DNA from: Leptospirillum ferrooxidans C2-3
GTDB lineage: Bacteria > Nitrospirota > Leptospirillia > Leptospirillales > Leptospirillaceae
Reading direction: 5' to 3'
Assembly: GCF_000284315.1 (NCBI RefSeq)
Contig: NC_017094.1
Span: 465,486-529,485 of the forward strand
DNA: 64,000 nucleotides
Position 1 is the first letter of the stretch. Each line of letters begins with the position of its first letter. The notes below the pieces were generated by a model. It was given only the letters and a program-made list of their open reading frames with translations, did no database searches and was not told the DNA's origin. The position numbers and the translations under genes were made by a program. Shown piece by piece: positions 1 through 64,000 of this stretch.

Positions 1-24
1 ATATGGATCCATTCCCGCGGTAAT

Positions 25-44
25 TGTCAAACAATCTGTCGCAT
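25..44. repeat. Left terminal inverted repeat of the IS
   Basis: This 20-base end starts TGTCA and ends TGTCGCAT, and matches the reverse complement of 1680-1699 at 14 of 20 positions. Confidence 0.65.
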
Positions 45-1100
45 TTTCTTGGACTTTTCCTCTTTCAAATTTTGGTCTTTACGGACCACCTCTTTTTGAG
101 GATTCAAAGTCACTTTTCCGATAGGCGTCCAGTCTCTCGTTTTTCCGGACCATCGTTCGGGATTTTTCTTTTGTGCTTCCTGGTAAATCCTCTCCCTTCG
201 ATTCAGAATTTCCCGCTCTTTCCCGCTATGTCTCTGTGAAGGCGTTACAAACTTGATGGCACTGTGGCGGTGCTCTTCGTTGTACCACCCTGTGAAAGAT
301 GAGACCCATTTCCGCCCCTCTTCCAGTGTGTCGAAGGGCTTTTCCACCGGGTCGTCCGGCCGGTATTTCAGGGTTTTGAAGAGTGACTCCGAATAGGCGT
401 TGTCATTACTGACGGAAGGACGCCCGAATGAGGGGCGAATTCCCAGCATCTGGAGCGTTCCAAGCATTGTGGCTCCCTTCATAGGCGCCCCATTGTCCGA
501 GTGCAGGACGACCTTCGGCGCGATCCCTCCTTTTCTCTCCCGAAAAACGGTTTTCCGGATCGTCTCGGCCGCATGTTCGGAGGATTCTTCCGCATAGACC
601 TCCCATCCCACAACCTTTCGGCTGTAAAGATCCAGAATCAGGTACAAATAGAAAAAATGGCCTTTGACGGTCGTGGAGAGATAGGTGATATCCCATGTCC
701 AGACCTGATTCGGAGCGGTGGCTTCAAGCGGCGAAGGACGCTTGTGCGTCGGGGCCTTGGAACGCCCACGATGGGCAAGCTGCCCTCTCTTCCGAAGGAT
801 CCGGTAGAGAGTCGACTCCGATGCCAGATACTGCTCTTCATCGGCCAGAATCGGAACGATCTGGGCCGGAGACATGGAGGCGAAGCGAGGTTCGTTCACC
901 GTTGATACAATCATGGCCTCCTCTTCGCAAGTGAGCCCATTGGCAGGGGCTCGTTTCGTCTGGGCTGCCTTGCGCCCGTCCTCTCCTCCCGCTTTCTTCT
1001 TCCCATGTCGCTGGAACGCCCTGGGAGAAATCTCCAGAACGGCACAGATCCTGGAAAGGCGAGCCCCCTCCTTTCGGGCTTCCTCGATCAAACGTGTCAT
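27..1100 (-). CDS. IS3-family transposase orfB (DDE integrase domain)
   Basis: This 357-residue protein is the catalytic subunit of the transposase. The N-terminal third has the helical HTH_21-like region of IS3 orfB proteins, followed by an rve integrase core. The DDE triad is visible as Asp in WTWDITYL, Asp in LHSDNGAP and Glu in NAYSESLFKTLKYR, with the usual YNEEHRHSAI motif after it. The start codon overlaps the stop of the middle frame as ATGA (1097-1100), so translation is probably coupled. The frame looks intact and the element may be active. Confidence 0.9.
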   Translation of the reverse strand: MTRLIEEARKEGARLSRICAVLEISPRAFQRHGKKKAGGEDGRKAAQTKRAPANGLTCEEEAMIVSTVNEPRFASMSPAQIVPILADEEQYLASESTLYRILRKRGQLAHRGRSKAPTHKRPSPLEATAPNQVWTWDITYLSTTVKGHFFYLYLILDLYSRKVVGWEVYAEESSEHAAETIRKTVFRERKGGIAPKVVLHSDNGAPMKGATMLGTLQMLGIRPSFGRPSVSNDNAYSESLFKTLKYRPDDPVEKPFDTLEEGRKWVSSFTGWYNEEHRHSAIKFVTPSQRHSGKEREILNRRERIYQEAQKKNPERWSGKTRDWTPIGKVTLNPQKEVVRKDQNLKEEKSKKMRQIV

Positions 1101-1381
1101 TTCCTGACGGGACTCCCCATCGATCTTCCGACCTCTTTTTCCTCCAAAAGAGCGTCCACTTTTTTTTTAAGCATCAGGAGAGTGGCCTCCTCTGCCAGGG
1201 CTTTTTCCTTCCGAAGAAGCTCGCTTTCCAGCTGCCGGATCGTTTTGGCTTGCTGAGATACCTTTTCCCTCTGCGTCTTTTCAGGGAGAGAGCAACCCCT
1301 CCAGAACCGTTTTCTTCCAGGCCTCAATCTGTTCCGGGTAGAGGCCCTTTTGACGACAATACTCTCCCAACTCGTGTTCAT
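1097..1381 (-). CDS. Transposase orfA, second half in the +1 frame (coiled-coil region)
   Basis: The meaningful part of this frame begins after 1283 and reads PEKTQREK..., followed by a heptad-rich stretch (TIRQLESELLRKEKALAEEA) that fits the leucine-zipper tail usual in this transposase class. The residues upstream of that point in this frame look like out-of-frame noise, while the other frame (1281-1619) carries the normal helix-turn-helix start. The real product is therefore probably one OrfA protein made by crossing from the first frame into this one at CCC TGA (1286-1281). It could equally be a gene broken by one indel. It ends in ATGA overlap with orfB. Confidence 0.6.
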   Translation of the reverse strand: MNTSWESIVVKRASTRNRLRPGRKRFWRGCSLPEKTQREKVSQQAKTIRQLESELLRKEKALAEEATLLMLKKKVDALLEEKEVGRSMGSPVRK

Positions 1382-1619
1382 TTAAGGACATTGTTTCGAG
1401 AAGGATTGAAAGCTTCTCTTCCGAGCTCAGGGAAGACGTTTCCCGATCTTTCAAAAGGGCTGCGCCCATGAACCGGGATCGATATTTAACCCTCCAGGTA
1501 TAAAGAGTATCGACAGGAATCCCGGTTTCCCGGGACAAGGTGGGGATATATTCGTTCTGAGGAGAAAGCATTCTCTTGACGATGCTTTCCTTGAATTCCA
1601 ATGCGTATTGTTGACCCAT
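1281..1619 (-). CDS. Transposase orfA, first half (helix-turn-helix)
   Basis: The 112-residue frame begins MGQQYALEFKESIVKRML and carries a transposase-type helix-turn-helix (SRETGIPVDTLYTWRVKYR, residues about 30-48), which recognises the element's ends. It stops abruptly at ...EGLLSP, just where the family normally continues into a coiled coil. The missing tail is found in the +1 frame starting directly after the stop. The junction CTC TCT CCC TGA A is a plausible +1 slippery site, because tRNA-Pro can move from CCC to CCU while UGA occupies the A site. IS3 elements usually use -1 slippage, so this would be unusual. Confidence 0.75.
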   Translation of the reverse strand: MGQQYALEFKESIVKRMLSPQNEYIPTLSRETGIPVDTLYTWRVKYRSRFMGAALLKDRETSSLSSEEKLSILLETMSLNEHELGEYCRQKGLYPEQIEAWKKTVLEGLLSP

Positions 1620-1679
1620 GTTTTCTCTCCTCGCCTGTTTAGTTTTGGATCAATCTTCCCTCAAAGACTTCTCAAAGTC

Positions 1680-1699
1680 ATGCGACAATTATCCTGACA
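1680..1699. repeat. Right terminal inverted repeat of the IS
   Basis: This is the partner of the left repeat. Read on the minus strand it begins TGTCAGGATAATTGTCGCAT. It lies 60 bases upstream of the orfA start, leaving room for the transposase promoter. Confidence 0.65.
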
Positions 1700-1819
1700 C
1701 AGGGGGAGAAAGACCTGAAAAACGGGCCTGAGGATCAGAAAGCCAAAAACTCGGATCCAGACTTTTAACCAGGAACGATTATGATCTGTTTTCCTCGTTA
1801 GAGGATCTTGTTTTCAGAC

Positions 1820-2341
1820 TCATTCTTCAATTGGAATTGACTGCACCATGGGAGACGCGTCACATACTTCTGTGTATCCTGATAAGAGATCAAGTGCATG
1901 CCGGATAACCGGAATCAGGAGGCTTAAATGATCAGCAACGGCCTTTGGGCTCCCTGGTAAATTGATGATCAATGTTTTTCCCCGTGTTCCACAAACACCG
2001 CGCGAGAGCATTGCATGCGGAGTTTTTAGTAGACCGGCAGCCCTTGCCGCCTCGGACATTCCGGGGATCTCCCGTTCAAGGACATCCCGGGTTGCCTCTG
2101 GCGTCACATCGCGAGGAGCAAGCCCCGTTCCACCAGTCGTTACGATCAGGTCACTGTACCCATTGGCACTTGATTCCAGCAACTTTTCCCTGATGGCAGT
2201 ACGGTCATCGGGAAGGATGGCCACCTCAATCGAGCTTCCGGCAAATGCCTCTTCCAACATTTTGACCGCCATTGGCCCGGATTGGTCGGAGCGAATACCG
2301 GCATAGCTTCTGTCACTTAGAGTCAGGACGGCAATGCGCAT
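1820..2341 (-). CDS. mogA: Molybdopterin adenylyltransferase
   Basis: MogA adenylylates molybdopterin, the step that prepares it for molybdate insertion by MoeA in the cytoplasm. The 173-residue protein shows the MoCF fold signatures: MRIAVLTLSDR at the start, TTGGTGLAPRDVTPEAT (about residues 68-84) and INLPGSPKAV near residue 126, which form the molybdopterin site. MoaB-type proteins share these motifs and do a similar job, so the symbol could be moaB. It is the last gene of the leftward nitrate/molybdenum-cofactor operon and overlaps moaC by 19 bases. Confidence 0.9.
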   Translation of the reverse strand: MRIAVLTLSDRSYAGIRSDQSGPMAVKMLEEAFAGSSIEVAILPDDRTAIREKLLESSANGYSDLIVTTGGTGLAPRDVTPEATRDVLEREIPGMSEAARAAGLLKTPHAMLSRGVCGTRGKTLIINLPGSPKAVADHLSLLIPVIRHALDLLSGYTEVCDASPMVQSIPIEE

Positions 2342-2868
2342 GATCCTTCACCCTCTTTCTCTAATTCGTTCTTCCGGATAAAGGTACCTCTTCTGCCACC
2401 CGATTTCATTTCAAGCTGAATGCATTCGATGACTGCTGACTGACCTTTCGCCAGAGGTTTACACAGGTCATATACCGTCAGACAAGCGGCGGCAACAGCT
2501 GTGAGTGCTTCCATCTCGACTCCGGTTTTGGCATGCGTACGAACTTGAACCCGGACCATAACAACATCCTGAAGAATCTCCAGATGAACCTCCACTGACT
2601 CAAGCGGCAACGGATGGCAAAGAGGGAGAATCTCGTCGGTTCGCTTGGCTGCCATGATGCCTGCAACCCGGGCGACTTCAAAAACATTTCCTTTCGGGAC
2701 CTTGTTCGCCCGGATACATTCGATCACTTCCCTGGCAAGACGTATCCTTCCAGAAGCAATCGCAATCCTCTCTGTAACTTCTTTTGCTCCCACATCCACC
2801 ATCCGGGCTCGGGAGCCCGGATCTTCCGCTAACTCCACATATCCTCCATTCGTGCACTCTCGAGCCAT
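2323..2868 (-). CDS. moaC: Cyclic pyranopterin monophosphate synthase
   Basis: MoaC converts the MoaA product into cyclic pyranopterin monophosphate, the first stable intermediate of molybdenum-cofactor synthesis. The family core is clear: ARMVDVGAKEVTERIAIASG, then GIMAAKRTDEILPLCHPL with its catalytic Lys and His, and KTGVEMEALTAVAAACLTVYDLCK. The chosen start gives an N-terminal extension of about 20 residues and overlaps moeA by 40 bases. A shorter start at the Met of MVDVG is possible but would remove residues usually present. The C-terminal tail after KSGGRRG is slightly longer than usual. Confidence 0.93.
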   Translation of the reverse strand: MARECTNGGYVELAEDPGSRARMVDVGAKEVTERIAIASGRIRLAREVIECIRANKVPKGNVFEVARVAGIMAAKRTDEILPLCHPLPLESVEVHLEILQDVVMVRVQVRTHAKTGVEMEALTAVAAACLTVYDLCKPLAKGQSAVIECIQLEMKSGGRRGTFIRKNELEKEGEGSCALPS

Positions 2869-4052
2869 TCAAATTCCCAATCTTTCTCTTTAAAACTTGC
2901 TGTATCGCCTTCTTTGGAAGGGGGAACGCACACGATACTGTTCGCCTTGTGCACCGAAAAGAGATCAGAAGAATGACGGCCCTCATAAACAGTTAAGCGA
3001 AATGGCTGGTCTGTCCCCCGATCACCCTGGACCCGGGCAAGCTCAAAGCGGGTTCGCCCACTCTGGTTGGGGGTAATCCTGGCGATACCCCGATCACGAA
3101 ATGACGGAAGGATATTCCCCTGCATCATACGAATGACCGGAGTTACATAGCGATGGAAACACAGGTGAGCAGACAAGGGGTTTCCAGGAAGAGCAAAATA
3201 AAGCCGGCCTCCCTTTCGGGCAAAGAGGAATGGTTTTCCGGGTTTTTGTGAAACCTTATGAAAAAGGATCTCTGCCCCAGTTTTTTGAAGTGCCTCCGGA
3301 ACAAGATCAAAAAGTCCCTCTGAAACACCCCCAGTGATCAGCACTACCTCTGCTTCTGAGGCCTGCTCGAGTGCCTGTGTCAGTGAAAAAAGATCATCGT
3401 CGGCACTCTGTGATCCTATCTTTGTAACTCCGAGCATACAAGCCATTGCCATCAGCATTGGGCCATTGGCATCATGAATTTGTGCTTCTTCAAGAAATCT
3501 CCCTTCACGGACGATCTCTCGTCCTGTTACGATAATCGCAACTTGCGGAGGAGGGATGACAGGTACCGTTTTTTGGCCAAACGAAGCCAGTACAGCAATA
3601 ACCAGCGGAGTCACGATCGTTCCTTTCTTGAGAACGGTCTCGCCATTTCTGCACTCGCTCCCGCGTTTTGACATGTATTGACCCAACTCATGATTCTGAG
3701 TGGAAGTCATCCACGCCCCATCTGATTCAACATCCTCATAAGGAAAAACGAGATCCGTTCCTAATGGGCAGGGAGCCCCAGTCATAATTTCCACGCACTC
3801 ACCCGCATGAAGTGGGATCGGCCAACTTTCTCCTGCCTTCAAAATACCCATTCGTCGGTATCGTCCTGACACCGATCCCAAACACACGGCAAACCCGTCC
3901 ATCATCGATCGGTCAAAAGAAGGAAAATCACAGGGAGCCTGAATATCCTCCGAGAGGCGACACCCAAGCGCATCTGCAAGGGACAAGCATACGGGGGACA
4001 ACTGGGCAACATTTCTCAAAACGGTGCTGAGTGCCTCATCGGGAGTGATCAT
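2829..4052 (-). CDS. moeA: Molybdopterin molybdenumtransferase
   Basis: MoeA inserts molybdate into adenylylated molybdopterin, giving the Mo-MPT cofactor. The 407-residue length is normal. Family motifs are present: CDFPSFDRSMMDGFAV near residue 40, the EIMTGAPCP segment, the MoCF-like IIVTGREIV and TGGVSEGLFD segments, and FALPGNPLSAHLCF near residue 290. It overlaps moaE upstream by 17 bases. No mobA (which would make the bis-MGD form) is seen in the cluster, so the local products suffice only for the plain Mo-MPT form used by sulfite-oxidase-family enzymes. Confidence 0.95.
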   Translation of the reverse strand: MITPDEALSTVLRNVAQLSPVCLSLADALGCRLSEDIQAPCDFPSFDRSMMDGFAVCLGSVSGRYRRMGILKAGESWPIPLHAGECVEIMTGAPCPLGTDLVFPYEDVESDGAWMTSTQNHELGQYMSKRGSECRNGETVLKKGTIVTPLVIAVLASFGQKTVPVIPPPQVAIIVTGREIVREGRFLEEAQIHDANGPMLMAMACMLGVTKIGSQSADDDLFSLTQALEQASEAEVVLITGGVSEGLFDLVPEALQKTGAEILFHKVSQKPGKPFLFARKGGRLYFALPGNPLSAHLCFHRYVTPVIRMMQGNILPSFRDRGIARITPNQSGRTRFELARVQGDRGTDQPFRLTVYEGRHSSDLFSVHKANSIVCVPPSKEGDTASFKEKDWEFEWLESARMEDMWS

Positions 4053-4509
4053 GGCAGGCCATTCCTATTTTCTTCTCTGTAGCGGAAGGAAATGTTTCGT
4101 CCTTGCAGTTCACCCACACAGCCATTCCATCACCGTAGAATTCCTTTTTCCATATCGGAAGACGCTGTTTTATCGCATCGATCACGAAAGAACAAGCCTC
4201 AAAAGCTGGAGCCCGATGAACGGCCGCGACACCAATCCAAACCGCCATCTCCCCAAGCTCAACCTTTCCGGTCCTATGAGCACAAAGAACCTCCAGAATG
4301 TCATACTTTTCCCTCACTTCCGCAAGGATCGCCAACCCTTCTCTCTCTGCAAGTGCCTCATAGGCCTCATACTCAAGGAACAGTACCGATCGCCCCCGGT
4401 GCTGGTTCCGGACGCGGCCTTCAAAAATGACCACTCCTCCAGCTCCCGGATGATAGAGAGAAGAACGTAGAACCCCATCAGAAATAGCCGTTCTCATGAA
4501 CTGAAACAT
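4036..4509 (-). CDS. moaE: Molybdopterin synthase catalytic subunit
   Basis: MoaE is the large subunit of molybdopterin synthase. With thiocarboxylated MoaD it adds two sulfurs to cyclic pyranopterin monophosphate. Typical motifs are VIFEGRVRNQHRG, LEYEAYEALAEREG, the conserved HRTGKVELGEMAVWIGVAAVH (active-site loop) and the C-terminal IWKKEFYGDG with the catalytic lysines. It starts immediately after the moaD stop (TGAATG, no spacer), which fits coupled production of a 1:1 complex. Confidence 0.95.
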   Translation of the reverse strand: MFQFMRTAISDGVLRSSLYHPGAGGVVIFEGRVRNQHRGRSVLFLEYEAYEALAEREGLAILAEVREKYDILEVLCAHRTGKVELGEMAVWIGVAAVHRAPAFEACSFVIDAIKQRLPIWKKEFYGDGMAVWVNCKDETFPSATEKKIGMACHDHSR

Positions 4510-4821
4510 TCATCCCCCTCCAAATGGAGGAAGGAAAACAACAGTGTCTCCGTGTACAAGGGAGTCATCCGGGTTTGTGAAAGTCCCGTTCACTGCGACC
4601 CGAAGAAGAGAAAAGGGGTACTCAAGATCATATTTTTTCCTTATCTCCTCATAGAGAGATTCAGGTGTTCTGGCATTTGTCAAAATCTCTTCCTCCAGCC
4701 TCCCGGCTTTCTCTCTAATGGGACCAAAATAAACCATGAAAAAGGTGCGAGGGGCCACTGACGCGCTTTCTTCGGAACGGTTCAATATGCTTGGAAAACG
4801 ATTACCACCCCTATCTGGCAT
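4510..4821 (-). CDS. moaD: Molybdopterin synthase sulfur carrier subunit
   Basis: MoaD is a ubiquitin-like sulfur carrier that is thiocarboxylated at its C-terminal glycine. The protein ends VVFLPPFGGG, so the required terminal Gly-Gly is present. The fold begins around residue 27 (FFMVYFGPIREKAG), giving an unusual N-terminal extension of about 28 residues. That longer start is favoured by a strong AGGAGG eight bases upstream of 4821. An internal Met at 4737 would give a more standard 75-residue protein. It lies 12 bases after moaA. Confidence 0.9.
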   Translation of the reverse strand: MPDRGGNRFPSILNRSEESASVAPRTFFMVYFGPIREKAGRLEEEILTNARTPESLYEEIRKKYDLEYPFSLLRVAVNGTFTNPDDSLVHGDTVVFLPPFGGG

Positions 4822-4833
4822 GGATCATGCCTC

Positions 4834-5796
4834 CTATCCCCCGATCCGGACCATCTGCTGAGATGTCCATTCCCGAATGGGCGTTTTTTTCTCTGTGTGA
4901 GCTGCCCGGATTAACCGGACAGCCTGTTCTCTTTCACCTGTCCGCCATAATGAGAGAAGATCTAATCCGTCATAATCGTGCAAACACGGAAACAACCATC
5001 CTCTTGAATCGATGCGCAACCGGTCACATTCTCCACAGAACGGTTCCGAGATGGTTGTAATGAATCCAACAACAGTTTTCTTCCCACGAAATTGGAAGAG
5101 ATAACGCGACGCCGTTCCCTTCAAGCCAAGAGGAATCGGATCGCCAAAATAGGGGCGAAGAAATGCCAGTGCTTCGTCAGCTGACAGAAACTCGGATTTG
5201 AAGTATTCAGAAGCCACTCCGATCGGCATTAATTCGATAAAGCGCAATTCACATCTCATGTCAGTCGCAAAATCGACAAGCTCATGCAAGGATTGCCCGT
5301 TAAAATGACGCAAAAGAACCGTATTGAGCTTGAGACTCCTAAACCCCGACTTTTTTGCGGCCAGAATACCTTCCAAAACATCGTCAAACGCATTGACCCT
5401 GGCAATTTCTTCGAATACACCGAATTCTGTCGTATCTAAGCTTATATTCATCGTATCAAGACCGGACTCTTTCAGTGCCTTTACCTGGCGGGAAAGCAGA
5501 AGCCCGTTTGTGGTTAAAGCAATTTCTGCCTTTGGAAGAAGCTTTCGGACCTTTCCAACAAATTCATGGAGGGCGGGACGAACTAGCGGGTCACCTCCCG
5601 TCAAACGCAATTTGTAAATTGGTACAGCGGTGTCCACCATCTCCACAAGGGCCAACAGATGTTCATCTGATAGATGAGACGGGTGCATCGCACTGTCTTC
5701 TGTCTTATCAGGCCTGCAGTAAAGGCATCTCAAGTTACAGCGATCTGTCACAGAAAGACGGAGGTAAAGAGGACGGATGGGAAAAGTGATCATCAT
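4834..5796 (-). CDS. moaA: GTP 3',8-cyclase, radical SAM
   Basis: MoaA starts molybdenum-cofactor synthesis by rearranging GTP through a radical S-adenosylmethionine mechanism. The N-terminal [4Fe-4S] motif is CNLRCLYC (about residues 20-27). The second, C-terminal cluster is seen as CGECDRLRIDSRGWLFPC, and the protein ends VRIGG with the double glycine needed for activity. Length (320) is normal. The start ATG shares one base with the stop of the upstream PII gene (TAATG), indicating coupling between nitrogen signalling and cofactor synthesis genes. Confidence 0.96.
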   Translation of the reverse strand: MMITFPIRPLYLRLSVTDRCNLRCLYCRPDKTEDSAMHPSHLSDEHLLALVEMVDTAVPIYKLRLTGGDPLVRPALHEFVGKVRKLLPKAEIALTTNGLLLSRQVKALKESGLDTMNISLDTTEFGVFEEIARVNAFDDVLEGILAAKKSGFRSLKLNTVLLRHFNGQSLHELVDFATDMRCELRFIELMPIGVASEYFKSEFLSADEALAFLRPYFGDPIPLGLKGTASRYLFQFRGKKTVVGFITTISEPFCGECDRLRIDSRGWLFPCLHDYDGLDLLSLWRTGEREQAVRLIRAAHTEKKTPIREWTSQQMVRIGG

Positions 5797-6167
5797 TAAA
5801 CACCCTTTCCGGAAAGTGGAGTTGATTCATGATCAGTTATTTTCTGTGAAGCGACCGATTTTCCACTCTCACGGATTGTCCGGGATTCAAGAAGGGAAGA
5901 AACAAAGATCTTTCCATCCCCTGGGTTACCAGTACAGGCCGCAATCCGGATCGCATTGACAGCACGATCCATATCGTGATTTTCAACTACAATCATGAAA
6001 AAGACCTTCGCAATTTCTGCGTAATGGATGGTTCCAACATGAATCCCCCTTTGCCGTCCATGTCCCATCACATCCATTCGAGTCAAAGCAAGAATGCCTG
6101 TTTTTTCAAGGGAAAGAACAACATCATTTGCTTTTTCCGGCCTAACAATTGCCTGGATCATTTTCAC
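5796..6167 (-). CDS. NifI1-like PII signalling protein (second copy)
   Basis: This is a small PII-family protein that would bind ATP/ADP and 2-oxoglutarate and report nitrogen status to a partner. It opens KMIQAIVRPEKAND, has a short T-loop region MGHGRQRGIHVGTIHY and carries the PII signature GNPGDGKIFVSSL. The loop resembles NifI1 rather than GlnB/GlnK, with no Tyr51-type uridylylation site visible. I chose the GTG at 6167 because AAGGAGG lies five bases upstream and the product then starts like NifI1 proteins; a longer ATG start at 6194 lacks such a site. The roughly 20-residue C-terminal tail is unusual. Confidence 0.88.
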   Translation of the reverse strand: MKMIQAIVRPEKANDVVLSLEKTGILALTRMDVMGHGRQRGIHVGTIHYAEIAKVFFMIVVENHDMDRAVNAIRIAACTGNPGDGKIFVSSLLESRTIRESGKSVASQKITDHESTPLSGKGV

Positions 6168-6307
6168 AAAGGCCTCCTTCGAGGATAATGGCATCCGGTC
6201 AAATCAGCTGGCATCCACAGTCCTCATCTGAAGCTGCAAGATGAACGGCTAGTTATAGAAAAAGCAGTCCTACCGCGGAGCACATCGTAAAATAGGACAA
6301 CGTACAG

Positions 6308-9300
6308 TCATTTCAAGATTTCCTCATGGATATCATCCTGGCACTCCATCCGGATTTTCTCCCAAATATGCGGACGGCTGGACTCAAGGAGCGTTTCTAC
6401 CTCTTTTCCAAGCATTTTCACCCCCACCCGATCGACAATATTCTGGAAGGTCTCCACTCCAATTCGACGGTTATCGATGCATTCGAGGAGTGTTTCGAAT
6501 ACCGGAAGAACCATCTCTTCAGTCAACCCCTTAAGCACCACTTCGCCAAGTCGAACTTCCTTCCCCATCCGCCCGCCAAGGTAGACGGAATAGGCATAGC
6601 GCCTGTCATCACCAACCACGGTCATGGCACCAGAAAGCCCGATATCCGCTACCTGATGTTTGGAACAGCTGTTTGGACATCCGGAAATGGCAACCGTTAC
6701 TTGATCCATCAGCTCCATGACCTTCGGATTGGGAGATTTAAAATCATGCAGCAGGGAGCGCGCCACCCCCTGGGCATCTGTCACTGCCAAAACACAGAAC
6801 TCCGTTCCGGGACATGCCACAATATTCGGGTTCGTGCCAACAGAAAATGGGGACAGCCCGAGACCCCTGATTTCATGGATAGCGGATGGTCCATGCCTTT
6901 CAGTAATACCCTGGATCTCAATATTCTGCTCCTTCGTCAACTGAAGGATGCCGTCATCTCCATACCGGCGAGTGATCTTTGACAGGGCCTTCAACTGGTA
7001 GGAGGCAAGCTCTCCAAGAGGCACATCCACCGGAATGAGGACCTTTCCCCGTTGCTTTTGTGGAAGACACCCTTCAAGGATACGAGAGGGATACAAGGAA
7101 AACGGAAACGGACGGGGAGACTGTTTTTCTTCCGCAAAACGGAATTCCTTATTCTCGGGCAAAGACTTCTTTCCCTGGAAAACCTGATCAAATATAGTTG
7201 AGAATTTCTCCTTCCCCCACTGCTCAACCAACCACTTGAGACGGGATTTAGCCTTGTTCCTGTTTCCGTGTTTTGTATATATTTCAAAAATAGCCTGACA
7301 GGCAGGGAGTGCTTCGCGAAGAGGAATAAATTCCTTGAGCCTGAACCCAAGAACCGGGTGTGCGCCCAGACTTCCTCCGGCCCATAGCTCAAATCCAAAA
7401 GACTCCGCTTGATTTTGCTCCGCCGGGGCCGGAACGACCCGAAATCCAATATCATTGATCCACACATCCGGATCGCAGAGAGGACAGGCTGAAAAAAGAA
7501 TATTCAGCCGATTCGGAAGACCAGGATTAATCATGTCCGAACGCTGAACAAAGTAATCACTGATGGACCGAGCGATAGGACCAACATCCATGAGCGCATC
7601 CGGACTGACCGAACCATGAGGACAGGCCATTACATTCCGCATGGTGTGACCACAACTCGACCGGGTCGACAGCCCAACTGAATCCAGTCCTTCCCATATA
7701 TACTGCATGTCATGCAACCGGATCCAATGCAGTTCCAGATTCTGACGTGTCGAGATATGGACTCTTCCACGAGCGTATTTCTTCGATAGCCGGGCAAGTT
7801 CCACACCTTGATCGTAGGAGAGGCGACCTCCCGGAATTCGAATCCGGACCATGAAAAATCCCGGATGCTTCTGACTGCAGATGCCATAAGTCTTCAGACG
7901 ATAAAAATCGTCTTCCGAGAGAGCCGCAATGTCTTTTTTGAAGATTTCATCAAAATCGAGTCCGAGACCTTCTTTCTTGATTCTTTCAATCTCGAGCATC
8001 TTGGGGTAGGTCGGCGGGTATTCCGACAGGAGTGTCCTGATCGGAGGATTATCGATAGAAACGGCGGTGGCTGGTGAAGCTTTTACGGATTTCTGTCCAA
8101 TCTCACTTCGGGCAATCAGGTCTGTCACGGCTTGTGAACAACTTCCGCATCCGGTGCTGGCTTTCGTATGTTTTGCAACTTCGTCCCGGGATTTAAGGCC
8201 CTTCGTCCTGACCGCTGCAAGGATCGTTCCTCGCGTCACATTGTGGCAAACGCACACCGTCTCTTTATCGTCTCCTTCAATCAAGGCAGATGAAACGGAT
8301 TTCCCAAAAAAATCTTCCCTGAGAGCCAAGGCCGAACCAGCCGAGTTGATAAGGCCCAACACCCGGGGACTTCCTGCAGGATCTCCCACAAAGATCGCCC
8401 CTTCCAGACGATCTCCCCTAAAAATCAGTTTTCGGTAACTTCCACGATGGGAATCCAGTGCAACCAGTTCTTCTGTTCCGCTACCACCAAGAATTTTGCC
8501 CGCCGAGATCACTGACACCCCTGAAACCTTGAGCGCTGTCGAGCATTCCGTCCCGACGTAAGAAAGGGGCGCTTCCGAGCCATGTGTCAGATTGTGAACA
8601 AGAATCTTTGCCTGTTCCCTGAGCGGTATCACGAGTCCGTAACAATGCCCCCGATGTTCAATCACATCTCCCAGGGCATACACATCTAACGCGCTGGTCA
8701 TAAGATCGTCTTTGACCAGGACACCCTTGTTAACATCAATCCCGGACGAAATCGCAAGGCGTGTGTCTGGAAGAATTCCGGCAGAAATCAGAACAAGGTC
8801 AGCGGGAAGATGCTCACCTGTGCTGAGCTCCACCGCGCTAACGTTACCCCCAATTCCATGAATTTGAGAGAGAACGGTGTTGACACGGATCTGTATCCCC
8901 ATGCGCTCGATTTCTTTTTTGAGCAGGTGACCGCCCATCTGATCAAGTTGCTGGTCCATCACCCATCCCCTCAGATGAAGAACTGTCGCAGCAACACCCA
9001 TGTCTGAAAGCCCCCGGGCGCTCTCAAGGCCAAGAAGTCCACCGCCAACAACAACGGCCTTCCGGCTTTTACGAGCTCTTTCCGAAACCTCCCTGACGTC
9101 TTCTATTGTCCTGAGCACATGGACACCTTTGAGTAAAACTCCCGGAACAGGTGGTATAAAGGGACGAGCGCCAACCGCGATCACGGCAATATCATACGGA
9201 GTTGAATTTCCATTCTCGTCCCAGATAGTTTTTGCCATCGAATCAATACGATCGATCCGCACCCCTGTCTTCAGGGTTATTCCGTTAAGAGAATACCAGT

Positions 9301-9502
9301 CACTCGCTTTGAGCAGAATCTTCTCTGTCGTCTTTCGTCCGGTCAGGAGGTCTACCAGAAAAATCCGGTTGTAAGCCGAGGTAAGAGTCTCATCACCAAA
9401 AACTGTTATTTCCCACTGGGTTTTAACAGAAGAAGGAAGTTCTCCCCACGATTCAAGAAAGGCATCTGTCGCCATTCCATTACCAATAATGACAATCTTC
9501 AT
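6308..9502 (-). CDS. NirB-NirA fusion assimilatory nitrite reductase
   Basis: This 1064-residue protein should reduce nitrite to ammonium with NAD(P)H. Residues 1-410 form a NirB-like FAD/NAD(P) flavoprotein (VIIGNGMA; VVVGGGLLGLE; ALGDVIEHRG). Residues about 415-465 are a BFD-type [2Fe-2S] domain (CVCHN...GCGSC). The rest is a full two-half nitrite/sulfite reductase like NirA, with siroheme/[4Fe-4S] ligands in CPGTEFC and SGCPNSCSKH. Normal NirB carries a different, shorter reductase part and works with NirD, so this is an unusual self-contained layout; no nirD is nearby. The ATG at 9502 is preferred for its AAGGA site. It could in principle reduce sulfite, but the NarK neighbour argues for nitrite. 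Confidence 0.9.
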   Translation of the reverse strand: MKIVIIGNGMATDAFLESWGELPSSVKTQWEITVFGDETLTSAYNRIFLVDLLTGRKTTEKILLKASDWYSLNGITLKTGVRIDRIDSMAKTIWDENGNSTPYDIAVIAVGARPFIPPVPGVLLKGVHVLRTIEDVREVSERARKSRKAVVVGGGLLGLESARGLSDMGVAATVLHLRGWVMDQQLDQMGGHLLKKEIERMGIQIRVNTVLSQIHGIGGNVSAVELSTGEHLPADLVLISAGILPDTRLAISSGIDVNKGVLVKDDLMTSALDVYALGDVIEHRGHCYGLVIPLREQAKILVHNLTHGSEAPLSYVGTECSTALKVSGVSVISAGKILGGSGTEELVALDSHRGSYRKLIFRGDRLEGAIFVGDPAGSPRVLGLINSAGSALALREDFFGKSVSSALIEGDDKETVCVCHNVTRGTILAAVRTKGLKSRDEVAKHTKASTGCGSCSQAVTDLIARSEIGQKSVKASPATAVSIDNPPIRTLLSEYPPTYPKMLEIERIKKEGLGLDFDEIFKKDIAALSEDDFYRLKTYGICSQKHPGFFMVRIRIPGGRLSYDQGVELARLSKKYARGRVHISTRQNLELHWIRLHDMQYIWEGLDSVGLSTRSSCGHTMRNVMACPHGSVSPDALMDVGPIARSISDYFVQRSDMINPGLPNRLNILFSACPLCDPDVWINDIGFRVVPAPAEQNQAESFGFELWAGGSLGAHPVLGFRLKEFIPLREALPACQAIFEIYTKHGNRNKAKSRLKWLVEQWGKEKFSTIFDQVFQGKKSLPENKEFRFAEEKQSPRPFPFSLYPSRILEGCLPQKQRGKVLIPVDVPLGELASYQLKALSKITRRYGDDGILQLTKEQNIEIQGITERHGPSAIHEIRGLGLSPFSVGTNPNIVACPGTEFCVLAVTDAQGVARSLLHDFKSPNPKVMELMDQVTVAISGCPNSCSKHQVADIGLSGAMTVVGDDRRYAYSVYLGGRMGKEVRLGEVVLKGLTEEMVLPVFETLLECIDNRRIGVETFQNIVDRVGVKMLGKEVETLLESSRPHIWEKIRMECQDDIHEEILK

Positions 9503-9529
9503 GGGACTTTTTCCTTTCAAAATATATGC

Positions 9530-10831
9530 TCAACCTCCGAAGACAACTTCCATCGGAACACGAACAGCCGGGGGGAGAAGCGGCAACCCGCGATCCCTCT
9601 CGGGAGAAATCTCTGGAACCGGTAGCCATTCGTGCTCCCAGTTTTTTCGTTTAAGAAAAACCACTGTCCCGCAGAAAAACGCTATAAAAGAAAAGACCAC
9701 AAAACCTGCACCCGTAAGATTCCAGTACTCGCGCAGGACTCCGAAGAGACTGGGCAGGAAAAATCCGCCCAAACCACCAGCTGCTCCGACAATTCCCGAA
9801 ACAACACCAATCTGGGAAGAAAAGCGCTGGGGCACCAGCTGAAACACCGCGCCATTCCCGATTCCAAGGGCCAGAATACCTATTGTCAATAGGAGAATGG
9901 CGACTGGAACGACCGGAAGAAATACTCCGAACAACATAAACGACAGGGCTACAAGCAAATAGATGACAGTGAGAACGCGCAATCCTCCAAAACGGTCTCC
10001 AAGGACCCCGCCAACTGGACGAAAGAAGCTTCCGGATAAAACGGCCAATCCCGTGAGATTTCCTGCTGCAATGGCGCTAAGGCCATAACGGTCGTGATAA
10101 AGGATGTTCAGATAACTTGTGAGACCGACAAACCCTCCAAAAGTTGTCCCGTAAAACAGGCAGAACCACCAAAGATCCCTGACTTTTAAAAGCTCAAGAT
10201 ACGGACGAATTCCCGTAGGAGCCGCAGTCACTGGAGGCTCCTTTGCAAGCCAGGTAAAGAGGACCCAGACCACAAGAACAGGAATGATAGCCAACCCAAA
10301 AACTCTATGCCAACCCAGATGATAGGTAACGGCGAGGGTTGGTGCCAGGAACACCGCAATAAGGGTTCCACTGTTCCCCGCCCCGGCAATACCCATCGCG
10401 ATACCCTGATTCTCACGCGGGTACCACCGGCTTGCCAACGGAAGCGCCACAGCAAAACTGGCCCCGGCAATTCCCAGAAACAACGCGACCACCAAAAGCT
10501 CGTAGAAGCTTTTCCCTCCAAGCCATGCCCATCCGAGGGGAAGGATCGTCACCAAAAGACTTGTCATTCCTACTTTTTTGGGACCGAACCGGTCTGACAG
10601 AAGTCCCAGGATAATCCGGAAGAAAGCCCCTCCCAGCAGTGGAACTGAAACAAGAAACCCTTTCTGAAAAGCTGACAGATGCAGATCTTTGGCGATAAGA
10701 ACACTCAGCGCTCCAATCAGCATCCACACCATAAAACTCACATCAAAATAGAGAAAAGCGGACAAAAGAGTTTTTGGATGACCGCTTTTTAAAGAACTGA
10801 TGATGGGTTGCCCTTTGCGACTATTCTCCAT
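9530..10831 (-). CDS. narK: NarK-type nitrate/nitrite transporter (MFS)
   Basis: This 12-helix major-facilitator protein of the inner membrane imports nitrate and/or nitrite. The nitrate signature motifs are present in both halves: GIAGAGNSGT around residue 128, and a second stretch around residue 325 containing FSSQIGVVSGIVGAAGGLG. The MFS loop motif GLLSDRFGPKK lies after helix 2. I chose the ATG at 10831 (MENSRKGQ) because the longer reading adds 50 basic, non-membrane residues overlapping the upstream gene. The chosen start overlaps the NifI1-like gene by 11 bases and follows a GAGG site. The nitrite reductase start is 27 bases downstream. Confidence 0.92.
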   Translation of the reverse strand: MENSRKGQPIISSLKSGHPKTLLSAFLYFDVSFMVWMLIGALSVLIAKDLHLSAFQKGFLVSVPLLGGAFFRIILGLLSDRFGPKKVGMTSLLVTILPLGWAWLGGKSFYELLVVALFLGIAGASFAVALPLASRWYPRENQGIAMGIAGAGNSGTLIAVFLAPTLAVTYHLGWHRVFGLAIIPVLVVWVLFTWLAKEPPVTAAPTGIRPYLELLKVRDLWWFCLFYGTTFGGFVGLTSYLNILYHDRYGLSAIAAGNLTGLAVLSGSFFRPVGGVLGDRFGGLRVLTVIYLLVALSFMLFGVFLPVVPVAILLLTIGILALGIGNGAVFQLVPQRFSSQIGVVSGIVGAAGGLGGFFLPSLFGVLREYWNLTGAGFVVFSFIAFFCGTVVFLKRKNWEHEWLPVPEISPERDRGLPLLPPAVRVPMEVVFGG

Positions 10832-11144
10832 GTTCCTCGGCTCCTGTTCGGATGGTATGAGATGACAGAACCTCCTGGATAAAGATCTTTCCGTCCCCGG
10901 GGTGCCCCGTATAAGCTGCTTCCTCGATACACTGAACAACCGCTGCCAAATCTGTATCCGAAACCACCACAAGAAATTCAAGTTTCGACAGAGTGTCGTA
11001 ACTCACATCTCCCACCTGAATTCCCTGCTGCTGTCCGCGACCTACAACAGGAAATTTAGTCATCGCATAGAATCCGCCGGATTCCAGACTTTTTAGAACC
11101 TGAGGCTCTTTTTCGGAGCGAACGATGGCCCGTATGAGCTTCAA
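10821..11144 (-). CDS. NifI1-like PII signalling protein
   Basis: The 107-residue PII-family regulator begins MKLIRAIVRSEKE, has a short T-loop with VVGRGQQQGIQVGDVSYD and the signature HPGDGKIFIQEV, and ends HTIRTGAEEHGE. This pattern is that of NifI1, the partner of NifI2 in direct control of nitrogenase in archaea and some bacteria. Here it overlaps by four bases (ATGA) the end of a molybdoprotein that carries a NifI2-like domain, so the pair likely forms a mixed PII complex acting on nitrate assimilation. That role is inference; nucleotide and 2-oxoglutarate binding is family knowledge. Confidence 0.9.
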   Translation of the reverse strand: MKLIRAIVRSEKEPQVLKSLESGGFYAMTKFPVVGRGQQQGIQVGDVSYDTLSKLEFLVVVSDTDLAAVVQCIEEAAYTGHPGDGKIFIQEVLSSHTIRTGAEEHGE

Positions 11145-12295
11145 ATGGCATCCTCCCCTGTTTCTCCGGTGCTGATCCGAATGGCAGTCTCCATTTTAAG
11201 CACAAAAATTTTTCCATCCCCAAATTGGCCTTTTTTACCGCTTTGGTTAGCTTTTTTAATGATTTCAACCGCTTCGTTCACGGATGACTCCTTCACTACA
11301 AACATAAACATCTGCCGTGGCAGAAACCGTATGGCCGCTTCTGAGGTCTCCTCTCCTTTGAACTTGAGCCCTTTCTGACGACCTCTCCCCAATACTCCAT
11401 AGGTGGAGTAAGAAAGAAATCCTCCCTCCTCCAGCGCTTTCTGGGTTGCCTGTCGACGTTCCGGGCGCACAATGACCATGATCTCGCACAGGACGTCTTT
11501 CTCTGATCCCCATTCCACTTCCACCCCTTCCTCCCCGGACGGTTCGCCAGACAACAACCGTGCATCAATTCTCGGGGCAGAAAGTGAATGGGTTGGAAAA
11601 TCCTCTTTTTTGGGCGGAGATAAAATACCACTTGCAGATGCGGGAGCCCCCAAAGGTGGTGGATCACCGGCTTTTCCGGAAGGTACGACAACACCAAGGC
11701 GCTTTACCCAAGCATCGTTTAGCTGCCCACTGGGACTTTGTCCCAGGAGGCGTTTGATTCCGACTGGATCATTCCGAAAAACCCGTATTCCTCCGAGCCA
11801 CTTAACGCTCTTGTATCCCTGAAGAAACGGGACAACCAGCCGGAGAGGACCACCATGCTGCTCGGGAAGAGGTTCACCATTCAGACCGAAAGCGAGTAGT
11901 ACCCTCGGGTCTCTCGCCTCATCTCTGGACAAGGTTTCGAAATAAACGCCATCTCTTGAGTAAAAGGCAAAATATCCATCAATGGGTGCATCCACTCGAA
12001 GATGATCGATCAAATCCACAAGACGGATGCCTTCCCACTGAACATTTTCATACCAGTTAAAGAGCTGGCAAATAATGGGAATATCCTGCTTTATCCGGGG
12101 AAGAGATGAAAGAGAAGACCAAGGGATCAGGCGAGGGTGCTCCTCTAATCCGCACACTTCCAGCCGGACGTCATCAAGGATGATTCCAGGCGGAATGGGA
12201 TAGAGACAAAGAACAGGTAAAGGCTCTGATTCAAAATCAATTCTGAAAAATTTGTCAGCAAATTTTGGAGGAATGATCCCTTCACGTTTCTTCAA
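11141..12295 (-). CDS. Sulfite-oxidase-family molybdoprotein fused to a NifI2-like PII domain
   Basis: Residues 25-185 form a cytoplasmic YuiH-type molybdopterin oxidoreductase domain. Cys76 in IIC76QLFNW is the likely Mo ligand, with the family motifs QWEGIRLVDLI, LNGEPLPEQHGGPLRLVVP and GYKSVKWLGGI. A proline-rich linker (about 190-262) leads to a complete PII domain at 268-384 (CEIMVIVRPER; LGRGRQKGL; FGDGKIFVLKM; TAIRISTGETGEDAI), which is NifI2-like. No signal peptide is present. It is the first gene of the nitrate operon, started by TTG with GGAGG seven bases upstream. Because no other nitrate reductase lies here and plant nitrate reductases belong to the same cofactor fold, it may reduce nitrate under direct 2-oxoglutarate/ATP control. 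I know of no described protein with this fusion. Confidence 0.92.
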   Translation of the reverse strand: MKKREGIIPPKFADKFFRIDFESEPLPVLCLYPIPPGIILDDVRLEVCGLEEHPRLIPWSSLSSLPRIKQDIPIICQLFNWYENVQWEGIRLVDLIDHLRVDAPIDGYFAFYSRDGVYFETLSRDEARDPRVLLAFGLNGEPLPEQHGGPLRLVVPFLQGYKSVKWLGGIRVFRNDPVGIKRLLGQSPSGQLNDAWVKRLGVVVPSGKAGDPPPLGAPASASGILSPPKKEDFPTHSLSAPRIDARLLSGEPSGEEGVEVEWGSEKDVLCEIMVIVRPERRQATQKALEEGGFLSYSTYGVLGRGRQKGLKFKGEETSEAAIRFLPRQMFMFVVKESSVNEAVEIIKKANQSGKKGQFGDGKIFVLKMETAIRISTGETGEDAI

Positions 12296-12370
12296 TAGAT
12301 GACCTCCACGTCATTGATCTGCCTGATCCATCATAATGATACAACCCATCTACATGATTAACTATCGTTA

Positions 12371-12386
12371 AGCAAGAAATATGCCA
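12371..12386 (-). promoter_or_regulatory. Sigma-54 (-24/-12) promoter of the nitrate operon
   Basis: On the minus strand the sequence reads TGGCATATTTCTTGCT, which matches the sigma-54 consensus TGGCAC-N5-TTGCW with exact spacing (GG and GC ten bases apart). Transcription would begin near 12360, about 65 bases before the first gene. Sigma-54 control fits nitrogen-regulated genes and implies an NtrC-type activator encoded elsewhere. Confidence 0.75.
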
Positions 12387-12441
12387 CGAATATATGATGG
12401 CATGAAGGTTCATCTTTTCGATTTTTCCAGCAATATTATGA

Positions 12442-12484
12442 ACAAAATTGTCATCACTAATCGTTCAAGAGATAACAATTTTGT
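12442..12484. promoter_or_regulatory. Paired upstream activator sites (inverted repeat)
   Basis: ACAAAATTGT at 12442-12451 and its exact reverse complement ACAATTTTGT at 12475-12484 are 33 bases apart, about three helical turns. Each is itself a near-palindrome (ACAA-N2-TTGT). They lie roughly 85 and 120 bases upstream of the predicted start of the nitrate operon, the usual place for an enhancer-binding protein, and could also serve the divergent porin gene. Which protein binds is unknown. Confidence 0.55.
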
Positions 12485-12801
12485 CCATCAACGTGAGAAA
12501 TAAGATTCCATCATCCAGAAACAAATCCATCTCATAACATCCCTTTAAAAAAGGAAAAGGGCCATTTTTGCAAAAGATCTCCCTCTCCATTCAAACATGG
12601 GGGGTGAAGGCTGTATGCCCCCCACCGAAAGATCATGTGTTTGTGGCGGGAGCGATGAATCAACTCCAAAACAGACTCTTCATATTTACAGCCATTTTTT
12701 ACACGGCACACAATTTGCTAAGAGCTGCGAAGGGCACTGGCTCTTACGACATACCGAGCTGTAAAGCGGCAGTCATGATTGATCTTGACAATGGAGAGAA
12801 C

Positions 12802-14418
12802 ATGACAATACTGGGGATCCGCTCTTCGTTGCTCCTTATCATATTTGTCCTATGTTTCAGAGAAATTTCGTGGACGGCAAATGCATGGAGCTCTTCGCTA
12901 ACTACACCTGATCAATCCTCCTCAGCATCAACAGGCCCGAAGCAGGGATCTTCAAGCTCCAACAATCAAGACGATACTCCGTTCAAATCAGAAGTACACC
13001 GGTCTTTTCTGAATCTTATCCCTGATGCACCTCCCCCGGGGTATGCCCAAATGGTGAGTAAATGGCTCATCATGGTCTATGGGTTCATCGAACTCGATAC
13101 CATCTATGACTCTACGAATTCATTCAACAATTGGCCGTTCAACTCAGGGGCCGCGAATTCCCAGACAGTGGAAACCAACGCGATTCCTCCGACAACCAAT
13201 CCCAGTCTCGGTCAGACAGTGGATCACCCCTCATTCGGGTTCGATGCCAATAACTCCCGACTTGGTTTTGCCATTTCTTCTCCAAACTATAATGGGTATA
13301 AGGTTCGAAGCCTTCTCGAGATGGACTTTCTCAATACTCCCGGTGAATGCCAATATGGAGGATCCTTCCCGTGTGGAACGAATTCCGGACCCGGCATGTT
13401 CCAATTTCCCGTTCCACGGATCCGACTTGCTTTTATGGATATCAGCAGCCAGAATTGGGGGAATCTGCTTATTGGGCAATATTGGTCCCTATTCGGCTGG
13501 AGACCTTATTATATGTACAACTCTTTGCAGATCGTTTCGGGTCCCGGCTCCCCCACGGCATGGTTCCCACAAATCCGCTATTATCGGATCTTCCACTTTT
13601 CTCACGGAAACAAGGCAGAAATAGCAGTGTCCGCCATGATGCCTCCCTCCGAGAGTTTCGCCTTCCCGGCTTTTGTGGAAGGGATCAAATGGGTCAATAC
13701 AAACTGGATGGGAGAAGATACGCTGGGTAACAGCGCAAAGGGACCTTCCCCACTTTCGATCGGGTTCTCAGATGTCCAAACAAACTATAATGGTTCTTTT
13801 ATTCCATCAGCCGGAGCAGGTACACAAACGTTCAATAAATCCACATCAGCCTATGCTTTGGATTTACTTCTCCCCATTATTCCTATCCAGAACGACAATC
13901 CTGGAAATACCCTGACCCTGGCAGCAGAATTCACTTATGGGCAAGGCGATGCCTGGCTCTTTCCCAATCTTACCTTCGGCTTGGGATCTTATGCCGGAAC
14001 AGCGGGAGCTTCCGGGATTCCCAGTGGGGGACTGATCCCCGCCGGCAATGGCATCCTCCAGGGAGATGAGTTCGTTCCGCTGGATCTTGAAACCTTTTAC
14101 CTGAATCTTCAGTATTACTTTCCTGATCAGGCCAAAACATGGATTTCCGTTGGTTTTGCCGGCGACATCGGAACGAACATACAGTCTCTCGCAAATTCCA
14201 TCGGCCCGAAAACCCTCGGAGGAGGAGTTTCAAGCAATGGACTTTACAAATACCTCGCTCCTTGGTCACGAAACACTTACACCTTTGTAAACCTCTCCCA
14301 TGATCTCACTCCGGCGGTCCGCGTGTCTCTTGAAGTTGGAAGTTACAATACACTCTACACCACCGGGATAACGGCAGCAGATCAGCGGGCAATGATGTCC
14401 TGGTTCTACTTTTTCTAA
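12802..14418 (+). CDS. DcaP-like outer-membrane porin
   Basis: The 538-residue protein starts with a signal sequence (MTILGIRSSLLLIIFVLCF, then TANAWS), passes through a Ser/Thr/Gln-rich linker, and continues as a beta-barrel rich in alternating aromatic strands (FGFDANNSRLGFAISSPNYNGYKV; LAFMDISSQNWGNLLIGQYW). It ends in Phe (SWFYFF), as outer-membrane barrels do. The ATG at 12802 was chosen because GGAGAG precedes it and a signal peptide follows; the open frame runs 78 codons further upstream without such features. It is divergent from the nitrate operon, so uptake of nitrate or another anion across the outer membrane is a reasonable guess, not shown. Confidence 0.8.
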   Translation: MTILGIRSSLLLIIFVLCFREISWTANAWSSSLTTPDQSSSASTGPKQGSSSSNNQDDTPFKSEVHRSFLNLIPDAPPPGYAQMVSKWLIMVYGFIELDTIYDSTNSFNNWPFNSGAANSQTVETNAIPPTTNPSLGQTVDHPSFGFDANNSRLGFAISSPNYNGYKVRSLLEMDFLNTPGECQYGGSFPCGTNSGPGMFQFPVPRIRLAFMDISSQNWGNLLIGQYWSLFGWRPYYMYNSLQIVSGPGSPTAWFPQIRYYRIFHFSHGNKAEIAVSAMMPPSESFAFPAFVEGIKWVNTNWMGEDTLGNSAKGPSPLSIGFSDVQTNYNGSFIPSAGAGTQTFNKSTSAYALDLLLPIIPIQNDNPGNTLTLAAEFTYGQGDAWLFPNLTFGLGSYAGTAGASGIPSGGLIPAGNGILQGDEFVPLDLETFYLNLQYYFPDQAKTWISVGFAGDIGTNIQSLANSIGPKTLGGGVSSNGLYKYLAPWSRNTYTFVNLSHDLTPAVRVSLEVGSYNTLYTTGITAADQRAMMSWFYFF

Positions 14419-14529
14419 GATGGGACATTCCTAGGAACGCCTCATGTGTTACGAAGGAAAATTTGGACAATTGGCACTTAAGCTTGCTATATCTGTAGGA
14501 GAGGTCTGTTCCGTTAAGTCCTAAAAGAT

Positions 14530-14640
14530 TTATCAACTACCCGCCACTAAGCCGAAGCTGTCGTGGGGGTTTGCAGTTCAAGCGTTCGATTCAGACTGCG
14601 ATAGGCCGATTGATTGCGGCCTTGAAGCGAATGTTCCGTG
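14530..14640 (-). ncRNA. Probable TnpB guide RNA (omega/reRNA) region
   Basis: TnpB genes of IS200/IS605 elements overlap at their 3' end with a structured RNA that reaches the right end of the element and carries the guide. Here the sequence just past the tnpB stop contains a strong hairpin (14541-14569: CCCCCAC...GTGGCGGG around a UUCG-capped AGC/GCU stem), followed on the minus strand by GTAGTTGATAAATC. The end of the scaffold is probably near 14533. Boundaries are inferred. Confidence 0.45.
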
Positions 14641-15661
14641 CGGCATTGATGTCCGCATGTTCGGTGTGTTTACAGATCAAACAGGAGAAATGTTCTTGAG
14701 ACTTTCGGTTGTCTTTTTCGCAATGTCCACAAACAGAGCATGTGCGGGAGGTGTTTCGTGGATCGACGACCACCACGGGAACGCCTTCCAGAACAGCCTT
14801 GTAGGTGATAAAGCGTCTCAACTGGTCAAACGCCCATTTTCCGAATCGTTCCTTTTGGCTCTTTCCAACCATTGTCCGGCCGTTGAATCCCTTGAGATCC
14901 TCAAGGGCGATACCTCGTCCGGTGCCTTTTGCCTTGGAAACGATCTTTTTCGAAAGACAGTGATTCGTGTCTTTCTTGAATCGCGCTTCTTTGCCAGACA
15001 CTTTTTTCAGGTGGCGTTTGGCATTCTTCGTTCCTTTCTCCTGAAGCGCTTTTTTCAGGGTGTGGATCTTTTCCCGGACATGATCCACTCCTTCTCCGGA
15101 GAACGATTCTCCATCGGAGTCGGTGGAGAGATTCACAATGCCCATATCGACTCCGAGAAACTCTTCGGGGTCATAGGGTGTTCCGTCCGGAACATCGATC
15201 ACGAGATTCAGGAAGAATTTCCCGCCGGAGGGGGTGAGATCCGCCTGTCCGAGCATCTTGTTCCGGTCGAGCGGAGCGTAGTGGCCGAAGATCAACGGAA
15301 CGGTGATCCGTCCGTGGATGGTCGCAAGAGAAGCATGGGACAGGGACTTGAAAGACAGAAGACGCTTGTCATACTCCATGGCCGATTGTTTCTTGAAAAA
15401 GTGGAGCGTTTTCTTCTCCGTCCTGTAGCTGCCGGAAACCTTGGCAATGGCCCGGACGATCATCTGTGAGGTGAGGGCGGGAAACTGTTCCCTCGCTTCA
15501 AAATAGACCAGATGGTGGAGTTTCATCTGGTACGGTGTTCCTGCCTCAAAGGACTTTTTGGAAATCCAGTTGCAGGCGTCGTTGAACGTCTCGATCGTCT
15601 CCAGAAGAGACTTGGCCTCTTCTTTGGTTGGGGTCAGTTTGACCTTCAATGCTTTTTTCAT
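14591..15661 (-). CDS. tnpB: TnpB, RNA-guided endonuclease of an IS200/IS605-type element
   Basis: The 356-residue protein has the OrfB_IS605 layout. RuvC-like catalytic residues are seen as Asp in LGVDMGIVNL, Glu in GIALEDLKGF and Asp in HADINAARNI. The zinc finger is CSVCGHC...CLIC. All key residues are intact, so it is probably an active RNA-guided nuclease. No tnpA lies alongside, making this a tnpB-only (IS1341-type) unit that depends on a transposase elsewhere. The predicted guide RNA lies at the 3' end of the gene. Confidence 0.93.
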   Translation of the reverse strand: MKKALKVKLTPTKEEAKSLLETIETFNDACNWISKKSFEAGTPYQMKLHHLVYFEAREQFPALTSQMIVRAIAKVSGSYRTEKKTLHFFKKQSAMEYDKRLLSFKSLSHASLATIHGRITVPLIFGHYAPLDRNKMLGQADLTPSGGKFFLNLVIDVPDGTPYDPEEFLGVDMGIVNLSTDSDGESFSGEGVDHVREKIHTLKKALQEKGTKNAKRHLKKVSGKEARFKKDTNHCLSKKIVSKAKGTGRGIALEDLKGFNGRTMVGKSQKERFGKWAFDQLRRFITYKAVLEGVPVVVVDPRNTSRTCSVCGHCEKDNRKSQEHFSCLICKHTEHADINAARNIRFKAAINRPIAV

Positions 15662-16037
15662 AAGCTCATTATAGGCAATAATATTTCCTGTGTCAGCCCT
15701 TCAACAGAAAGGAGCAGCGCATTCCTCCCGTTCCCTGACATAAACCGTCCAGGGAAGGGTTTCCTGCGCGAAAAATGATGAAAAGAAATCCTTGTCAATA
15801 CTGAGAAGCATATTGAGGGAATAGGGGCCATTCATCCAGTCTCTTTTTTAGGACCAATGTCACCGGAACTGGCTAATTATATGGACGACTACACGATGAA
15901 ACGGAATGAGAGTAACCCATAACCAACAATCTCAGACAGATTCGTTCTGGGACCACACTAAGAGAATATGAATGGTGGGTGAAAAACTTGACTTGTGATT
16001 TATAAGCGGAAATTGACCGCATATATGGGGGACTCAG
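15662..16037. other. Gene-free stretch between tnpB and the PstS-like gene
   Basis: These 376 bases hold the left end of the tnpB element (the exact end is not clear) and the leader of the next gene. I see no convincing open frame, no good sigma-70 spacing and no recognisable Pho box. Confidence 0.5.
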
Positions 16038-17138
16038 ATGTTTCTGAATGACAAATGGACGGATAGATTAAAGCGTGGAATATGCATTGGGCTTCTTTTT
16101 ATGGTGGCAGGGGGTATCAGGGTACAGGAGAGCCTGGCAGCAGATCTCATGATTTCCGGATCATCGGCACTGTTTCCGCTGGAACAAGTATGGTCTCAAG
16201 AGTACATGAAGCAACATAAGAATACACATATCTCGGTGCTATCAACCGGTTCCGGGTTTGGTATTACGAATGCGGCGAATGGGAATATCATGATCGGGGC
16301 ATCGGACACTTATCTGACAAAAGGGCTGAGAGCCCGATTTTCCAACCTCGTCTCGATTCCCGTGGCGTTTGAAGACGCGGAGATCATCTACAATATCCCA
16401 AAATTGGACAAGACGATCAGGCTAAATATGGACGGCCCAACGATAGCGCGGATCTATCTGGGAAAAATCAAATATTGGGATGATCCAGCCATAATGGTGA
16501 TGAATCACAAGGTGACACTTCCACATCAGCTGATTAAGGTAATACACCGGGCTGATTCTTCTGGTACAACTTTTGTGTTTACAGACTATCTCAATCAGAC
16601 CTCGCAAGACTGGCAAGAAAATGTTGGGCGAGATATGTTGCCCTCTTGGCCAACAGGATCGGGCTATAGCGGGTCGGATTCGTTAGTGGCGGCAGTGATG
16701 GCGACCCCAGGAGCAATCGGATATGCGGGACTGGGATGGATCCTTGAATATCACCTGAAGTCGGCTGCCCTAAAAAATCGGGATGGGGAATTTGTGGTGG
16801 GATCAATTAAAACGATCCAGGCAGCAGGACAAGCGGCATTACAAGATCCGACTTTTCCCCAAGACTTCAATCGCTCCATTGTATATCACTTTCATGGCAA
16901 GAACCTGTACCCGGATGCGAATTTTGAGTTCTGGATGGTGAACAAGAATTTGCCGGGGGAAACGATGAGAGATGTAAAAACGCTACTTGAATGGGTCCTG
17001 ACGACAGGACAGGATCCGAAGTATACGGAGAAGATGGGGTTTGCGCCGATACCATTCCGTCCGATCAAGTCCCGACTAACCCATATCCTAAATCGTCTCC
17101 TGCCGGGTAATAGCTACCAGGAGCGATCCCCGGGGTAA
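16038..17138 (+). CDS. PstS-like phosphate-binding periplasmic protein
   Basis: The 366-residue protein begins with a signal peptide (RGICIGLLFMVAGGIRVQESLAA) and shows the phosphate-binding fold of PstS: ISGSSALFPLEQVWSQEY, STGSGFGITNAANG, the IGASDTYL loop and the RADSSGTTFVFTDYL motif that contacts phosphate. It would deliver phosphate or a similar oxyanion to an ABC transporter. No pstC, pstA, pstB or phoU gene follows, so it is an orphan binding protein. GGGGGA lies just ahead of the ATG. The C-terminal tail (NRLLPGNSYQERSPG) is not family-like. Confidence 0.85.
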   Translation: MFLNDKWTDRLKRGICIGLLFMVAGGIRVQESLAADLMISGSSALFPLEQVWSQEYMKQHKNTHISVLSTGSGFGITNAANGNIMIGASDTYLTKGLRARFSNLVSIPVAFEDAEIIYNIPKLDKTIRLNMDGPTIARIYLGKIKYWDDPAIMVMNHKVTLPHQLIKVIHRADSSGTTFVFTDYLNQTSQDWQENVGRDMLPSWPTGSGYSGSDSLVAAVMATPGAIGYAGLGWILEYHLKSAALKNRDGEFVVGSIKTIQAAGQAALQDPTFPQDFNRSIVYHFHGKNLYPDANFEFWMVNKNLPGETMRDVKTLLEWVLTTGQDPKYTEKMGFAPIPFRPIKSRLTHILNRLLPGNSYQERSPG

Positions 17139-17415
17139 CAATGGGCTTCTCCCTTTCAACTGAAATCAAAGTGACCTCCTGAACGCACCAAAGCTTGTAA
17201 AGGGAGTCTTTATTGACCTCTGAAACACACCTGCGTCTCCATTGCAATGACGATCAACCCACCGACCGCACCGATGACTCCATCCCTGAGCACAGGTTTT
17301 TTGAGGGACTGGATTCACGATCTTTTTCGAGAGAGTCCTCCTCCCCCCGGATTTGTCAGTCGTATTGACGATATGGTCATGATCTCTCTCCTTCCTGGAA
17401 GGTTCTCAGTGCGAC

Positions 17416-17625
17416 TCAGGCCGATGCGACAACCTCCTGTTGGGTCGTCTCGGTCGCCGACGGGGGTGAAATCCGCAAAAGATCCGTCTCCTCGATCACA
17501 CTGAAGTCGATTTCCGGATATCGTTCGCAGCTCCCGTTTTCGCTCACCACGTTCCAACCTGTGTCGAGCTCAATCAGCAAAATTCCCCAACATTCCGGTT
17601 TTTTGTTTTTGACGATTTTTGTCAT
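17416..17625 (-). CDS. Hypothetical small protein
   Basis: This 69-residue frame starts MTKIVKNKKPECWGILLIELDTGW and continues with an acidic stretch (YPEIDFSVIEETDLLRI) of ordinary protein composition. I do not recognise it. It lies divergent from a decayed toxin gene and has only a weak GAGA ahead of the ATG. The opposite-strand frame here looks like noise, so this is the more likely reading, but it may be non-coding. Confidence 0.35.
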   Translation of the reverse strand: MTKIVKNKKPECWGILLIELDTGWNVVSENGSCERYPEIDFSVIEETDLLRISPPSATETTQQEVVASA

Positions 17626-17652
17626 GCGTTGTTTCTCATTAATGTATTTGTG

Positions 17653-17981
17653 CTAGATTTATTGTATCCATTTGAATACGATTGTTGCAGGATTGCCGTC
17701 CAGTAGACAGAAACCTTCGCGAATTGGCTTTTCTCTCGAAAGATCGAGCCGGACGGGTCCGGATCCTGTCCCGCCTGGACAGAATCGCGATGGGAAATTT
17801 GGGTGACGTAAAGCCGGTAGGAGAGGGCGCTTCGGAAATTCGGATCGATGCGGGACCCGGATACCGCCTGTATTTCTTCTGCCAGGAGAACACGGTGATT
17901 CTCCTGCTTTGCGGTGGGGACAAATCGACGCAAGACCGCGATATCTCGCGAGCCAAAGAATTGGCGAAAACCCTGGAGTAA
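17653..17981 (+). pseudogene. Decayed HigB/RelE-type toxin
   Basis: From about 17739 the frame reads KDRAGRVRILSRLDRIAMGN, then GDVKPVGEGASEIRID and LLLCGGDKSTQDRDI, the hallmark of the small HigB/RelE-like toxins that cleave mRNA on the ribosome. The expected start of the family (xTxTFxxWLxxL) is found just upstream but in another frame as TETFANWLFS, preceded by TAG at 17704 and with ATT where a start would be. One base is missing between FS and KD. Three lesions together argue for a dead gene. An open frame from TTG 17682 does exist and could give a product with an altered N-terminus. Confidence 0.6.
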
Positions 17982-17984
17982 ACC

Positions 17985-18266
17985 ATGAAAGAAAAAATTC
18001 TGGCCTTCGATCCGTCGGTCTACCTCGACAGCGAGGAGGCCATCGCCGAATACCTGAACGTCACCCTTGAGGAGAACGATCCAGATCTTCTTTTGGCGGC
18101 TCTGTCCAACGTGGCCAAAGCGCGCGGGGTGTCTCAGATAGCGCGGAAATCGGGGCTTGGGCGAGAAAGTCTTGACAAGGCCCTGACCCCCGGCTCCAAA
18201 CCTCGCTTCGAAACGATCATGAAGGTGATGCACGCGCTGGGCGTCAAACTGAGCGTTCACGCCTGA
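17985..18266 (+). CDS. higA: HigA-type antitoxin, XRE helix-turn-helix
   Basis: The 93-residue protein is the DNA-binding antitoxin partner of the preceding toxin. It has the family start (DPSVYLDSEEAIAEYLNVTLE) and a helix-turn-helix GVSQIARKSGLGRESLDKAL at about residues 48-67, ending with the conserved MHALGVKLSVHA. GGAG lies six bases before the ATG, which begins four bases after the toxin stop. It is intact although the toxin is damaged, as expected if the antitoxin outlives the toxin or still regulates something. Confidence 0.88.
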   Translation: MKEKILAFDPSVYLDSEEAIAEYLNVTLEENDPDLLLAALSNVAKARGVSQIARKSGLGRESLDKALTPGSKPRFETIMKVMHALGVKLSVHA

Positions 18267-18411
18267 CTTCCTTTTCCGCCCCAACTGGGGGGAATGGAAC
18301 GTCCGGAGCCCGAAAAAACCCTATGCATCGAGTTCAAGACATTTTGGCCGCCACACCCCATCTCTCGGCTCTCCCGGGGGTCCCGGGGCTCGATCCAAAA
18401 ACCCGCATGGC

Positions 18412-18756
18412 TCAATAAGGTCCCGTGTGCAAAATCTCAAATGAAAAATGGATGGTCTGCCCCAAAACGAGCGTATAAGCCAGATACGATCCAAGGACTC
18501 CCGGGAGGGAGAAAACATCCCGGCCGTGGGGGGTGTTCTTATTGGTCCCAAAGGCTTCTGAGGTCAAAATAATCAGCATGTCTGAACTCAGGTGATAGAG
18601 TCCGGGCGACACGACAAACATCACCGCGAACAGCATCGGCCCAAGCGCGATATCCGTGACCCGGGAGAGACCTTCCTTCCCTGCAGGCCGATCAATCCTT
18701 CTCCCTGTGGGATGCCACGGCCAGTGCCCAAAAGTGGGTGAAGAGAAAATCGTCAC
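18412..18756 (-). CDS. Hypothetical membrane protein or fragment
   Basis: The 114-residue frame contains two hydrophobic stretches (IALGPMLFAVMFVVSPGLYHL and VLGSYLAYTLVLGQTIHFSF) separated by a polar loop. The first 35 residues do not look like a normal protein start, so this may be the tail of a broken gene. I do not recognise a family and there is no clear ribosome site. Confidence 0.3.
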   Translation of the reverse strand: MTIFSSPTFGHWPWHPTGRRIDRPAGKEGLSRVTDIALGPMLFAVMFVVSPGLYHLSSDMLIILTSEAFGTNKNTPHGRDVFSLPGVLGSYLAYTLVLGQTIHFSFEILHTGPY

Positions 18757-19139
18757 ATGAACTTTTTTGCATCTAAACCCTTTACGTTGCAGGAGGGAGG
18801 TTCGGAAGTTCCTCTTTCGACGAGGCTGTGCGAAGGAGTTTGCTACTCCGCGTCTTACCGTCTTCTCCGGAGTCTTTGACGCAGGACTCCTGCCTTGGTC
18901 TTTTCCGTTTTCCGATTCTCATCGTCAGATATTTGTCTTCGTGAGCTTGTCTCAGAACAAAAAAATGGCGGCTGATCAGAGCCACTGTTTTTTCACCTGG
19001 TTGAGGAGAAGCCAGAAGACCATGTTTGTCAGCTGTTTGTAACGCATTCTTGATGCTTTGTTTTCTTGGGGTGCTAGTTTTTCTACACCCAATGATGGGA
19101 GGCTTGTTTCGGGTTTTTGGTTTGATCCCGGAGGATTTC
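18757..19139. other. Stretch without a convincing gene before the GGDEF-EAL gene
   Basis: Open frames exist on both strands but have low-complexity, basic compositions and no start signals. The leader of the GGDEF-EAL gene, with GGAGG at 19130-19134, lies at its right end. Confidence 0.4.
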
Positions 19140-21689
19140 ATGATCGATCAGTCGCTTGTTTCCGATATTCTTCCCAACATAGACACCCTATCCTTTTCTC
19201 CGCGTTTAAGACTTCCTGTCCATACAGCAAAAGATCTGATCGTCACCGATAGCTGGGTCTCCGAAAAGACATCGTCGGAAAAGGTCTACAGAATGTTCGG
19301 GCAGGATCCAGGACTGCCAGGGCTTGCAATCCTGAAGAACGAGAGTCCCATTGGACTGATCTTCAGGAGCACCCTCATTGAACGTTTTTCGTTTCGTTAT
19401 TCCCATGAATTGTTTGGTCCAAAACCCATCACGGAGTTTATGGATCCCCTTCCTGTCACCGTCCAGATTTCAAGTGATATTGATGAGATAGGCAAAAGAT
19501 TTCAGGGGGATACCCTCCCCAGGGCGATGGATGATGGTTTTTTGGTGGTTGACGGAGAGCGATTTGCCGGTATCGGTACATGGCAAATGTTGATGAAATG
19601 TCTCTCCGGACGAAGAGAGGAGCTCTTTTCGTATATGGCCCATCATGATCCCCTGACGGGGCTTCCCAACAGGATCCTGTTTATGTCGGAACTGGAACGG
19701 GAACTGGGAGAGGGGGCAAGAGGGGCGATTTTTTATCTTGATATGGACCGCTTCAAGGAAGTCAATGACAAGTATGGACATCAGGAGGGGGATCGTCTGC
19801 TGAACGAGTTCTCCGACCGGCTTCTTCTCTCCGTTCGTTCGCAAGACCTGGTCGCGAGACTCGGAGGAGACGAATTCGGAATCCTGGTCCGGGGACTCTC
19901 TCAAAAATCAGAGATTCCGATGTGGATTGGACAGTTCATGGAGCATCTCAAGAGTCCCTACAAAATTTGTGGTTGTGACTATGAGATATCTGCAAGCATC
20001 GGGTATTGCCTTTACCCCCGGGGAGACAAGGATCTGGCCACTATCTTGAGAAAAGCGGATAGCCGAATGTATGAAAACAAACGCGAGAGAAGAGCCTTTC
20101 AGGCTCAAGATACGAAGCTTGAGGGGCGGAATCATTCCGGTGGCAAGGAGATCGTTCTCTCCAGTCATGGTATTGGCGCTTCTGTATTTGACGGTGGGGG
20201 AAATCAGATCGCCAGTAACATCCTATGGCAAGAAAGGGTTCAAGGTCATGAGATCGGGATCCTTTCCGAGCTGGAAGAGGTGCTCCGTTTTTCTCTCCCG
20301 GACGGCGCATCCGGTCCATTCCGGGTCGTAATCTCAGGAGACAAGAGAGCGGTCGAGAGGGATCCCGGGGACTCTTTTGAAGGAGAGTCGATGGACAACC
20401 TCACCGGTCTCTATGACAGGACATCCTTCTACCAAAAATTTTTTCGTGCTGTCACACACCAGATCACGCTACAAGATGGATGCCTGCTTCTTCTCGTCAT
20501 GGATCTCGATCGTTTTCAGGTGACGAACGATATCTCCGGACATACGATGGGAGATCGTGTTTTAAAAGCTGTTTCCGAAAGACTGTTGAAGGTGGTCCGA
20601 AAAAATGATCTCGTTGCGAGACTGGGAGGGGATGAGTTTGCCTTGGCCTTTTCGGGGATCCAGTCCAGAAAGGCGGCCGAGAAAGTGGCATCGGAAATCC
20701 TGCAGTCGATTTCGATGCCATACACGATTGATGGTCAGGAATATTTTTTGACGGCGAGTATCGGGGCAACGATCATGCCCGAAGATGGCGAGGATTTTGA
20801 AACATTGATCAGTAATGCCGACATGGCGCTTTCCCAGTCAAAAGAGCAGGGTCGTTTCCAGGTCCAGTTCTTCAGCGCGGAGGCGAGGGAACGGCAGACT
20901 GTCCGGTATTCGATGGAAAAGAGGTTGTTCAAGGCGCTCGAACGAAATGAATTCCGTCTTTATTACCAGCCAATGATCGATATGGTGACCGGGAGAACAA
21001 CGGGTGCGGAAGCGCTTATCCGATGGATCGGCGAAGATGGCACGCCGATCCATCCGGATCAGTTTATTCCCCTTGCGGAAGAAAACGGGATGATTGTTCC
21101 TATCGGACAGTGGGTTGTGAAGACAGCCCTCAACGAGCTGTCGGTTTGGCGGGGCTATGGACTGGATCATCTCCGGATCAGCATCAACCTGTCTGCCCGA
21201 CAACTCCAGGAGCCGGATTTTCTGCTCAATTTTCTTCAGATGTTGTCCCATTCCGGAGAAAATCCTGAACAGGTCATGATTGAAATGACCGAGACGGTTG
21301 TCATGCGCAAAGCACAGGAATCGATCGATCTCCTGGGCGCATTAAAAGCCCATCGGATAAAGATAGCGATTGACGACTTTGGTACGGGATATTCTTCCTT
21401 AAGCTACCTGAGGCGCTTTCCGGTGGATGTTCTCAAGATCGATCGTTCCTTTGTCCGGCAGATCGGAGAAATGGGAGAGGATTCAGAGATTGTTCGTCTG
21501 ATCACCCTTTTGGCCCGTGCCCTCAGCCTTGAAGTCTGCGCCGAGGGGGTGGAGAGCGAGCTGGAATTGAGCTATCTTCGGGAATTTGGCGTGGGGAGCT
21601 ATCAGGGATATCTTTCCAGCCCGGCGATTCCTTCCGGATCGTTTGTCGATTGGGTCTTGAAAAGCCGAGCCGGATCCATCACTCCTTGA
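19140..21689 (+). CDS. Cyclic-di-GMP enzyme with two GGDEF domains and one EAL domain
   Basis: This 849-residue protein likely makes and breaks cyclic-di-GMP. Residues 1-165 have a CBS-like sensory region without membrane segments. The first GGDEF (DPLTGLPNR ... RLGGDEFGILV) and the second (RLGGDEFALAF) each keep the catalytic motif and an RxxD inhibitory site five residues upstream (RSQD, RKND). The C-terminal EAL domain keeps EALIRW, NLSARQ, DDFGTGYSSLSYL and KIDRSFV, so it should be an active phosphodiesterase. Two intact GGDEF domains in one chain is uncommon. The ATG at 19140 has GGAGG six bases upstream; the frame is open further but without such a site. Confidence 0.92.
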   Translation: MIDQSLVSDILPNIDTLSFSPRLRLPVHTAKDLIVTDSWVSEKTSSEKVYRMFGQDPGLPGLAILKNESPIGLIFRSTLIERFSFRYSHELFGPKPITEFMDPLPVTVQISSDIDEIGKRFQGDTLPRAMDDGFLVVDGERFAGIGTWQMLMKCLSGRREELFSYMAHHDPLTGLPNRILFMSELERELGEGARGAIFYLDMDRFKEVNDKYGHQEGDRLLNEFSDRLLLSVRSQDLVARLGGDEFGILVRGLSQKSEIPMWIGQFMEHLKSPYKICGCDYEISASIGYCLYPRGDKDLATILRKADSRMYENKRERRAFQAQDTKLEGRNHSGGKEIVLSSHGIGASVFDGGGNQIASNILWQERVQGHEIGILSELEEVLRFSLPDGASGPFRVVISGDKRAVERDPGDSFEGESMDNLTGLYDRTSFYQKFFRAVTHQITLQDGCLLLLVMDLDRFQVTNDISGHTMGDRVLKAVSERLLKVVRKNDLVARLGGDEFALAFSGIQSRKAAEKVASEILQSISMPYTIDGQEYFLTASIGATIMPEDGEDFETLISNADMALSQSKEQGRFQVQFFSAEARERQTVRYSMEKRLFKALERNEFRLYYQPMIDMVTGRTTGAEALIRWIGEDGTPIHPDQFIPLAEENGMIVPIGQWVVKTALNELSVWRGYGLDHLRISINLSARQLQEPDFLLNFLQMLSHSGENPEQVMIEMTETVVMRKAQESIDLLGALKAHRIKIAIDDFGTGYSSLSYLRRFPVDVLKIDRSFVRQIGEMGEDSEIVRLITLLARALSLEVCAEGVESELELSYLREFGVGSYQGYLSSPAIPSGSFVDWVLKSRAGSITP

Positions 21690-21743
21690 ATATCGCTGGC
21701 CACGATAAGATTATTTCCTGACGGGAGTCCATTGTTTTTATGG

Positions 21744-22301
21744 TCAAACGCCTTTTTGTAAGGATTTTTGAGGGAACACCTTCCGGAATTTTTCCAGCTT
21801 GGGCCTTACGACAGCCTGACAATAAGGTTGATCCGGGTTGTCAGAAAAATAGTCCTGATGATAGGACTCCGCCGGGTAAAAGACTGACAGGGGAACCACT
21901 TCGGTCACGATGGGGTTTGGATAGGCCGAAGCAAGGTTCTTGATGATTGTCTTTGCAGAGAGTTCCTGTCTCTTGTCGTGAGAAAAGATGACCGATCTGT
22001 ATTGTGTTCCGATGTCGTGTCCCTGTCGGTTCAGTGTGGTCGGGTCATGGATGGTAAAAAAAATCTCCAGCAACTCCTCATAGGAGATCACCTGCGGGTC
22101 GAACTCCAGCCGGACGACCTCCGCATGGCCGGTTCGGCCGGAGCAGACCATATGGTATGTGGGATGATCGACCGTTCCGCCCATATAACCGGATTCCACG
22201 GATAAAACACCCTTCGTATCCCTGAAGACAGAATCAAGGCACCAGAAACAACCGCCTCCAAATGTTGCAAGGCTTTTTTCTCCAGAAACAATATGTTCCA
22301 A
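21744..22301 (-). CDS. msrA: Peptide methionine sulfoxide reductase A
   Basis: MsrA repairs oxidised methionine (S-sulfoxide form) in proteins. The catalytic cysteine lies in FGGGCFWCLDSVF near residue 18, followed by SGYMGG, GHAEVVRLEFDP and IGTQYRSVIF. The resolving-cysteine region near the end is YCQAVVRPKLEKF. Length (185) is normal. The start is TTG at 22301, preceded by GGAGG at five bases. It is divergent from the alcohol dehydrogenase gene. Confidence 0.95.
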   Translation of the reverse strand: MEHIVSGEKSLATFGGGCFWCLDSVFRDTKGVLSVESGYMGGTVDHPTYHMVCSGRTGHAEVVRLEFDPQVISYEELLEIFFTIHDPTTLNRQGHDIGTQYRSVIFSHDKRQELSAKTIIKNLASAYPNPIVTEVVPLSVFYPAESYHQDYFSDNPDQPYCQAVVRPKLEKFRKVFPQKSLQKGV

Positions 22302-22486
22302 TATGTCCTCCCTTTCGAACGCATGACTTCAAGTGCTTTGCCCATGAATCCCTCTTGTCTCCACCTGATTTTAAGCGCGCACTTGATCGGAGTCCAATCT
22401 CTCTCCATTATGGAGAGAGGACTGTTTCTTTATTGGAGTCAATGTCTTCTGCGATCAATTGGACCGGATTGTAAAAGGAGGCTTCG

Positions 22487-23491
22487 ATGAGATCTGTTCA
22501 GGTCAGTCAACCAGGAATGCCCTTTCTCGTATCGAATACCGATCGACCCGCTCCCGGAAAAAAACAGGTATTGATCAGGGTGTCGGCATGCGGCATCTGT
22601 CATAGCGATGTTTTTGTCCGGGATGGACTTTTTCCCGGTCTTTCGTATCCAAGAGTTCCAGGACATGAAGTTGTGGGTGTCATTGAAAAAACGGGGGAAG
22701 CTGTTTTGGCTTGGAAGGTTGGCGATATTGTTGGTGTCGGATGGCATGGCGGACACTGCTTCGAGTGTGATTCCTGCAGGAAGGGAGATTTTATCCTGTG
22801 CGAACATTCCAGAGTGACAGGGATTTCCTTCGATGGAGGCTATGCCGAATACATGGTATCTCCTGAAGAGGCCCTTGCGAGAGTTCCGGACGGGATGGCC
22901 AAAGAGCTGGCGGCTCCCCTTTTGTGTGCCGGGGTGACCACCTTCAATGCCCTACGCCATTCCGGAGCGGTGGCTGGCGATCTCGTGGCCATTTCGGGAA
23001 TCGGTGGGCTTGGACATCTCGGTATCCAGTTTGCCTCCAAGATGGGGCTTCATACGGTGGCACTGTCTTCCGGAAAAGAGAAAGAGGCTTTGGCGCGGTC
23101 TCTTGGGGCCCATGACTATATCGACCTTTCTTCTGGCGATGCTGTGACCGCCCTTAATAAAATGGGCGGGGCCAAAGTGATTCTTGTGACAGCACCCAAC
23201 AGTGAACTGGCCTCGCGGCTGGTCGACGGACTGTCGCCGAATGGCAACATGGTTCTTGTCGGGGTCGATGCCAATCCTCTTTCCGTCTCGCCGCTTCAAT
23301 TGATCGGGGGACGAAAAAGGATTTCGGGTTGGCCATCCGGAGATGCAAAAGATTCAGAAGAGACGCTTCGTTTTGCCCATCAGGCGGGTGTCCGCCCAAT
23401 GGTGGAGACGTATCCCCTTGAAGAGGCAGAAAAGGCCTATCAGGTCATGATCTCAAACAAGGCCCGCTTTCGGGTGGTTCTGACCCTGTAA
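22487..23491 (+). CDS. Zinc-dependent alcohol dehydrogenase
   Basis: This medium-chain dehydrogenase (334 residues) oxidises alcohols or reduces aldehydes with NAD(P). Catalytic zinc ligands are seen in CGICHSDV and in PGHEVVGVIEKTG. The structural zinc site is CFECDSCRKGDFILC. The Rossmann motif is GIGGLGHLGIQFA. It resembles the AdhA/AdhP group. AAAGGAGG lies just upstream of the ATG. The true substrate cannot be told from sequence. Confidence 0.93.
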   Translation: MRSVQVSQPGMPFLVSNTDRPAPGKKQVLIRVSACGICHSDVFVRDGLFPGLSYPRVPGHEVVGVIEKTGEAVLAWKVGDIVGVGWHGGHCFECDSCRKGDFILCEHSRVTGISFDGGYAEYMVSPEEALARVPDGMAKELAAPLLCAGVTTFNALRHSGAVAGDLVAISGIGGLGHLGIQFASKMGLHTVALSSGKEKEALARSLGAHDYIDLSSGDAVTALNKMGGAKVILVTAPNSELASRLVDGLSPNGNMVLVGVDANPLSVSPLQLIGGRKRISGWPSGDAKDSEETLRFAHQAGVRPMVETYPLEEAEKAYQVMISNKARFRVVLTL

Positions 23492-23620
23492 GGGTTTCCT
23501 TATCCGGGTTCGGGATACAATTCTGGTTTTTGACTTTCGCTTTGACTCATTCTATGAAAGGGCGAAACAGGGAGTATTTTTCATTTTTGATGGATCAGGT
23601 CACGAAGGAGGATACCGCTT

Positions 23621-24550
23621 ATGCCATTAACAGGGAACTCTCCAGCAGACGGAGCAAAAGAGAAAACCCATTTCATTTCTTTCCGGTTCATCTTTATTTT
23701 TCTCTCCATTCCACTGTTCTTGATGGGGGTTCATGCCATCGGGAGGCATTACAAGAGCTATCCCGAGGCTATCAACCTGATGGAAATCTCGGGAATCCTT
23801 CTGATTCTGTTTACCCTGTACAGGACACTGGTCTCGGATCTTGTTCCTTTTCTGGCAGAGCGGATCGGGAAGGAGAAAGCCAATTCTGCCCGATATTTTA
23901 TCGATTTCCTTTTTATCGCGTCAGGGGTTTTTATTGTCCTCAGCCTTCTGGGAAAAGGCTTTGAAAATCTGGCCCTTGGAGGCACGGTCCTTTCGATTGT
24001 CATCGGTATTGCAGCGCAAAGCAGTCTGACAAACTTTTTTTCGGGATTCGTACTGGCCTTTACCCAACCGTTCAAAGTCGGAGAGACAATCGGTATAGTC
24101 ACCTGGCAATACGCCAGGCTGGCTTCGACCTATCCGCATGAAACACTGGCTCCGGAGTACAGGGGAACGGTTCTGTCCCTGGGAATGATCTATACCCACC
24201 TGAGGGGGGAGGATGGAAAAACGTTCATGTTGCCAAACAGTATCCTTCTTCAGGCATTGTTATTTGAGAGAAGCTTTTCAGATGAGCGGATTTCCATCCG
24301 GATGGATATTCCTTCGGGTGTGAGTACGGAGGCCATCGAAAAAAGGATCCTTGAATGCCTGACCGGTCGATATGCCCTTTCTCCAGCGGAGATCACGCTC
24401 CGTCTTGTGGACTTTTCCAGCTCGACGGTCAGTTATCAGGTGAGATTTCCCGCAGGAGAGCTTGTGGAGCAAGAGGTCAGGGATACGCTTCTCCGGTCAG
24501 TCATGGCTCTTTTGCCTGGAAAAAAGACAACCGGAGAAGCGCTCTCCTGA
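23621..24550 (+). CDS. MscS-family mechanosensitive channel
   Basis: The 309-residue inner-membrane protein has three N-terminal membrane helices. It then has the MscS pore helix and beta domain (LALGGTVLSIVIGIAAQSS, then LTNFFSGFVLAFTQPFKVGE), followed by a cytoplasmic alpha/beta domain. It would open under membrane tension and release solutes during osmotic downshock. An insertion around residues 160-180 (TYPHETLAPEYRG) lengthens the beta domain. GGAGG lies nine bases ahead of the ATG. Confidence 0.9.
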   Translation: MPLTGNSPADGAKEKTHFISFRFIFIFLSIPLFLMGVHAIGRHYKSYPEAINLMEISGILLILFTLYRTLVSDLVPFLAERIGKEKANSARYFIDFLFIASGVFIVLSLLGKGFENLALGGTVLSIVIGIAAQSSLTNFFSGFVLAFTQPFKVGETIGIVTWQYARLASTYPHETLAPEYRGTVLSLGMIYTHLRGEDGKTFMLPNSILLQALLFERSFSDERISIRMDIPSGVSTEAIEKRILECLTGRYALSPAEITLRLVDFSSSTVSYQVRFPAGELVEQEVRDTLLRSVMALLPGKKTTGEALS

Positions 24551-24581
24551 TTCATGGAGATGTCAGACCGAGAGATCGTTT

Positions 24582-25628
24582 CTAGGGAGTGTTCACTGCA
24601 ACGACAACCGATTCATTTCCCTCTGCAAAAAGGGAAATTGTTGTCTTAAGACCAACTTTTTGGCATTCTTCGGCAATTTCCTCAGGGTTAAGCAACCTGT
24701 TGCCCTGAGCATGCTCCCCAAGATTCTGGAAAGAGAGCGGACGTTTTCCGTTTGATCTCAACTCTTCGCGTTGTTTGGGCCAGAAGGGCTCCCACAAGAC
24801 AAGGGCTCCACCGGGTGCGAGATATGATCGGAGCATCGGGAACAGTCTCTCCTTGTCACTCCAGACATGATGGAGGGCCCTGTTCATTGCGATCATATCC
24901 GCCTTCCGGTCCAGTTTGAGGGAAAAAATGTCGCCTTGGGTGAACTTTAGCCGGTTTCCGAACCCTTCCTCTTCAGCACGAAGGCTTGCTTGCCGGATGT
25001 TTTCCCGGAAACCGTCCACTCCCAGCCCGGAAAGTTTGGGGCTGTGTTTTGCCAGGGCTCTCAGGTACCAGCCATTCCCACAGCCAAGATCGATGGCCAG
25101 GGCATCGTTGCGATCGATCTCCCTGAAGAAAGGAATGGCAGGGAAAATCTGTTTTTCAAATATCGGGCCGAATGTGGTCTCGAGCATGGGGCCAAACCAG
25201 GGAAGAACGGTCTCTCTCTCTCCAAGAATGACCTCTCCAGGACGTTCTCCTGTCCGCATGAGGCCGGCAATCCTTTCGGACATATGTGTTCCGAGAACGG
25301 ATTGGATCACCTGCGGCATGGATGTCTGGGGGTGAGAAGGCCTCATGATTTCACCAAGGGACGAAAGACGGAATTGATGGTCCTGGCCATCAAGGAGCCC
25401 AAAAGCGTAAGCCGCATCGCACCATCTTTCCACATATTCGGGATCCATTCCGGTTTTCATGGCAAGTTCCCCGGATGTTGCAGGGTTCTGTCCCAGGGAT
25501 TCAAAAAGTCCATTGACGATTCCAATGAAAGAAAGATTCAGGGTTGTTGTCCCCTGGGAATGCGCTTTGATTTTGTCTTTCAGGTCAGCGATCTCTTTTG
25601 TTTGATCCATCGGGTCTTTTTTCTCCAT
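24582..25628 (-). CDS. SAM-dependent methyltransferase with winged-helix N-terminus
   Basis: Residues about 30-110 (LNLSFIGIVNGLFESLGQNP; ATSGELAMKTGMDPEYVERW) resemble the dimerisation/winged-helix part of O-methyltransferase-like enzymes. A class I methyltransferase core follows, with AIDLGCGNGWYLRALAKHSP (SAM site), FTQGDIFSL and LAPGGALVLWEPFW. The substrate is unknown. The start is unclear: ATG at 25628 is used, a TTG at 25658 or ATG at 25610 are alternatives, and none has a good ribosome site. It is convergent with the MscS gene. Confidence 0.85.
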   Translation of the reverse strand: MEKKDPMDQTKEIADLKDKIKAHSQGTTTLNLSFIGIVNGLFESLGQNPATSGELAMKTGMDPEYVERWCDAAYAFGLLDGQDHQFRLSSLGEIMRPSHPQTSMPQVIQSVLGTHMSERIAGLMRTGERPGEVILGERETVLPWFGPMLETTFGPIFEKQIFPAIPFFREIDRNDALAIDLGCGNGWYLRALAKHSPKLSGLGVDGFRENIRQASLRAEEEGFGNRLKFTQGDIFSLKLDRKADMIAMNRALHHVWSDKERLFPMLRSYLAPGGALVLWEPFWPKQREELRSNGKRPLSFQNLGEHAQGNRLLNPEEIAEECQKVGLKTTISLFAEGNESVVVAVNTP

Positions 25629-25962
25629 AATGAAGGGCCGGTATGGCCCATTGTTCAAGGGGTTGTTTTTATGACCGTTTTATTCTGAAGGAGAATCTCC
25701 ACCGGGTAAAGTCTTGTGAAACGCATGATCGATGGGTCCAAAATGGCTTGACGGGATCGATCAAAAAAGGTAAAAGGGCTTGTGCTTGGTTTTAATTGGA
25801 GATAACGCAGTCCTTTTGTGGAATTGTTTTCTCATGAAATCGGTTCGATCCGTTTTCTGGGAGCATCAAACAATACCGTAAACGGTCTGACCGGATTCCA
25901 TCTGCGGTTCGTCTCCAGTCTTTTGGATGGCGTGCCGACCATATGACCAAGGATGTGCACTG
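25629..25962. other. Gene-free stretch between divergent genes
   Basis: These 334 bases separate the methyltransferase from the rightward lipoprotein gene. They should hold the promoters of both, but I could not fix a convincing pair of boxes and see no open frame of quality. Confidence 0.4.
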
Positions 25963-26265
25963 ATGGATAAAAGACACGTCTCGAACGGAAGGGTGTCCCG
26001 CTGGATTTATGGGGGAGGGATCCTTTTGGTGGGATCCCTTCTTGGAAGCTGCGGCGCTGGTGGGGGAGTGTATGGCCCGGCCTATGTGCCTGAGTGCACC
26101 TGTTGCTGTTCAAACTATTATACTCCTTATTCCTATCACGCCACTGCCAAATCCAATATTCCGGTTTCGGCCGCCATGCTCCATGATACGACAGGTCCAC
26201 TGCCAAACGTTTCAGCAAATCATGGTTCTATCAAGGGAATTGCGAAAAAGGGTGGTCACAAGTAA
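25963..26265 (+). CDS. Small cysteine-rich lipoprotein
   Basis: This 100-residue protein carries a lipoprotein signal (VSRWIYGGGILLVGSLLGSC) with the lipobox LLGSC. The mature part is Gly/Tyr-rich with an ECTCCC cluster. I do not recognise a family. AAGGA lies nine bases before the ATG. It is followed after 40 bases by another lipoprotein gene, and the two share one terminator, so they form a small operon for envelope proteins. Confidence 0.75.
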   Translation: MDKRHVSNGRVSRWIYGGGILLVGSLLGSCGAGGGVYGPAYVPECTCCCSNYYTPYSYHATAKSNIPVSAAMLHDTTGPLPNVSANHGSIKGIAKKGGHK

Positions 26266-26305
26266 CCAATACGTTCACGGGATTTCACCCCAGGAGGAGT
26301 CAAAT

Positions 26306-26746
26306 ATGAAAAGGTTAAAATTCTGTCGATCCTTTCTTTTGATGGCATCATTATTTTTAATGATTGTTTTGTCGTCCTGTACATCGACCGGAAGCCTAGG
26401 ATTGCTGACAAACAGTGAAACCGAGGCGGATCTTGGTCCCCACGATTCCCACCGGTTCCACCGAGTGGGAACGGAAATTACGGGAACCGCCTGTCGCCAT
26501 TTTATTCTCGGCATCATTCCTTGGGGGGACTCCGATGTGGAAACGGCGTTGCGTCATGCCCTCCAGGCCCATCCCTCGCTCAATGCGGATGGACTGGTTC
26601 ATGTCACAACGGAGACCTCCCTGTATGGGTTCTTGCCTTTGTATGACGTCTATACACTGACATGCACGACGGTGAAGGGGATCCCGATCCGCTTTGATCA
26701 TTCTCCCGTTACACAAAAACAGGAGTCGAGCCCCGTCAAAAATTGA
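26306..26746 (+). CDS. Lipoprotein of unknown function
   Basis: The 146-residue protein has a signal sequence with lipobox IVLSSC. Its mature part resembles small TRL-like or ferric-stress lipoproteins with a paired hydrophobic strand (ITGTACRHFILGIIPWGD ... TETSLYGFLPLYDVYTLTCTTVKG), where the phrase GIIPWGD followed by an ALRHAL helix is typical of that group. AGGAGGAG lies nearby upstream. A strong terminator follows. Confidence 0.8.
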   Translation: MKRLKFCRSFLLMASLFLMIVLSSCTSTGSLGLLTNSETEADLGPHDSHRFHRVGTEITGTACRHFILGIIPWGDSDVETALRHALQAHPSLNADGLVHVTTETSLYGFLPLYDVYTLTCTTVKGIPIRFDHSPVTQKQESSPVKN

Positions 26747-26778
26747 CATTTCTTTTGCCGACCAATGGTTTTTTCGAG

Positions 26779-26808
26779 AGGGTGGGATTTTTCCCACCCT
26801 TTTTTTTG
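26779..26808 (+). terminator. Intrinsic terminator
   Basis: The stem AGGGTGGG / CCCACCCT with a short A/T loop is followed by eight T residues. It ends the two-lipoprotein operon. Confidence 0.92.
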
Positions 26809-26868
26809 TTTTGTGGTTCTTGATGATGTCAATTGAGCCCTCCTTATCCAATACTGTTCATTCAATTT

Positions 26869-27000
26869 TTTTTATTTACCGATAAGTCATGTAAATATTG
26901 ATTTTCATTTTTATTTTTTTGAATATCAATATTAAATCCTTTCGTTTAAAGTACTTTTCTGTTTATGTGTTGTTTGATAATTTATTTTTATCTTAAAAAT
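26869..27000. other. Very AT-rich leader of the pilus operon
   Basis: This stretch is far more AT-rich than its surroundings, with runs of T and A on both strands and no open frame. It sits directly upstream of the pilus promoter and may act as an UP-element or a binding zone for a nucleoid protein. Confidence 0.5.
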
Positions 27001-27028
27001 TTTACTTTGGTATTTTTTGTGGTATGAT
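27001..27028 (+). promoter_or_regulatory. Sigma-70-type promoter (extended -10) of the pilus operon
   Basis: TTTACT at 27001 is followed after 16 bases by TATGAT (27023-27028), with a TG directly upstream giving an extended -10. Transcription would begin about 100 bases before the first prepilin gene. Confidence 0.6.
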
Positions 27029-27136
27029 TTCTGCGGGTCACTTTCTCCTTAATGAATGGTTCGGGAAACCCCTTCATTTGTGTAAGGAGTTGGTTCGCTT
27101 GGGTTGGTCTTGGGGATTGTCAGAGGAGGATTTATC

Positions 27137-27664
27137 ATGGAAAGCATGTTAGAGACACAGGTTGAAGCGTTGGATTCAGGGTCGGAAAGTTCCATCGAGG
27201 CGAAAGGGGTCAATGATTCCGGTTTTACAATGATTGAACTGTCTGTGGTCCTGTTGGTGATCGGTATTCTGGTGGCTGCGGCATTGTTGGGCTACAACTC
27301 GTTTGTGAATGGTGGCAAGATCGCCGCAACCAAAACGGAAATTGAAAAGCTTATAGAAACCGCCCACAACTATGCCCAGGCCAATGCCGGCCAGGTGGGG
27401 GGAACCTATAATGGCCTGACCGCATACGCATCGGGGGGATATGTGGCCGGTTCCACCACAATGCTCCCGTCTTCCTATACGACCCAGGGCGTCCTGAATC
27501 CCTATGGCGGATACGGAACGATCGCGACAGGGACCAATACCAACCAGTTCACCTTGTCTGAGACCGGTCTGAGCACAGATGGTTGTACGGCTATCCTGAA
27601 TGCTTATTCCTCTCACGGGACGGGAACCTGCGCTGGTGGAACTCTCTCGTTGACAATGAACTGA
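27137..27664 (+). CDS. Type IV prepilin, probable major pilin (PilS-like)
   Basis: The 175-residue protein has a long leader of about 30 residues ending in Gly, then the prepilin peptidase site and hydrophobic helix SGFTMIELSVVLLVIGILVA with the conserved Glu5. A type IVb-style long leader fits the R64-like operon that follows. The C-terminal part has two cysteines (DGCTAIL ... GTCAGG) that can form the usual pilin disulfide loop. GGAGGA lies seven bases ahead of the ATG at 27137. It should be the main pilus subunit. Confidence 0.88.
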   Translation: MESMLETQVEALDSGSESSIEAKGVNDSGFTMIELSVVLLVIGILVAAALLGYNSFVNGGKIAATKTEIEKLIETAHNYAQANAGQVGGTYNGLTAYASGGYVAGSTTMLPSSYTTQGVLNPYGGYGTIATGTNTNQFTLSETGLSTDGCTAILNAYSSHGTGTCAGGTLSLTMN

Positions 27665-27689
27665 ATTCTGTTTGATTAGGGATGGGTCG

Positions 27690-28145
27690 ATGGACAAGGT
27701 TCGTCATGCAAGGGATGGCGGATTTACCATGATGGAGCTGACAGTCGTCCTTTTTGTCATGGCGCTTGTCACATCGGCCTCTCTGATCGGTTACCGTTCT
27801 TATATCCACGGGGCGAACATATCGGCACTGTCCCAGGTGATCAGAAATGTCAGAACGGCATCCCATCAGTATATTCAGATCAACAGCTCCTATTCGGGGC
27901 TTTCCTGTCCGGCTCTTTCCGCTTCCGGGATCTGGCCTCCCTCAGGCTGCAACGGTCCTTCTTTTTCTCTTTCTATCCCGCAGACTTCCGTTTCTGTTGC
28001 TGCGGGAGCCACTCCATACCAGTTTTCGATTGTAATCCTTTCAAGCTATTTCACCGATACGGACTTTGAGGCGATTTGCAACCAGTTTCAAGCACAGGCA
28101 ACCCAGTGCAGCCCCTCGTCCGGCACGTTGACGCTTGTTTTTTGA
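27690..28145 (+). CDS. Type IV prepilin, second subunit
   Basis: The 151-residue protein has leader MDKVRHARDGG followed by FTMMELTVVLFVMALVTSAS, with Glu5 present. The mature part contains four cysteines and resembles the preceding pilin in plan, not in detail, suggesting a minor or alternative pilin. It begins 25 bases after the first pilin gene. Confidence 0.85.
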   Translation: MDKVRHARDGGFTMMELTVVLFVMALVTSASLIGYRSYIHGANISALSQVIRNVRTASHQYIQINSSYSGLSCPALSASGIWPPSGCNGPSFSLSIPQTSVSVAAGATPYQFSIVILSSYFTDTDFEAICNQFQAQATQCSPSSGTLTLVF

Positions 28146-28201
28146 GAAGTGCCTTTTAATCGAATCCCTTCCTTCTCGAGGGATCATCAGAGGAATGTGC
28201 A

Positions 28202-29251
28202 ATGAAAAGCCTGTCATGGAATGATAACGGACCTTTGCAGGATGGCTGGCGCTGGATAAGGCCCCTCTTCGAAGACGAGATGATTACCGACGTTCATATC
28301 AAGGGAGAGGGATGTTATGTCCGTCGCCGCGGGGTGATCGAGGATACCGATATCACCGTGTCCCAGAGTTTTGTCCAGTGGCTTCTGGAAACCTATGGAC
28401 AGGACGCTTCCTTCGGCTTTGATGATGTTCGGATCCGAATGCATATCCTGGGATCGATCAACGGATATGACATGGCGGTCAGGGTTCTTCCCCGACGGAT
28501 CCCTCCCCTTGAACAGCTTGGTCTGCCTCCTGTTTTTTCGGAGCTGATCCAGCTCAAGAGGGGGCTTGTCCTGGTGACCGGAGCGGTCGGATCGGGCAAG
28601 ACAACCACCCTGGGCTCGCTGATCCAGGCCATCAACGAAGTTCGTCCGGTCAATATCATTACGATCGAGGATCCTGTCGAACTGATCTATAACCCGATCA
28701 AGGCCCGCTTTTCCCAAAGGGAAATCGGAGGGGGAGTCAGTACTTATCCGCAAGCGATCAGAGACGCACTCAGAGAGGATCCTGACGTCGTCCTGGTAGG
28801 GGAGACTCGGGACCCGGAAGCGCTTGAAGCGGTGATGACGCTTGCTGAAACGGGAAAGCTTGTCTTTACGACACTCCATTCGATTGACGTTGCCCAGACC
28901 TTTCACAGGATCCTTGACAGTTTTCCGGCCCACAAGCAGCCGATTATCCGGGCGCAGTGTTCGATGGTCATCCAGGCGGTCGTCAGCCAGGTGCTGGTTC
29001 CCACGGTCAATGGAGACCGGGCCGTGGCACAGGAGTTTGCGTTTTTAAATGAGGCCATCAGGAATATCATCCGAAGCCGGGAAGACAAGCTCCATCTTCT
29101 CTATCCCGAAATCGAATCGATGGAGAAGCAGGGGGATACGCATTTCCGGACCTTTACGGGAAGCTTCAAGCGTCTTGTTTCCAGGGGGCAGATCACCCTT
29201 GAGACGGCACGTCAGTTTGCGACCCGTCCAAGAGATTTTCCCGGGTCATGA
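28202..29251 (+). CDS. PilT-type pilus retraction ATPase
   Basis: The 349-residue cytoplasmic ATPase of the secretion-ATPase superfamily has Walker A TGAVGSGKTTTLG near residue 128, the Asp box ITIEDPVELIY, Walker B DPDVVLVGETRDPEALEAVM and the His box LVFTTLHS. The length and the GETRDPEALEAVMTLAETGKLV stretch match PilT-like proteins rather than PilB. It would drive pilus disassembly or act as an accessory motor. It is placed ahead of the core assembly genes, which is unusual for an R64-like operon. Confidence 0.9.
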   Translation: MKSLSWNDNGPLQDGWRWIRPLFEDEMITDVHIKGEGCYVRRRGVIEDTDITVSQSFVQWLLETYGQDASFGFDDVRIRMHILGSINGYDMAVRVLPRRIPPLEQLGLPPVFSELIQLKRGLVLVTGAVGSGKTTTLGSLIQAINEVRPVNIITIEDPVELIYNPIKARFSQREIGGGVSTYPQAIRDALREDPDVVLVGETRDPEALEAVMTLAETGKLVFTTLHSIDVAQTFHRILDSFPAHKQPIIRAQCSMVIQAVVSQVLVPTVNGDRAVAQEFAFLNEAIRNIIRSREDKLHLLYPEIESMEKQGDTHFRTFTGSFKRLVSRGQITLETARQFATRPRDFPGS

Positions 29252-29379
29252 ATCATTATAAATCGTTATTTTTTCCTGCTATTCTCATTCGTTCTTTTGG
29301 GTTTCAAGAGGGATGCTTGCCCGGCGTTGTGTGTCAGGATCAAAGGTGTTTTGTCAGATGAGAGCCCAGGAAGAGTAGA

Positions 29380-30651
29380 ATGTTGAAACCCTTTTCGCTT
29401 CGCTTCAAATCAGGGCATATGCCACTGAGACCTGTCCGCTTCAGCGGGGATCAGGTCATAACCTCCGGAACGATCCCCGATGTGCCTCAAAGATCAGACT
29501 GTGTCCTCTATTTTCCTGCTGGACTGACCCTTGTTTTTCGAAGTTCCCGTGCGGCTCAGGGTTCCCGAAAAATGTCCATCGCCGATTCCAGAAAGCTGAT
29601 CGCCGGAGGTCTTGGTCTTTCCCCACGGAATGTTTTGACATGGAATGCTCCGGAGGGATTCTGGTGGTTTGTTTCTCCGCCAGGATGGGAAGCGGTCAAT
29701 CAGTCACTTCCGGTCTTTTTGGGATTGCCGGCTTTTATTCGCCCGATGGGGGCGATTGCGACCGATCCACTCGGCGTGTACGGCTATCTGTTTCCGGTGA
29801 TGGCGGAGGGAAATCCGGACTCTGTCTCCGGCTTTGTGGTGATCCTTCAGTCAGGCGGTGTGATGGAGTCGAATGTGATCTCCATGGCGACCGTCTCGAA
29901 TCCACAGTCCTTTCTCCTTGGCATTTCTTCCTTCCTGGATCATTTGCTTCAAACAATATCACAGGAAGAAGGGCCGGCTCCAAAGGAGGAAATTTCCTGG
30001 ATCAGGGATTCCCGGAACAGGACAGCCCTGGACTGGAACCAGGTGGCTGGGACAATCCAGGATATTCCCTTTGACCTGCTGGGTGACGCACTTAAGGATC
30101 CCCCGTTTGTCCATGAGTCTCTCTCTGCCAAAAATGCCAGTTGGCGATCGATCTTTTTAAAGGTCCTTCCGGGATCGCTTCTGGGAATGCTTTTATTTCT
30201 GATCGCCTTGTTTTTTGTAAGGCACTTCGACCACCTGGCGATCGAACGAACCCGTATCCTGAAAGCCCGTCATGAACTGCTTCTGGCCAGACTGACCAAT
30301 GCGAGAATGGTTCACATCCTCTTGTCCGATGTGAACGCCGATCTCTCTTCGCAGATGGACCTTTCCTGGGGGTTGACACGGCTTGATATCGCAAGCAGCC
30401 CGCTGACATCGAGGGAGCTGATTCTCTTCCGGGCAGGAGCGGCAAAATACAACTGGTTCATAGAGGGTCGGGCTCCATCACGAATTCTTCTGGATACACT
30501 GGTCGGAAGGACAAAGGAACGGATCGCAGCGCAGCACCTTCTTCTCACAAATCCACGGCCGATTTATCTTCCGGTGGAAGATCTTTCACCCTCCTTTCTG
30601 TTTCAGGGGCAATGGAATGGTCTGCTCAGGAAAGAGGAGGAGGGAAAATGA
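29380..30651 (+). CDS. PilO2-like type IVb pilus assembly protein
   Basis: The 423-residue protein has a soluble N-terminal domain (residues 1-255), one membrane helix (LPGSLLGMLLFLIALFFV, about 267-284) and a coiled C-terminal part. Size, topology and position before PilP- and secretin-like genes fit the PilO2 family of R64-type pili, which forms an inner-membrane platform; the sequence itself is divergent. AGGAAGAG precedes the ATG, and the stop overlaps the next start (ATGA). Confidence 0.6.
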   Translation: MLKPFSLRFKSGHMPLRPVRFSGDQVITSGTIPDVPQRSDCVLYFPAGLTLVFRSSRAAQGSRKMSIADSRKLIAGGLGLSPRNVLTWNAPEGFWWFVSPPGWEAVNQSLPVFLGLPAFIRPMGAIATDPLGVYGYLFPVMAEGNPDSVSGFVVILQSGGVMESNVISMATVSNPQSFLLGISSFLDHLLQTISQEEGPAPKEEISWIRDSRNRTALDWNQVAGTIQDIPFDLLGDALKDPPFVHESLSAKNASWRSIFLKVLPGSLLGMLLFLIALFFVRHFDHLAIERTRILKARHELLLARLTNARMVHILLSDVNADLSSQMDLSWGLTRLDIASSPLTSRELILFRAGAAKYNWFIEGRAPSRILLDTLVGRTKERIAAQHLLLTNPRPIYLPVEDLSPSFLFQGQWNGLLRKEEEGK

Positions 30652-31334
30652 ACAAGATTCCTCCTTTCCTTCTGGCAACGGTGGGTCTTTTTTCCATTCT
30701 CTTCATAGGATTGTGTTCCCTTGGATGGTCTTTGCTCTCCTTTTATCAGGATCACGCGAAGCTTGTGAAAATGGAAGATTTGGCAAAAGGCGACCCGCTT
30801 CTTGCCCGGGAGCTTCTGAGGATCCGGACGATGATCCGCCACGATGAATTTCTCCTTGGAGGAATCGATGACAATCTGGAGTCCGGTATTGCGGATTTCG
30901 GCGCCTTGCGGTCGATATGGGGCATCCCGATCCGCTTTGAACCGCTAGATGGCCATGGTCCGACGGAGCTTGGGGACATGAAGCCTGTGGTCGGGGTCGG
31001 GGGATTGAATGGCAGAGTGTGGGAGAGCACCTGGAAACTTTCGGTGCCCGCAAGTCTCAGCACGGTTCTTTTCCTGATGCCTTATCTTGAGTATCTCGCC
31101 CAAAAAGACAAGGCGCTCGTCAGCCGGGTGAAGTACCTCTCGAATGCGGGTGTTTCAGGGGATCTTGCGGAGAAGGATACTCCGGGGATGCTTGACCTTC
31201 TGGTCCGTTTTGAAGGCATTCCCCCCCATCAGGCGTCACTTCTTGAAGGAGCGTTGATCAAAAGGCAACGGCTTCAGGACGCCCTTGCGGCGATGAAGCA
31301 AAAGAATCTTCCCCCAAAAAGTCCCCAACGGTAG
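30648..31334 (+). CDS. PilO-like inner-membrane pilus protein
   Basis: The 228-residue protein has an N-terminal membrane helix (FLLATVGLFSILFIGLCSLGWSLL), a helical stalk and a small alpha/beta domain (VVGVGGLNGRVWESTWKLSV, then FLMPYLEYLA). This is the plan of PilO/GspM proteins that align the inner-membrane complex with the secretin. Family assignment rests on position and topology. GAGGAGG lies just upstream of the ATG at 30648, inside the end of the preceding gene. Confidence 0.55.
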   Translation: MNKIPPFLLATVGLFSILFIGLCSLGWSLLSFYQDHAKLVKMEDLAKGDPLLARELLRIRTMIRHDEFLLGGIDDNLESGIADFGALRSIWGIPIRFEPLDGHGPTELGDMKPVVGVGGLNGRVWESTWKLSVPASLSTVLFLMPYLEYLAQKDKALVSRVKYLSNAGVSGDLAEKDTPGMLDLLVRFEGIPPHQASLLEGALIKRQRLQDALAAMKQKNLPPKSPQR

Positions 31335-31366
31335 ATTGTTAACGGATGGATGGAAAGGTCGAATGA

Positions 31367-31915
31367 ATGAATAGAGTCCATGGCAATTCCTTTTCGCTTC
31401 TTGCGGCTACGATAGGCTGTTTGCTCCTGATCGTTTCCGACAGGGGAGTGGCGGCGGCTTTCCCGCCGGAGGGATCTCCCTCTTCTCCGTCGGTGCCAGC
31501 TCCGATCTTTGAACTGTCGGATCAGGACAAAGCCTATTACAACAATCTGATCAAGCTGAAAAAAGAGATTCTTACCGAGAAGCTTGAGGTGGAAAAATGG
31601 GAGCTTCAGAAAAAGATGGGGTATTCCGGTCCGGCCATGAGACATTTTTCTCAAAAAAAAACCGGCCCTCCCATGGATCGTCTGACCGTTCGGGCGGTCT
31701 CCGGCCATCATGCCGTTGTCTTTTTTCGGGGGCTGGATCGGGTTGTTTCGGTCGGGGATGTTTTGGGGACGCTTGAAATTCGCGGCATCGGCGCAAAGTC
31801 GGTTACGGTCCGGAATACAAAAACCGGACGGATAGAGACGTTTGCCCTTTCCGGCGGGGATGTTTCTCAGGTGCAGGGCCGCCATAAACCCTTTGGAACG
31901 GGAGCCATCAAATGA
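31367..31915 (+). CDS. PilP-like pilus biogenesis protein
   Basis: The 182-residue exported protein has a signal segment (LLAATIGCLLLIVSDRGVAAAF), a helical region (KLKKEILTEKLEVEKWELQKKM) and a GspC/PilP-like beta domain (LTVRAVSGHHAVVFFRGLDR; VSVGDVLGTLEIRGIGAKSV). PilP-type proteins link the inner-membrane platform to the outer-membrane secretin. The stop overlaps the secretin start by four bases, so the two are coupled. Confidence 0.7.
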   Translation: MNRVHGNSFSLLAATIGCLLLIVSDRGVAAAFPPEGSPSSPSVPAPIFELSDQDKAYYNNLIKLKKEILTEKLEVEKWELQKKMGYSGPAMRHFSQKKTGPPMDRLTVRAVSGHHAVVFFRGLDRVVSVGDVLGTLEIRGIGAKSVTVRNTKTGRIETFALSGGDVSQVQGRHKPFGTGAIK

Positions 31916-33645
31916 AGAAAAGACAGTCTTTCCTGTTCCCCATGCTTGCCCTGATGCTGGTTCTGGGCGCATGTCAAAGCGCACCGGTCGCCAAGAAGGG
32001 AACCTTGTCTGATCTGCATCCGGTCTATGACAAAAAGGCAGGAAAGATCGATCCATCCTTACCTCAGGTGATTCTGCCCCTTCCTCAAAAGGAGGCTCAT
32101 GTTCGGGATTATGATTATTTGAACAAGGTGGTCAGCGGTGATTTCAGGGGAACAAGGCTATCCGACACGCTCGAGCTGATCATGCCAGAAGGCATCACGG
32201 TTGTGTGGGGGGACATGAACCCGTCGGAGCATGTTTTCATTTCCATCCGAAAAAAAACACTGAGGCAAGCCCTTGACCTGATCCTGAAACCGATGGGAGC
32301 CGCCTTTCTTCCAGCGCCGGACCATATCAGGGTCACCCGCCATGAAACCATTCTTTTCAGGCTTCCCGTTCCGAACATCAGGACCATCCTGATGGGGTCT
32401 GTGGGATCCAACCCCACCACTCCGGGGGGAGGCTCGGGAAGCTCCGGCGGTGGCATGGGCGGCGGCATGGCAGGAGGCATGGGTGGAGGTATGGCAGGAG
32501 GAATGGGCGGCGGCATGGGCGGCGGCCTTGGCGGTATGACGGGAGGGATGGGTGGTGGCATGGGTGCCAATCAGGGGACCCAGACCTCAGGAAATGTTAC
32601 CGTCAATATGTCGAGCGGTCTTGTCACTTTCTGGGATTCGCTCAAAAAGACCCTGGACGGAATGAAGGGACCTCACGGAGTGGTCCGTGTGGATACCGAG
32701 TCCGGGTATGTCTATGTCCATGACCAGGTGGACCGGACTTCGGATATCAGGGATTATCTCAACCGAGTCCGGAATGCGCTCCGGAAGCAGGTTTACCTGA
32801 AAGTGGAGATTGCCGAGATCCAGCTCAACCAGAACAACTCTTTCGGTGTGAACTGGAACGCTCTTCTGAAGGGGGTCGGCGCACAGTTCACCACGATTGG
32901 AGCCGGTGCCCAGAATGCGGGTCTCGCGGCGACAGGCTCCCAGTTCGCACCCTATTCAATAGGAGTGACGAGTCCGAATGGAACGAGTACCGCCATTTTG
33001 CAGGCGCTTGACCAGATCGGACATGTTCACCTGGTCAGCCAGCCCAGGATCCTGACGTTGTCCGGACTTCCGACGACGATCAATGCGACGACCAATATTC
33101 CTTATCTCCAGAGTGAAATGCCGTTTGCTTTCGGTGGGCTCAACTCTTCTTCCCTGGTCATTCCCCAGATCTCTTACGCGACCGTCGGATTGAATCTCGA
33201 GATCACCGCGGTGATCGACCATGATTCCATCAGGCTCCATGTTGTTCCGGTCCTGAATACCCTGACACAATTTGTCTCGATCGCCGTTCAGGGGGTGGGG
33301 ACCTTCCAGGAGCCGGAGATTGCTTCCCGGGCCTTGTCCTCGGATATCCTGACCCGGTCCAACAACACGGTCATTATGGGAGGACTGATCTCAAACACCA
33401 TTTCAAAGCAGGAGTACACGATCCCGTTTTTGGGAGCCATTCCGGGTCTCAAATACCTGTTTTCAGGATATAACGATGTCCGGACAGTCGACGAGATGGT
33501 CTTTATCATTACGCCCATTGTCTCCGATGGTTTTGCCGTTCCCGAACCCACAACCCGAACCCTTTTGCACCTGAAGCCAGAACAGGCTCCATTGAGAACC
33601 ATTCCGCAAAAGGAATCGACGCATATCACAGCGGGGCAGATGTAA
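31912..33645 (+). CDS. Lipoprotein secretin of the type IVb pilus (PilN-like)
   Basis: The 577-residue outer-membrane channel protein has a lipoprotein signal (MLALMLVLGAC). An N-terminal secretin domain includes residues 95-150. A striking Gly/Met-rich tract follows (about residues 173-222, repeats of GGGMGG), then the secretin core: LVSQPRILTLSGLPTTINAT, VGLNLEITAVIDHDSIRLHV, NNTVIMGGLISN and IPFLGAIPGLKYLFS. R64 PilN and BfpB are lipoprotein secretins of the same class. The pilus would leave the cell through this ring. Confidence 0.92.
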   Translation: MKKRQSFLFPMLALMLVLGACQSAPVAKKGTLSDLHPVYDKKAGKIDPSLPQVILPLPQKEAHVRDYDYLNKVVSGDFRGTRLSDTLELIMPEGITVVWGDMNPSEHVFISIRKKTLRQALDLILKPMGAAFLPAPDHIRVTRHETILFRLPVPNIRTILMGSVGSNPTTPGGGSGSSGGGMGGGMAGGMGGGMAGGMGGGMGGGLGGMTGGMGGGMGANQGTQTSGNVTVNMSSGLVTFWDSLKKTLDGMKGPHGVVRVDTESGYVYVHDQVDRTSDIRDYLNRVRNALRKQVYLKVEIAEIQLNQNNSFGVNWNALLKGVGAQFTTIGAGAQNAGLAATGSQFAPYSIGVTSPNGTSTAILQALDQIGHVHLVSQPRILTLSGLPTTINATTNIPYLQSEMPFAFGGLNSSSLVIPQISYATVGLNLEITAVIDHDSIRLHVVPVLNTLTQFVSIAVQGVGTFQEPEIASRALSSDILTRSNNTVIMGGLISNTISKQEYTIPFLGAIPGLKYLFSGYNDVRTVDEMVFIITPIVSDGFAVPEPTTRTLLHLKPEQAPLRTIPQKESTHITAGQM

Positions 33646-35318
33646 TGCAAATCCGGTCTCCAAGACCCATTCTCGAGATTCTAGAAGAGATCGGAGGGAT
33701 CGATCCCACGATCAGGGAAGGTCTCCTGACCGAGTCGCAGGCCTCCGGTCGACGTGTGGGCGAGATGGCTCTCGAGAATGGGTATACCTCGGAGGAAAAG
33801 ATTCTGGAGGCCTTGTCCATTCAGACAGGAATCCCCAAAATTGCCCTCGAGTCGGTCGGGGATCAGCTCGACCAGAGTCTTTTTCGCCGATATGAAAAGC
33901 TCTTTATCTCCTGGGCGGTGATTCCGCTGACGGAGAACCGCTTTGTCATCTCGGACCCTTCCAGGATCCATGATTTTGAAAAACAGTTGATCGGAGAAGG
34001 GGTCGTCGAACGATTTGGTCTGGCGAACTTCCTGCTCCTTGAAAAAAGCTCCATCTTCTGGAAACAGAACGAAATCATGGGAATGGGCATCATCCATCCC
34101 GCCCAGTTTTCAAAAGAGGTGATGGCTCTTGTCGCGCAGCCTTCGGAGATGATGGAGTTCATCGTCAACAGGGCATACCGGATGAATGCCTCGGATATTC
34201 ATTTTGAGCCCCAGCAGAAAGTGGTCAGGGTTCTTTTCCGGCTGAATGGCGACCTTTCCACCGTTGCCTTTATTCCACGCGCGGTCTATGAAACCGTCAC
34301 GATGGCTCTGGTCACCAAAAGCCGTGTTCTGAACCCGCAGTCGAACAAGAGCCATGATGGCCACTTTACGGTATCGATCGATCACAGGGATGTCCAGATC
34401 CGGGCCTCTTTTATTCCAACCATTCATAATGCGTTTTCGGTTGTCCTGAGAATCCTGGGATCGCAAAAGGCCACGATACGGCTTTCGAGTCTCGGTTACC
34501 CGGAAGACGAGATTTCTCAAATGAAGTCGATCCTCTCGAACCTTTCAAACGGAATGGTCTTTGTCACGGGGCCAACCGGTTCGGGAAAGAACACCTCTCT
34601 TCATGCGGTCATCTCCGAGATGGATCTGAACACCAGAAAAATGATTGATATCGGAGACCCGATTGAGTACAGAAGACCTTTCGGCATCCAGGTGCAGGTC
34701 TGGAACGCCGAAAATGAAAAATGGGACTACGTCGATGCGTTGAGATCCTCCCTTCGCCACGATCCGGATATCATCATGATCGGGGAAATCCGCGATGGCG
34801 AATCGGCAAGGGTCAGCGTCCAGGCGGCAAGGACAGGACATCTGATCCTGACGACCCTTCATGTGACCTCGGTTTTTGAGATTTTCGAGAGACTTCTCGA
34901 CTTTGGCATTTCCTACCTCGATATTCTCTCGGTGACAAAAGTGGTCATGAACCAGCGCCTGTTGAAAAAACTTTGCTCGTGCGCCCGTCCCAGGCCTATT
35001 GCTCCCGGAGATCTGGTGGGGGATCTCGGAATTCTTATCGGCCGTGCCGGAATCGATACCGTTTATGATCCCTACGGGTGTGACCGCTGCAATGGTGGCG
35101 GTTTCGTGGGGCGTTACGCCCTGGCCGAGATCTTGTTCATGAACAGGGAAACCAGGGGATTTCTGGCAGATCAGAAGTCCTCCAACTCTGTCGTCCTGAA
35201 AAGAGCCTATGAGTCGTTCCATCCGGAGTGGATGTCATTGGCGGAAAAAGCGCTGAGGGACTCTTCCACTGGAAAAACCTCTTTTGGAGAGGTCCTCAGA
35301 AACGCCGGAGTGCTTTAA
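33645..35318 (+). CDS. Pilus assembly ATPase (PilQ/PilB type)
   Basis: The 557-residue cytoplasmic motor for pilus extension has an N-terminal MshEN-like domain, then the ATPase core with Asp box DIGDPIEYRRPFG, Walker B DPDIIMIGEIRDGESARVSV, His box ILTTLH and a zinc-binding CSCARPRP...CDRCNGGG motif. The Walker A reads GPTGSGKNTS: the usual Ser/Thr after the Lys is Asn, which is odd for a working motor, although the next residue is Thr. The ATG shares one base with the secretin stop. Confidence 0.92.
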   Translation: MQIRSPRPILEILEEIGGIDPTIREGLLTESQASGRRVGEMALENGYTSEEKILEALSIQTGIPKIALESVGDQLDQSLFRRYEKLFISWAVIPLTENRFVISDPSRIHDFEKQLIGEGVVERFGLANFLLLEKSSIFWKQNEIMGMGIIHPAQFSKEVMALVAQPSEMMEFIVNRAYRMNASDIHFEPQQKVVRVLFRLNGDLSTVAFIPRAVYETVTMALVTKSRVLNPQSNKSHDGHFTVSIDHRDVQIRASFIPTIHNAFSVVLRILGSQKATIRLSSLGYPEDEISQMKSILSNLSNGMVFVTGPTGSGKNTSLHAVISEMDLNTRKMIDIGDPIEYRRPFGIQVQVWNAENEKWDYVDALRSSLRHDPDIIMIGEIRDGESARVSVQAARTGHLILTTLHVTSVFEIFERLLDFGISYLDILSVTKVVMNQRLLKKLCSCARPRPIAPGDLVGDLGILIGRAGIDTVYDPYGCDRCNGGGFVGRYALAEILFMNRETRGFLADQKSSNSVVLKRAYESFHPEWMSLAEKALRDSSTGKTSFGEVLRNAGVL

Positions 35319-36545
35319 GTGATCTACAACTACGAAGTGATCGTCAACGAAAAGCTTTCAAGCGGATCGATCAAGGCCAGGGATATTGAAGAGGCGATTT
35401 CTGAAATCAGGGGAAACTTCCCCTACGGGAAGATCTCTGCCCTTCTTCCCGATTGGGGGAAGACCGTCCTGTTCTGGATTTCTCCGGAAAACAACGGAGG
35501 AATCTCGACCAAAACGGCCTCTGACATCTGTGACCGTCTCTCCCTTTTTATTGAAAACGGTCTTCCTGTCGAACAATCCCTGAAGTTTGTCCGGGCGAAT
35601 CTCGAGGCGCGGGGTGTCCAGAAAATCATTGACCGGGTTCTGGTTCTGATCGAGCAGGGAATTCCGCTCTCGCGGGCATTTGGCGTTGCAGGATTCCCCC
35701 GCGAGTTTTTGCCGGTCATCCAGACAGGAGAAAAAACCGGAACGCTTGGGCAGGTTCTGAAAAAAGCGGCCAAGAGTCTCAAACAAATGGCCAAGATGCG
35801 GCAGGATCTCAGAAATGCCCTGATCATGCCTGCCATCAATATCGTTGTCATGGTCCTTTTTGGGTATGTTCTTTTTTTCGATGTTCTGCCGAGGTTCCAC
35901 GCACTTGTGGTCCAGCTCCCCAAACTCCAGCTTTCGGCGTTCGTGTCGGATATTTTTGCTCTCGATACCTTTTTTGTCGATAACATAAAATACTTGATTG
36001 GACTATTTTCGCTTTTCTTGATGATTTTTCTTTATGTGGTATTATTGAGTCGGTTCGGAAAAAGGTTCGTTATAAAAATTATTAGAAAAATAAAATTTAT
36101 AGATTCAATTTTCAGGGTGCTTTTGACTTACAAGTTCGTGATCAGTTTCGAGATGCTCATCGGGGCGGGATTTACCAGAAACGACGCTTTGGCGGAGATT
36201 GCCCGATCGCTTGGTTCGAAGGATCTTTCTGAAAAGGTTCTCGAGATGAAGAGAAAAATGGAAGATGAGGGAGTTCCCTTGGCTCAGGTTCTTTCGGGAT
36301 CGGATCTTTTTTCCGGCGGTTTTTCCGACTGGATCGGAATCGCCGCGGATTCCGGAAATCTCCATGATGAGCTGATCAAGATGGAAAGCGTTTATGAAGA
36401 GCTTGTGGCGAAAAAGCTCGAGGCGGTGAAGGCGGTCGTGAGTCCGATCATGGTGGTCGCAATGTCGGTGATGGTTCTGCTGGCATTTGCGGCGCTCTAT
36501 GGGCCGATCTTTGGCATTGTCAACTCCTTCATGGGAGGTGCCTGA
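35319..36545 (+). CDS. GspF/PilR-type inner-membrane pilus platform protein
   Basis: The 408-residue polytopic protein has two T2SSF domains: SLFIENGLPVEQSLKFVRAN with GEKTGTLGQVLKKAAKSLKQ, and LLTYKFVISFEMLIGAGFTR with IAADSGNLHDELIKM. Membrane helices lie near residues 168-190, 220-245 and at the C-terminus. It anchors the motor ATPase and passes force to pilin assembly. The start is GTG directly after the ATPase stop. The middle (36000-36110) is notably AT-rich compared with its surroundings. Confidence 0.92.
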   Translation: MIYNYEVIVNEKLSSGSIKARDIEEAISEIRGNFPYGKISALLPDWGKTVLFWISPENNGGISTKTASDICDRLSLFIENGLPVEQSLKFVRANLEARGVQKIIDRVLVLIEQGIPLSRAFGVAGFPREFLPVIQTGEKTGTLGQVLKKAAKSLKQMAKMRQDLRNALIMPAINIVVMVLFGYVLFFDVLPRFHALVVQLPKLQLSAFVSDIFALDTFFVDNIKYLIGLFSLFLMIFLYVVLLSRFGKRFVIKIIRKIKFIDSIFRVLLTYKFVISFEMLIGAGFTRNDALAEIARSLGSKDLSEKVLEMKRKMEDEGVPLAQVLSGSDLFSGGFSDWIGIAADSGNLHDELIKMESVYEELVAKKLEAVKAVVSPIMVVAMSVMVLLAFAALYGPIFGIVNSFMGGA

Positions 36546-36547
36546 TC

Positions 36548-38005
36548 ATGAAAAGACCATTGGGAAAGCCAAATGATGGCGGTTTTATCAACATGCTTTC
36601 CTTGTCGATCTCTCTTCTGATCCTCGCCATCGTTGCTTCGGTTGTCGCGGGGAAAGTGTCTTCGGTCGTCATGCTCAAGAACGCCAATATCGACCTCGAG
36701 GCGGTCCGCATGATCTCGAATACGGCCAATCTCTACTGGTTGAAAAATGGACAGGCCCCGACCGTTTCCTCTCTTGTGTCAGGGGGGTATTTGCCCACGA
36801 CCGGAACGGGTGTCTGTGTCTCCTGTCCGGGTGGCGGGACGGTCACCACTCCCGACGGAGTCTCCATTTCCCTGGTTACGGCTTCTCCTGGCTCCCCTTA
36901 CGACTATCAGCTCCAGCTTGTGGTGCCGGCATCGCTCTCTCCGATGTTCGGTTTTCTGGAACGGAGCCTTCCCCTTTCAACGGCGACTTCCCCCACGACG
37001 ATCAATTGGAGCCAGCCGGTTCCTCAGGGGAACTTTGTCATGGATCAGCCTCCACCCAACATTACCCAGACGGTGGATCAAAATGGCGCTCCGCTGATCG
37101 TTCAGGACATTGCGACCGGGGACACGACGCCGGCTCTGTCAGTCAACGGATCTGGAGCCGCCCAGGCTGCGGGGACCTTCGAGAATAAAAGCAACGGGGC
37201 TTATGTCGGCATGGCGGAGGGGACAAACGGCCCTGACTCTCTTGGTGGTGATGTCGGTCTCTACGCCCAGGTCAACGATACGTCCGGTGCGGGTTATGCT
37301 GGCGGGTTCTGGGACGCCACGGGGCAAAGCGCCAATATTCTTTCCATCGGCACACAGGGGGTCTATACCCAGATCACCCCCGGCCCGGTTTCTTTGTATT
37401 CCTATGTAAACGATCCGTCCGGAACCGGTTCCGCCGCCATTTTCAAGGATCAGTCCAGCCAGTCCTATATTGATCTCGCTGAAGGGGCCTCCGGTCCTGA
37501 TGCCCAGTTCTACGGATTTTCCGGAACGGTGGGAATGGCAAGCTACCTGGCCAACCAGGGGTCGTCAGCAGGAGGCGCCGCGGGACTTTTCGTGAACGCT
37601 CAAAGCGGATCTCAGGTGACTCTGGCGACGGGAACAACCAATGCGTCCGCGGCGATGGTTGCAACGATTCAGGACCCCGCGGGGACAGGTGTCGTTGGAT
37701 ATTTTTCGGATGTCAATTCAGGATCCTATCTTTCTCTTTTGAGCGGAGCATCAAACGGAGGTCTGGGGATTGCGACGAATGCCCCGGTCTCAGTGGCCGT
37801 TCCCGGAGGATCCTCCCTGTCTCAGGGAAGCGCCGCCCTTTTTTCGAATTCTGCCCTGGGTACGGCCGTTTCGATCGCAGAAGGGGTGCGTGACAGCCAA
37901 GGCCAGCCGGTTGGCCTTTCAATCACAGGTGGTGATCTTCTGGGTTCCGGGAATATCCTGATCCAGGGATGTCTTATTACTGCCGCCGGTGGACGTTATT
38001 GTTAG
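36548..38005 (+). CDS. PilV-like adhesin pilin with repeat-rich C-terminus
   Basis: The 485-residue protein begins with a prepilin-like leader and helix (NDGGFINMLSLSISLLILAI) lacking Glu5. A pilin-like domain extends to about residue 170, then the motif TVDQNGAPL at 175-183. The rest is a run of loosely repeated units of 35-45 residues with recurring AGGFWD, AAIFKD, AAGLFVN and VGYFSD strands followed by ISLAEG-like strands. In R64-type pili PilV is the tip adhesin, whose C-terminal part decides recipient recognition; the same role is likely here. No recombinase or inverted segments are visible beside it. Confidence 0.75.
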   Translation: MKRPLGKPNDGGFINMLSLSISLLILAIVASVVAGKVSSVVMLKNANIDLEAVRMISNTANLYWLKNGQAPTVSSLVSGGYLPTTGTGVCVSCPGGGTVTTPDGVSISLVTASPGSPYDYQLQLVVPASLSPMFGFLERSLPLSTATSPTTINWSQPVPQGNFVMDQPPPNITQTVDQNGAPLIVQDIATGDTTPALSVNGSGAAQAAGTFENKSNGAYVGMAEGTNGPDSLGGDVGLYAQVNDTSGAGYAGGFWDATGQSANILSIGTQGVYTQITPGPVSLYSYVNDPSGTGSAAIFKDQSSQSYIDLAEGASGPDAQFYGFSGTVGMASYLANQGSSAGGAAGLFVNAQSGSQVTLATGTTNASAAMVATIQDPAGTGVVGYFSDVNSGSYLSLLSGASNGGLGIATNAPVSVAVPGGSSLSQGSAALFSNSALGTAVSIAEGVRDSQGQPVGLSITGGDLLGSGNILIQGCLITAAGGRYC

Positions 38006-38092
38006 AAACGCATCCTTTCCTGAACGGTCGGGAAGGGGGATTTTGACAGGCACATTTTCTTCAATTTCTCCAGGTAGGGAGAGGAGTTTGCC

Positions 38093-38557
38093 ATGAAAAG
38101 CAATGTGTATAAAGGATCCCTTTCATTGATCAAGGGGATTTTCCTTGGTTTGTTCGTCGTTTTGGCGTGTTCCGGCATATCCGTTGCCGCAAGTTCAAAC
38201 AACAATGCCTCTTCATCCTCCGGGTCGACTCCGGCCGATGGCTATTCCGATCCTTCGACCAGCTGCACAAGCTCGACAACTTCCTCGACCAGTTGTTCCC
38301 AGACGACACCGTCTGAAAGCGGAGGGTTTTCCTCGACGAATACGAATCCCGGTCAAGGGGATGTAAATGCTTCGGAACAAGCCCATCAGGTCGCAAATTG
38401 TAATTCCGATGTTCAGGGGAAGGATTGTCAGCAGAGCCAGACGGATCCGTCTTCAAGCTCGGGGGGCTCGGCTCCGGTGGTGGGTGGTCCCGCTTCGGCG
38501 ACTTTAAATCCGACGACGATGGGGAATGGTCGTCAAACCAGAAATTTCATCAAATGA
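38093..38557 (+). CDS. Secreted Ser/Thr-rich low-complexity protein
   Basis: The 154-residue protein has a clean signal peptide (IKGIFLGLFVVLACSGISVAA), then a mature part dominated by Ser, Thr, Gly, Gln and Asn with five or six spaced cysteines. I do not recognise a family. It overlaps the next gene by four bases (ATGA), so it belongs to the pilus operon, and may be a surface or pilus-associated protein. Confidence 0.7.
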   Translation: MKSNVYKGSLSLIKGIFLGLFVVLACSGISVAASSNNNASSSSGSTPADGYSDPSTSCTSSTTSSTSCSQTTPSESGGFSSTNTNPGQGDVNASEQAHQVANCNSDVQGKDCQQSQTDPSSSSGGSAPVVGGPASATLNPTTMGNGRQTRNFIK

Positions 38558-39087
38558 ATTTCGAATTTCTGCTCTCGATCCTTCTGGGAGCGGTGATTTC
38601 GTCGATTATTGCGGCGGGAAGCTACGGGTGGATTGTGACCGCGAGGCAGATTGCTCTGGTCAAAGAGCTTCGCGGTCTTTCCCGCACGGTTTCCAATTAT
38701 GAGGAGTGGGCCTGTCCCTGGGGTTCCTCATCGGTGGGCGCCTGTATCGGATGGCCAACGGGTTGGGCTCCTGTGGTCAACGCCGGTTTTTTGGCTTCGA
38801 CTCCTGTTTCCGCCTGGGATGGCACAACTCCGATTACCGTTGCCCAGGCCTCTGTGAGCGGCCAGGGGGCCCTTTTGACGGTGGCCGTTCCCCAAAATGT
38901 CGGGACATCGGCAACGACAGAGCTTCCGATGTCTTCTTATTCCAATGGTGTTTTATCGGTTTGGGTCTCCCGGGGTGGACCTCCTACCGGAAGAAGTTGG
39001 GGACCATCTTTAAACGAGATGGGGCTTGTGAATCCTCCCCTGACTCAAAATGGAGCTGTTTTCCCGGGGTATGGTCCGATTCAGTAG
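38554..39087 (+). CDS. Pilin-like or single-pass surface protein
   Basis: The 177-residue protein starts MNFEFLLSILLGAVISSIIA, a single membrane helix with almost no leader, then a helical stretch (RQIALVKELRGLSRTVSNYE) and a compact domain with two cysteines (EWACPWGSSSVGACIGW). The plan is that of a minor pilin without a cleavable leader. The family is unknown. Translation is coupled to the preceding gene. Confidence 0.65.
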   Translation: MNFEFLLSILLGAVISSIIAAGSYGWIVTARQIALVKELRGLSRTVSNYEEWACPWGSSSVGACIGWPTGWAPVVNAGFLASTPVSAWDGTTPITVAQASVSGQGALLTVAVPQNVGTSATTELPMSSYSNGVLSVWVSRGGPPTGRSWGPSLNEMGLVNPPLTQNGAVFPGYGPIQ

Positions 39088-39113
39088 TCAAAGCCACCAA
39101 AAAGGAGTCTTCC

Positions 39114-40553
39114 GTGAATAAACCCGCGGGATCCGCTGCAAGATATTTGTTCGGCGCAATTTTTCTTTTGGGATTCACTTCCTGTGGTGGTGGCGGCGGC
39201 GGAGGAGGAGGAGCAGGTGGCGGAGCAACTTCTTCAACGGCGGTTTCCAATAGCACGGAGGCTTCCTCCGGTTCCTTGGGGGTCTTTATCTCCAATGGGA
39301 ATGCGACGGTGGCGGCGCCTTCGGGGGCTTCGACCAGTGGCAGTTCTTCAGGGAATTCAGGTACTACCTCTTCTACGAATACTGCATACTTGATTACTCT
39401 TCCGAGTGCCCAGAATCCAACTCCTTCTTATACACAAATACAATGTAATACCAGTTCATTTTCTATTAGCGGAGTCAATCTCGATACTCAGCATTCTGTC
39501 GGCGTGGCCTTTGATATTAATAGTTATCAGTTGGAGTTTTTTCAGTTTTCGACGGGTAGTAATGTCAGTAATTGTAATCCCTATACAAATCTAACGGCCA
39601 CTGATCAAATCGATACTTCGGCAGGGTTGACCGATGTGGGTGGGGTGGTGATGGATCCCTCCATCCAGATAGCGATTGTGGAGACCGGCTCGGGATTTCA
39701 GTTTGTGGATTATTCCAATCCTTCGAACCCGGTGACTTCTACGGTATATCCATCAATCCCCTCTTATCAGTTATCGGGCGGAATTGATATTGTCGAAAAT
39801 TTTGCCTATGACCCTTATCTCGTTGTAGGTGGGCAGAACTACAAGATGATCCTTTCCGGATCGGGGGCGGTTTCTTATTTTAACAGAAAAAGTGATGGGA
39901 ACCTTTTGGAATTTGCCGATATTAAAACAGGAATCATCTATCGTCCGGATGCTCAAACACAATCGAATTTTTCTGCAGGTAGAAATGCCTCGTGCACGGC
40001 TGATGCGATCGGGATCGATACGTCCTATCAGGTAGCAATCATCGGTTGCGAGTATGATGCTTTTTCAACGACTTCGTCTCCGTCCGTTTTTTCACCGGTT
40101 ACAATTCTAGTTAACCTGAACGATCTTACATTAACGCCTTCTCTCGGGACCTACTCTTTGCCCCTGTCAGCGGTGGTGTCGATTACACTCACTAATTCGG
40201 CTCCTCCCCAAAATAATGTTTTTGTTGACAGCGTCAATCATATTGTCATGTGGGCCGCCGGAGGGGATTGGGGAACGACCGGAGCAAACAGCTATTCTGT
40301 CGCAAAACTTTCTGATCCTTTCACTTCTTTTGGAAGTGGAATTGTGGGAAGCTTTGCCACTCCTTCCGCTTTGGAATCGGGTTGGGTCGGTTATGGCTAC
40401 CCCCACGGAAGTGCCATGTATGTGGATTCCTCCGGAAACTCTGTTGCCCTCTGGATGAATCAGTCCGCATCTTCCCTTGCAATGGTCAAAGCGAATGAAA
40501 TCCTTGCCGGAGCGAGCCCATCAACCGCTGTGACATATGTATCGATTCCATAA
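39114..40553 (+). CDS. Large surface lipoprotein with polyglycine start
   Basis: The 479-residue protein has a GTG start with AAGGAG six bases upstream, then a lipoprotein signal (YLFGAIFLLGFTSC) followed by nine glycines and a Ser/Thr linker. The main domain (residues about 100-470) consists of repeated short beta units with Ile/Val-Ile-Asp strands (HSVGVAFDINSYQLEFFQFS; VVMDPSIQIAIVETGSGFQF; DAIGIDTSYQVAIIGCEYD), a pattern seen in beta-propeller proteins. It ends the pilus-linked gene run and may be a pilus-associated adhesin. Confidence 0.72.
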   Translation: MNKPAGSAARYLFGAIFLLGFTSCGGGGGGGGGAGGGATSSTAVSNSTEASSGSLGVFISNGNATVAAPSGASTSGSSSGNSGTTSSTNTAYLITLPSAQNPTPSYTQIQCNTSSFSISGVNLDTQHSVGVAFDINSYQLEFFQFSTGSNVSNCNPYTNLTATDQIDTSAGLTDVGGVVMDPSIQIAIVETGSGFQFVDYSNPSNPVTSTVYPSIPSYQLSGGIDIVENFAYDPYLVVGGQNYKMILSGSGAVSYFNRKSDGNLLEFADIKTGIIYRPDAQTQSNFSAGRNASCTADAIGIDTSYQVAIIGCEYDAFSTTSSPSVFSPVTILVNLNDLTLTPSLGTYSLPLSAVVSITLTNSAPPQNNVFVDSVNHIVMWAAGGDWGTTGANSYSVAKLSDPFTSFGSGIVGSFATPSALESGWVGYGYPHGSAMYVDSSGNSVALWMNQSASSLAMVKANEILAGASPSTAVTYVSIP

Positions 40554-40586
40554 AGGTTTTTTGATGCTTTGTATTCGGTAGCTCCA

Positions 40587-40967
40587 TCATGATCTTGCAG
40601 ATGACTTTTGCTGGTTTTGTCGTTGTTCCGACTTTCCTGATTGTTTTTCCATGAATTGTTGCTCGAGCACCTCGGCATAAAAGCCTCTCATGTGGAAAAA
40701 ATCCCGTATGCCCAAAATGGTCACTGAAATGGCGGCAACGATGGACAATATTCCAGCGATCTCGTAATAGTCAAAATGGGTCTGTTTGAAAAATCGGATA
40801 AGAGCGAGTCCCGCGATCAGGAGTCCCACCCCGGTTCTTATATAGGCAAGAAGGGTTCGCTCATTGGCCATGACGGTTCTGTCGATGGCGAGATAATCGG
40901 AAAATTCAAGTATCTGCGCTTTTTCCGATAGGGTTTTCCCATATAAGGAAGAAAAATTTCTTCGCAT
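40587..40967 (-). CDS. DUF202 (YidH-like) membrane protein
   Basis: The 126-residue protein has the DUF202 signature LAIDRTVMANERTLLAYIRTG, followed by two further membrane helices (VGLLIAGLALIRFF; IAGILSIVAAISVTILGIRD). The function of the family is not known. AAGGAG lies upstream of the ATG. It faces the pilus operon convergently with only 33 bases between. Confidence 0.9.
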   Translation of the reverse strand: MRRNFSSLYGKTLSEKAQILEFSDYLAIDRTVMANERTLLAYIRTGVGLLIAGLALIRFFKQTHFDYYEIAGILSIVAAISVTILGIRDFFHMRGFYAEVLEQQFMEKQSGKSEQRQNQQKSSARS

Positions 40968-41146
40968 GAAGACTCCTTTCCGAACTTGGAAAAATGGACT
41001 TTTTTGATGGGTTTTGTCGATCCGGGTTCATTTGACGGAACGGGATGTGTGGTGAGTCCGATAAGACAGCATACTGCATTGGGGTGGCGGGAAAAACCCC
41101 ATGAGGTTCAACTGAAAGGAAAATGCTTCCGGTGGCGGGTAAGGCA

Positions 41147-41167
41147 GGGAGCCTTTTACAGGCTCCC
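41147..41167 (-). terminator. Hairpin after the chemoreceptor gene
   Basis: GGGAGCC and GGCTCCC form a perfect 7-bp stem around TTTTACA, seven bases past the chemoreceptor stop. There is no clear T-run on the minus strand, so it may be a weak or factor-assisted terminator. Confidence 0.45.
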
Positions 41168-41173
41168 GAGGAT

Positions 41174-42733
41174 TTATTTTGCAAACAGGGCAGAGAGCTC
41201 TTCAATCGTCCTTGAGACGGTTTCGGCTTCACGAAGCGTTCCTGCGGCAATGGAAAGCGTATTTTTAGCCATTTTCTCGTTGGCAAGAAGGGTTCCCCTG
41301 AGTTGGTCCTCCACCTTGCTGACGACCGAGATGGTTGTTCCGAGGCTCTGAATGGTCTTCTCCATGCTTTCAAGCCGCTGGCTGATGAGTGTCAGTGCTT
41401 CCTGGACTTTTTGGCCATCCTGCATGTTCTGGGACATCCCCTGGACCATGCCCTCGGAAATATCGATCGTTTCCCTCATGACCCGACTGGCATCGGCAAC
41501 GATTTCTTCGATGTTCTTGACGTGACCCGATGTGAGGCTTGAAAGCTTCCGGACTTCATCGGCGACCACCGCAAATCCGCGTCCCTGCTCTCCGGCTCTT
41601 GCGGCCTCAATCGCGGCGTTCAGAGCCAGAAGGTTTGTCTGGCTTGAAATATTCTGGATCCCGGCAGTGGCTTCAGTGACTTTTTCAATCGTTCCCGCCA
41701 GAAGATTGATCTGCTGGGATGTTCTGGAAACATCCTTGGAAAGTGATGCAAGGGATTGTGAGGCCTGCTCTCCGATTTCAAGGCCGCACTGGGCCTGTTT
41801 CCGGGTTGCCTGCGTCGAGTTGATTCCTTCCTGGACAATTCCGCGAAAGGAGTTGATCGTTGTATCGAGCTCATCCATGGAAGAGACTGAATGGGTAATT
41901 TCCGAATTCATGTTTGTAGCGTTGGAATTCAGATCCTTCATTGAGACCAGGATGGTCGATGTTTCCTTGAAGATGGTGTTTGCATAGCTGCTGACATCTT
42001 TGACGGTTTTCTGGAGATCCGTTGAGAGGGTCTGTATTTCAGAGGCGATCTTGCCAAGTTCATCTTTCCCCAAAGAAGGCATCGACGCCGTAAAGTCCTT
42101 GTTGGCAAGTTGCTCCGAGACATTGAAAATAATCGAAATCTTCTTCAACAGGGAGATGGTGATCATTGTCAGAAGGGACATGCTCAGGACCATGTCGATG
42201 ATGATGACTGTCAGAACCTGCATCCTGATCTGAGAAGTCTTTCGGAGAAGATTCTTGGAGAGAGCTGAGAGAGTCTCTTTTTTATTTTTTTCCACAAGAC
42301 TCATGAGCATGCTGTATTTGGGGAGAATGACCTTGTTGAACCTTAGCAGAGAGATCTCCGGCCGTCCGATTGCCCGGGAGGCATGATCGAGGCTCACCGT
42401 CAATGCCAATAACGATTGAATCTTTTGTGTTGTTGGATTGATCCCCAGTTTTTTGACAAGGTAGGGAAAAAGGGATTCTCCCTGAAGAAGCACCGCTTTT
42501 TCCACAAAGCTTCCACGAAGTCCTCCGGATAAAACAATCCGCATCGCGCTCTGGTGCTGAATGAGCATCGATTCCATCTTCTGGGAGATGTCGTCGGTCT
42601 CCCGGGAAAGCGTGTTGATATGGGCAGACTCCTTGTCGATGGAGTTGATTCCATGGACGATCACCATAACAGCAATGAACGATAGGACTATCTGGGAAAA
42701 GATAAGTCCCAGAAGTTTTTTCTTCAGAGACAT
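41174..42733 (-). CDS. Methyl-accepting chemotaxis protein
   Basis: The 519-residue receptor has an N-terminal membrane helix ([20 protein letters not shown]), a helical periplasmic sensor (about 30-180), a second membrane helix ([19 protein letters not shown]), a HAMP-like linker and a signalling domain. The signalling tip is canonical ([20 protein letters not shown] followed by [12 protein letters not shown]) and would contact CheA/CheW. The ligand is unknown. No other chemotaxis genes are adjacent. Confidence 0.94.
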
Positions 42734-43069
42734 CCGATACTCCTTTTTGGGCAGCTGGTGCCAATTCGGGTATGTGTATGATTATCAAAAAAGACGATTA
42801 AAAATTTTTTTCGTTTTTTTGAAAAGATGTGTTTTTGGTTGAGCGAATCTTATGTTTTTTGGTTTAATAAATCAAATCGTTTTTTTTCCTCCATCGACGA
42901 TCAAAAGAATCAATCATGGTTTTTTTGGATGAAGAGCATTGGGTGTTGTTCCTTATCGGACGAATGCGTTCCAAGGTTGAGGAAATCCTGTAGGATAGAT
43001 CGAGTGGACTGATCGCATGTTTGAATGCATCATGATTGCCTTTGGTAATGGAGTGAAAGGAATACGCCG
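42734..43069. other. Gene-free stretch between the chemoreceptor and the YvlD-like gene
   Basis: These 336 bases include an AT-rich core (42785-42890) with T-runs and the two divergent promoters, neither of which I can place exactly. The frames here have no start signals and I see no RNA gene. Confidence 0.4.
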
Positions 43070-43408
43070 ATGGGACTGGTATTAAGAATCCTTTTGAACG
43101 CACTGATCGTGTTTTTTGTGGCGCATTGGATCAGGGGAATTCACCTGAAGGACTTCGGAACAGCGATCCTGGTCGCCGTTGTGCTGGGAATCCTGAATGC
43201 GCTGATACGGCCGATCCTTTTTTTACTGACATTGCCGATCAACATTCTTTCTCTTGGTCTTTTTACCTTTGTTCTCAATGCTCTGGTCTTCTGGTCTGTG
43301 ACATGGTTTGTACCGGGTTTTTCGATCGATTCTTTTGGAAGTGCTTTTATTGCCTCTTTTCTGGTTTCCTTTATGAGTCTTTTGTTCTCATGGTTTTTGA
43401 TCTTTTAA
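43070..43408 (+). CDS. YvlD-like (phage-holin IV superfamily) membrane protein
   Basis: The 112-residue protein with four membrane helices has the family pattern VVLGILNALIRPILFLLTLP, then NILSLGLFTFVLNALVFWSV and a short final helix. Despite the family name these are chromosomal membrane proteins of unknown role. A run of G/A (GGAGTGAAAGGA) precedes the ATG. Confidence 0.9.
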   Translation: MGLVLRILLNALIVFFVAHWIRGIHLKDFGTAILVAVVLGILNALIRPILFLLTLPINILSLGLFTFVLNALVFWSVTWFVPGFSIDSFGSAFIASFLVSFMSLLFSWFLIF

Positions 43409-43480
43409 GATTTTATCGACCAGAATGACCTGTCTGAGTCCGGGCGATTCCTGTGGCCGTCTAAAAATTTTCGGAGGAGA

Positions 43481-44851
43481 ATGATGAATCGATCTCTTTT
43501 TGGTACCGATGGTATTCGCGGTGTGGCCAATGTTGAACCAATCACAGGAGAGACCTGTTTTCGTCTTGGCCGGGCTGCCGCCTATCTGTTCCGAAAATAT
43601 GAGGGAGGCCATCATGTTGTTATCGGAAAAGATACGCGCATTTCCGGCTACATGATTGAAAACGCCCTGACGAGCGGAATCACCTCCATGGGGGTCAATG
43701 TCATTGTCGTCGGTCCTTTTACCACCCCGGGAATCGCCTTTTTGACCCGGGCGCTCAGGGCCGATGCGGGCATCATGATTTCCGCAAGCCATAACCCCTA
43801 CCAGGATAACGGGATCAAGTTTTTCTCCTCGGATGGATCGAAACTTCCCGATGAGATTGAAGCCAGGATAGAGTCTCTGGTTGTGGGGGATGAAATCGAC
43901 AAGATTCGCCCCACAGGGCCCGGAATCGGCAAGGTGGCAAGGCTTGCCGGCCCCGATGGGAGATATATTGAGTTCATCAAGAACACCACCCCTCGCTCTA
44001 TGAAGTTCGACGGTATTCATATCGTGATGGACCTGGCCAATGGAGGCGGTTATAACGTGGCCCCCATGGCCCTTCGTGAACTGGGGGCAAAGGTGACTGC
44101 CATCGGCAACCAGCCGGACGGGGTCAACATTAATGATCACTGTGGCGCACTCTACCCGGAGAAGCTTGCCGAAAAGGTTCTGGAGGTTGGTGCGGATTTT
44201 GGCGTGGCTCTTGACGGGGATGCCGATCGGGCGGTTTTTGTCACCGGAACGGGACGAATCCTTGACGGTGATGCCATCATGGCCATGATGGCCTTGACGA
44301 TGAATGAGAAGGGGACGCTCAGGAACTCGACGCTTGTCACCACGGTCATGAGCAATCTGGCCCTGGATATCCTGATGAAAAGAAATGGCATACGGGTGCT
44401 TAAGACCAAGGTTGGGGACCGATATATTCTGGAAGCGCTCGAAGCGGAGAACCTGTCATTCGGGGGAGAACAATCGGGCCATCTGATCTTTCGCGATCTC
44501 CATTCGACAGGTGACGGCCTGATGTCAACGGTGCAGCTGGTGTCGACACTGGTTGAAAAAGGGATTTCCCTTTCCGAGATGGCTTCTGTCTATCAGCCAT
44601 TTCCCCAGGTCTTGCGAACGGTTCCGGTCTTCAAGAAAGTTCCGATTGAAACACTCGCCCACCTCCAGCGAATGTCCCATGTTGTCGAGGAGGAGCTGTC
44701 CGGTGGTCGGGGAAGGCTCTTGCTCCGCTACTCCGGAACGGAATCCGCACTCAGAATCATGCTGGAAGGCGAGAACCACGATCGGATCGCCTATCTGGTG
44801 GAGGAGCTTGAAAGGGCCGTCCTCAAGGACTTTGAGGTCATGGCGAACTGA
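43481..44851 (+). CDS. glmM: Phosphoglucosamine mutase
   Basis: GlmM converts glucosamine-6-phosphate to glucosamine-1-phosphate, feeding UDP-GlcNAc for peptidoglycan and lipopolysaccharide. The 456-residue protein has FGTDGIRGVAN, the phosphoserine loop ISASHNPYQDNGIKFF, the metal loop LDGDADRAVF, the sugar loop GGEQSGHLIF and the phosphate-binding RYSGTESALRIM. All four active-site loops are intact. CGGAGGAG precedes the start. Confidence 0.96.
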   Translation: MMNRSLFGTDGIRGVANVEPITGETCFRLGRAAAYLFRKYEGGHHVVIGKDTRISGYMIENALTSGITSMGVNVIVVGPFTTPGIAFLTRALRADAGIMISASHNPYQDNGIKFFSSDGSKLPDEIEARIESLVVGDEIDKIRPTGPGIGKVARLAGPDGRYIEFIKNTTPRSMKFDGIHIVMDLANGGGYNVAPMALRELGAKVTAIGNQPDGVNINDHCGALYPEKLAEKVLEVGADFGVALDGDADRAVFVTGTGRILDGDAIMAMMALTMNEKGTLRNSTLVTTVMSNLALDILMKRNGIRVLKTKVGDRYILEALEAENLSFGGEQSGHLIFRDLHSTGDGLMSTVQLVSTLVEKGISLSEMASVYQPFPQVLRTVPVFKKVPIETLAHLQRMSHVVEEELSGGRGRLLLRYSGTESALRIMLEGENHDRIAYLVEELERAVLKDFEVMAN

Positions 44852-44922
44852 TTTTTCCGGTTGGGTGGCTGGTTGCGGCAATCGCCGCTTTTCTGGGGAT
44901 CCTGGGGGGAGTCTTCTTTCCT

Positions 44923-46611
44923 TTGGCTCCCCTTTTTGTGCTCATCCTTCTGATATCCCTTTCCTTATTCCTCTACCGTGAATTCCTGTCCGCCCCTCCC
45001 GGAATCGTTTCACCATGGAGCTGGGTATCCCTCGGGTTTTTCTGGTCCATTTTCCATCTGTCCATTCCCTATTCTCATACGATTCCGTCTGGAAATACGG
45101 TTTTTCATGGTTGCCTTGAAAAGGTCAAGAGCCAGGGGGAAAAAACGTTTTCAGCCGTGTTGATGGCCACATTGGACGATGGCAGAAAAGAGGGGATTCA
45201 TCTTTTGATTCCCTCGGCGAGGGTTCGTCAGGCTCCAGAAGCGGGAGAGTGTTTTTCTGGCGATGTGTCCTTATCGGATCACCCGGACAAGTTTCTTTCC
45301 CAACATGGTTTTTTGTCATTTCTGGACAATGGATCTCTTCAGGGAGAGATTCGTCCCTGGAACGTTTTTGTTCCGGATCGGGAAATGATCGATGAAAACG
45401 GTGAGGGATCCTTTTCGGGGTGGGCTCCAAGAAGGATTCATTCCCTCGAGCTTTTTCTCGAATCCCGCTTGCCTCCCGATGTTTCCGGACTGATTGAAGC
45501 CATGGTTCTCTCTGATACAACCCATATGTCTCCCGAGATCAACAATGTCTTTCTCGGTTCCGGGGTGTACCATCTTTTATCGGTCTCGGGGGAGCATATG
45601 GGACTCCTTGCCGCATTTCTTTCGGGGTCGTTCCTTGTCGCCCTCCGATGGATGCCATTGGCATTCCTTCGTCAAATTCTTGCCCGTATTTATGTGAACC
45701 GCTTGTCGGCCATTCTGGTGATCCCCATCCTGATCGCCTACGCCAGTTTGATCGGGATGCCTCCTCCCGCCGGACGAGCACTCCTTGCGGCCATTTTTGT
45801 TCTTGTATCGAGAGGATGGGGGGTCTCCATCCATCGTGAGGATCTTTTTGGCATCTCCCTGATGGCCATGATGATCCTTATCCCTGATCTTCCCCGTTCC
45901 ACGAGCATGGATCTTTCCCTGATGGCTGTTCTGGGTGTCCTGGCCGCCCTGAGGAAAGAGGACCACTCCGGCACTAGTGTTCCTTCCGCTCTGTTTTCTG
46001 CTGAAACAGTAAAGACAGGACTTTGGGTAACACTTTTTACCACCCCGCTTTTATGGGGGGTCTTCCATATCGGTGACTTTGTGGGCATCGTCTCGAACCC
46101 TGTCATCGTTCCTTTGGCCGGAGAGGTTCTTTTGCCTGCGGGATTTGCCTATCTGGGGCTGGCCCTCTTTTTGGGCTGGGTGCCTTTATATCTGGAGAAT
46201 GTCTTGAGTGTCTGTTCCCGGGCGGTGATTGCTCTTGCCACTTTCTTTTCGGGAATAAGGCTCGGACAGATTTCCCTTCCGGCTGTTCCGCCTGTTTTGC
46301 TTTTGATTTTCAATGGATGGCTGGTGGGGCTTTTCCTGAGACAAAAGTACTCAAGGGGACTTGCCCGTGAGATCTTTCCCCTCCTGATCGTGATCACTCC
46401 GATTCTCTTTTTGTCGGTCACAAACCATTTCACCGGAAAGGTGGCTGGACAATCGACTTCGGTGGATTGGAGCGGAGTGATGCCGGCGGTTGTTCGACAA
46501 TCAGAAAATGGACCGGTTTTTTCCGGGAAAGAGCCGTTGGCATTTGCCGGCTGGTCATGGAGTCCCCAAAGGGAGGTCCTGAACTTGTCCCGGCTTGTGC
46601 AGACTCCCTAG
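44923..46611 (+). CDS. ComEC/Rec2-type DNA-uptake channel, short form
   Basis: The 562-residue polytopic protein has the Competence domain: LPPDVSGLIEAMVLSDTTHM, the motif GVYHLLSVSGEHMGLLAAFL and IGMPPPAGRALLAAIFVLVS. It would carry DNA strands through the inner membrane. The C-terminal metallo-beta-lactamase domain of full ComEC is absent; the chain ends about 60 residues after the last helix. The TTG at 44923 is the first usable start, but the frame is open and helix-like back to 44836 (VGWLVAAIAAFLGILGGVFF) without ATG/GTG/TTG, so a CTG near 44848 may be the real one. Confidence 0.85.
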   Translation: MAPLFVLILLISLSLFLYREFLSAPPGIVSPWSWVSLGFFWSIFHLSIPYSHTIPSGNTVFHGCLEKVKSQGEKTFSAVLMATLDDGRKEGIHLLIPSARVRQAPEAGECFSGDVSLSDHPDKFLSQHGFLSFLDNGSLQGEIRPWNVFVPDREMIDENGEGSFSGWAPRRIHSLELFLESRLPPDVSGLIEAMVLSDTTHMSPEINNVFLGSGVYHLLSVSGEHMGLLAAFLSGSFLVALRWMPLAFLRQILARIYVNRLSAILVIPILIAYASLIGMPPPAGRALLAAIFVLVSRGWGVSIHREDLFGISLMAMMILIPDLPRSTSMDLSLMAVLGVLAALRKEDHSGTSVPSALFSAETVKTGLWVTLFTTPLLWGVFHIGDFVGIVSNPVIVPLAGEVLLPAGFAYLGLALFLGWVPLYLENVLSVCSRAVIALATFFSGIRLGQISLPAVPPVLLLIFNGWLVGLFLRQKYSRGLAREIFPLLIVITPILFLSVTNHFTGKVAGQSTSVDWSGVMPAVVRQSENGPVFSGKEPLAFAGWSWSPQREVLNLSRLVQTP

Positions 46612-46612
46612 G

Positions 46613-47917
46613 CTATGCTGGTGGGAGATAATGGAATAGTCGAAATCCTTGCGGAAAAATGGCCTGATCTTCCATAGATCCATCCGATGGGGATTCACGG
46701 GCTTTTTGAATCCTGATTTTTGCCAGTTCAAGGATTTTGTCTGTGTGGCGGGGATCCTCGATCCGGTCCTGGACGAGATAACAGATTCTTCTCCGGTGAT
46801 CTTCCCTGTTGAGGTCGATCACCGCCTGGGCTGTTGGAGCCGTTCCCGCAAAAAAATCGAGGATGATCTCCGGTCTGTCCGGTTGGGGAGAGCCGGTTGT
46901 TGCCCAGGAAATCAGGTCCCGGATCAGTCTTGATGGCTTTGGAAAGTCAAAGTTCCCGTTTCCGGAAATGGCTTGCAGCTCTTTCGTGCCATCGGTGGTG
47001 GTGACCTTGTCGTAGAGTGATGTGGGCGTTCTGTAGCGCAGTCCATCGGCTGTTTCCAGATATTGTTTTGTCAAAATCCTCCAGACCCCCTTTTTCGTTT
47101 TCCGGAAGAGAATTTCCTGTTGACGCTCCCTGAATGTTTTCTCGCTCCATCTCCACTGATGGGTAGGACAGTGAATGGTTGTTCCGTCGGGAGCGATAAT
47201 CGGGTAGACAAGATTGGGGCGGGGAGAATGGGCTGTTCCGGATTTGGCGAGGGGAATCTCCTTATAGGCCCCCATTTCATCTTTTTTGGTGTAGGCACCG
47301 ATCATGTCATCGGTCAAGGGCTCCTGAAAGGGGGGGAGAATGGAAATGTCCTTCGCATAACAAACGATATATTCGGTTTGGGGGATGATATGCCGGTTCC
47401 CTCTGCCCCGTACCACCTTCTTTCTCCAGACAACTGTTCCGATATGGTTCTTTTCCCCCATGATCCAATCCATCAAAAGCCTGAGCCTCGGGAGCTCCCG
47501 ATCATCGATGCTGATAAAAATCACGCCATCCGGGCGGAGAAGCTTCCTGGCTAGTGCAAGTCTTGGAAACATGAAGCTCATCCAGGGGCTATGGTCCGCC
47601 GAGGGTTTGCTGAGCCATTCATCGAAATCTTCGGCCCGTTTGAGGGGAGAGTTTTTTTTGTATGAAACCGAAAAGCGGTCGTGATAGTTCAGAATGCTCC
47701 CGGTGTTGTAGGGCGGGTCAATATAAATCACCTTGACCTCCCCGGAGATCTCTCCAAGCAGGTATTTCAAGATGGGAAGGTTATTCCCCGTATAAAGCTT
47801 GTGAATGGGATCAGGGACATTTTTGCAGTAATCCGTATCTTCGGAGATGGATCCTTCAAATGGGGCTTTCAGCTCATTGAGGGCTTCTTCCATTCCTGTC
47901 CAGATTACACCTGACAT
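46613..47917 (-). CDS. Orphan site-specific DNA methyltransferase (type III Mod-like)
   Basis: The 434-residue beta-class amino-methyltransferase has the catalytic motif YIDPPYNTGS near residue 90, target-recognition segments in the middle, and the SAM motif near the end as ILDFFAGTAPTAQAV. The usual form is FAGSGTT, so Ala-Pro here is a deviation. It probably methylates adenine. No restriction subunit is adjacent, so it is an orphan that may act in gene regulation or be a remnant. It is convergent with comEC with one base between. Confidence 0.88.
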   Translation of the reverse strand: MSGVIWTGMEEALNELKAPFEGSISEDTDYCKNVPDPIHKLYTGNNLPILKYLLGEISGEVKVIYIDPPYNTGSILNYHDRFSVSYKKNSPLKRAEDFDEWLSKPSADHSPWMSFMFPRLALARKLLRPDGVIFISIDDRELPRLRLLMDWIMGEKNHIGTVVWRKKVVRGRGNRHIIPQTEYIVCYAKDISILPPFQEPLTDDMIGAYTKKDEMGAYKEIPLAKSGTAHSPRPNLVYPIIAPDGTTIHCPTHQWRWSEKTFRERQQEILFRKTKKGVWRILTKQYLETADGLRYRTPTSLYDKVTTTDGTKELQAISGNGNFDFPKPSRLIRDLISWATTGSPQPDRPEIILDFFAGTAPTAQAVIDLNREDHRRRICYLVQDRIEDPRHTDKILELAKIRIQKARESPSDGSMEDQAIFPQGFRLFHYLPPA

Positions 47918-47989
47918 GTTGGGCCGACTCGGTCTTGAATGAGGTGATGGCTGTTCCGATAATGTTGCAAGTCGATTGCCGTTGGTGTC

Positions 47990-48148
47990 ATGAACGAGCT
48001 TCTTTTTCCGGAAGCCTTTGAAAAAAGCCGCAATGTGGCCAAACCGTGTGCCAAATCACTGGATTGGGCGGTCAAAAAGGTTGACGAGGCTCCGGTGAGG
48101 GAATATATTGAAACCATTGGAGCTCCTGTTGGAAAGATTCGACCTTGA
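47990..48148 (+). CDS. Small hypothetical protein, 52 residues
   Basis: The short frame starts MNELLFPEAFEKSRNVAKPC and ends GAPVGKIRP, with a believable amphipathic composition. There is no clear ribosome site and no family I know. It occupies a stretch that would otherwise be empty. Confidence 0.35.
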   Translation: MNELLFPEAFEKSRNVAKPCAKSLDWAVKKVDEAPVREYIETIGAPVGKIRP

Positions 48149-48235
48149 GGGAGCGTTCCGGGGAGGTGGTCGGTTTTTTGTCCGGCCTTCCCTTTGACCG
48201 GATCATTTTTTCTGGTGATGAAAGAAGGTGGGAAG

Positions 48236-48379
48236 ATGCTTGGTTCTTTGCTGATCACTCTTTTTGTTTTGGTTCCGGTTGTTTTTCTGTCCAAGCTTCT
48301 TGCACACTCCCGCAGGTCAGAGCTGCAACCGGTGAGGGTTGTTTCATCGACAGGACGCCGCGCAAGACGCAGATCCTGA
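48236..48379 (+). CDS. Small single-helix membrane protein, 47 residues
   Basis: The frame starts with a membrane helix (MLGSLLITLFVLVPVVFL) followed by a basic tail ending RRARRRS. AGGTGG lies four bases upstream. Small proteins of this layout are common in bacteria, but I cannot name a family. Confidence 0.4.
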   Translation: MLGSLLITLFVLVPVVFLSKLLAHSRRSELQPVRVVSSTGRRARRRS

Positions 48380-48413
48380 ACAATATTCCACAGAGAGTGC
48401 TCTTTCAGTTCCT

Positions 48414-49007
48414 TCACCTTGGAGCTGAAAGAGTCGCTTTGTTTTTGGCCGACAAAGCCATTTTCTTCGCCAGATCGGCCACTTCATCGGTCATTTGCGG
48501 GTTTGAGAGATCGGTCTTGGTCCAAGTAAACGGGTATCGCCCAAGCTGAACGAGATCAAAAAGAGCTCCTATCCCGACTCCATCGACAAAAATAGCAGAG
48601 GCTGTTCCCCATAGTTTCCCGCCCCCACAAGCCGGATCGAAGTTCCTTGTCAGATAGAACCAGTGCTGGCAGGCGGGGTAAATCTCGGTTTTGCCCTCAA
48701 TTTTCTGGAATCCCTTGTTGACGAGATGTTCCTTGCGGGAGGTTCGCACCGTAATCTTGGCATTGGTCGCTGTTCCGGCGGGGGAGAGCGAGGCTTCGAT
48801 ATGGATTCCCGGATGGGTTTTTTCAATGGATTCAAGAATGGCTCTGGACTCTTCAGGTGTGGCTGGAATGGTTGTGTTTTTCTGGTAGGGGTGCAGTTCC
48901 ACCGGGTTTGTTGAGCAGGCGGGCAGGGAAACGTTCGCGATCAGTAAAAAAAACAGCAACAGTCTGATCTTCCCGGAAAATGATTGACGCTCTTTCAACC
49001 TGTTCAT
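48414..49007 (-). CDS. Lipoprotein of unknown function
   Basis: The 197-residue protein has a lipoprotein signal (LLLFFLLIANVSLPAC). The N-terminal half has a beta-alpha plan (NAKITVRTSRKEHLVNKGFQ) and the C-terminal half a glycine-rich hydrophobic hairpin (TASAIFVDGVGIGALFDLVQ), typical of small outer-membrane lipoproteins. The family is not recognised. Confidence 0.75.
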   Translation of the reverse strand: MNRLKERQSFSGKIRLLLFFLLIANVSLPACSTNPVELHPYQKNTTIPATPEESRAILESIEKTHPGIHIEASLSPAGTATNAKITVRTSRKEHLVNKGFQKIEGKTEIYPACQHWFYLTRNFDPACGGGKLWGTASAIFVDGVGIGALFDLVQLGRYPFTWTKTDLSNPQMTDEVADLAKKMALSAKNKATLSAPR

Positions 49008-49139
49008 TTTATCTCCCCGTTATGGCAGGATGTTAGGGTGTAGTTCAATGGGTGAACCCATTAGAGGGAACATCCTGTAATGTCGTTTATTTTCCCAGAA
49101 ATGACAAGGTGAAGGCAATCATGTAAAAGGAGGTCAATC

Positions 49140-51038
49140 TTGGACTCAGATCGTATATCGGGTGACGCATCCTTCAAAGAGACCGCTTGTTCTGATTCCT
49201 CCGCATCCTGGGAGCGACCAGAACAGGCTGTCTTGCCACTTCTCCACGACGCAATGGGACGGTCCAACTATATCCGGGAAGAGGAGGTCAGGGAAATTGC
49301 CAGGAAGACATCCCTTTCTCCTTCCGATGTTTTGGGAATCGGGACATTCTACCAGTTTTTTTCATTTCATCCTTCTGGCCACCATGTCATTCGCCCCTGT
49401 CTTACGAATCCCTGTCTGAACAATGGAGGGAAGAAGCTCTTCCGGGCCCTTTCCAGGAATCTCGGGATCGGAATTGAGGAAACGACATCCGATGGCCTTT
49501 TCACGCTGAGGCCGGCCCAGTGTCTTGGACAGTGTGCGGAAGGACCTTCGCTCATGATTGATGAGGATGTGTACCTGAATGTCACTCCTGAGTCCCTCCC
49601 TGAAATCCTTTCAAGATACAAGAGCAGCGGTCCCACGATTTGTCCTGTTCCAACTCCTATCGGAGAACCCATCAAGGGAAAAACGGTGGTTTTTAACGAT
49701 CTGGCCTCTCCTGTAACAGTTGAGATGGACTCCTATCTCGAGAAGGGTGGGTACAATGCCCTGAAGAAGGCTCTGTCATCAATGTCTCCGGATGCGGTCA
49801 TCGACGAGATCCGGCTATCTGGCCTGGGAGGTCGGGGAGGTGCGGACTATTCGACCGGCGCGAAGCTTGCTGCGGTGAAAAAACATGAAGGTGTGAAGTA
49901 TGTTGTAGCCAATGCGGACGAGGGCGAGCCAGGGACCTTCAAGGACCGCTACATCATGGAGCGTGATCCCCATAGCCTGATCGAGGGGATCATTCTGGCA
50001 GGTTATGCTGTTGGGGCGAATCTCGGTTATATCTATCTTCGGGCAGAATATCCCGGTTCCTGGCGGATCCTTGAAAAGGCGATTGAGGAAGCCCGCCAGC
50101 GGGGATTCCTGGGAGAACACATTCTGGGGTCGGGATTTTCTTACGATATCCGGCTGTATCGGGGGGCAGGCGCTTATATCTGCGGCGAGGAAAGCTCGCT
50201 GATCAATAGCCTTGAGGGGCGTCGCGGATTGCCCAGGAACAAACCGCCCAGGATTACCGATGTGGGGCTTTGGGGAAGGCCTACAGATGTTCAGAATGTC
50301 GAAACCCTTGCCAACATCCCTTCCATTATTCTGAAGGGGGGGGAATGGTATAAGTCCCTTGGTGACGAAGCCACTCCGGGGACAAAGCTATTTTGTCTGT
50401 CGGGGCACATCGCGAAGCCGGGACTCTATGAGGTTCCCTTCGGAATGAGCCTTCGTGAGGTGATCATGGTTTTGGGGGGAGGGATTCCCAACGGCCGCAA
50501 GCTGAAGGCGATCCTTCCTGCGGGCTCGGCAAGCCGGCTTCTCCTTCCGGAGCATCTCGATATCTCTCTCGATTATCCTTCTGTTGCCTTGACGGGCTCT
50601 TTTTTGGGCTCCGCCTCGGTTATTGTGCTGGACGACTCGACCTGCATGGTGGATCTTGCCTACTGGATGTCCGCTTTCAGCCATCATGAGTCTTGTGGCC
50701 AGTGCACTCCATGTCGTGACGGAACAGAGGACTACTATGAGATTCTGGACCAGATCGTTCACGGGCAGGGGAAACCTGAGATGTTTGACCTTCTGGTCCG
50801 GATCGGGGATTACATGATGGAGTCATCCATTTGCGGCCTTGGAAAGAGCGCTCCAAGTGTGCCTCTCAGTTCTCTTGAGTATTTCAAGGAAGAATGGATG
50901 TCTCATGTAGAGAAGCATATTTGTCCTGCCGGGGTCTGCCCGATGGCTCCTGAAGGGGAGCGACTGTTTTCGGTTCGCAGGTCAAGTGAGTGGATTCCCG
51001 AGGGAATTGTTGAAGGGGAAGAACAGGATCAGGACTAA
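49140..51038 (+). CDS. NuoE-NuoF fusion, NADH-linked diaphorase
   Basis: Residues about 30-170 are a NuoE-like thioredoxin-fold [2Fe-2S] domain (IGTFYQFFSFHPSGHHVIRP; CLTNPCLNN; CLGQCAEGPSL). Residues about 190-632 are NuoF-like, with SGLGGRGGADYSTGAKLAAV and ANADEGEPGTFKDRYIMERD (NADH/FMN site), GAGAYICGEESSLINSLEGR, and the [4Fe-4S] ligands ESCGQCTPCRDGT plus a later Cys in SSICGLGKSA. Such fusions serve NAD-linked formate dehydrogenases, bidirectional hydrogenases or act alone; no partner gene is adjacent, so the electron partner is unknown. The TTG start has AAAGGAGG six bases upstream. Confidence 0.9.
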   Translation: MDSDRISGDASFKETACSDSSASWERPEQAVLPLLHDAMGRSNYIREEEVREIARKTSLSPSDVLGIGTFYQFFSFHPSGHHVIRPCLTNPCLNNGGKKLFRALSRNLGIGIEETTSDGLFTLRPAQCLGQCAEGPSLMIDEDVYLNVTPESLPEILSRYKSSGPTICPVPTPIGEPIKGKTVVFNDLASPVTVEMDSYLEKGGYNALKKALSSMSPDAVIDEIRLSGLGGRGGADYSTGAKLAAVKKHEGVKYVVANADEGEPGTFKDRYIMERDPHSLIEGIILAGYAVGANLGYIYLRAEYPGSWRILEKAIEEARQRGFLGEHILGSGFSYDIRLYRGAGAYICGEESSLINSLEGRRGLPRNKPPRITDVGLWGRPTDVQNVETLANIPSIILKGGEWYKSLGDEATPGTKLFCLSGHIAKPGLYEVPFGMSLREVIMVLGGGIPNGRKLKAILPAGSASRLLLPEHLDISLDYPSVALTGSFLGSASVIVLDDSTCMVDLAYWMSAFSHHESCGQCTPCRDGTEDYYEILDQIVHGQGKPEMFDLLVRIGDYMMESSICGLGKSAPSVPLSSLEYFKEEWMSHVEKHICPAGVCPMAPEGERLFSVRRSSEWIPEGIVEGEEQDQD

Positions 51039-51053
51039 AAATTGGCCCGAAGA

Positions 51054-51075
51054 GGGAAGGAATCTTCTCCTTCCC
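51054..51075 (+). terminator. Hairpin after the NuoEF gene
   Basis: GGGAAGGA and TCCTTCCC form an 8-bp stem around a six-base loop, followed by CTTGAATTT. It is terminator-like with a weak T-tract. Confidence 0.5.
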
Positions 51076-51111
51076 CTTGAATTTCTAGCTGATACCTGCT
51101 ATTAATTCTTC

Positions 51112-51187
<76 letters not shown>

Positions 51188-51211
51188 ATACTGGAGCCGT
51201 TTTCAAGGTGT

Positions 51212-52231
51212 TTACACGACTAGCTGTAACTGTCCTTGTGACGTATTTGTGACGCGAGATGAATTTTCTGCCCATTTGGATAGATGATCTGGAGATAGGT
51301 GAGCATACCTTCTGACCATCTCGCTGGATTCCCAGCCTCCGAGCTCTTGAAGCACGTGGATCGGGGTTCCTTCCTGAACATGCCATGATGCCCAGGTATG
51401 CCGAAGGTCGTGCCATCGAAAGTTTTCAATCCCTGCCTTGACGAGGGCTTTTCTCCAGGCCAATGTGTTGACCTGGTTGATCGGCTTTCCTTCATAAACA
51501 AAGACTCGGCGTTCATGCTTGCCGGCTTGCCGTTTTAATACGGACTGAGCCTCGGTGTTTAGCGGGACGCCGATTCCTTTTCCTCCCTTCGCCTGGTCCG
51601 GATGAATCCAGCATATAGCCCTCTGAAGATCAATCTGCGCCCACTCAAGTGTCAATATGTTGCCTTGTCTCAGCCCGGTGGCCAAAGCGAATCTGGCCAG
51701 TTCTGCCTGATGTTCTGGGAGCGTTCGGAGAAGTCTGTTGGCCTCTTCCCGTGTAAGCCACCGAATTCTTCTTTTCGGCTCCTGGAGCAGTTGAACGGAT
51801 GGAACGCTCTCAACCATCCCCCATTTGACCGCTTTTTTCAATATCGCCCGGACGAGCGCAAGATAGCGGTTTACCGTAGCGGGAGAAGACTGCTCCTTTT
51901 TTTTCTCCAGAATAATCCGATCGATCATGGTTCGGTCGATTTCTGACAGCTTTTCCCCCCGCAAGAAAGACTGGAGCCATATCAACCGACTCTCGTCATC
52001 CCGCAGACTCTTCTTGTGACTTTTTTCATCGAGCCACCGAAGTGCAGCTTCGTCCCATGTATAAGACGGTTTTTCTTTGAGCTTCACCTGTCTCCAGGCT
52101 TCGGCCCTCAACTTGTCATGGAGTTCTTGCGCTTGTTGTCTGTCTTCCGTTTGAGCCGAGCATCTAATGCGCTTTCCGCGCGGCGTTGTGAAATCAATCC
52201 ACCACGTACTTCCTCTTTTGATAATTGACAC
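51212..52231 (-). CDS. int: Tyrosine recombinase (phage integrase)
   Basis: The 339-residue site-specific recombinase would integrate the element into tRNA-Lys. It has an N-terminal arm-binding domain (STWWIDFTTPRGKRI), a SAM-like core-binding domain and a catalytic domain. Arg is seen in LATGLRQGNILTLEWAQID, the His-Leu-Arg-His box in HDLRHTWASWHVQEG, then a His/Trp position in LGGWESSEMVRRYAHLSP with the catalytic Tyr. The gene points towards the tRNA, as usual. Its start overlaps the excisionase-like gene by 124 bases. Confidence 0.95.
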   Translation of the reverse strand: MSIIKRGSTWWIDFTTPRGKRIRCSAQTEDRQQAQELHDKLRAEAWRQVKLKEKPSYTWDEAALRWLDEKSHKKSLRDDESRLIWLQSFLRGEKLSEIDRTMIDRIILEKKKEQSSPATVNRYLALVRAILKKAVKWGMVESVPSVQLLQEPKRRIRWLTREEANRLLRTLPEHQAELARFALATGLRQGNILTLEWAQIDLQRAICWIHPDQAKGGKGIGVPLNTEAQSVLKRQAGKHERRVFVYEGKPINQVNTLAWRKALVKAGIENFRWHDLRHTWASWHVQEGTPIHVLQELGGWESSEMVRRYAHLSPDHLSKWAENSSRVTNTSQGQLQLVV

Positions 52232-52428
52232 GATGACACCTCCACAATTGGTGCCTGCCGGAATTCAGGATATCCCGACCGGATAAATACGACAAGGTCT
52301 TCCTTCATGAACCGCCACTCTCTCCCGATTTTCCGACCGGGGATTCGTCCCGCTTTCGCTTCCCGTCGGACCCAATCGGGGTGAAACTGCAAGAACTCGG
52401 CGGCCTGGGGGAGTGTGAGTGTTTCCAT
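52108..52428 (-). CDS. Excisionase-like helix-turn-helix protein
   Basis: The 106-residue protein starts METLTLPQAAEFLQFHPDWV and has the MerR-like winged helix-turn-helix of excisionases (GRIPGRKIGREWRFMKEDLV). It would bend att DNA and steer the integrase to excision. The long basic C-terminal tail (residues 55-106) is unusual. The ATG at 52428 has AGGAGG nine bases upstream, which decides against the longer reading. It overlaps the integrase start. Confidence 0.8.
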   Translation of the reverse strand: METLTLPQAAEFLQFHPDWVRREAKAGRIPGRKIGREWRFMKEDLVVFIRSGYPEFRQAPIVEVSSCQLSKEEVRGGLISQRRAESALDARLKRKTDNKRKNSMTS

Positions 52429-52543
52429 GAAATAGATCCTCCTTAAATCCGGGACTTCCTTTTCCACAGAAATGAAGAAAAACTGTCTGGAAAAGCTGGT
52501 GATACAAACGATATCTGCTTGTCATTCTGAAACTTTGTTCACC

Positions 52544-52561
52544 TTGACCAAATATTGACCA
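52544..52561. repeat. Direct repeat TTGACCA x2, 11-base spacing
   Basis: TTGACCA occurs at 52544 and 52555, one helical turn apart, just upstream of the excisionase-like gene. Candidate binding sites for excisionase, integrase arms or another regulator. Confidence 0.45.
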
Positions 52562-52585
52562 TTATTTGGGAAACGGATTTCCGGC

Positions 52586-52810
52586 TCATTTCCGATCCAT
52601 CCTTTTTTTGTACTCGTCGCAAACGGCTCCTGGTGGAGTCGCAAAATCACCGGCCATGCAATGGAGGTTTTTGTTGTCGTCATTCCAGACTTTTTCAGCC
52701 TTGGCGCATGTTCTGCACTGTGGAGATTTGGCTGTCCACTCCTTGAATGTCTGATACCCCATCTTGTACATTTTTTGCTCTGTCCAAGTACCTGATCTGT
52801 CGGCCTTCAT
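52586..52810 (-). CDS. Small cysteine-containing phage protein
   Basis: The 74-residue protein has PQCRTCAKAEKVW followed by a Cys in LHCMAGDF and another in AVCDEYKKRM, a C-x2-C plus two-Cys pattern that could bind zinc. I know no family. GGAGG lies six bases before the ATG at 52810, which overlaps the preceding stop (ATGA). Confidence 0.7.
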   Translation of the reverse strand: MKADRSGTWTEQKMYKMGYQTFKEWTAKSPQCRTCAKAEKVWNDDNKNLHCMAGDFATPPGAVCDEYKKRMDRK

Positions 52811-53409
52811 TTGACGCCTCCGCAAAAGATCCGGACCTGCTCCGGGTCATACCGGATCAGCCTTCCTTGCGGATCGATCACAGGACGATGAGTCGGAATC
52901 CATTTTCCGGGAGAGTTTGCACACATCATTCGCTCCGGGTAAAACCGGGGGCCAACGTATTCCGGGAGACTCATCACCGGATGTTTGATGCTGTATTTGA
53001 CCAATGGGACCGATGGATTCCGTTTCACGGTGAATGGTTTGTCATACTTGACCGACGAATCGCGGACGACGATCGGCCCCAGCCGGGCCGGAGCCGCAAT
53101 CAGACGGCAGGCTTCTTCCGGATCGACAACTTGGTGTCCGAGAACGGGACACAGAAATTCCCAGTTGTCCCGGTAAAGAGTTCTCCAGCCCATCGGCGAC
53201 TCCGTCTCCGCACGCTTATATGATGGTTTGGTGGCGGGAGGGACTTTTTGATCCGGCGGAGCAGGGGAAAGCAGGGGAGCGCCATTTTGATCCACTGTCC
53301 GGGCGCCTTGGGGGGACGGCGATGATTTAAAAACAAAGAAGCAAGCCATGAGGACAATAACCGCCATGACCGCGACTGGGAGGACAAAGCCACCGGATTC
53401 TCGTTTCAT
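52807..53409 (-). CDS. Prepilin-like or membrane-anchored phage protein
   Basis: The 200-residue protein starts MKRESGGFVLPVAVMAVIVL: a short basic leader, Gly-Gly-Phe and a 20-residue helix, which is the shape of a type IV prepilin although Glu5 is missing. Residues 38-46 read TVDQNGAPL, the same nine residues as in the chromosomal PilV-like protein, and the DNA agrees over 20 bases. A Pro-rich linker and a domain with three cysteines follow. It could also be a plain membrane-anchored protein. The start is coupled to the zinc-ribbon gene upstream (ATGA). Confidence 0.65.
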   Translation of the reverse strand: MKRESGGFVLPVAVMAVIVLMACFFVFKSSPSPQGARTVDQNGAPLLSPAPPDQKVPPATKPSYKRAETESPMGWRTLYRDNWEFLCPVLGHQVVDPEEACRLIAAPARLGPIVVRDSSVKYDKPFTVKRNPSVPLVKYSIKHPVMSLPEYVGPRFYPERMMCANSPGKWIPTHRPVIDPQGRLIRYDPEQVRIFCGGVK

Positions 53410-53579
53410 CCTCTTGTTTCTCCTCTCATCTCCCCGATGCAGTTCGGGCAGACCCAACAGGATCCAGTCTGGGCGACACTCTCGGACACTTCCTCGCACC
53501 AGTCGCAACGGATCGGGAAACTTCCATAGGTCGGAACGAGTCGTCCCTTCCGGATATCGCAATATTCCATCAGGCTCAT
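53406..53579 (-). CDS. Small zinc-ribbon protein, 57 residues
   Basis: The short frame has two cysteine pairs, CDWC (residues 25-28) and CWVCPNC (residues 41-47), the pattern of a zinc ribbon. AAGGAG lies eight bases ahead of the ATG, giving good support for a gene this short. The stop overlaps the next start. Function unknown; probably binds nucleic acid or protein. Confidence 0.7.
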   Translation of the reverse strand: MSLMEYCDIRKGRLVPTYGSFPIRCDWCEEVSESVAQTGSCWVCPNCIGEMRGETRG

Positions 53580-53656
53580 GGGTTTTTCTCCTTCCAGTTA
53601 AAAAGATTAGGTTTCGTTACAGGACATTCTTTCGGACGAATGGATCTGAATCTCTT

Positions 53657-53863
53657 CTATTCGTTGGAAATTTCTTCTTGATTCGGTAATAGTTCCATCA
53701 AAATGTTCTGATTCAGCAAAGTACAATAAGAGTGCGGACGTTTTTCCCCTATGCTTTGACCATGAGGAGCGGTATATAACAGATAAGGGCATGGGTCTCC
53801 TTCACACCATCGGGACCCGCAATCGGTACGGCAGCCATTGATCGTTTTAATTTTCTGACTCAT
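53657..53863 (-). CDS. Small cysteine-rich phage protein, 68 residues
   Basis: The N-terminal part carries CRTDCGSRWCEGDPC, four cysteines in 15 residues, with a fifth in HSYCTLL. The family is not recognised. The ATG overlaps the preceding stop (ATGA), so it is part of the leftward operon. Confidence 0.6.
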   Translation of the reverse strand: MSQKIKTINGCRTDCGSRWCEGDPCPYLLYTAPHGQSIGEKRPHSYCTLLNQNILMELLPNQEEISNE

Positions 53864-54066
53864 CGCCGGACAGTTTCCGCCTTCGATTCGAATTCACCGA
53901 GTCTTTCGAGATAGAAGTCCCAAAGCTCGTTCAACCCCTTGGGGTCAATCTCCTCCGCCTGGTTCCGGATTCGGTTCCAAGCGGATTTCAGATCCAAACA
54001 AGTTTTCGGATGGGCCAGACTGTTCCATGTGCTCAAAAAATCAGAAGTAGTCAATGTCCAATCCAT
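53860..54066 (-). CDS. Hypothetical helical phage protein, 68 residues
   Basis: A mostly helical, acidic protein (WTLTTSDFLSTWNSLAHPKT; GLNELWDFYLERLGEFESKA). No family recognised. GGAG lies nine bases upstream of the ATG at 54066, which overlaps the preceding stop as TGATG. Confidence 0.6.
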   Translation of the reverse strand: MDWTLTTSDFLSTWNSLAHPKTCLDLKSAWNRIRNQAEEIDPKGLNELWDFYLERLGEFESKAETVRR

Positions 54067-54275
54067 CACATTTTTCTCCTATCGATCCAGGCCAATAACG
54101 TTCCGGAATGTCCGTGAAGAGCTATTCCCATCCCCACCAGGATCAAACCCGCCACGACCCAGATTCCCGCAAGAAGAATGTTGGAATCACCCAATCCGGA
54201 GTGGGAATTGACCGCTTCCGTATGGATGACCGTTTCCTCTTTCAGCCCATGAAGCTGTCTCCACAGGGATCCCAT
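54066..54275 (-). CDS. Small single-pass membrane protein
   Basis: The 69-residue protein has one hydrophobic helix near the C-terminus (ILLAGIWVVAGLILVGMGIA) and a polar N-terminal half. The start at 54275 is chosen because a longer GTG start would run into the zinc-ribbon gene upstream; no strong ribosome site is visible. It could be a phage membrane protein of the holin or superinfection-exclusion kind, but nothing in the sequence proves that. Confidence 0.55.
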   Translation of the reverse strand: MGSLWRQLHGLKEETVIHTEAVNSHSGLGDSNILLAGIWVVAGLILVGMGIALHGHSGTLLAWIDRRKM

Positions 54276-54289
54276 TGTCGGCCGGGAAT

Positions 54290-54466
54290 TCAAGGTTTTC
54301 TCCCGGAAACCTTGGAAGGAACTTCTGGCATCAATTCCTCCGCACACTCGAAACAGACCGGGAAAATGGATCGGGTCCGTTCCAGAAAATCCTGATCCTC
54401 AAGCTCTTCCCGGATCAGGATTTCTCCGCAATGAGCACACTTCATCCTTTTCTGAGACATCGTCAT
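54290..54466 (-). CDS. Small zinc-ribbon protein, 58 residues
   Basis: Two cysteine pairs, CAHC (residues 10-13) and CFEC (38-41), flank an acidic helix, giving a C4 zinc ribbon. The start follows the previous stop within four bases. Function unknown. It resembles in plan the other small zinc-ribbon gene at 53406-53579. Confidence 0.65.
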   Translation of the reverse strand: MTMSQKRMKCAHCGEILIREELEDQDFLERTRSIFPVCFECAEELMPEVPSKVSGRKP

Positions 54467-54469
54467 TTC

Positions 54470-55015
54470 TCAGTCTTTACTGGAGGAGGACAAGGCTTTT
54501 ACGACCCGTTGGAGCGCCCCGCCGGGTTCCATTTGTTCCAGCAAAGAAAGCGCGGCAGATAACTGTTTTGCGTTTTCCAATGCGGCGCTCATTGCCGGAT
54601 CTCCGAGTATTTTGCTCAGCCGCTGCATGGCTTCAGAAAGATGATTTTCGTGGTCGGCCAACTGTTTGGCCATGTTTTGGATTTTCTCCACGGCTTGATC
54701 AGCTGTTTTCATGTATCTGGCTAGTTTGTCTTCAACAAGTTTTGTCGATGAATCAAGAATTTCCGCCGCTTTCGTCATTTCCATGCTCATGTTCAAATAC
54801 CTCCTGTTAACAACCATCCCTGATCCGTCGAGCAAGTCTTTTAGAAAAAACTCACGTATTTTCTGAGAGTCGAAAGACGCTACCCGATAGCCTTTTACTT
54901 CGGCTTTGCGAATGACATCACTTGAATGGTTTTCGCTTTTCTTAAGTTCGCGGGAAATGATAGTCTTCGCCTGAAAGACGGACTCGAACGATATTCCTTC
55001 CTGTTCAGCTCTCAT
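54470..55015 (-). CDS. Hypothetical coiled-coil phage protein
   Basis: The 181-residue protein is almost wholly helical, with heptads through EMTKAAEILDSSTKLVEDKL and NMAKQLADHENHLSEAMQRL. A short N-terminal globular part contains RVASFDSQKIREFF. No family recognised. It overlaps the small frame upstream by 11 bases. Confidence 0.7.
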   Translation of the reverse strand: MRAEQEGISFESVFQAKTIISRELKKSENHSSDVIRKAEVKGYRVASFDSQKIREFFLKDLLDGSGMVVNRRYLNMSMEMTKAAEILDSSTKLVEDKLARYMKTADQAVEKIQNMAKQLADHENHLSEAMQRLSKILGDPAMSAALENAKQLSAALSLLEQMEPGGALQRVVKALSSSSKD

Positions 55016-55139
55016 TTCGGCCCTCCGACAATTTTTTCAGTCCCTTTCCTCTCGATTCGGCCAGTTCCGTTTGAGAAACGGCGACTCTCCTGAGCGTTGT
55101 CACCACTTCGACATCCACACAGTCGAGGACCTTTGCCAT
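55005..55139 (-). CDS. Possible small protein, 44 residues
   Basis: The frame reads MAKVLDCVDVEVVTTLRRVA and ends KKLSEGRNES, overlapping the next gene. It has no clear ribosome site and sits just after the tRNA-Ser gene. It fills the only gap in the leftward operon but is not certain. Confidence 0.35.
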   Translation of the reverse strand: MAKVLDCVDVEVVTTLRRVAVSQTELAESRGKGLKKLSEGRNES

Positions 55140-55250
55140 CACGACCCGGTAGTCCAGGCCATTACAATCATCCGCCTTTCGAGCCGGAACGCGGCCAGCA
55201 CCGCCGATCCCTTTCCGTGAACGAGCATCTCTGATCCTTTCGGTTTGTGA

Positions 55251-55341
55251 TGGCGGAGGGGGTGGGATTCGAACCCACGGACGTTTCTTACGCCGACTGT
55301 TTTCGAGACAGCAGCAATCAACCGGACTCTGCCACCCCTCC
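55251..55341 (-). tRNA. tRNA-Ser (anticodon CGA) within the element
   Basis: On the minus strand the acceptor GGAGGGG pairs with CCCCTCC, the anticodon loop is CTCGAAA (anticodon CGA, reads UCG), there is a long variable arm (class II) and the T-arm is GTGGG-TTCGAAT-CCCAC. CCA is encoded at 55253-55251. It lies directly downstream of the leftward phage promoter, so it would be made as the leader of the int-xis transcript. Confidence 0.92.
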
Positions 55342-55437
55342 TGATCGTTCTATCCGCTTCCATTCCAACCTCCGGATCCCCTATATATCCGTCTTAAGGG
55401 CTGCTCTAAGGCAGGAGGGTTTGTTGGCGTGAAACAA

Positions 55438-55475
55438 TTTATACAACAAAATGTTTAATTAGTCAACAATATGTT
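55438..55475 (-). promoter_or_regulatory. Leftward phage promoter with two repressor-type operators
   Basis: On the minus strand TTGACT (55466-55461) and TATAAA (55443-55438) are 17 bases apart, a near-ideal sigma-70 promoter. AACA-N3-TGTT palindromes lie at 55445-55455 (in the spacer) and 55465-55475 (over the -35), with centres 20 bases apart. A nearly identical block is found at the Cro promoter (61161-61199), so the element's repressor should silence both. Confidence 0.85.
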
Positions 55476-55494
55476 TTTATGGGAATTATGGCAC

Positions 55495-55521
55495 AAAAAA
55501 GCCCCTTGGGAAGGGGCAATT
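55495..55521 (-). terminator. Intrinsic terminator
   Basis: GCCCCTT / AAGGGGC around GGG forms a strong stem, followed on the minus strand by six T. On the plus strand a shorter ATTTT follows, so it may work both ways. It isolates the leftward promoter from the genes to its right. Confidence 0.8.
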
Positions 55522-55661
55522 TTGCCTGATCATCAAGGATGTTTTCCAATAAGCAGTAAACTCATGAATATAGGAAGAGTGAAATGATTTTCTTCCTATA
55601 ATAGATATGAAGGGCATAGGCCCTTGAACAATTCCTTCAACCTTTATCAAGGAGAAACATC

Positions 55662-55880
55662 ATGGGAAATCTGTTCTCGGAGTTGGAAATGGAAAGGTTG
55701 CGTTCGAAGTACATGCAAGGGAATGCCCTCGATTGTCCGAGGTGCGGACGGATTTTAATGGAGTGGTTAGAAGAGGACGGGGTCCTTCCGGGACAGTTGC
55801 CAGGAGGTCCGACGCTCAATTACCTTTGGATGGAATGCAAAGAGGAAGGAATTTCGGGAAAGATTATGTTTGGGGTTTAA
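55662..55880 (+). CDS. Small phage protein with CxxC motif
   Basis: The 72-residue protein has one CPRC motif (residues 25-28) and a later Cys, with an acidic helix before it. GGAGAAACATC leads into the ATG. A terminator follows at once, so it is a single-gene unit. No family recognised. Confidence 0.65.
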   Translation: MGNLFSELEMERLRSKYMQGNALDCPRCGRILMEWLEEDGVLPGQLPGGPTLNYLWMECKEEGISGKIMFGV

Positions 55881-55890
55881 AAAAGAGATC

Positions 55891-55914
55891 GGCCAGGAAA
55901 CTGGCCGCTTTTTG
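55891..55914 (+). terminator. Intrinsic terminator
   Basis: GGCCAG-GAAA-CTGGCC is a perfect GNRA-type hairpin followed by GCTTTTTG. It ends the single-gene unit 55662-55880. Confidence 0.88.
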
Positions 55915-55960
55915 TTTCAAATTTACAAGGGAAAACAAAGATGGACAAGGGGAGGGGCGC

Positions 55961-56107
55961 ATGGATATAAAGGGCATGGGTGCTATGATGCAGGCGATGG
56001 GTATTCTTTTACCGATAATAGATCAGAAGCATCGCCAAGATTTGGCGGCGGCTTGGAATATTACCCTGGAGGTTGGGCATGGCAGAAAGCATCCTTTCCC
56101 AAGATGA
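55961..56107 (+). CDS. Possible small leader protein before fliM, 48 residues
   Basis: The frame begins MDIKGMGAMMQAMGILLPII with GGGGAGGGG just upstream, and overlaps the fliM start by 29 bases. It may be a short translated leader that couples ribosomes to fliM. Not recognised. Confidence 0.4.
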   Translation: MDIKGMGAMMQAMGILLPIIDQKHRQDLAAAWNITLEVGHGRKHPFPR

Positions 56108-57092
56108 GGTCAATTCTCTTCTGCGAGGTCTTTTAGATGGAGAGATCAATACTGAGGGGCACGGGAAAGAAAAAGGTGAGGTAGGGGCCTCGTATCGCTA
56201 CAATCTGGCCAGTCAGGAGAGAATCATCCGGGGAAGGATGCCGACGCTTGAGGTGATTAATGACCGTTTCTCTCGTTTTTTTCAGGTAACGCTTTCGGGA
56301 ACATTGCGAAAAAATATCGAGTTTGTCCCCAAGGGGATAGAGATGCTGAAGTTCGGGGAATTCCTCCGGAAGCTTCCAATGCCATCGAACATCAATATTT
56401 TGCGCCTTGAATCTCTTCGGAGAAACATTCTTCTGATAATCGATGCCCGTCTGGTCTACCTCATTGTTGATCATATTTTGGGAGGAAATGGCCGGGGACA
56501 TGTGAAGGTCGAAGGTCGGGACTTTACTTCGATCGAGTCCAGAATTACCAGAAATATCCTGGATCTGGCAATCGATGATTTTGAGAAGGCATGGGCTCCG
56601 GTTTACAGTATGCCGCTCACCTATATTCGATCGGAAGTTAATCCGCAGTTTGCGGCGATTGTGCCTCCGACCGAGATGGTCATTACTTTATCCTACATGC
56701 TTGAGATTGAAGATCAAGGGAATATTGTCTACATCTGCATCCCCTATTCGACGATCGAGCCGATCAAGGAGAAGCTGTACACGGGATTTCAGAGTGACCA
56801 GTTCGAAGTGGATAGTTTGTGGGGGATCCGGCTTAGGGATCGTATTGAAGCAAGTCCGATCAATATTCAGGCCATTCTTGGCAGAACAACCAGAAAGGTT
56901 CGGGAGGTTCTGTCCTGGAAGGTGGGGGATGTGATTGCGTTGGAACGCCACATCAGTGACCCCATCGATGTCAATGTTGAGGGAGTCAGACGCTTCCTTG
57001 CCCGTCCAGGAACCCACAGGGGAAACAGGGCCATTCGTATTGAAAAGCGCATGTCTCCACCAACGGTTTACCAGGAAGGCGAAGAACTATGA
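56079..57092 (+). CDS. fliM: Flagellar motor switch protein FliM
   Basis: FliM forms the C-ring middle layer and binds CheY-P to reverse the motor. The 337-residue protein is complete. The N-terminal CheY-binding segment is ILSQDEVNSLLRG, the CheC-like middle domain includes ILGGNGRGHVKVEGRDFTSI and the C-terminal SpoA domain has SPINIQAILGRTTRKVREVL and VGDVIALERHISDPIDVNVE. The ATG at 56079 has GGAGG eight bases upstream. Oddly, no other flagellar gene is near, and it lies between the repressor-controlled promoters of the integrated element, so it looks like phage cargo. Confidence 0.92.
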   Translation: MAESILSQDEVNSLLRGLLDGEINTEGHGKEKGEVGASYRYNLASQERIIRGRMPTLEVINDRFSRFFQVTLSGTLRKNIEFVPKGIEMLKFGEFLRKLPMPSNINILRLESLRRNILLIIDARLVYLIVDHILGGNGRGHVKVEGRDFTSIESRITRNILDLAIDDFEKAWAPVYSMPLTYIRSEVNPQFAAIVPPTEMVITLSYMLEIEDQGNIVYICIPYSTIEPIKEKLYTGFQSDQFEVDSLWGIRLRDRIEASPINIQAILGRTTRKVREVLSWKVGDVIALERHISDPIDVNVEGVRRFLARPGTHRGNRAIRIEKRMSPPTVYQEGEEL

Positions 57093-57304
57093 AATTCACG
57101 GCTCATGAATGTGAAGAGGTTGTCGTGCAGTACAGTCAGCAGAGAGAGATCGAGTGTCCTGCCTGTAAAGAAGGAACTATTCTTTTCACGGAGAATGTCG
57201 AAGGGATTTGTTTTTTGTCTATCCAATCAACAATCCTCCCGGAAATAAATCTTCTGACGTTCCATTGTGATAGATGCGAAAGAACAGGAGAGCACTTGGT
57301 CTGA
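57089..57304 (+). CDS. Small zinc-finger-like protein coupled to fliM
   Basis: The 71-residue protein has paired cysteines CPAC (about residues 24-27) and CDRC (62-65), a likely zinc site. The ATG overlaps the fliM stop (ATGA), so the two are translated together. No family recognised; a role in tuning the motor protein is only a guess from position. Confidence 0.65.
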   Translation: MKFTAHECEEVVVQYSQQREIECPACKEGTILFTENVEGICFLSIQSTILPEINLLTFHCDRCERTGEHLV

Positions 57305-57475
57305 GCAGACGGAGAGCCTTGGGGTTATCTCCCGGGTACTCTGCTTCAGACTATATCAACACAACAAAAAGCCCGTCGGAGCGGGGAGGGAGAGGCAAAA
57401 GGAATTTTTCTTGAAAAATATCTCGAATTGAGATATCCTGTTCGGGAGCAATAAGAACAAAGGATGGACCTTCGA

Positions 57476-57760
57476 ATGCATGTAATCAGCCGTAAAACAT
57501 TGAAGGATTTCTGGACCGTTCATCCCGAAGCCGAAAATCCACTTCGTTCGTGGTTTCAATTGATCCGCCAAGGTCAGTATGAATCGTTTGTGGATCTGAA
57601 GCGGGTTTTTGGAAGCGTCGATTGGGTAGGAGGACAATGTGTCTTCAATATTGGGGGAAACAAATACCGCCTGATCACGGTTTTCCACTTTAACCGAAAC
57701 CGCGCCTATGTCCGGCACGTTCTGACCCATTCCGAATATGACCGGGGAGACTGGAAATGA
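57476..57760 (+). CDS. higB: HigB-type mRNA interferase toxin
   Basis: The 94-residue ribosome-dependent RNase of the HigB_toxin family starts MHVISRKTLKDFWTVHP and has SWFQLIRQGQYESFVDLKRV and GNKYRLITVFHFNRNRAYVR, ending LTHSEYDRGDW, the usual C-terminal active-site region. All expected parts are present, in contrast to the broken toxin at 17.7 kb. The ATG at 57476 is preferred over 57464 by family length. The stop overlaps the antitoxin start. Confidence 0.92.
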   Translation: MHVISRKTLKDFWTVHPEAENPLRSWFQLIRQGQYESFVDLKRVFGSVDWVGGQCVFNIGGNKYRLITVFHFNRNRAYVRHVLTHSEYDRGDWK

Positions 57761-58161
57761 AAACGACCGTCGATATTGAACGCCTTGTCCACTGTTGGGA
57801 ACCGCTGGAGAATCTTTTCCATATCCGGACCCGGGACGAGTACGAGAATGCCGTGAAAATTTTGAACATGCTTCTGGATCGTGTAATGGACGATCAATCG
57901 CATCCGCTCTTCGGATTTGTGGAAACACTAGGAACGGTGATCGAAGCCTGGGAAGAAGAACACGAATCCGTCCCCCCGGTTTCCGGGAAAGAGATGTTGA
58001 GATTTTTAATGGATCAACATAATCTTCGGCAGTCGGATCTTCCGGAGGTCGGTAGTCAGGGAGTTGTTTCCGAGATTCTTGCCGGAAATCGGTCACTGAA
58101 CCTCCGTCAGATCCAAGCCCTAGCCCGGCGGTTCGGGGTTCTGAAACACATCTTTCTTTGA
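57757..58161 (+). CDS. higA: HigA-type antitoxin
   Basis: The 134-residue antitoxin of the toxin-first HigBA type has an N-terminal helical part (RTRDEYENAVKILNMLLDRV) that is the usual toxin-binding region, and a C-terminal XRE-like domain (LRFLMDQHNLRQSDLPEVGS; QGVVSEILAGNRSLNLRQIQ). It would stabilise the element in the cell. Coupled to higB by ATGA overlap. Confidence 0.92.
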   Translation: MKTTVDIERLVHCWEPLENLFHIRTRDEYENAVKILNMLLDRVMDDQSHPLFGFVETLGTVIEAWEEEHESVPPVSGKEMLRFLMDQHNLRQSDLPEVGSQGVVSEILAGNRSLNLRQIQALARRFGVLKHIFL

Positions 58162-58307
58162 AAACTGGATCATAAATGGAATTCTGGGAGGAAGATGAGC
58201 TGCTTGCTATTTGCTCAACGTCCAGGTGGGCCAGAACTCACTTGCAGTGCACGGGATGCGTGTGTGGGTATTCTGAAAGGAAGTTATTGGGAGGGTGAAT
58301 TATGGAG

Positions 58308-58334
58308 AGCGGTCCGGAAACTGGCCGCTTTTTC
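58308..58334 (+). terminator. Intrinsic terminator after the HigBA pair
   Basis: A seven-pair stem AGCGGTC / GGCCGCT (one G-T pair) around CGGAAACT is followed by five T. Confidence 0.75.
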
Positions 58335-58370
58335 TGCGTCTGCATTCGCTGACATCCAGATTCAGGCAAT

Positions 58371-58389
58371 AAAAACCCGCCGAAGCGGG
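58371..58389 (-). terminator. Leftward intrinsic terminator
   Basis: CCCGC-TTCG-GCGGG on the minus strand is followed by TTTTTATT. It would stop transcripts coming leftward from the DUF3800 gene. Confidence 0.75.
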
Positions 58390-58476
58390 AAGTGGAGGCT
58401 TTTCAGTTATGATGTTGTTTGTTAAGGAGCGAAAGTCTGTGACCTACAAAAATACATTCAAAGAAATGGAGTTGCT

Positions 58477-58740
58477 GTGCCGTTACCTGGAAAAAACGAC
58501 CTCGAAAAAGCTATTAATGAATTCATGGAAATCAATTCATCCCTGGATATGCCAAGGGCGAGGCGAAAGTTTGAGGGACACGTTTTGGCCCAGGTGATTG
58601 CGGGGAAAATTGACGCTCTCTCCTCCGTTGAACGTCAGTCTTGCATCGTTTTTCTGTTGGGGTATCTGGCCGGAGCAACAAACATCGCCTATCGGAAGGG
58701 AGCCGAAGTCGAAACAATGATGCTTCCGTCTGATAACTGA
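58477..58740 (+). CDS. Hypothetical phage protein, 87 residues
   Basis: The GTG start has GGAG five bases upstream. The protein is helical with a moderately hydrophobic C-terminal part (QSCIVFLLGYLAGATNIAYR). No family recognised. Confidence 0.55.
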   Translation: MPLPGKNDLEKAINEFMEINSSLDMPRARRKFEGHVLAQVIAGKIDALSSVERQSCIVFLLGYLAGATNIAYRKGAEVETMMLPSDN

Positions 58741-58747
58741 AGGGGGT

Positions 58748-59314
58748 ATGGATCCTTCCGGGGAAAGGAATAAATCCTTAAAATTTTTCTATAATTTTTG
58801 TGAATCGGTAAATTCGTGGAGAACGCAAGAATGGATTCCCGAAAAAAATTTTTCGATGGAGAAGAAAATGTTGACTATTTATGATTTCAACAATGTTACA
58901 GCCTATTGTCTTGAGCTAATGGGACCAATGTTACCATTGAACATCCAAAGAAATCTTGAAAAAATTGCCAGAGAGGCAGGTTTATTCATTAAGCCGTGGA
59001 ATTCCGAAAAAGAAATTGAAAACACCAGAAACGGTGTCATTGATGTTACACAGAGTCCCCCGATGGAGGCTATTGCACATCAATTGAAAGTGTGGGACCC
59101 CGAAAATTCAGGAAGAAGGTTTGTAGTCCATCTTTTTTATGCAGGGAGCCCACATACAACAAAAAATAGGAGCCGACGGCAAGAATGGGAAAGGAACCAT
59201 CCAGGAAATGAGGAAATCGTTGAACATGAGTTTACTGCGGGAAATTCGGATCTCCTGACAGCTCAGCAGAAAGAGGAAGTAGAACAGATATTAAAGGAGG
59301 CTGGGATCAAATGA
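58748..59314 (+). CDS. Hypothetical protein, 188 residues
   Basis: It starts seven bases after the preceding gene with GGGGG ahead of the ATG; an internal ATG at 58868 (MLTIYDFNN) is an alternative that would give a 148-residue protein. The sequence is mixed alpha/beta with charged helices (EHEFTAGNSDLLTAQQKEEV). Codon use is more AT-rich than the chromosome, consistent with cargo. No family recognised. Confidence 0.55.
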   Translation: MDPSGERNKSLKFFYNFCESVNSWRTQEWIPEKNFSMEKKMLTIYDFNNVTAYCLELMGPMLPLNIQRNLEKIAREAGLFIKPWNSEKEIENTRNGVIDVTQSPPMEAIAHQLKVWDPENSGRRFVVHLFYAGSPHTTKNRSRRQEWERNHPGNEEIVEHEFTAGNSDLLTAQQKEEVEQILKEAGIK

Positions 59315-59645
59315 AGATGTTTATCCTGTCTGGATCGAAAAGGACGAGGAAAGCGGCGGAATCCAGTCGACAAGACCTTGGGCCTTGATGGGAAGAGCAT
59401 TCGGAGTGGTGTTCCGAATCCGAAGAGGTTCCATCTCTCAAGAATCCCAGAAAATCCGCGATGTGTCCAGTATCTTCATATGTAAATGATTATTTTAAAA
59501 TCATATTCCAAATTTTGAATTGCTGAGAAAATTAGGATTGACAAGTGTCAGAAGGTGTAGGAAAATGACAATTGGAATTGGCCCAATCCTGATTAGTCAC
59601 CTTGATGGTGTGCGTCTCCTTATTTAAGGAGTAGGGGTTGGGTTT
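59315..59645. other. Gene-free stretch before the DUF3800 gene
   Basis: No supported frame. A fragment encoding YPVWIEKDEESGG right after 59314 resembles the first residues of HicB antitoxins but does not continue as one. A palindrome CTCCTTATTTAAGGAG lies near 59617-59632. Confidence 0.4.
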
Positions 59646-60275
59646 TTATTGGGGCCACACGCGAAGATCTGTTTCTTTTGCGGCAATATATCGGTAATAG
59701 TCGCTGGCGTCTTTTTTATTCTGGACCTTTCTATTGATTACTCCTGCCACGTAGTCCACAAGCTGTAGTAAATTATTGGATTTTGACGACTGCATCTTCA
59801 CTTTTTTAATCAGCCGGTGGTCAGGATCTGTTATCTTCCGTTTGAGATATTTTGCAAGTTCACATTGGAATGTATCTGAGCCACACGCATCGATTACAAC
59901 AATCGTATCCGATAAATACGGTTTGGAGTTCTCAAATACCGTCCCGCATGTAAATTTGTAGAGGGAGGATTTCACTTGGAACCCTGGCCCCCAAAGGTTC
60001 GGAGAGGATTTATTCAGGGAAAATCCAAGATATTGGAAATTGTAGGAGGCAGTAGCTTCAAGAAACTTCCGGCGGATTCGGTCTGAGTTGGATTGAAAGT
60101 GAAACTCATATGTGGAAGGCAAATTCAGTTCTGCTCTGAGCTGATTAATTCTTTGATCACAGCTTTCAGCCTCGGAATGCTCTTCAAAAAGAACCAATGC
60201 AACGGTGAAATAGAGGCTTGACCCCCGGTCTGTTTTAAGGCCCGTGTCTCCAGTTTCGTCAACAAATGCCAGCAA
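59646..60275 (-). CDS. DUF3800 domain protein
   Basis: The 209-residue protein begins MLAFVDETGDTGLKTDRGSS, the DUF3800 signature with acidic residues arranged as in RNase H-like folds, and keeps the later VVIDACGSDTF and NNLLQLVDYVAGVINRK motifs. Members are common in phages, plasmids and defence islands; a nuclease role is suspected but not shown. It points left, opposite to its neighbours. Confidence 0.88.
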   Translation of the reverse strand: MLAFVDETGDTGLKTDRGSSLYFTVALVLFEEHSEAESCDQRINQLRAELNLPSTYEFHFQSNSDRIRRKFLEATASYNFQYLGFSLNKSSPNLWGPGFQVKSSLYKFTCGTVFENSKPYLSDTIVVIDACGSDTFQCELAKYLKRKITDPDHRLIKKVKMQSSKSNNLLQLVDYVAGVINRKVQNKKDASDYYRYIAAKETDLRVWPQ

Positions 60276-60467
60276 CAGAATTCCCTCGATAAAACATCGG
60301 ACTTTTTTTCAAAATCCCCACTCTTCCGATTAGACATCCCCCATTGACTCCAAATTATGATTTAACCAGCCGGAGGTTGGCAGAGACGAAATACTGTGAG
60401 TTCTGAGATGCTGCGTTATATCCCTGAAACTAATTTATCCGTATCGCTCTTGCACTCTTTGTCAACC

Positions 60468-61121
60468 TCAACCGACCTCCCTTCCGACCCAAACGACCAC
60501 TCCACAGATCGTGAAGTCCTTTCCTTCCAGAGGAAGAACGGGATAGCGATCGTTGACAGGATGAAGAAACCAGCGCGGACCATCGATCTTGAGCCGTTTG
60601 AAGGTTGCCTCCATCTCGCCATTCAAGCGGACCACAACATCTGAGTTATGCCTGGGTTCCTTATCCGGATCCACGATGACGATGGATCCATCTGGATAGT
60701 CGGGATCCATCGAATCTCCCTTGACCCGAAGGGCGAAGGAATGAGGCCCGCATTTAGACGGGCACGGAATCATTTCTTCAGCATGCCCGGGAGGGTAGTT
60801 GTCTGGAATTGCACACCAATTTCCTGCCTGCACCCAAGAGATGAGCGGGACAGTTTTAATTTCAGTGGGGATAACTAAGGAGACAACATTCGAATCTTTT
60901 TGGGAGAGTCCTGATAATTCCACGGAAGCTCCAAATTCGAGCCATTCTGGAGAGCACTTAATTTCTTCGGCCAGTCTTTTTATCTTATCTCGTGACGGTT
61001 TATTTCGCCCAGTAAGCCAGTACTGGATGGTGGTAATACTCACCCCCATCTTACCCTTTAAGGCTTTCTGTTCAATCCCAGCCTTTTTCATTGCTTCACG
61101 AAGTCTATCTTTAAATTCCAT
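60468..61121 (-). CDS. LexA/CI-type phage repressor
   Basis: The 217-residue protein has an XRE helix-turn-helix (EQKALKGKMGVSITTIQYWL, about residues 17-36) and an S24 peptidase-like C-terminal domain. The self-cleavage site is Ala-Gly in SWVQAGNW, the catalytic Ser is in VKGDSMDPDYPDGS and the Lys in ATFKRL, so RecA-triggered cleavage and SOS induction are expected. The start at 61121 (MEFKDRL) fits the helix-turn-helix placement; the longer frame runs through the operator region. The transcript may begin at or very near this ATG. Confidence 0.92.
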   Translation of the reverse strand: MEFKDRLREAMKKAGIEQKALKGKMGVSITTIQYWLTGRNKPSRDKIKRLAEEIKCSPEWLEFGASVELSGLSQKDSNVVSLVIPTEIKTVPLISWVQAGNWCAIPDNYPPGHAEEMIPCPSKCGPHSFALRVKGDSMDPDYPDGSIVIVDPDKEPRHNSDVVVRLNGEMEATFKRLKIDGPRWFLHPVNDRYPVLPLEGKDFTICGVVVWVGREVG

Positions 61122-61206
61122 AATTAGCATGTTACAGCCAAATGTTGAATCGAACAATTCAACTCCTTGTTGACTTAGTTTAACATTTTGTTGTATGTTT
61201 TCATCC
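61122..61206. promoter_or_regulatory. Divergent repressor/Cro control region with operators
   Basis: Rightward TTGACT (61170-61175) and TATGTT (61194-61199) are 18 bases apart. Operator-like AACA-N3-TGTT lies at 61182-61192 in the spacer, with a degenerate copy AACT-N3-TGTT at 61161-61171. An inverted repeat GTTGAAT...ATTCAAC (61144-61163) may be a third site. The block from TTGTTGACT to TTTTGTTGTAT matches the leftward promoter at 55.44 kb almost base for base, with one base of spacing difference. Confidence 0.85.
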
Positions 61207-61563
61207 ATGAAAACCCTCTCTTCTGTCCAAGAAATCATTTCCTATTTTGGAAACCAATCAGAGATGGCCCGTCGACTGTCCATTAGCCCGCAGGCTATTC
61301 AGCGCTGGGTCTCCACCAATCATCTTCCAGTGAGGCGAGCGATCCAGATTGAGCGGCTAACGGAAGGAAAGATCTTGTTTAATGAAATCATCCATCTGAC
61401 CGGTATTGGAGAAGTCGCTGAAATCACAACTCCCATTGTGCCCGAACCCATTTCCACAAAGCCCCCTGAAATGTCCGGGGTAGCCGAGGACAGAAGAGGT
61501 GTGTTGCGCCGAAATAGCGACAAGGGGCGGCGGGAGAATCCTCGGCAAAGTGGCAATAAATGA
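61207..61563 (+). CDS. Cro-like DNA-binding protein (YdaS type)
   Basis: The 118-residue protein has a helix-turn-helix NQSEMARRLSISPQAIQRWV (about residues 16-35) in the YdaS/Cro style, with RRAIQIERLTEGKI after it. It is divergent from the repressor, as Cro is in lambda-like phages. The first ATG (61195) overlaps the predicted -10 box, so the ATG at 61207, about seven bases after it, is the likely start; the mRNA would then have little or no leader. Confidence 0.85.
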   Translation: MKTLSSVQEIISYFGNQSEMARRLSISPQAIQRWVSTNHLPVRRAIQIERLTEGKILFNEIIHLTGIGEVAEITTPIVPEPISTKPPEMSGVAEDRRGVLRRNSDKGRRENPRQSGNK

Positions 61564-61685
61564 ATCAGCCATCTTTACGTTCTCACTCCGCCTGAATAAT
61601 TCGTGGGATTATAACCTTTTTTCGGAGGATTAGAGTGAAAAATGGTGCTCATAACAGGATTTTCCAAATCATGAGGAATTTATAG

Positions 61686-61820
61686 ATGGATTCCAAGGAA
61701 CCGGAACGATTCTCCTGGATTGATGATCCCTCAATTGTGGTCAGACATTACGGATCGATTGCCGTTTGCAACGAAGCCCGCTCAGTGGCTTGGTTACTGA
61801 GACTGGGAGAGAGCGAATGA
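61686..61820 (+). CDS. Small phage protein, 44 residues
   Basis: The frame MDSKEPERFSWIDDPSIVVR ... AWLLRLGESE is compact and protein-like, and its stop overlaps the next start (ATGA). It has no strong ribosome site. The family is unknown; it lies where lambda-like phages keep small early genes. Confidence 0.55.
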   Translation: MDSKEPERFSWIDDPSIVVRHYGSIAVCNEARSVAWLLRLGESE

Positions 61821-62227
61821 AAAAAAACTTGGCAATCTCTTTGGCGCTCATGGGACTCGTCGGCTTTCTTCCCGATCTGGCGATGTCAGCCGGAATGGGA
61901 TGGAATCCGGGGATCTACAGGATTCACATTGATGGGATCGTCTATGGAACTCCATGGCACATGTTGATTTCGACAAAACTCGACAAGAAAACGTCTTTTG
62001 ATTCCGTCTCCGTTTTATCGACTGAAACTTCACCCAGCATGCCGTTCAAGATTGGTCCCCATTGGTCAGGAGTTCGTGGATGGGTGAAGGTGGAAAAGGA
62101 TGGTCTCCATTATTTTATCCGTACAAAAAAAGATTTTTATGCTCAACCGGAACACTTTCGCGGAATGCTGGACTGTGTGAAAGATTCCTATAAATGCATC
62201 GTCAAGTTTTCAACCGATTCGCCTTGA
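61817..62227 (+). CDS. Exported hypothetical protein
   Basis: The 136-residue protein has a signal peptide (MKKNLAISLALMGLVGFLPD, cleavage after AMSAG) and a small beta-rich mature domain with two cysteines (MLDCVKDSYKCIVKF) that can form a disulfide. No family recognised. The C-terminal end overlaps the convergent lipoprotein gene by 26 bases. Confidence 0.7.
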   Translation: MKKNLAISLALMGLVGFLPDLAMSAGMGWNPGIYRIHIDGIVYGTPWHMLISTKLDKKTSFDSVSVLSTETSPSMPFKIGPHWSGVRGWVKVEKDGLHYFIRTKKDFYAQPEHFRGMLDCVKDSYKCIVKFSTDSP

Positions 62228-62642
62228 TGAGCATTTGCAGGTTTTTGGAAGGATCCCTGAATATCACCGACCAGCGATCGATCTGCAATGTTCCATGAAA
62301 CTCAGGGAAAGATTGTCCATCATAAGAAAGGCGTCCGGCATATTTGATCTCGTTTCTACACTTTTCGACGTGGTACATGACGAAGGAAGTGCTGCCGACA
62401 TTCACCATGATCGAACTTGAAGGCCACTGGAATCCTTGAGGCAATCCTTTTGGAGAAGAACCAAAAGCTCCGGATACCAATGGTGAATTTTTAAAGACAA
62501 CGGTCGATCCAATCACCTCTTTGAAGGAAAAGAGGATGCGGTCGGCTCTGGAAACGTCTCGACATCCTGACCCGATCGTCGCACATCCGGCGAAGAGAGT
62601 GAGACCGGACAGAGCAAGAAAGAATCCGATCTTGGATCTCAC
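62202..62642 (-). CDS. Lipoprotein carried by the element
   Basis: The 146-residue protein has signal FFLALSGLTLFAGC with a clear lipobox. The start is the GTG at 62642 because AGGAGG lies six bases upstream; a TTG six bases earlier is less likely. The mature part is beta-rich (SSIMVNVGSTSFVMYHVEKC). Together with the exported protein opposite it may change the host envelope, for example in superinfection exclusion, but that is a guess. Confidence 0.72.
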   Translation of the reverse strand: MRSKIGFFLALSGLTLFAGCATIGSGCRDVSRADRILFSFKEVIGSTVVFKNSPLVSGAFGSSPKGLPQGFQWPSSSIMVNVGSTSFVMYHVEKCRNEIKYAGRLSYDGQSFPEFHGTLQIDRWSVIFRDPSKNLQMLIKANRLKT

Positions 62643-62733
62643 AAACAACCTCCTTTAGAAGTAGGGGGGAAGGGAAATACAACCATGACAATCTACCAGA
62701 ATTCCAGAGCAGTGCCCATGTACGGAGGATGAG

Positions 62734-63129
62734 ATGAAAGAGAAATTCGACTGCAATAATGACTCTTCGGTTTCAAACGAATCAAAAATCCAGAAATCTT
62801 ACCTTATAAAAGGATTGTTTGTCTGGGATCGGGAGGGCTCCGGGCCGGAGTTAACAAATATTCCGGACTTCGATATCATGATGTATCAGGAACTCCTTTG
62901 TGTGTACTATCAGACAGAATCACCTCTTCCATTCGACCTTGGCAATCTCATGAACCAGATTGAAGGTCGTGTCAGCTGTATATATGGGAAACACACGCTC
63001 AGAGAATATCGACGCCTCGTCCGGGTCCTCTCCCGATTTTTCGTTGCGATCGATCAGGGGTACGTTCCCCGCTATCCTCACAGCCGTTTCATCAATCCGG
63101 AAACGGATATGAAAGAGGAGGAGAACTGA
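62734..63129 (+). CDS. Hypothetical early phage protein
   Basis: The 131-residue protein begins MKEKFDCNNDSSVSNESKIQ and becomes helical (DFDIMMYQELLCVYYQTESP; HTLREYRRLVRVLSRFFVAI). Its place just before the replication gene, with TGATG overlap, suggests a role in replication start, as seen for DUF1376-like proteins, but the motif match is weak. Confidence 0.6.
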   Translation: MKEKFDCNNDSSVSNESKIQKSYLIKGLFVWDREGSGPELTNIPDFDIMMYQELLCVYYQTESPLPFDLGNLMNQIEGRVSCIYGKHTLREYRRLVRVLSRFFVAIDQGYVPRYPHSRFINPETDMKEEEN

Positions 63130-64000
63130 TGCGGACCTATGCCAAAATTTCCCCCCAATTCTGGATCGGACAAACGGGAAAAAAACTCCGCAAAACGGGT
63201 CCAGAAGCTCAGCTTGTCGCGTTGTACCTGCTCACGAATCCCCATGCGAATATGCTTGGTGTCTACCATCTCCCGGTCGCCTATATGGCGCACGATCTGG
63301 GATGCGAGGTCGGAGTAGCGATGAAGGGGCTTTCGGGATGCGCCGATGCCGGTTTCTGCAATTATGACGAAGCGACTGAAACCGTCTGGATCTACGAAAT
63401 GGCCAGGTTTCAGATCGGGGATTCCCTGAAGTCCGCCGATAACCGGGTCGCCGGAATTCAAAAGGAGTACGACGATCTACACGAAAATCCCTTTCTCCAA
63501 GGGTTCTTTGAAAAGTATGGAAGTGCTTTTTGTCTCACAAATTCAAGGGACTTTGAAGCCCCTTCGGAGGTCCTTCGAAGCCACTTCAAAGGGGTTCTGA
63601 AGGGCGATCAATCCCCTCTTGAACCCCCTTCAGAGGGAGAAAAGAAGGCGATTGTCCATTTGCGGGAAGACGGATCGGAGGAGAAAGGATCGTTTCCTTT
63701 GAAAACGCCTCCAGTCATGGCTGAAGCAAGGGGCTTCGAAGCCCCTTCGGAGGCCCTTCGAAGCCAAGAACAAGAACAGGAACAAGAACAGGAACAAGAA
63801 CAGGAACAAGATTTAAAAACTTTTGCTCCGAGCGATTTTTCCAAAAGCGAAAAATCCTCGAAGCCGGAAACCGATGAAAAACCCGGTAGTCATTCCGGAG
63901 AACCGCAGAAAGACCCCTCATCGCCGCTTCTGGACGGAACTACGACCCTTCTCCCCCATCAGCGCATTCGGCTTGATGCAGTGTCCATTCACTGGAAAGG
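63129..64000 (+). CDS. Phage replication protein (O-like), 5' part, cut by the window edge
   Basis: The frame starts at ATG 63129 overlapping the preceding stop and stays open to the edge. Residues 1-125 (KISPQFWIGQTGKKLRKTGP; EAQLVALYLLTNPHANMLGV; VWIYEMARFQIGD) match the N-terminal domain of phage replication-initiation proteins. A low-complexity region follows, with FEAPSE(V/A)LRS segments and a Glu-Gln repeat. In lambda-like phages the origin lies inside this gene, and direct repeats are indeed found here (63553-63825). Confidence 0.75.
   Translation, partial: MRTYAKISPQFWIGQTGKKLRKTGPEAQLVALYLLTNPHANMLGVYHLPVAYMAHDLGCEVGVAMKGLSGCADAGFCNYDEATETVWIYEMARFQIGDSLKSADNRVAGIQKEYDDLHENPFLQGFFEKYGSAFCLTNSRDFEAPSEVLRSHFKGVLKGDQSPLEPPSEGEKKAIVHLREDGSEEKGSFPLKTPPVMAEARGFEAPSEALRSQEQEQEQEQEQEQEQDLKTFAPSDFSKSEKSSKPETDEKPGSHSGEPQKDPSSPLLDGTTTLLPHQRIRLDAVSIHWK
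63553..63825. repeat. Direct repeats inside the replication gene, candidate origin
   Basis: Three copies of a 18-19 base unit like TTGAAGCCCCTTCGGAGG lie at 63553-63570, 63619-63636 and 63735-63753. A tandem GAACAG/GAACAA tract follows at 63765-63811, then a short AT-rich run (ATTTAAAAACTTTT). Iterons plus an AT-rich flank inside an O-like gene is the layout of the lambda origin. Confidence 0.55.

Follow-up and report, generated by a model that had tools for sequence, protein, structure and literature searches.

In methanogens and anaerobic bacteria, nitrogenase is switched by two PII-family proteins, NifI1 and NifI2, which together block the NifH site on NifDK until 2-oxoglutarate and MgATP release them; neither partner suffices alone (PMC9765008). 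The residues of PII that bind 2-oxoglutarate and ATP are Arg9, Gln39, Lys58 and the GDGK motif (PMC8395244). NifI proteins have been classed by their linkage to nitrogenase (PMC8115048, citing Leigh & Dodsworth 2007); the two genes of diazotrophic methanogens are described as lying invariably within the nitrogenase operon (PMC8395244). The PDB entry 9p1x contains two PII chains in 12 and 6 copies and, since it also holds nitrogenase alpha chains, represents a nitrogenase-PII complex.

The locus described here was found in a window of 64,000 nt from the genome of Leptospirillum ferrooxidans C2-3 (NC_017094.1, positions 465,486 to 529,485). As in the NifI1/NifI2 switch (PMC9765008; 9p1x), two kinds of PII belonging to the same clades are encoded side by side, the T-loop of the NifI1-type protein is shortened, Tyr51 is absent, and residues of the 2-oxoglutarate/ATP site are retained. 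Unlike that switch, the pair is encoded with nitrate assimilation, often in genomes lacking NifH, one partner is fused to an enzyme, and a second NifI1-type paralogue is present. The cyanobacterial NrtBCD-PII complex (8wm7) is a further example of PII control applied to nitrate assimilation, but there a GlnB-type PII acts on an ABC transporter, whereas here a NifI-type pair is tied to a candidate reductase. The enzyme shares the PF00174 fold and an invariant catalytic cysteine with the sulfite oxidase family (MsrP/YedY, SorA and the eukaryotic assimilatory nitrate reductase, 2bii), but carries a C-terminal PII domain and lacks a Mo-co_dimer domain, a visible export signal, and a haem or FAD domain. 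Its probable reaction and its operon partners are those of the bis-MGD assimilatory nitrate reductases NasA/NarB, although it belongs to an unrelated family and the host has no enzyme of the NasA/NarB type.

Gene layout and PII complement

The genes of the operon are arranged on the minus strand in the order fusion gene, free PII, narK, nirB-nirA, third PII, moaA, moaD, moaE, moeA, moaC and mogA/moaB, the last six being molybdenum-cofactor genes (Table 1). The first-pass annotation of this DNA had described a PII pair in a nitrate-assimilation setting, with a four-base gene overlap and with the enzyme tethered to one of the partners. All of this held up: the operon carries a NarK-family transporter (its TIGR00886 score is slightly below the family cut-off) and a NirB-NirA fusion, the four bases TTGA are shared by both genes, and enzyme and PII domain are literally one sequence, an arrangement conserved among relatives. 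The third PII, likewise NifI1-like, does not figure in that description. The same four-base overlap is present in three related loci (L038, L039 and L042), and narK in turn overlaps the free PII gene by 11 bases. The genomes of the relatives are labeled Leptospirillum or Nitrospirae.

Table 1. Features of the nitrate operon, in window coordinates
Feature	Position	Strand	Remarks
Sigma-54-type -24/-12 site	12371..12386	-	TGGCATATTTCTTGCT; 75 bp upstream of fusion gene
SUOX-PII fusion gene	11141..12295	-	384 aa
Fusion part 1: cytoplasmic SUOX-family (PF00174) molybdoenzyme, candidate assimilatory nitrate reductase	12295-11681	-	residues ~1-205
Fusion part 2: variable linker	11680-11498	-	residues ~206-266
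Fusion part 3: NifI2-type PII domain	11497-11141	-	residues ~267-384
Overlap TTGA of fusion gene and free PII gene	11141..11144	-	4 bases; stop TGA, start TTG
Free NifI1-type PII	10821..11144	-	107 aa, TTG start, Pfam P-II 2.4e-22
NarK-type nitrate/nitrite transporter	9530..10831	-	ATG start at 10831 (433 aa); mechanical ORF extends to 10981
NirB (FAD/NAD(P)H, BFD 2Fe-2S) fused to NirA (siroheme) nitrite reductase	6308..9520	-	
Second free NifI1-type PII (I1c clade)	5796..6194	-	third PII of operon
MoaA	4834..5796	-	
MoaD	4510..4821	-	
MoaE	4036..4509	-	
MoeA	2829..4052	-	
MoaC	2323..2868	-	
MogA/MoaB-like molybdopterin adenylyltransferase	1820..2341	-	

Comparison with a genome of the same genus (G061) shows strong purifying selection on the free PII, the fused PII domain and the enzyme domain (dN/dS ~0.07, 0.05 and 0.02, respectively), while the linker retains only 59% identity. 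Among 32 homologous clusters, 10 have a sigma-54-type site with no more than one mismatch within 350 bp, the chance expectation being 0.011 per 350 bp, and all ten clusters are from Nitrospirota. In the three Leptospirillum-family loci, a second site of this type faces a conserved porin-like gene.

The host genome is a single contig of 2,559,538 bases (99.97% complete) and has seven PII-family genes. One specifies GlnK and adjoins the gene for Amt (L001), and another a PII-like protein (L003), the upstream neighbor of which resembles DabA by eye. A true NifI1/NifI2 pair, which provides an internal reference, accompanies nifV in the nif region (L007/L054), and nifH lies about 16 kb upstream. 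The remaining three are all in the nitrate operon.

Classification of the nitrate-operon PII proteins

Trees were inferred from two sets of 142 and 108 PII sequences (109–112 alignment columns), in which the NifI references from outside the Nitrospirota came from 9p1x and from two nifH-I1-I2-D loci of Chloroflexota (L145 and L146). Both trees recover an I1 block of nif, 9p1x_H and nitrate sequences (support 100/98-99), an I2 block of nif, 9p1x_G and nitrate sequences (100/95-96), and a separate GlnB/GlnK block (99-100/86-93), with the nif and nitrate classes as sisters, so that the switch may have passed between the two in either direction. In AU tests, forcing the nitrate sequences together with GlnB/GlnK gave p values of 0.045 and 0.021 for I2, and 0.013 and 0.053 for I1, which lends modest support, at the level of sequence, against such a grouping. 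Treating all nitrate PIIs as a single group was rejected (p 3e-5), and so the two nitrate kinds match the two NifI kinds; a single origin of nitrate I1 was not rejected (p 0.46).

Because the PII alignment is short, the length of the T-loop (GlnB 37-58) is useful as an independent mark. It spans 22 residues in GlnB/GlnK but 18 throughout nif NifI1 and in 44 of 44 nitrate I1/I1c proteins. The T-loop of I2 proteins has 23–30 residues in nearly all nitrate sequences and 30 in 9p1x_G, compared with 22 in GlnB, and is much shorter in the nitrate branch than in the nif clusters of Nitrospirota (47–49). Tyr51, the site of uridylylation, is absent from the free nitrate PIIs, as it is in NifI. In phmmer searches of the PDB, 9p1x_H was the top match for both free nitrate PIIs (9.7e-23 and 1.2e-24) and 9p1x_G for the fused domain (2e-19); the host's own nif NifI1 and NifI2 matched the same two chains.

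The free PII of the pair keeps Arg9, Gln39, Lys58 and GDGK in its sequence, and nearly all nitrate free PIIs retain Gln39, Lys58 and GDGK/R, while all that were aligned have Arg9. The fused domain retains Arg9, Gln39 and GDGK, but in this genus shows Lys58Arg and Arg103Ser replacements, so that its own ligand site may be altered. Distances of the free PII and the fused domain co-vary beyond those of the enzyme (partial r 0.42), which is weak evidence for the switch proposed below.

The earlier annotation likened the free protein to NifI1 and the fused domain to NifI2, and proposed a phylogeny as the check, by which a placement of both within GlnB/GlnK would have spoken against the idea; each instead falls in its respective NifI clade. 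It also took the pair to operate outside nitrogenase control, and this is supported by 17 genomes that carry a nitrate-linked pair and no NifH (G126, G138, G156, G182, G184, G253, G263, G281, G291 and G295-G302), in which no match was better than 5e-14, whereas genuine NifH scores E below 1e-69. In one of these, from SAR202 (G300), a MAG that may be incomplete, no PII genes turned up other than the two of the nitrate locus. As expected of NifI1, the free protein has a NifI2-type neighbor, here the fused domain and elsewhere a free gene. Neither partner is encoded in a nitrogenase operon, the location that has defined NifI1 and NifI2 (PMC8115048, PMC8395244), and for this reason we call the pair NifI-type and do not file it under NifI1. 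The nitrate PIIs lie outside the GlnB/GlnK clade and lack its 22-residue T-loop with Tyr51, and an origin by GlnB/GlnK duplication is largely refuted by the trees and the T-loop.

The fused molybdoenzyme and its distribution

The fusion protein matches Oxidored_molyb (PF00174, 9.6e-28) over residues 39-176 and P-II (2.1e-17) over residues 271-378. The PF00174 domain and a catalytic cysteine (Cys76, invariant in 33 relatives) place the enzyme in the sulfite oxidase family. A Pfam search did not detect the C-terminal Mo-co_dimer domain (PF03404) that sulfite oxidase and eukaryotic nitrate reductase carry, the PII domain standing in its place; MsrP/YedY is likewise without it, so this does not exclude the enzyme from the wider family. 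No export signal was visible on inspection by eye. In the AlphaFold model, the SUOX fold is confident, the linker (210-264) disordered and the PII fold mostly confident. Structure comparison with this model matched YedY, sulfite oxidases and a fragment of Pichia nitrate reductase about equally (Z 14.8 for the Pichia fragment and Z 15 for sulfite oxidases), and in sequence, eukaryotic nitrate reductase is more distant than sulfite oxidases and MsrP. Neither sequence nor fold separates a nitrate reductase from a sulfite oxidase or MsrP function.

Because several functions match the fold about equally, we base the identification as a nitrate reductase on context and exclusion. The operon combines the enzyme with a nitrate transporter and an assimilatory nitrite reductase. 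Within the host genome, the fusion is the only PF00174 protein, NuoG is the only PF00384 protein, profile searches found no PF02738 protein, and MobA had no match at E 0.001, which together make a bis-MGD nitrate reductase unlikely. The operon's own moa/moe genes make sense for an enzyme using Mo-molybdopterin. The fused SUOX enzyme is thus a probable assimilatory nitrate reductase and the sole candidate in this complete genome.

The fusion turned up first in the phylum and then, by alignment, in named genomes. Both PII partners are present at 30 of the 42 enzyme loci that were analyzed. These 30 belong to Nitrospirota, Lindowbacteria, Acidobacteriota, SAR202 Chloroflexota and one archaeal MAG. 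Enzyme and I2 form one ORF in 15 loci, and two more appear to be frameshifted (Nitrospirota, Lindowbacteria and Acidobacteriota). In five Nitrospirota loci, adjacent I2 and I1 genes follow nirB-nirA, while eight SAR202/Chloroflexota loci are unfused, with the order I2-SUOX-NarK-NirA-I1 (no recognized NarK in L088). The archaeal-labeled MAG has I1-I2-I2-SUOX-NarK; MAG taxonomy, mainly that of archaeal bins, is to be taken with care. No NifI pair accompanies the enzyme in nine loci (L066, L067, L071, L073, L074, L076, L078, L079 and the distant L090). Conversely, L049 has the pair next to NirB-NirA but no enzyme, as do L048 and L050 on short contigs. In the trees, I2 of these three pair-only loci nests within the fused I2 clade, which indicates one fusion and later loss of the enzyme domain. 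A NasC-type enzyme may have replaced SUOX in the pair-only genome G138, where an Fdh/Nas-like enzyme of the DMSO family is encoded about 3 kb downstream, but the same kind is present in the SUOX-bearing G291, and its best score is to Fdh-alpha.

A proposed switch on nitrate reduction

The operon would form a self-contained nitrate-assimilation module, in which NarK takes up nitrate, the SUOX-family enzyme reduces it to nitrite using Mo-molybdopterin made by the moa/moe products, and NirB-NirA converts nitrite to ammonium. The NifI2-type domain would be held covalently on the reductase by the disordered linker while the NifI1-type partners remain free, and by analogy the free and fused parts most likely assemble as a mixed PII trimer on the enzyme. 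At low 2-oxoglutarate (nitrogen surplus), the T-loops would block the enzyme, or its access to the electron donor or nitrite reductase; at high 2-oxoglutarate with MgATP (nitrogen shortage), they would shift and release activity, like NifI1,2 on nitrogenase. The sigma-54 promoter would add nitrogen control at the transcriptional level. With two NifI1-type genes and one NifI2-type domain, an I1:I1c:I2 trimer can be imagined (compare the 2:1 chains in 9p1x), a speculation given that SAR202 loci have a single I1. We infer the nitrate reductase activity, the mixed complex, and the direction and sign of control, and consider it fairly probable overall that a 2-oxoglutarate-operated switch of the NifI type, with one partner tethered to the enzyme, regulates nitrate reduction.

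The enzyme is perhaps not the sole target of the pair, since each occurs without the other, and the pair-only loci indicate that NirB-NirA or the transporter may be further targets. Carried further, the pair could be a 2-oxoglutarate switch on NirB-NirA or the transporter, with the SUOX fusion merely anchoring it in an assimilation complex. In L049, I2 and I1 stand with an MFS transporter, NirB-NirA and I1c, and the position of its I2 points to loss of the enzyme and retention of the pair; a PII complex with the cyanobacterial nitrate transporter has also been solved (8wm7). We nevertheless find this somewhat unlikely, as I2 is fused to or adjoins the SUOX gene in most loci, including those of SAR202, which have a different, unfused NirA. 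It is quite improbable that the PII domain has become a structural trimerization module that replaces the Mo-co_dimer domain and no longer senses metabolites: the missing PF03404 domain and the Lys58Arg and Arg103Ser changes would suit such a role, but Arg9, Gln39 and the GDGK core motif persist, the free partner has the full residue set and a gene conserved alongside, and unfused relatives manage without a tether.

The constant company of NarK and NirA or NirBA across several phyla, and the lack of any other candidate nitrate reductase in the host, also make it unlikely that the SUOX domain is some other cytoplasmic molybdoenzyme, such as a sulfoxide or N-oxide reductase, traveling with nitrate genes, even though its sequence is nearest to sulfite oxidases and MsrP and the sulfite oxidase family is functionally diverse. 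Least credible is that the nitrate-operon PIIs are ordinary GlnB/GlnK duplicates located there by chance. A GlnB-type PII does control nitrate uptake in cyanobacteria (8wm7; PMC6603209), but the separate GlnB/GlnK clade (99-100 bootstrap), the T-loop length, the loss of Tyr51 and the nearest PDB relatives indicate NifI, and the host already has GlnK with Amt, making such an origin very improbable.

Among the open PMC papers searched, there was no report of NifI outside nif or of PII fused to a molybdoenzyme, and the text of the M. infernus nitrate paper does not mention NifI. The definition of NifI by nitrogenase linkage breaks down with a pair in the nitrate operons of organisms without nitrogenase, and its presence there, together with the fusion to an enzyme, suggests a module of general use in nitrogen control. 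The wider proposal, which we hold in even balance, is that NifI1/NifI2, rather than being specific to nitrogenase, serves generally as an enzyme switch operated by 2-oxoglutarate and comprises at least two ancient branches, one for nif and one for nitrate. The nitrate branch would control a so far unrecognized cytoplasmic assimilatory nitrate reductase of the SUOX type in Nitrospirota, SAR202, Acidobacteriota, Lindowbacteria and possibly archaea, and in one lineage would be tethered to it covalently. The nitrate-linked pair provides a natural experiment on how different enzymes are recognized by a mixed PII complex, and the fusion, in which the partner in contact with the enzyme is fixed, lends itself directly to structural studies. 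A nitrate reductase of the SUOX type is also suggested for uncultured groups that are widespread, SAR202 among them, in which nitrate assimilation would escape a search for NasA/NarB.

The nitrate region and its borders

NirB (NAD(P)H/FAD and BFD half) is joined to a NirA-type siroheme nitrite reductase in one polypeptide of 1070 aa, a fusion conserved among Nitrospirota clusters. The two sigma-54-type promoters are divergently arranged. The porin-like ORF had no Pfam matches; it is 81–92% identical in two relatives and is possibly a nitrate porin.

Features of the window
Feature	Position	Strand	Remark
NirB-NirA fusion	6308-9520
Sigma-54-type promoter	12371-12386	-	in front of nitrate operon
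Sigma-54-type promoter	12704-12719	+	in front of porin-like ORF
Outer-membrane-porin-like ORF	about 12802-14418		downstream of + strand promoter
IS3-type transposase ORF and TnpB/OrfB-like ORF (by eye)	27-1100 and 14591-15661		flanking nitrate region

Within the genome, MobA was not matched, and the families searched held no molybdoenzyme besides the SUOX fusion (PF00384, NuoG only; PF02738, absent).

T-loop length in NifI2

The nif-linked NifI2 of Nitrospirota (L124-L141, and L054 of the window's genome) has a very long T-loop of 47–49 residues, compared with 30 in the nitrogenase-PII complex 9p1x and 23–30 in most I2-type proteins of the nitrate class.

Related loci in other genomes

Same-clade SUOX-family enzymes without PII partners occur at L066, L074, L076, L078 and L079, in MAGs labelled Thaumarchaeota, Chloroflexi and Dehalococcoidia. 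NirA and/or NarK adjoin four of the five; neither lies within the stretch examined at L079. At L049 (9836-14000) and L174, a pair-only cluster is accompanied by a sigma-54 activator and a copper nitrite reductase, as well as by an Fdh/Nas-like DMSO-family enzyme with a DmsB/DmsC-like partner. In an archaeal-labelled MAG (L083, 20-4878) the order is I1-I2-I2-SUOX-NarK, the I2-type gene being present as a tandem pair; next comes an electron-transfer flavoprotein fusion, a candidate electron donor.

Follow-up and report, generated by a model that had tools for sequence, protein, structure and literature searches.

The window analysed here is a stretch of 64,000 nucleotides from the genome of the iron-oxidising bacterium Leptospirillum ferrooxidans C2-3, a complete assembly with one contig only (2.56 Mb, 99.97% complete). 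On its minus strand lies an operon headed by a gene in which a molybdenum oxidoreductase domain (MOX) is joined to a signaling domain of the PII family. PII proteins normally report on the nitrogen status of the cell as free-standing sensors. The gene order is MOX-PII, PII, NarK, nitrite reductase, PII, moaA, moaD, moaE, moeA, moaC, and mogA/moaB. The individual features are as follows.

11141..12295, minus strand: MOX-PII fusion gene, 384 aa, TTG start, comprising the molybdenum oxidoreductase domain, a linker and the PII domain
11768..12181, minus strand: sulfite-oxidase-fold molybdopterin domain, Pfam stretch of residues 39-176 (PF00174, high pLDDT in the AF2 model, Foldseek)
12068..12070, minus strand: codon of Cys76, the predicted Mo ligand, in the motif C-Q-[IL]-F-N-W (aligned with 1ogp, invariant in 21 MOX sequences)
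11507..11674, minus strand: linker, predicted to be disordered, residues 208-263 (pLDDT < 50, variable among homologues)
11144..11491, minus strand: C-terminal PII domain, NifI2-like, residues 269-384 (PF00543, best solved match 9p1x_G, tree)
10821..11144, minus strand: NifI1-like PII, its first 4 bases shared with the end of the fusion gene (PF00543, best solved match 9p1x_H)
9530..10831, minus strand: NarK-family nitrate/nitrite MFS transporter with trimmed start, the ORF opening at 10981 (TIGR00886, 280 bits, cut-off 312)
6308..9520, minus strand: nitrite reductase, a NirB-type FAD/BFD [2Fe-2S] half fused to a NirA-type siroheme half (Pfam, NCBIfam)
5796..6194, minus strand: second NifI1-like PII (PF00543, best solved match 9p1x_H)
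4834..5796, minus strand: moaA (TIGR02666, 283.5 bits)
4510..4821, minus strand: moaD (TIGR01682, 48.8 bits; ThiS)
4036..4509, minus strand: moaE (PF02391, E = 5e-33)
2829..4052, minus strand: moeA (MoeA_N and MoCF_biosynth)
2323..2868, minus strand: moaC (TIGR00581, above cut-off)
1820..2341, minus strand: mogA/moaB-type molybdopterin adenylyltransferase (PF00994; PRK09417, 132 bits)

In Pfam, the nitrite reductase is composed of Pyr_redox_2, Rubredoxin_C, Fer2_BFD, and two NIR_SIR domains. Transposase-like ORFs (DDE/IS3-like and TnpB-like, as judged by reading the sequence) are located on both sides of the nitrate and molybdenum cofactor (Moco) cluster, at 27-1619 and 14591-15661, and given these flanks the cluster may represent a mobile island. 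Divergent from the fusion gene, a plus-strand ORF of 616 aa (12568-14418) is conserved next to MOX-PII in L033 and L034, the two relatives from Leptospirillum. It has no Pfam match and looks like an outer-membrane porin.

The Pfam content of MOX-PII is exactly two domains, and both score well above their cut-offs: Oxidored_molyb (PF00174) with E = 9.6e-28 and 97.3 bits (cut-off 24) at residues 39-176, and P-II (PF00543) with E = 2.1e-17 and 63.8 bits (cut-off 25) at residues 271-378. The chain also carries Cys76, HGGP, and KSVKW, confirming the first-pass annotation, which had claimed a fusion of a Mo domain and a PII domain in one chain. The neighbors it had named, i.e., the PII gene at 10821-11144, NarK, the nitrite reductase, and the second PII, were likewise recovered with Pfam and NCBIfam. 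The reading frame is that of the minus strand, its TTG start is preceded by a GGAGG motif, and the plus strand of 11141-12295 is riddled with stops. In an AlphaFold model built with an alignment of 25 homologues, two confident domains are separated by the disordered linker, and the T-loop of the second domain is floppy. Foldseek matched the MOX half to sulfite oxidases, SorA/SorT, and YedY, and the second half to GlnK/PII proteins. Inspection of the sequence revealed no visible Tat or export signal which, together with the presence of PII within the chain, indicates that MOX-PII is a cytoplasmic protein.

Full-length fusions recur in eight other genomes (53-89% identity) of a sample of 296 Nitrospirota, with more in Lindowbacteria and Acidobacteria, so that MOX-PII is not a product of chance or of faulty assembly. 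In total, the fusion is present in 14 genomes from three phyla, and these 14 independent occurrences rule out an assembly or annotation artefact as its source. The unfused catalytic gene was found in 11 more genomes, including two archaeal MAGs. Besides Leptospirillum, the carriers of the fusion are scattered and mostly uncultured microbes. In two genomes of the Nitrospirota sample, the catalytic domain is encoded by a gene of its own next to a free-standing PII gene, and a scan of the genomes of 84,980 species detected MOX also in Lindowbacteria, Acidobacteria, Dehalococcoidia, and the two archaeal MAGs. A 620-aa PII-like frame in G044 proved to be an ordinary separate PII gene.

In the phylogenetic tree, MOX forms one clade (99/98). 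The sequences are compatible with a single origin of the fused forms, which group together in 84% of the bootstraps on a weak branch (82/49). At each of the 25 MOX loci whose flanks were informative (Nitrospirota, Lindowbacteria, Acidobacteria, Chloroflexota, and the two archaeal MAGs; tallied by hand), NarK and/or a siroheme nitrite reductase is found beside MOX, and 19 of these loci have both. As a limited control, none of 14 other PF00174 loci had such neighbors, with only 1.5 kb of flank available per locus. In the unfused group, NirB usually follows directly after MOX.

Cys76 aligns with the Mo-ligand cysteine of plant sulfite oxidase (1ogp) and belongs to the 49 positions that are invariant among 21 MOX sequences, as do F79, N80, R114, D115, R131, R152, K162, K165, and W166. 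In MOX, the Mo-ligand motif is C-Q-[IL]-F-N-W, apart from one unfused copy with Ser for Gln and one copy with Cys for Trp. This motif stands in place of CAGNRR, which is observed in plant sulfite oxidase and also known from nitrate reductase, and the substrate-binding arginines known from both enzymes are unrecognisable in it. Among the PDB matches of MOX, those to sulfite oxidases and YedY/MsrP score highest and those to eukaryotic nitrate reductase (2bii, 2bih) lowest, and Pfam detected no Mo-co dimerisation, cytochrome b5, or FAD domain in MOX-PII. Scores against curated NCBIfam equivalogs fell short of the cut-offs, with 52.6 bits for MsrP (cut-off 207) and 34-37 bits for the SorA/SorT/SoxC sulfite dehydrogenases (cut-offs 420-600).

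The first-pass annotation had suggested a nitrate reductase built on the fold of the plant enzyme. Nitrate reductase stands as the best functional reading, but the specific likeness to the plant enzyme had to be abandoned because the accessory domains and CAGNRR are missing and eukaryotic nitrate reductase is the weakest of the PDB matches. Judged by sequence, MOX is an independent branch of the sulfite-oxidase (SUOX) fold, and its origin is most likely independent of both the DMSO reductase family and plant nitrate reductase. If MOX reduces nitrate, it would do so with a pocket of its own, and it is here that the functional case is weakest.

MOX-PII is the only PF00174 protein in the complete genome. 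The annotation had seen no NasA or NarB in the operon, and had named beforehand the discovery of such an enzyme elsewhere in the genome as grounds for giving up its proposal. Our search of the whole genome for the DMSO reductase family returned NuoG as the sole match, with no NasA, NarB, or NapA, and searches of the same genome for a NarB relative and for the xanthine oxidase family found none. MobA makes the bis-MGD cofactor for enzymes of the DMSO reductase family, and an enzyme of the SUOX fold has no such need. It was not detectable in the window genome, where the best match reached 19.5 bits within a 541-aa ORF. In other genomes with MOX only, MobA scores were similarly absent (G061) or low (26 bits or less in G156, G232, and G264; 38.6 bits in G254), and NarB-bearing relatives scored 77-94 bits. 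The genome thus contains no other Moco enzyme and no detectable MobA, yet a Moco-synthesis cluster is part of the MOX-PII operon. MOX-PII therefore appears to be the sole Moco customer of this genome, by its fold needing only Mo-MPT.

In three relatives (G138, G184, and G240), a lone PII heads the operon at the position where fused relatives have MOX-PII. These head PIIs are nested inside the fused-PII clade (branches 95/90 and 96/95), and a tree constraining the fused PIIs to a separate clade was rejected (delta lnL 22.5, AU p = 0.003). Two characters of the sequences point the same way: every fused and every head PII carries RIS or RIN (RVS in one) at a site that holds Arg in other PIIs, and a short insertion before GDG is common to both groups. 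A tblastn search upstream of the lone head PIIs found no MOX remnants. All three genomes carry a NarB-like enzyme, which is present in 20 of the 296 Nitrospirota genomes (nominal hypergeometric p 2.7e-4, without correction for kinship), suggesting that the catalytic half has been lost where NarB exists. In G138, the NarB-like gene is found about 3 kb beyond the operon, and in G130 a single cluster comprises a lone NifI2-like PII, NarK, the NarB-like enzyme, a DmsBC-like partner, and NirB. The plain reading of these sequences is that a NarB-type nitrate reductase replaces MOX in these relatives, and an enzyme that stands in for MOX in this way would imply that MOX does the same job.

Two qualifications apply to this comparison. 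The assignment of the NarB-like proteins rests partly on context because they score below every curated cut-off, with Fdh-alpha as the top score; in the PDB, they match periplasmic nitrate reductase best, barely ahead of FdhF. Furthermore, MOX and NarB do not strictly exclude each other, since both are present in G292 and in the genome of L103. A NarB-like enzyme occurs in one of ten sampled MOX genomes, which is no lower than the base rate of 6.8%, and the absence of NarB from MOX genomes therefore proves nothing by itself.

We consider it likely that MOX is a nitrate reductase. The fuller statement, that MOX-PII is a SUOX-fold nitrate reductase of the assimilatory kind to which a NifI2-type PII is tethered, is probable to a somewhat lesser degree. 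In the mechanism that we propose, the small SUOX-fold domain would reside in the cytoplasm and bind one Mo-MPT via Cys76. Nitrate imported by NarK would be reduced to nitrite by MOX, and the neighboring nitrite reductase would convert nitrite to ammonium, its NirB-type NADH/FAD/[2Fe-2S] half being the likely electron donor for both steps. This assignment of the donor is made by analogy, because the ichthyosporean chimeric nitrate reductase CS-pNR joins a SUOX-fold nitrate-reducing module with the same NirB-type Pyr_redox and BFD donor half (PMC6400420). In CS-pNR the donor is fused to the reductase, whereas in the MOX-PII operon the candidate donor is the N-terminal half of the adjoining nitrite reductase, and MOX is fused to PII instead. 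The donor may vary between lineages, since the acidobacterial locus L104 has only the BFD and siroheme domains and the archaeal locus L098 a ferredoxin-type NirA.

Alternatively, the operon could serve nitrite only, and the Mo domain under PII control could have another use during nitrite assimilation, such as MsrP-like repair of oxidised methionines or the reduction of another N- or S-oxide. The closest characterised relatives of MOX are indeed MsrP and the sulfite oxidases, NarK can transport nitrite as well as nitrate, and the joint presence of MOX and a NarB-like enzyme in L103 and G292 would agree with this reading. We nevertheless regard this explanation as unlikely: MsrP and the bacterial sulfite dehydrogenases are exported and MOX-PII is cytoplasmic, the MOX half is lost in relatives with NarB, and NarB occupies the same operon place in G130. 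The window genome would, moreover, be left without a nitrate reductase, and the complete Moco pathway encoded in this operon would serve no more than a side reaction.

The best PDB profile match of the fused PII is 9p1x_G (120 bits; next match 95), a PII chain of a nitrogenase-containing entry, which favours the NifI2-like character ascribed to this domain at first sight. In pairwise searches, the fused PII scored 51.9 bits with the GlnK and 44.8 bits with the NifI2 of its own genome. PDB 9p1x also holds a nitrogenase alpha chain, and its H and G chains occur in a ratio of 12:6, which is why we read it as a NifI1/NifI2-nitrogenase complex; G is the longer and H the shorter PII chain. For both free PIIs of the operon the best PDB match is 9p1x_H, and they gave 101 bits (10821..11144) and 103 bits (5796..6194) with the NifI1 of the genome's own nif cluster versus 41-45 bits with GlnK. 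By these sequence scores, the two free PIIs are clearly NifI1-like, and a mixed trimer would be in keeping with an operon that encodes one NifI2-like and two NifI1-like chains. A further NifI1/NifI2 pair is encoded in the nif cluster of this genome (G000:C1:2501391-2502137; L117 7392-8163), and its NifI2 has an unusually long T-loop insertion.

The preferred reading, a nitrate reductase under PII control, would have the fused NifI2-type PII and the NifI1-like operon PIIs form a heterotrimer sensing 2-oxoglutarate and adenine nucleotides. When nitrogen is plentiful, this heterotrimer would block MOX or its docking to the donor, as the free NifI1/NifI2 proteins act on nitrogenase. Gating of MOX-PII by 2-oxoglutarate, ATP, and ADP would be direct. 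From the data above we infer the substrate, the electron donor, and the sign and ligands of regulation, the regulatory part being modeled on NifI.

Every fused copy retains the Gln39-equivalent, G-R-x-x-Q-x-G-L, and GDGK/R. The second Arg of the C-terminal RIR, usually a basic position of the nucleotide site, is Ser or Asn in every fused copy, and the Lys58-equivalent is Arg in the Leptospirillum fused PII. The change from RIR to RIS means that nucleotide affinity or specificity may differ. Both substitutions, as well as the unfused state of MOX in several lineages, would agree with a nitrate reductase whose PII is an oligomerisation or localisation module without effector sensing. This seems improbable to us, as the Gln39-equivalent and the two motifs named with it are kept in all fused copies, NifI1-like partner genes remain in the operon, and PII persists alone after MOX loss and so has a function of its own. 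Very improbable is a role of MOX as a non-catalytic or slow sensor of nitrate or Moco supply acting via PII on NarK or Nir: the fusion to a signaling domain, the unusual active-site motif, and the NarB-like enzyme alongside MOX in two genomes are compatible with it, but 11 genomes have unfused MOX with separate PII at like loci, as expected of an enzyme, the 49 invariant positions include the Mo-ligand Cys, and the window genome has no other nitrate reductase.

Compared with known systems, MsrP/YedY resembles MOX in its short SUOX fold lacking the Mo-co dimerisation domain and in its short Cys-to-Trp loop. MOX-PII differs in its cytoplasmic location without a Tat signal, one extra loop residue, its nitrate locus, and the fusion to PII. 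Eukaryotic nitrate reductase has the fold superfamily in common with MOX, for which the same reaction is predicted, but MOX is devoid of Mo-co_dimer, cytochrome b5 and FAD domains, and CAGNRR. In the published view (PMC6400420), the eukaryotic enzyme arose from eukaryotic SUOX and is confined to eukaryotes. NasA/NasC/NarB take the equivalent place in the NarK-Nir-PII operons of the relatives G130 and G138; they have the DMSO reductase family fold with bis-MGD and 4Fe-4S, and no sequence relation to MOX. With respect to NifI1/NifI2, the fused PII resembles the longer and the free operon PIIs the shorter PII chain of 9p1x, and the fused PII differs in being covalently tied to its target, an oxidoreductase of a nitrate locus.

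To our knowledge, every prokaryotic nitrate reductase characterised so far is a member of the DMSO reductase family, and the SUOX fold has been recruited for nitrate only in eukaryotes. We found no description of a PII-fused enzyme or of a prokaryotic SUOX-type nitrate reductase in the open-licence literature, which is no proof of absence. The most far-reaching proposal, to which we give an even chance, is that MOX represents a further, independently evolved class of assimilatory nitrate reductases of the SUOX fold in bacteria and archaea that uses Mo-MPT only, and that one lineage holds the first known enzyme with a covalent PII sensor, reading 2-oxoglutarate in a mixed trimer with two NifI1-like subunits. 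If true, this would be a second recruitment of the SUOX fold, spanning bacteria and archaea, and genomes would be read differently for nitrate assimilation; Leptospirillum and its relatives would currently score as incapable of nitrate reduction. With PII fused to its target, the stoichiometry and the identity of the regulated enzyme are fixed, so that PII signaling would be directly measurable in one purified chain. In addition, the operon illustrates how a regulator lineage outlived its own enzyme once a different enzyme had taken over.

Several loci outside the window deserve mention. In a Thaumarchaeota MAG (L098, JACPSZ010000017.1, 7964-11983), NirA, unfused MOX, and NarK are consecutive. 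The locus lies on a 234-kb contig amid archaeal-type genes (AMP phosphorylase, archaeal-type MoaC and MoeA), and contamination as the source of this copy was rejected on account of these surroundings. As MOX is present in only 1 of 120 genomes of this class, the archaeal copy is likely the result of a transfer into archaea. A Euryarchaeota MAG (L109, 2-4878) has three consecutive PII genes, two of them NifI2-like, followed by MOX, NarK, and a fused electron-transfer-flavoprotein gene. In the complete genome of Candidatus Manganitrophus GAC4 (L106, 9902-11049), the MOX gene is split across two reading frames, reflecting either a sequencing error or a broken gene. Finally, the Nitrospirota NarB-like enzyme is followed by a single chain (L077 5805-7649, L103 6624-8507, L125 592-2253, and L126 3728-5608) that combines a 4Fe-4S DmsB-like part with a DmsC-like membrane anchor (Pfam for L077, L103, and L125), which suggests a quinol link for the seemingly cytoplasmic NarB-type enzyme.
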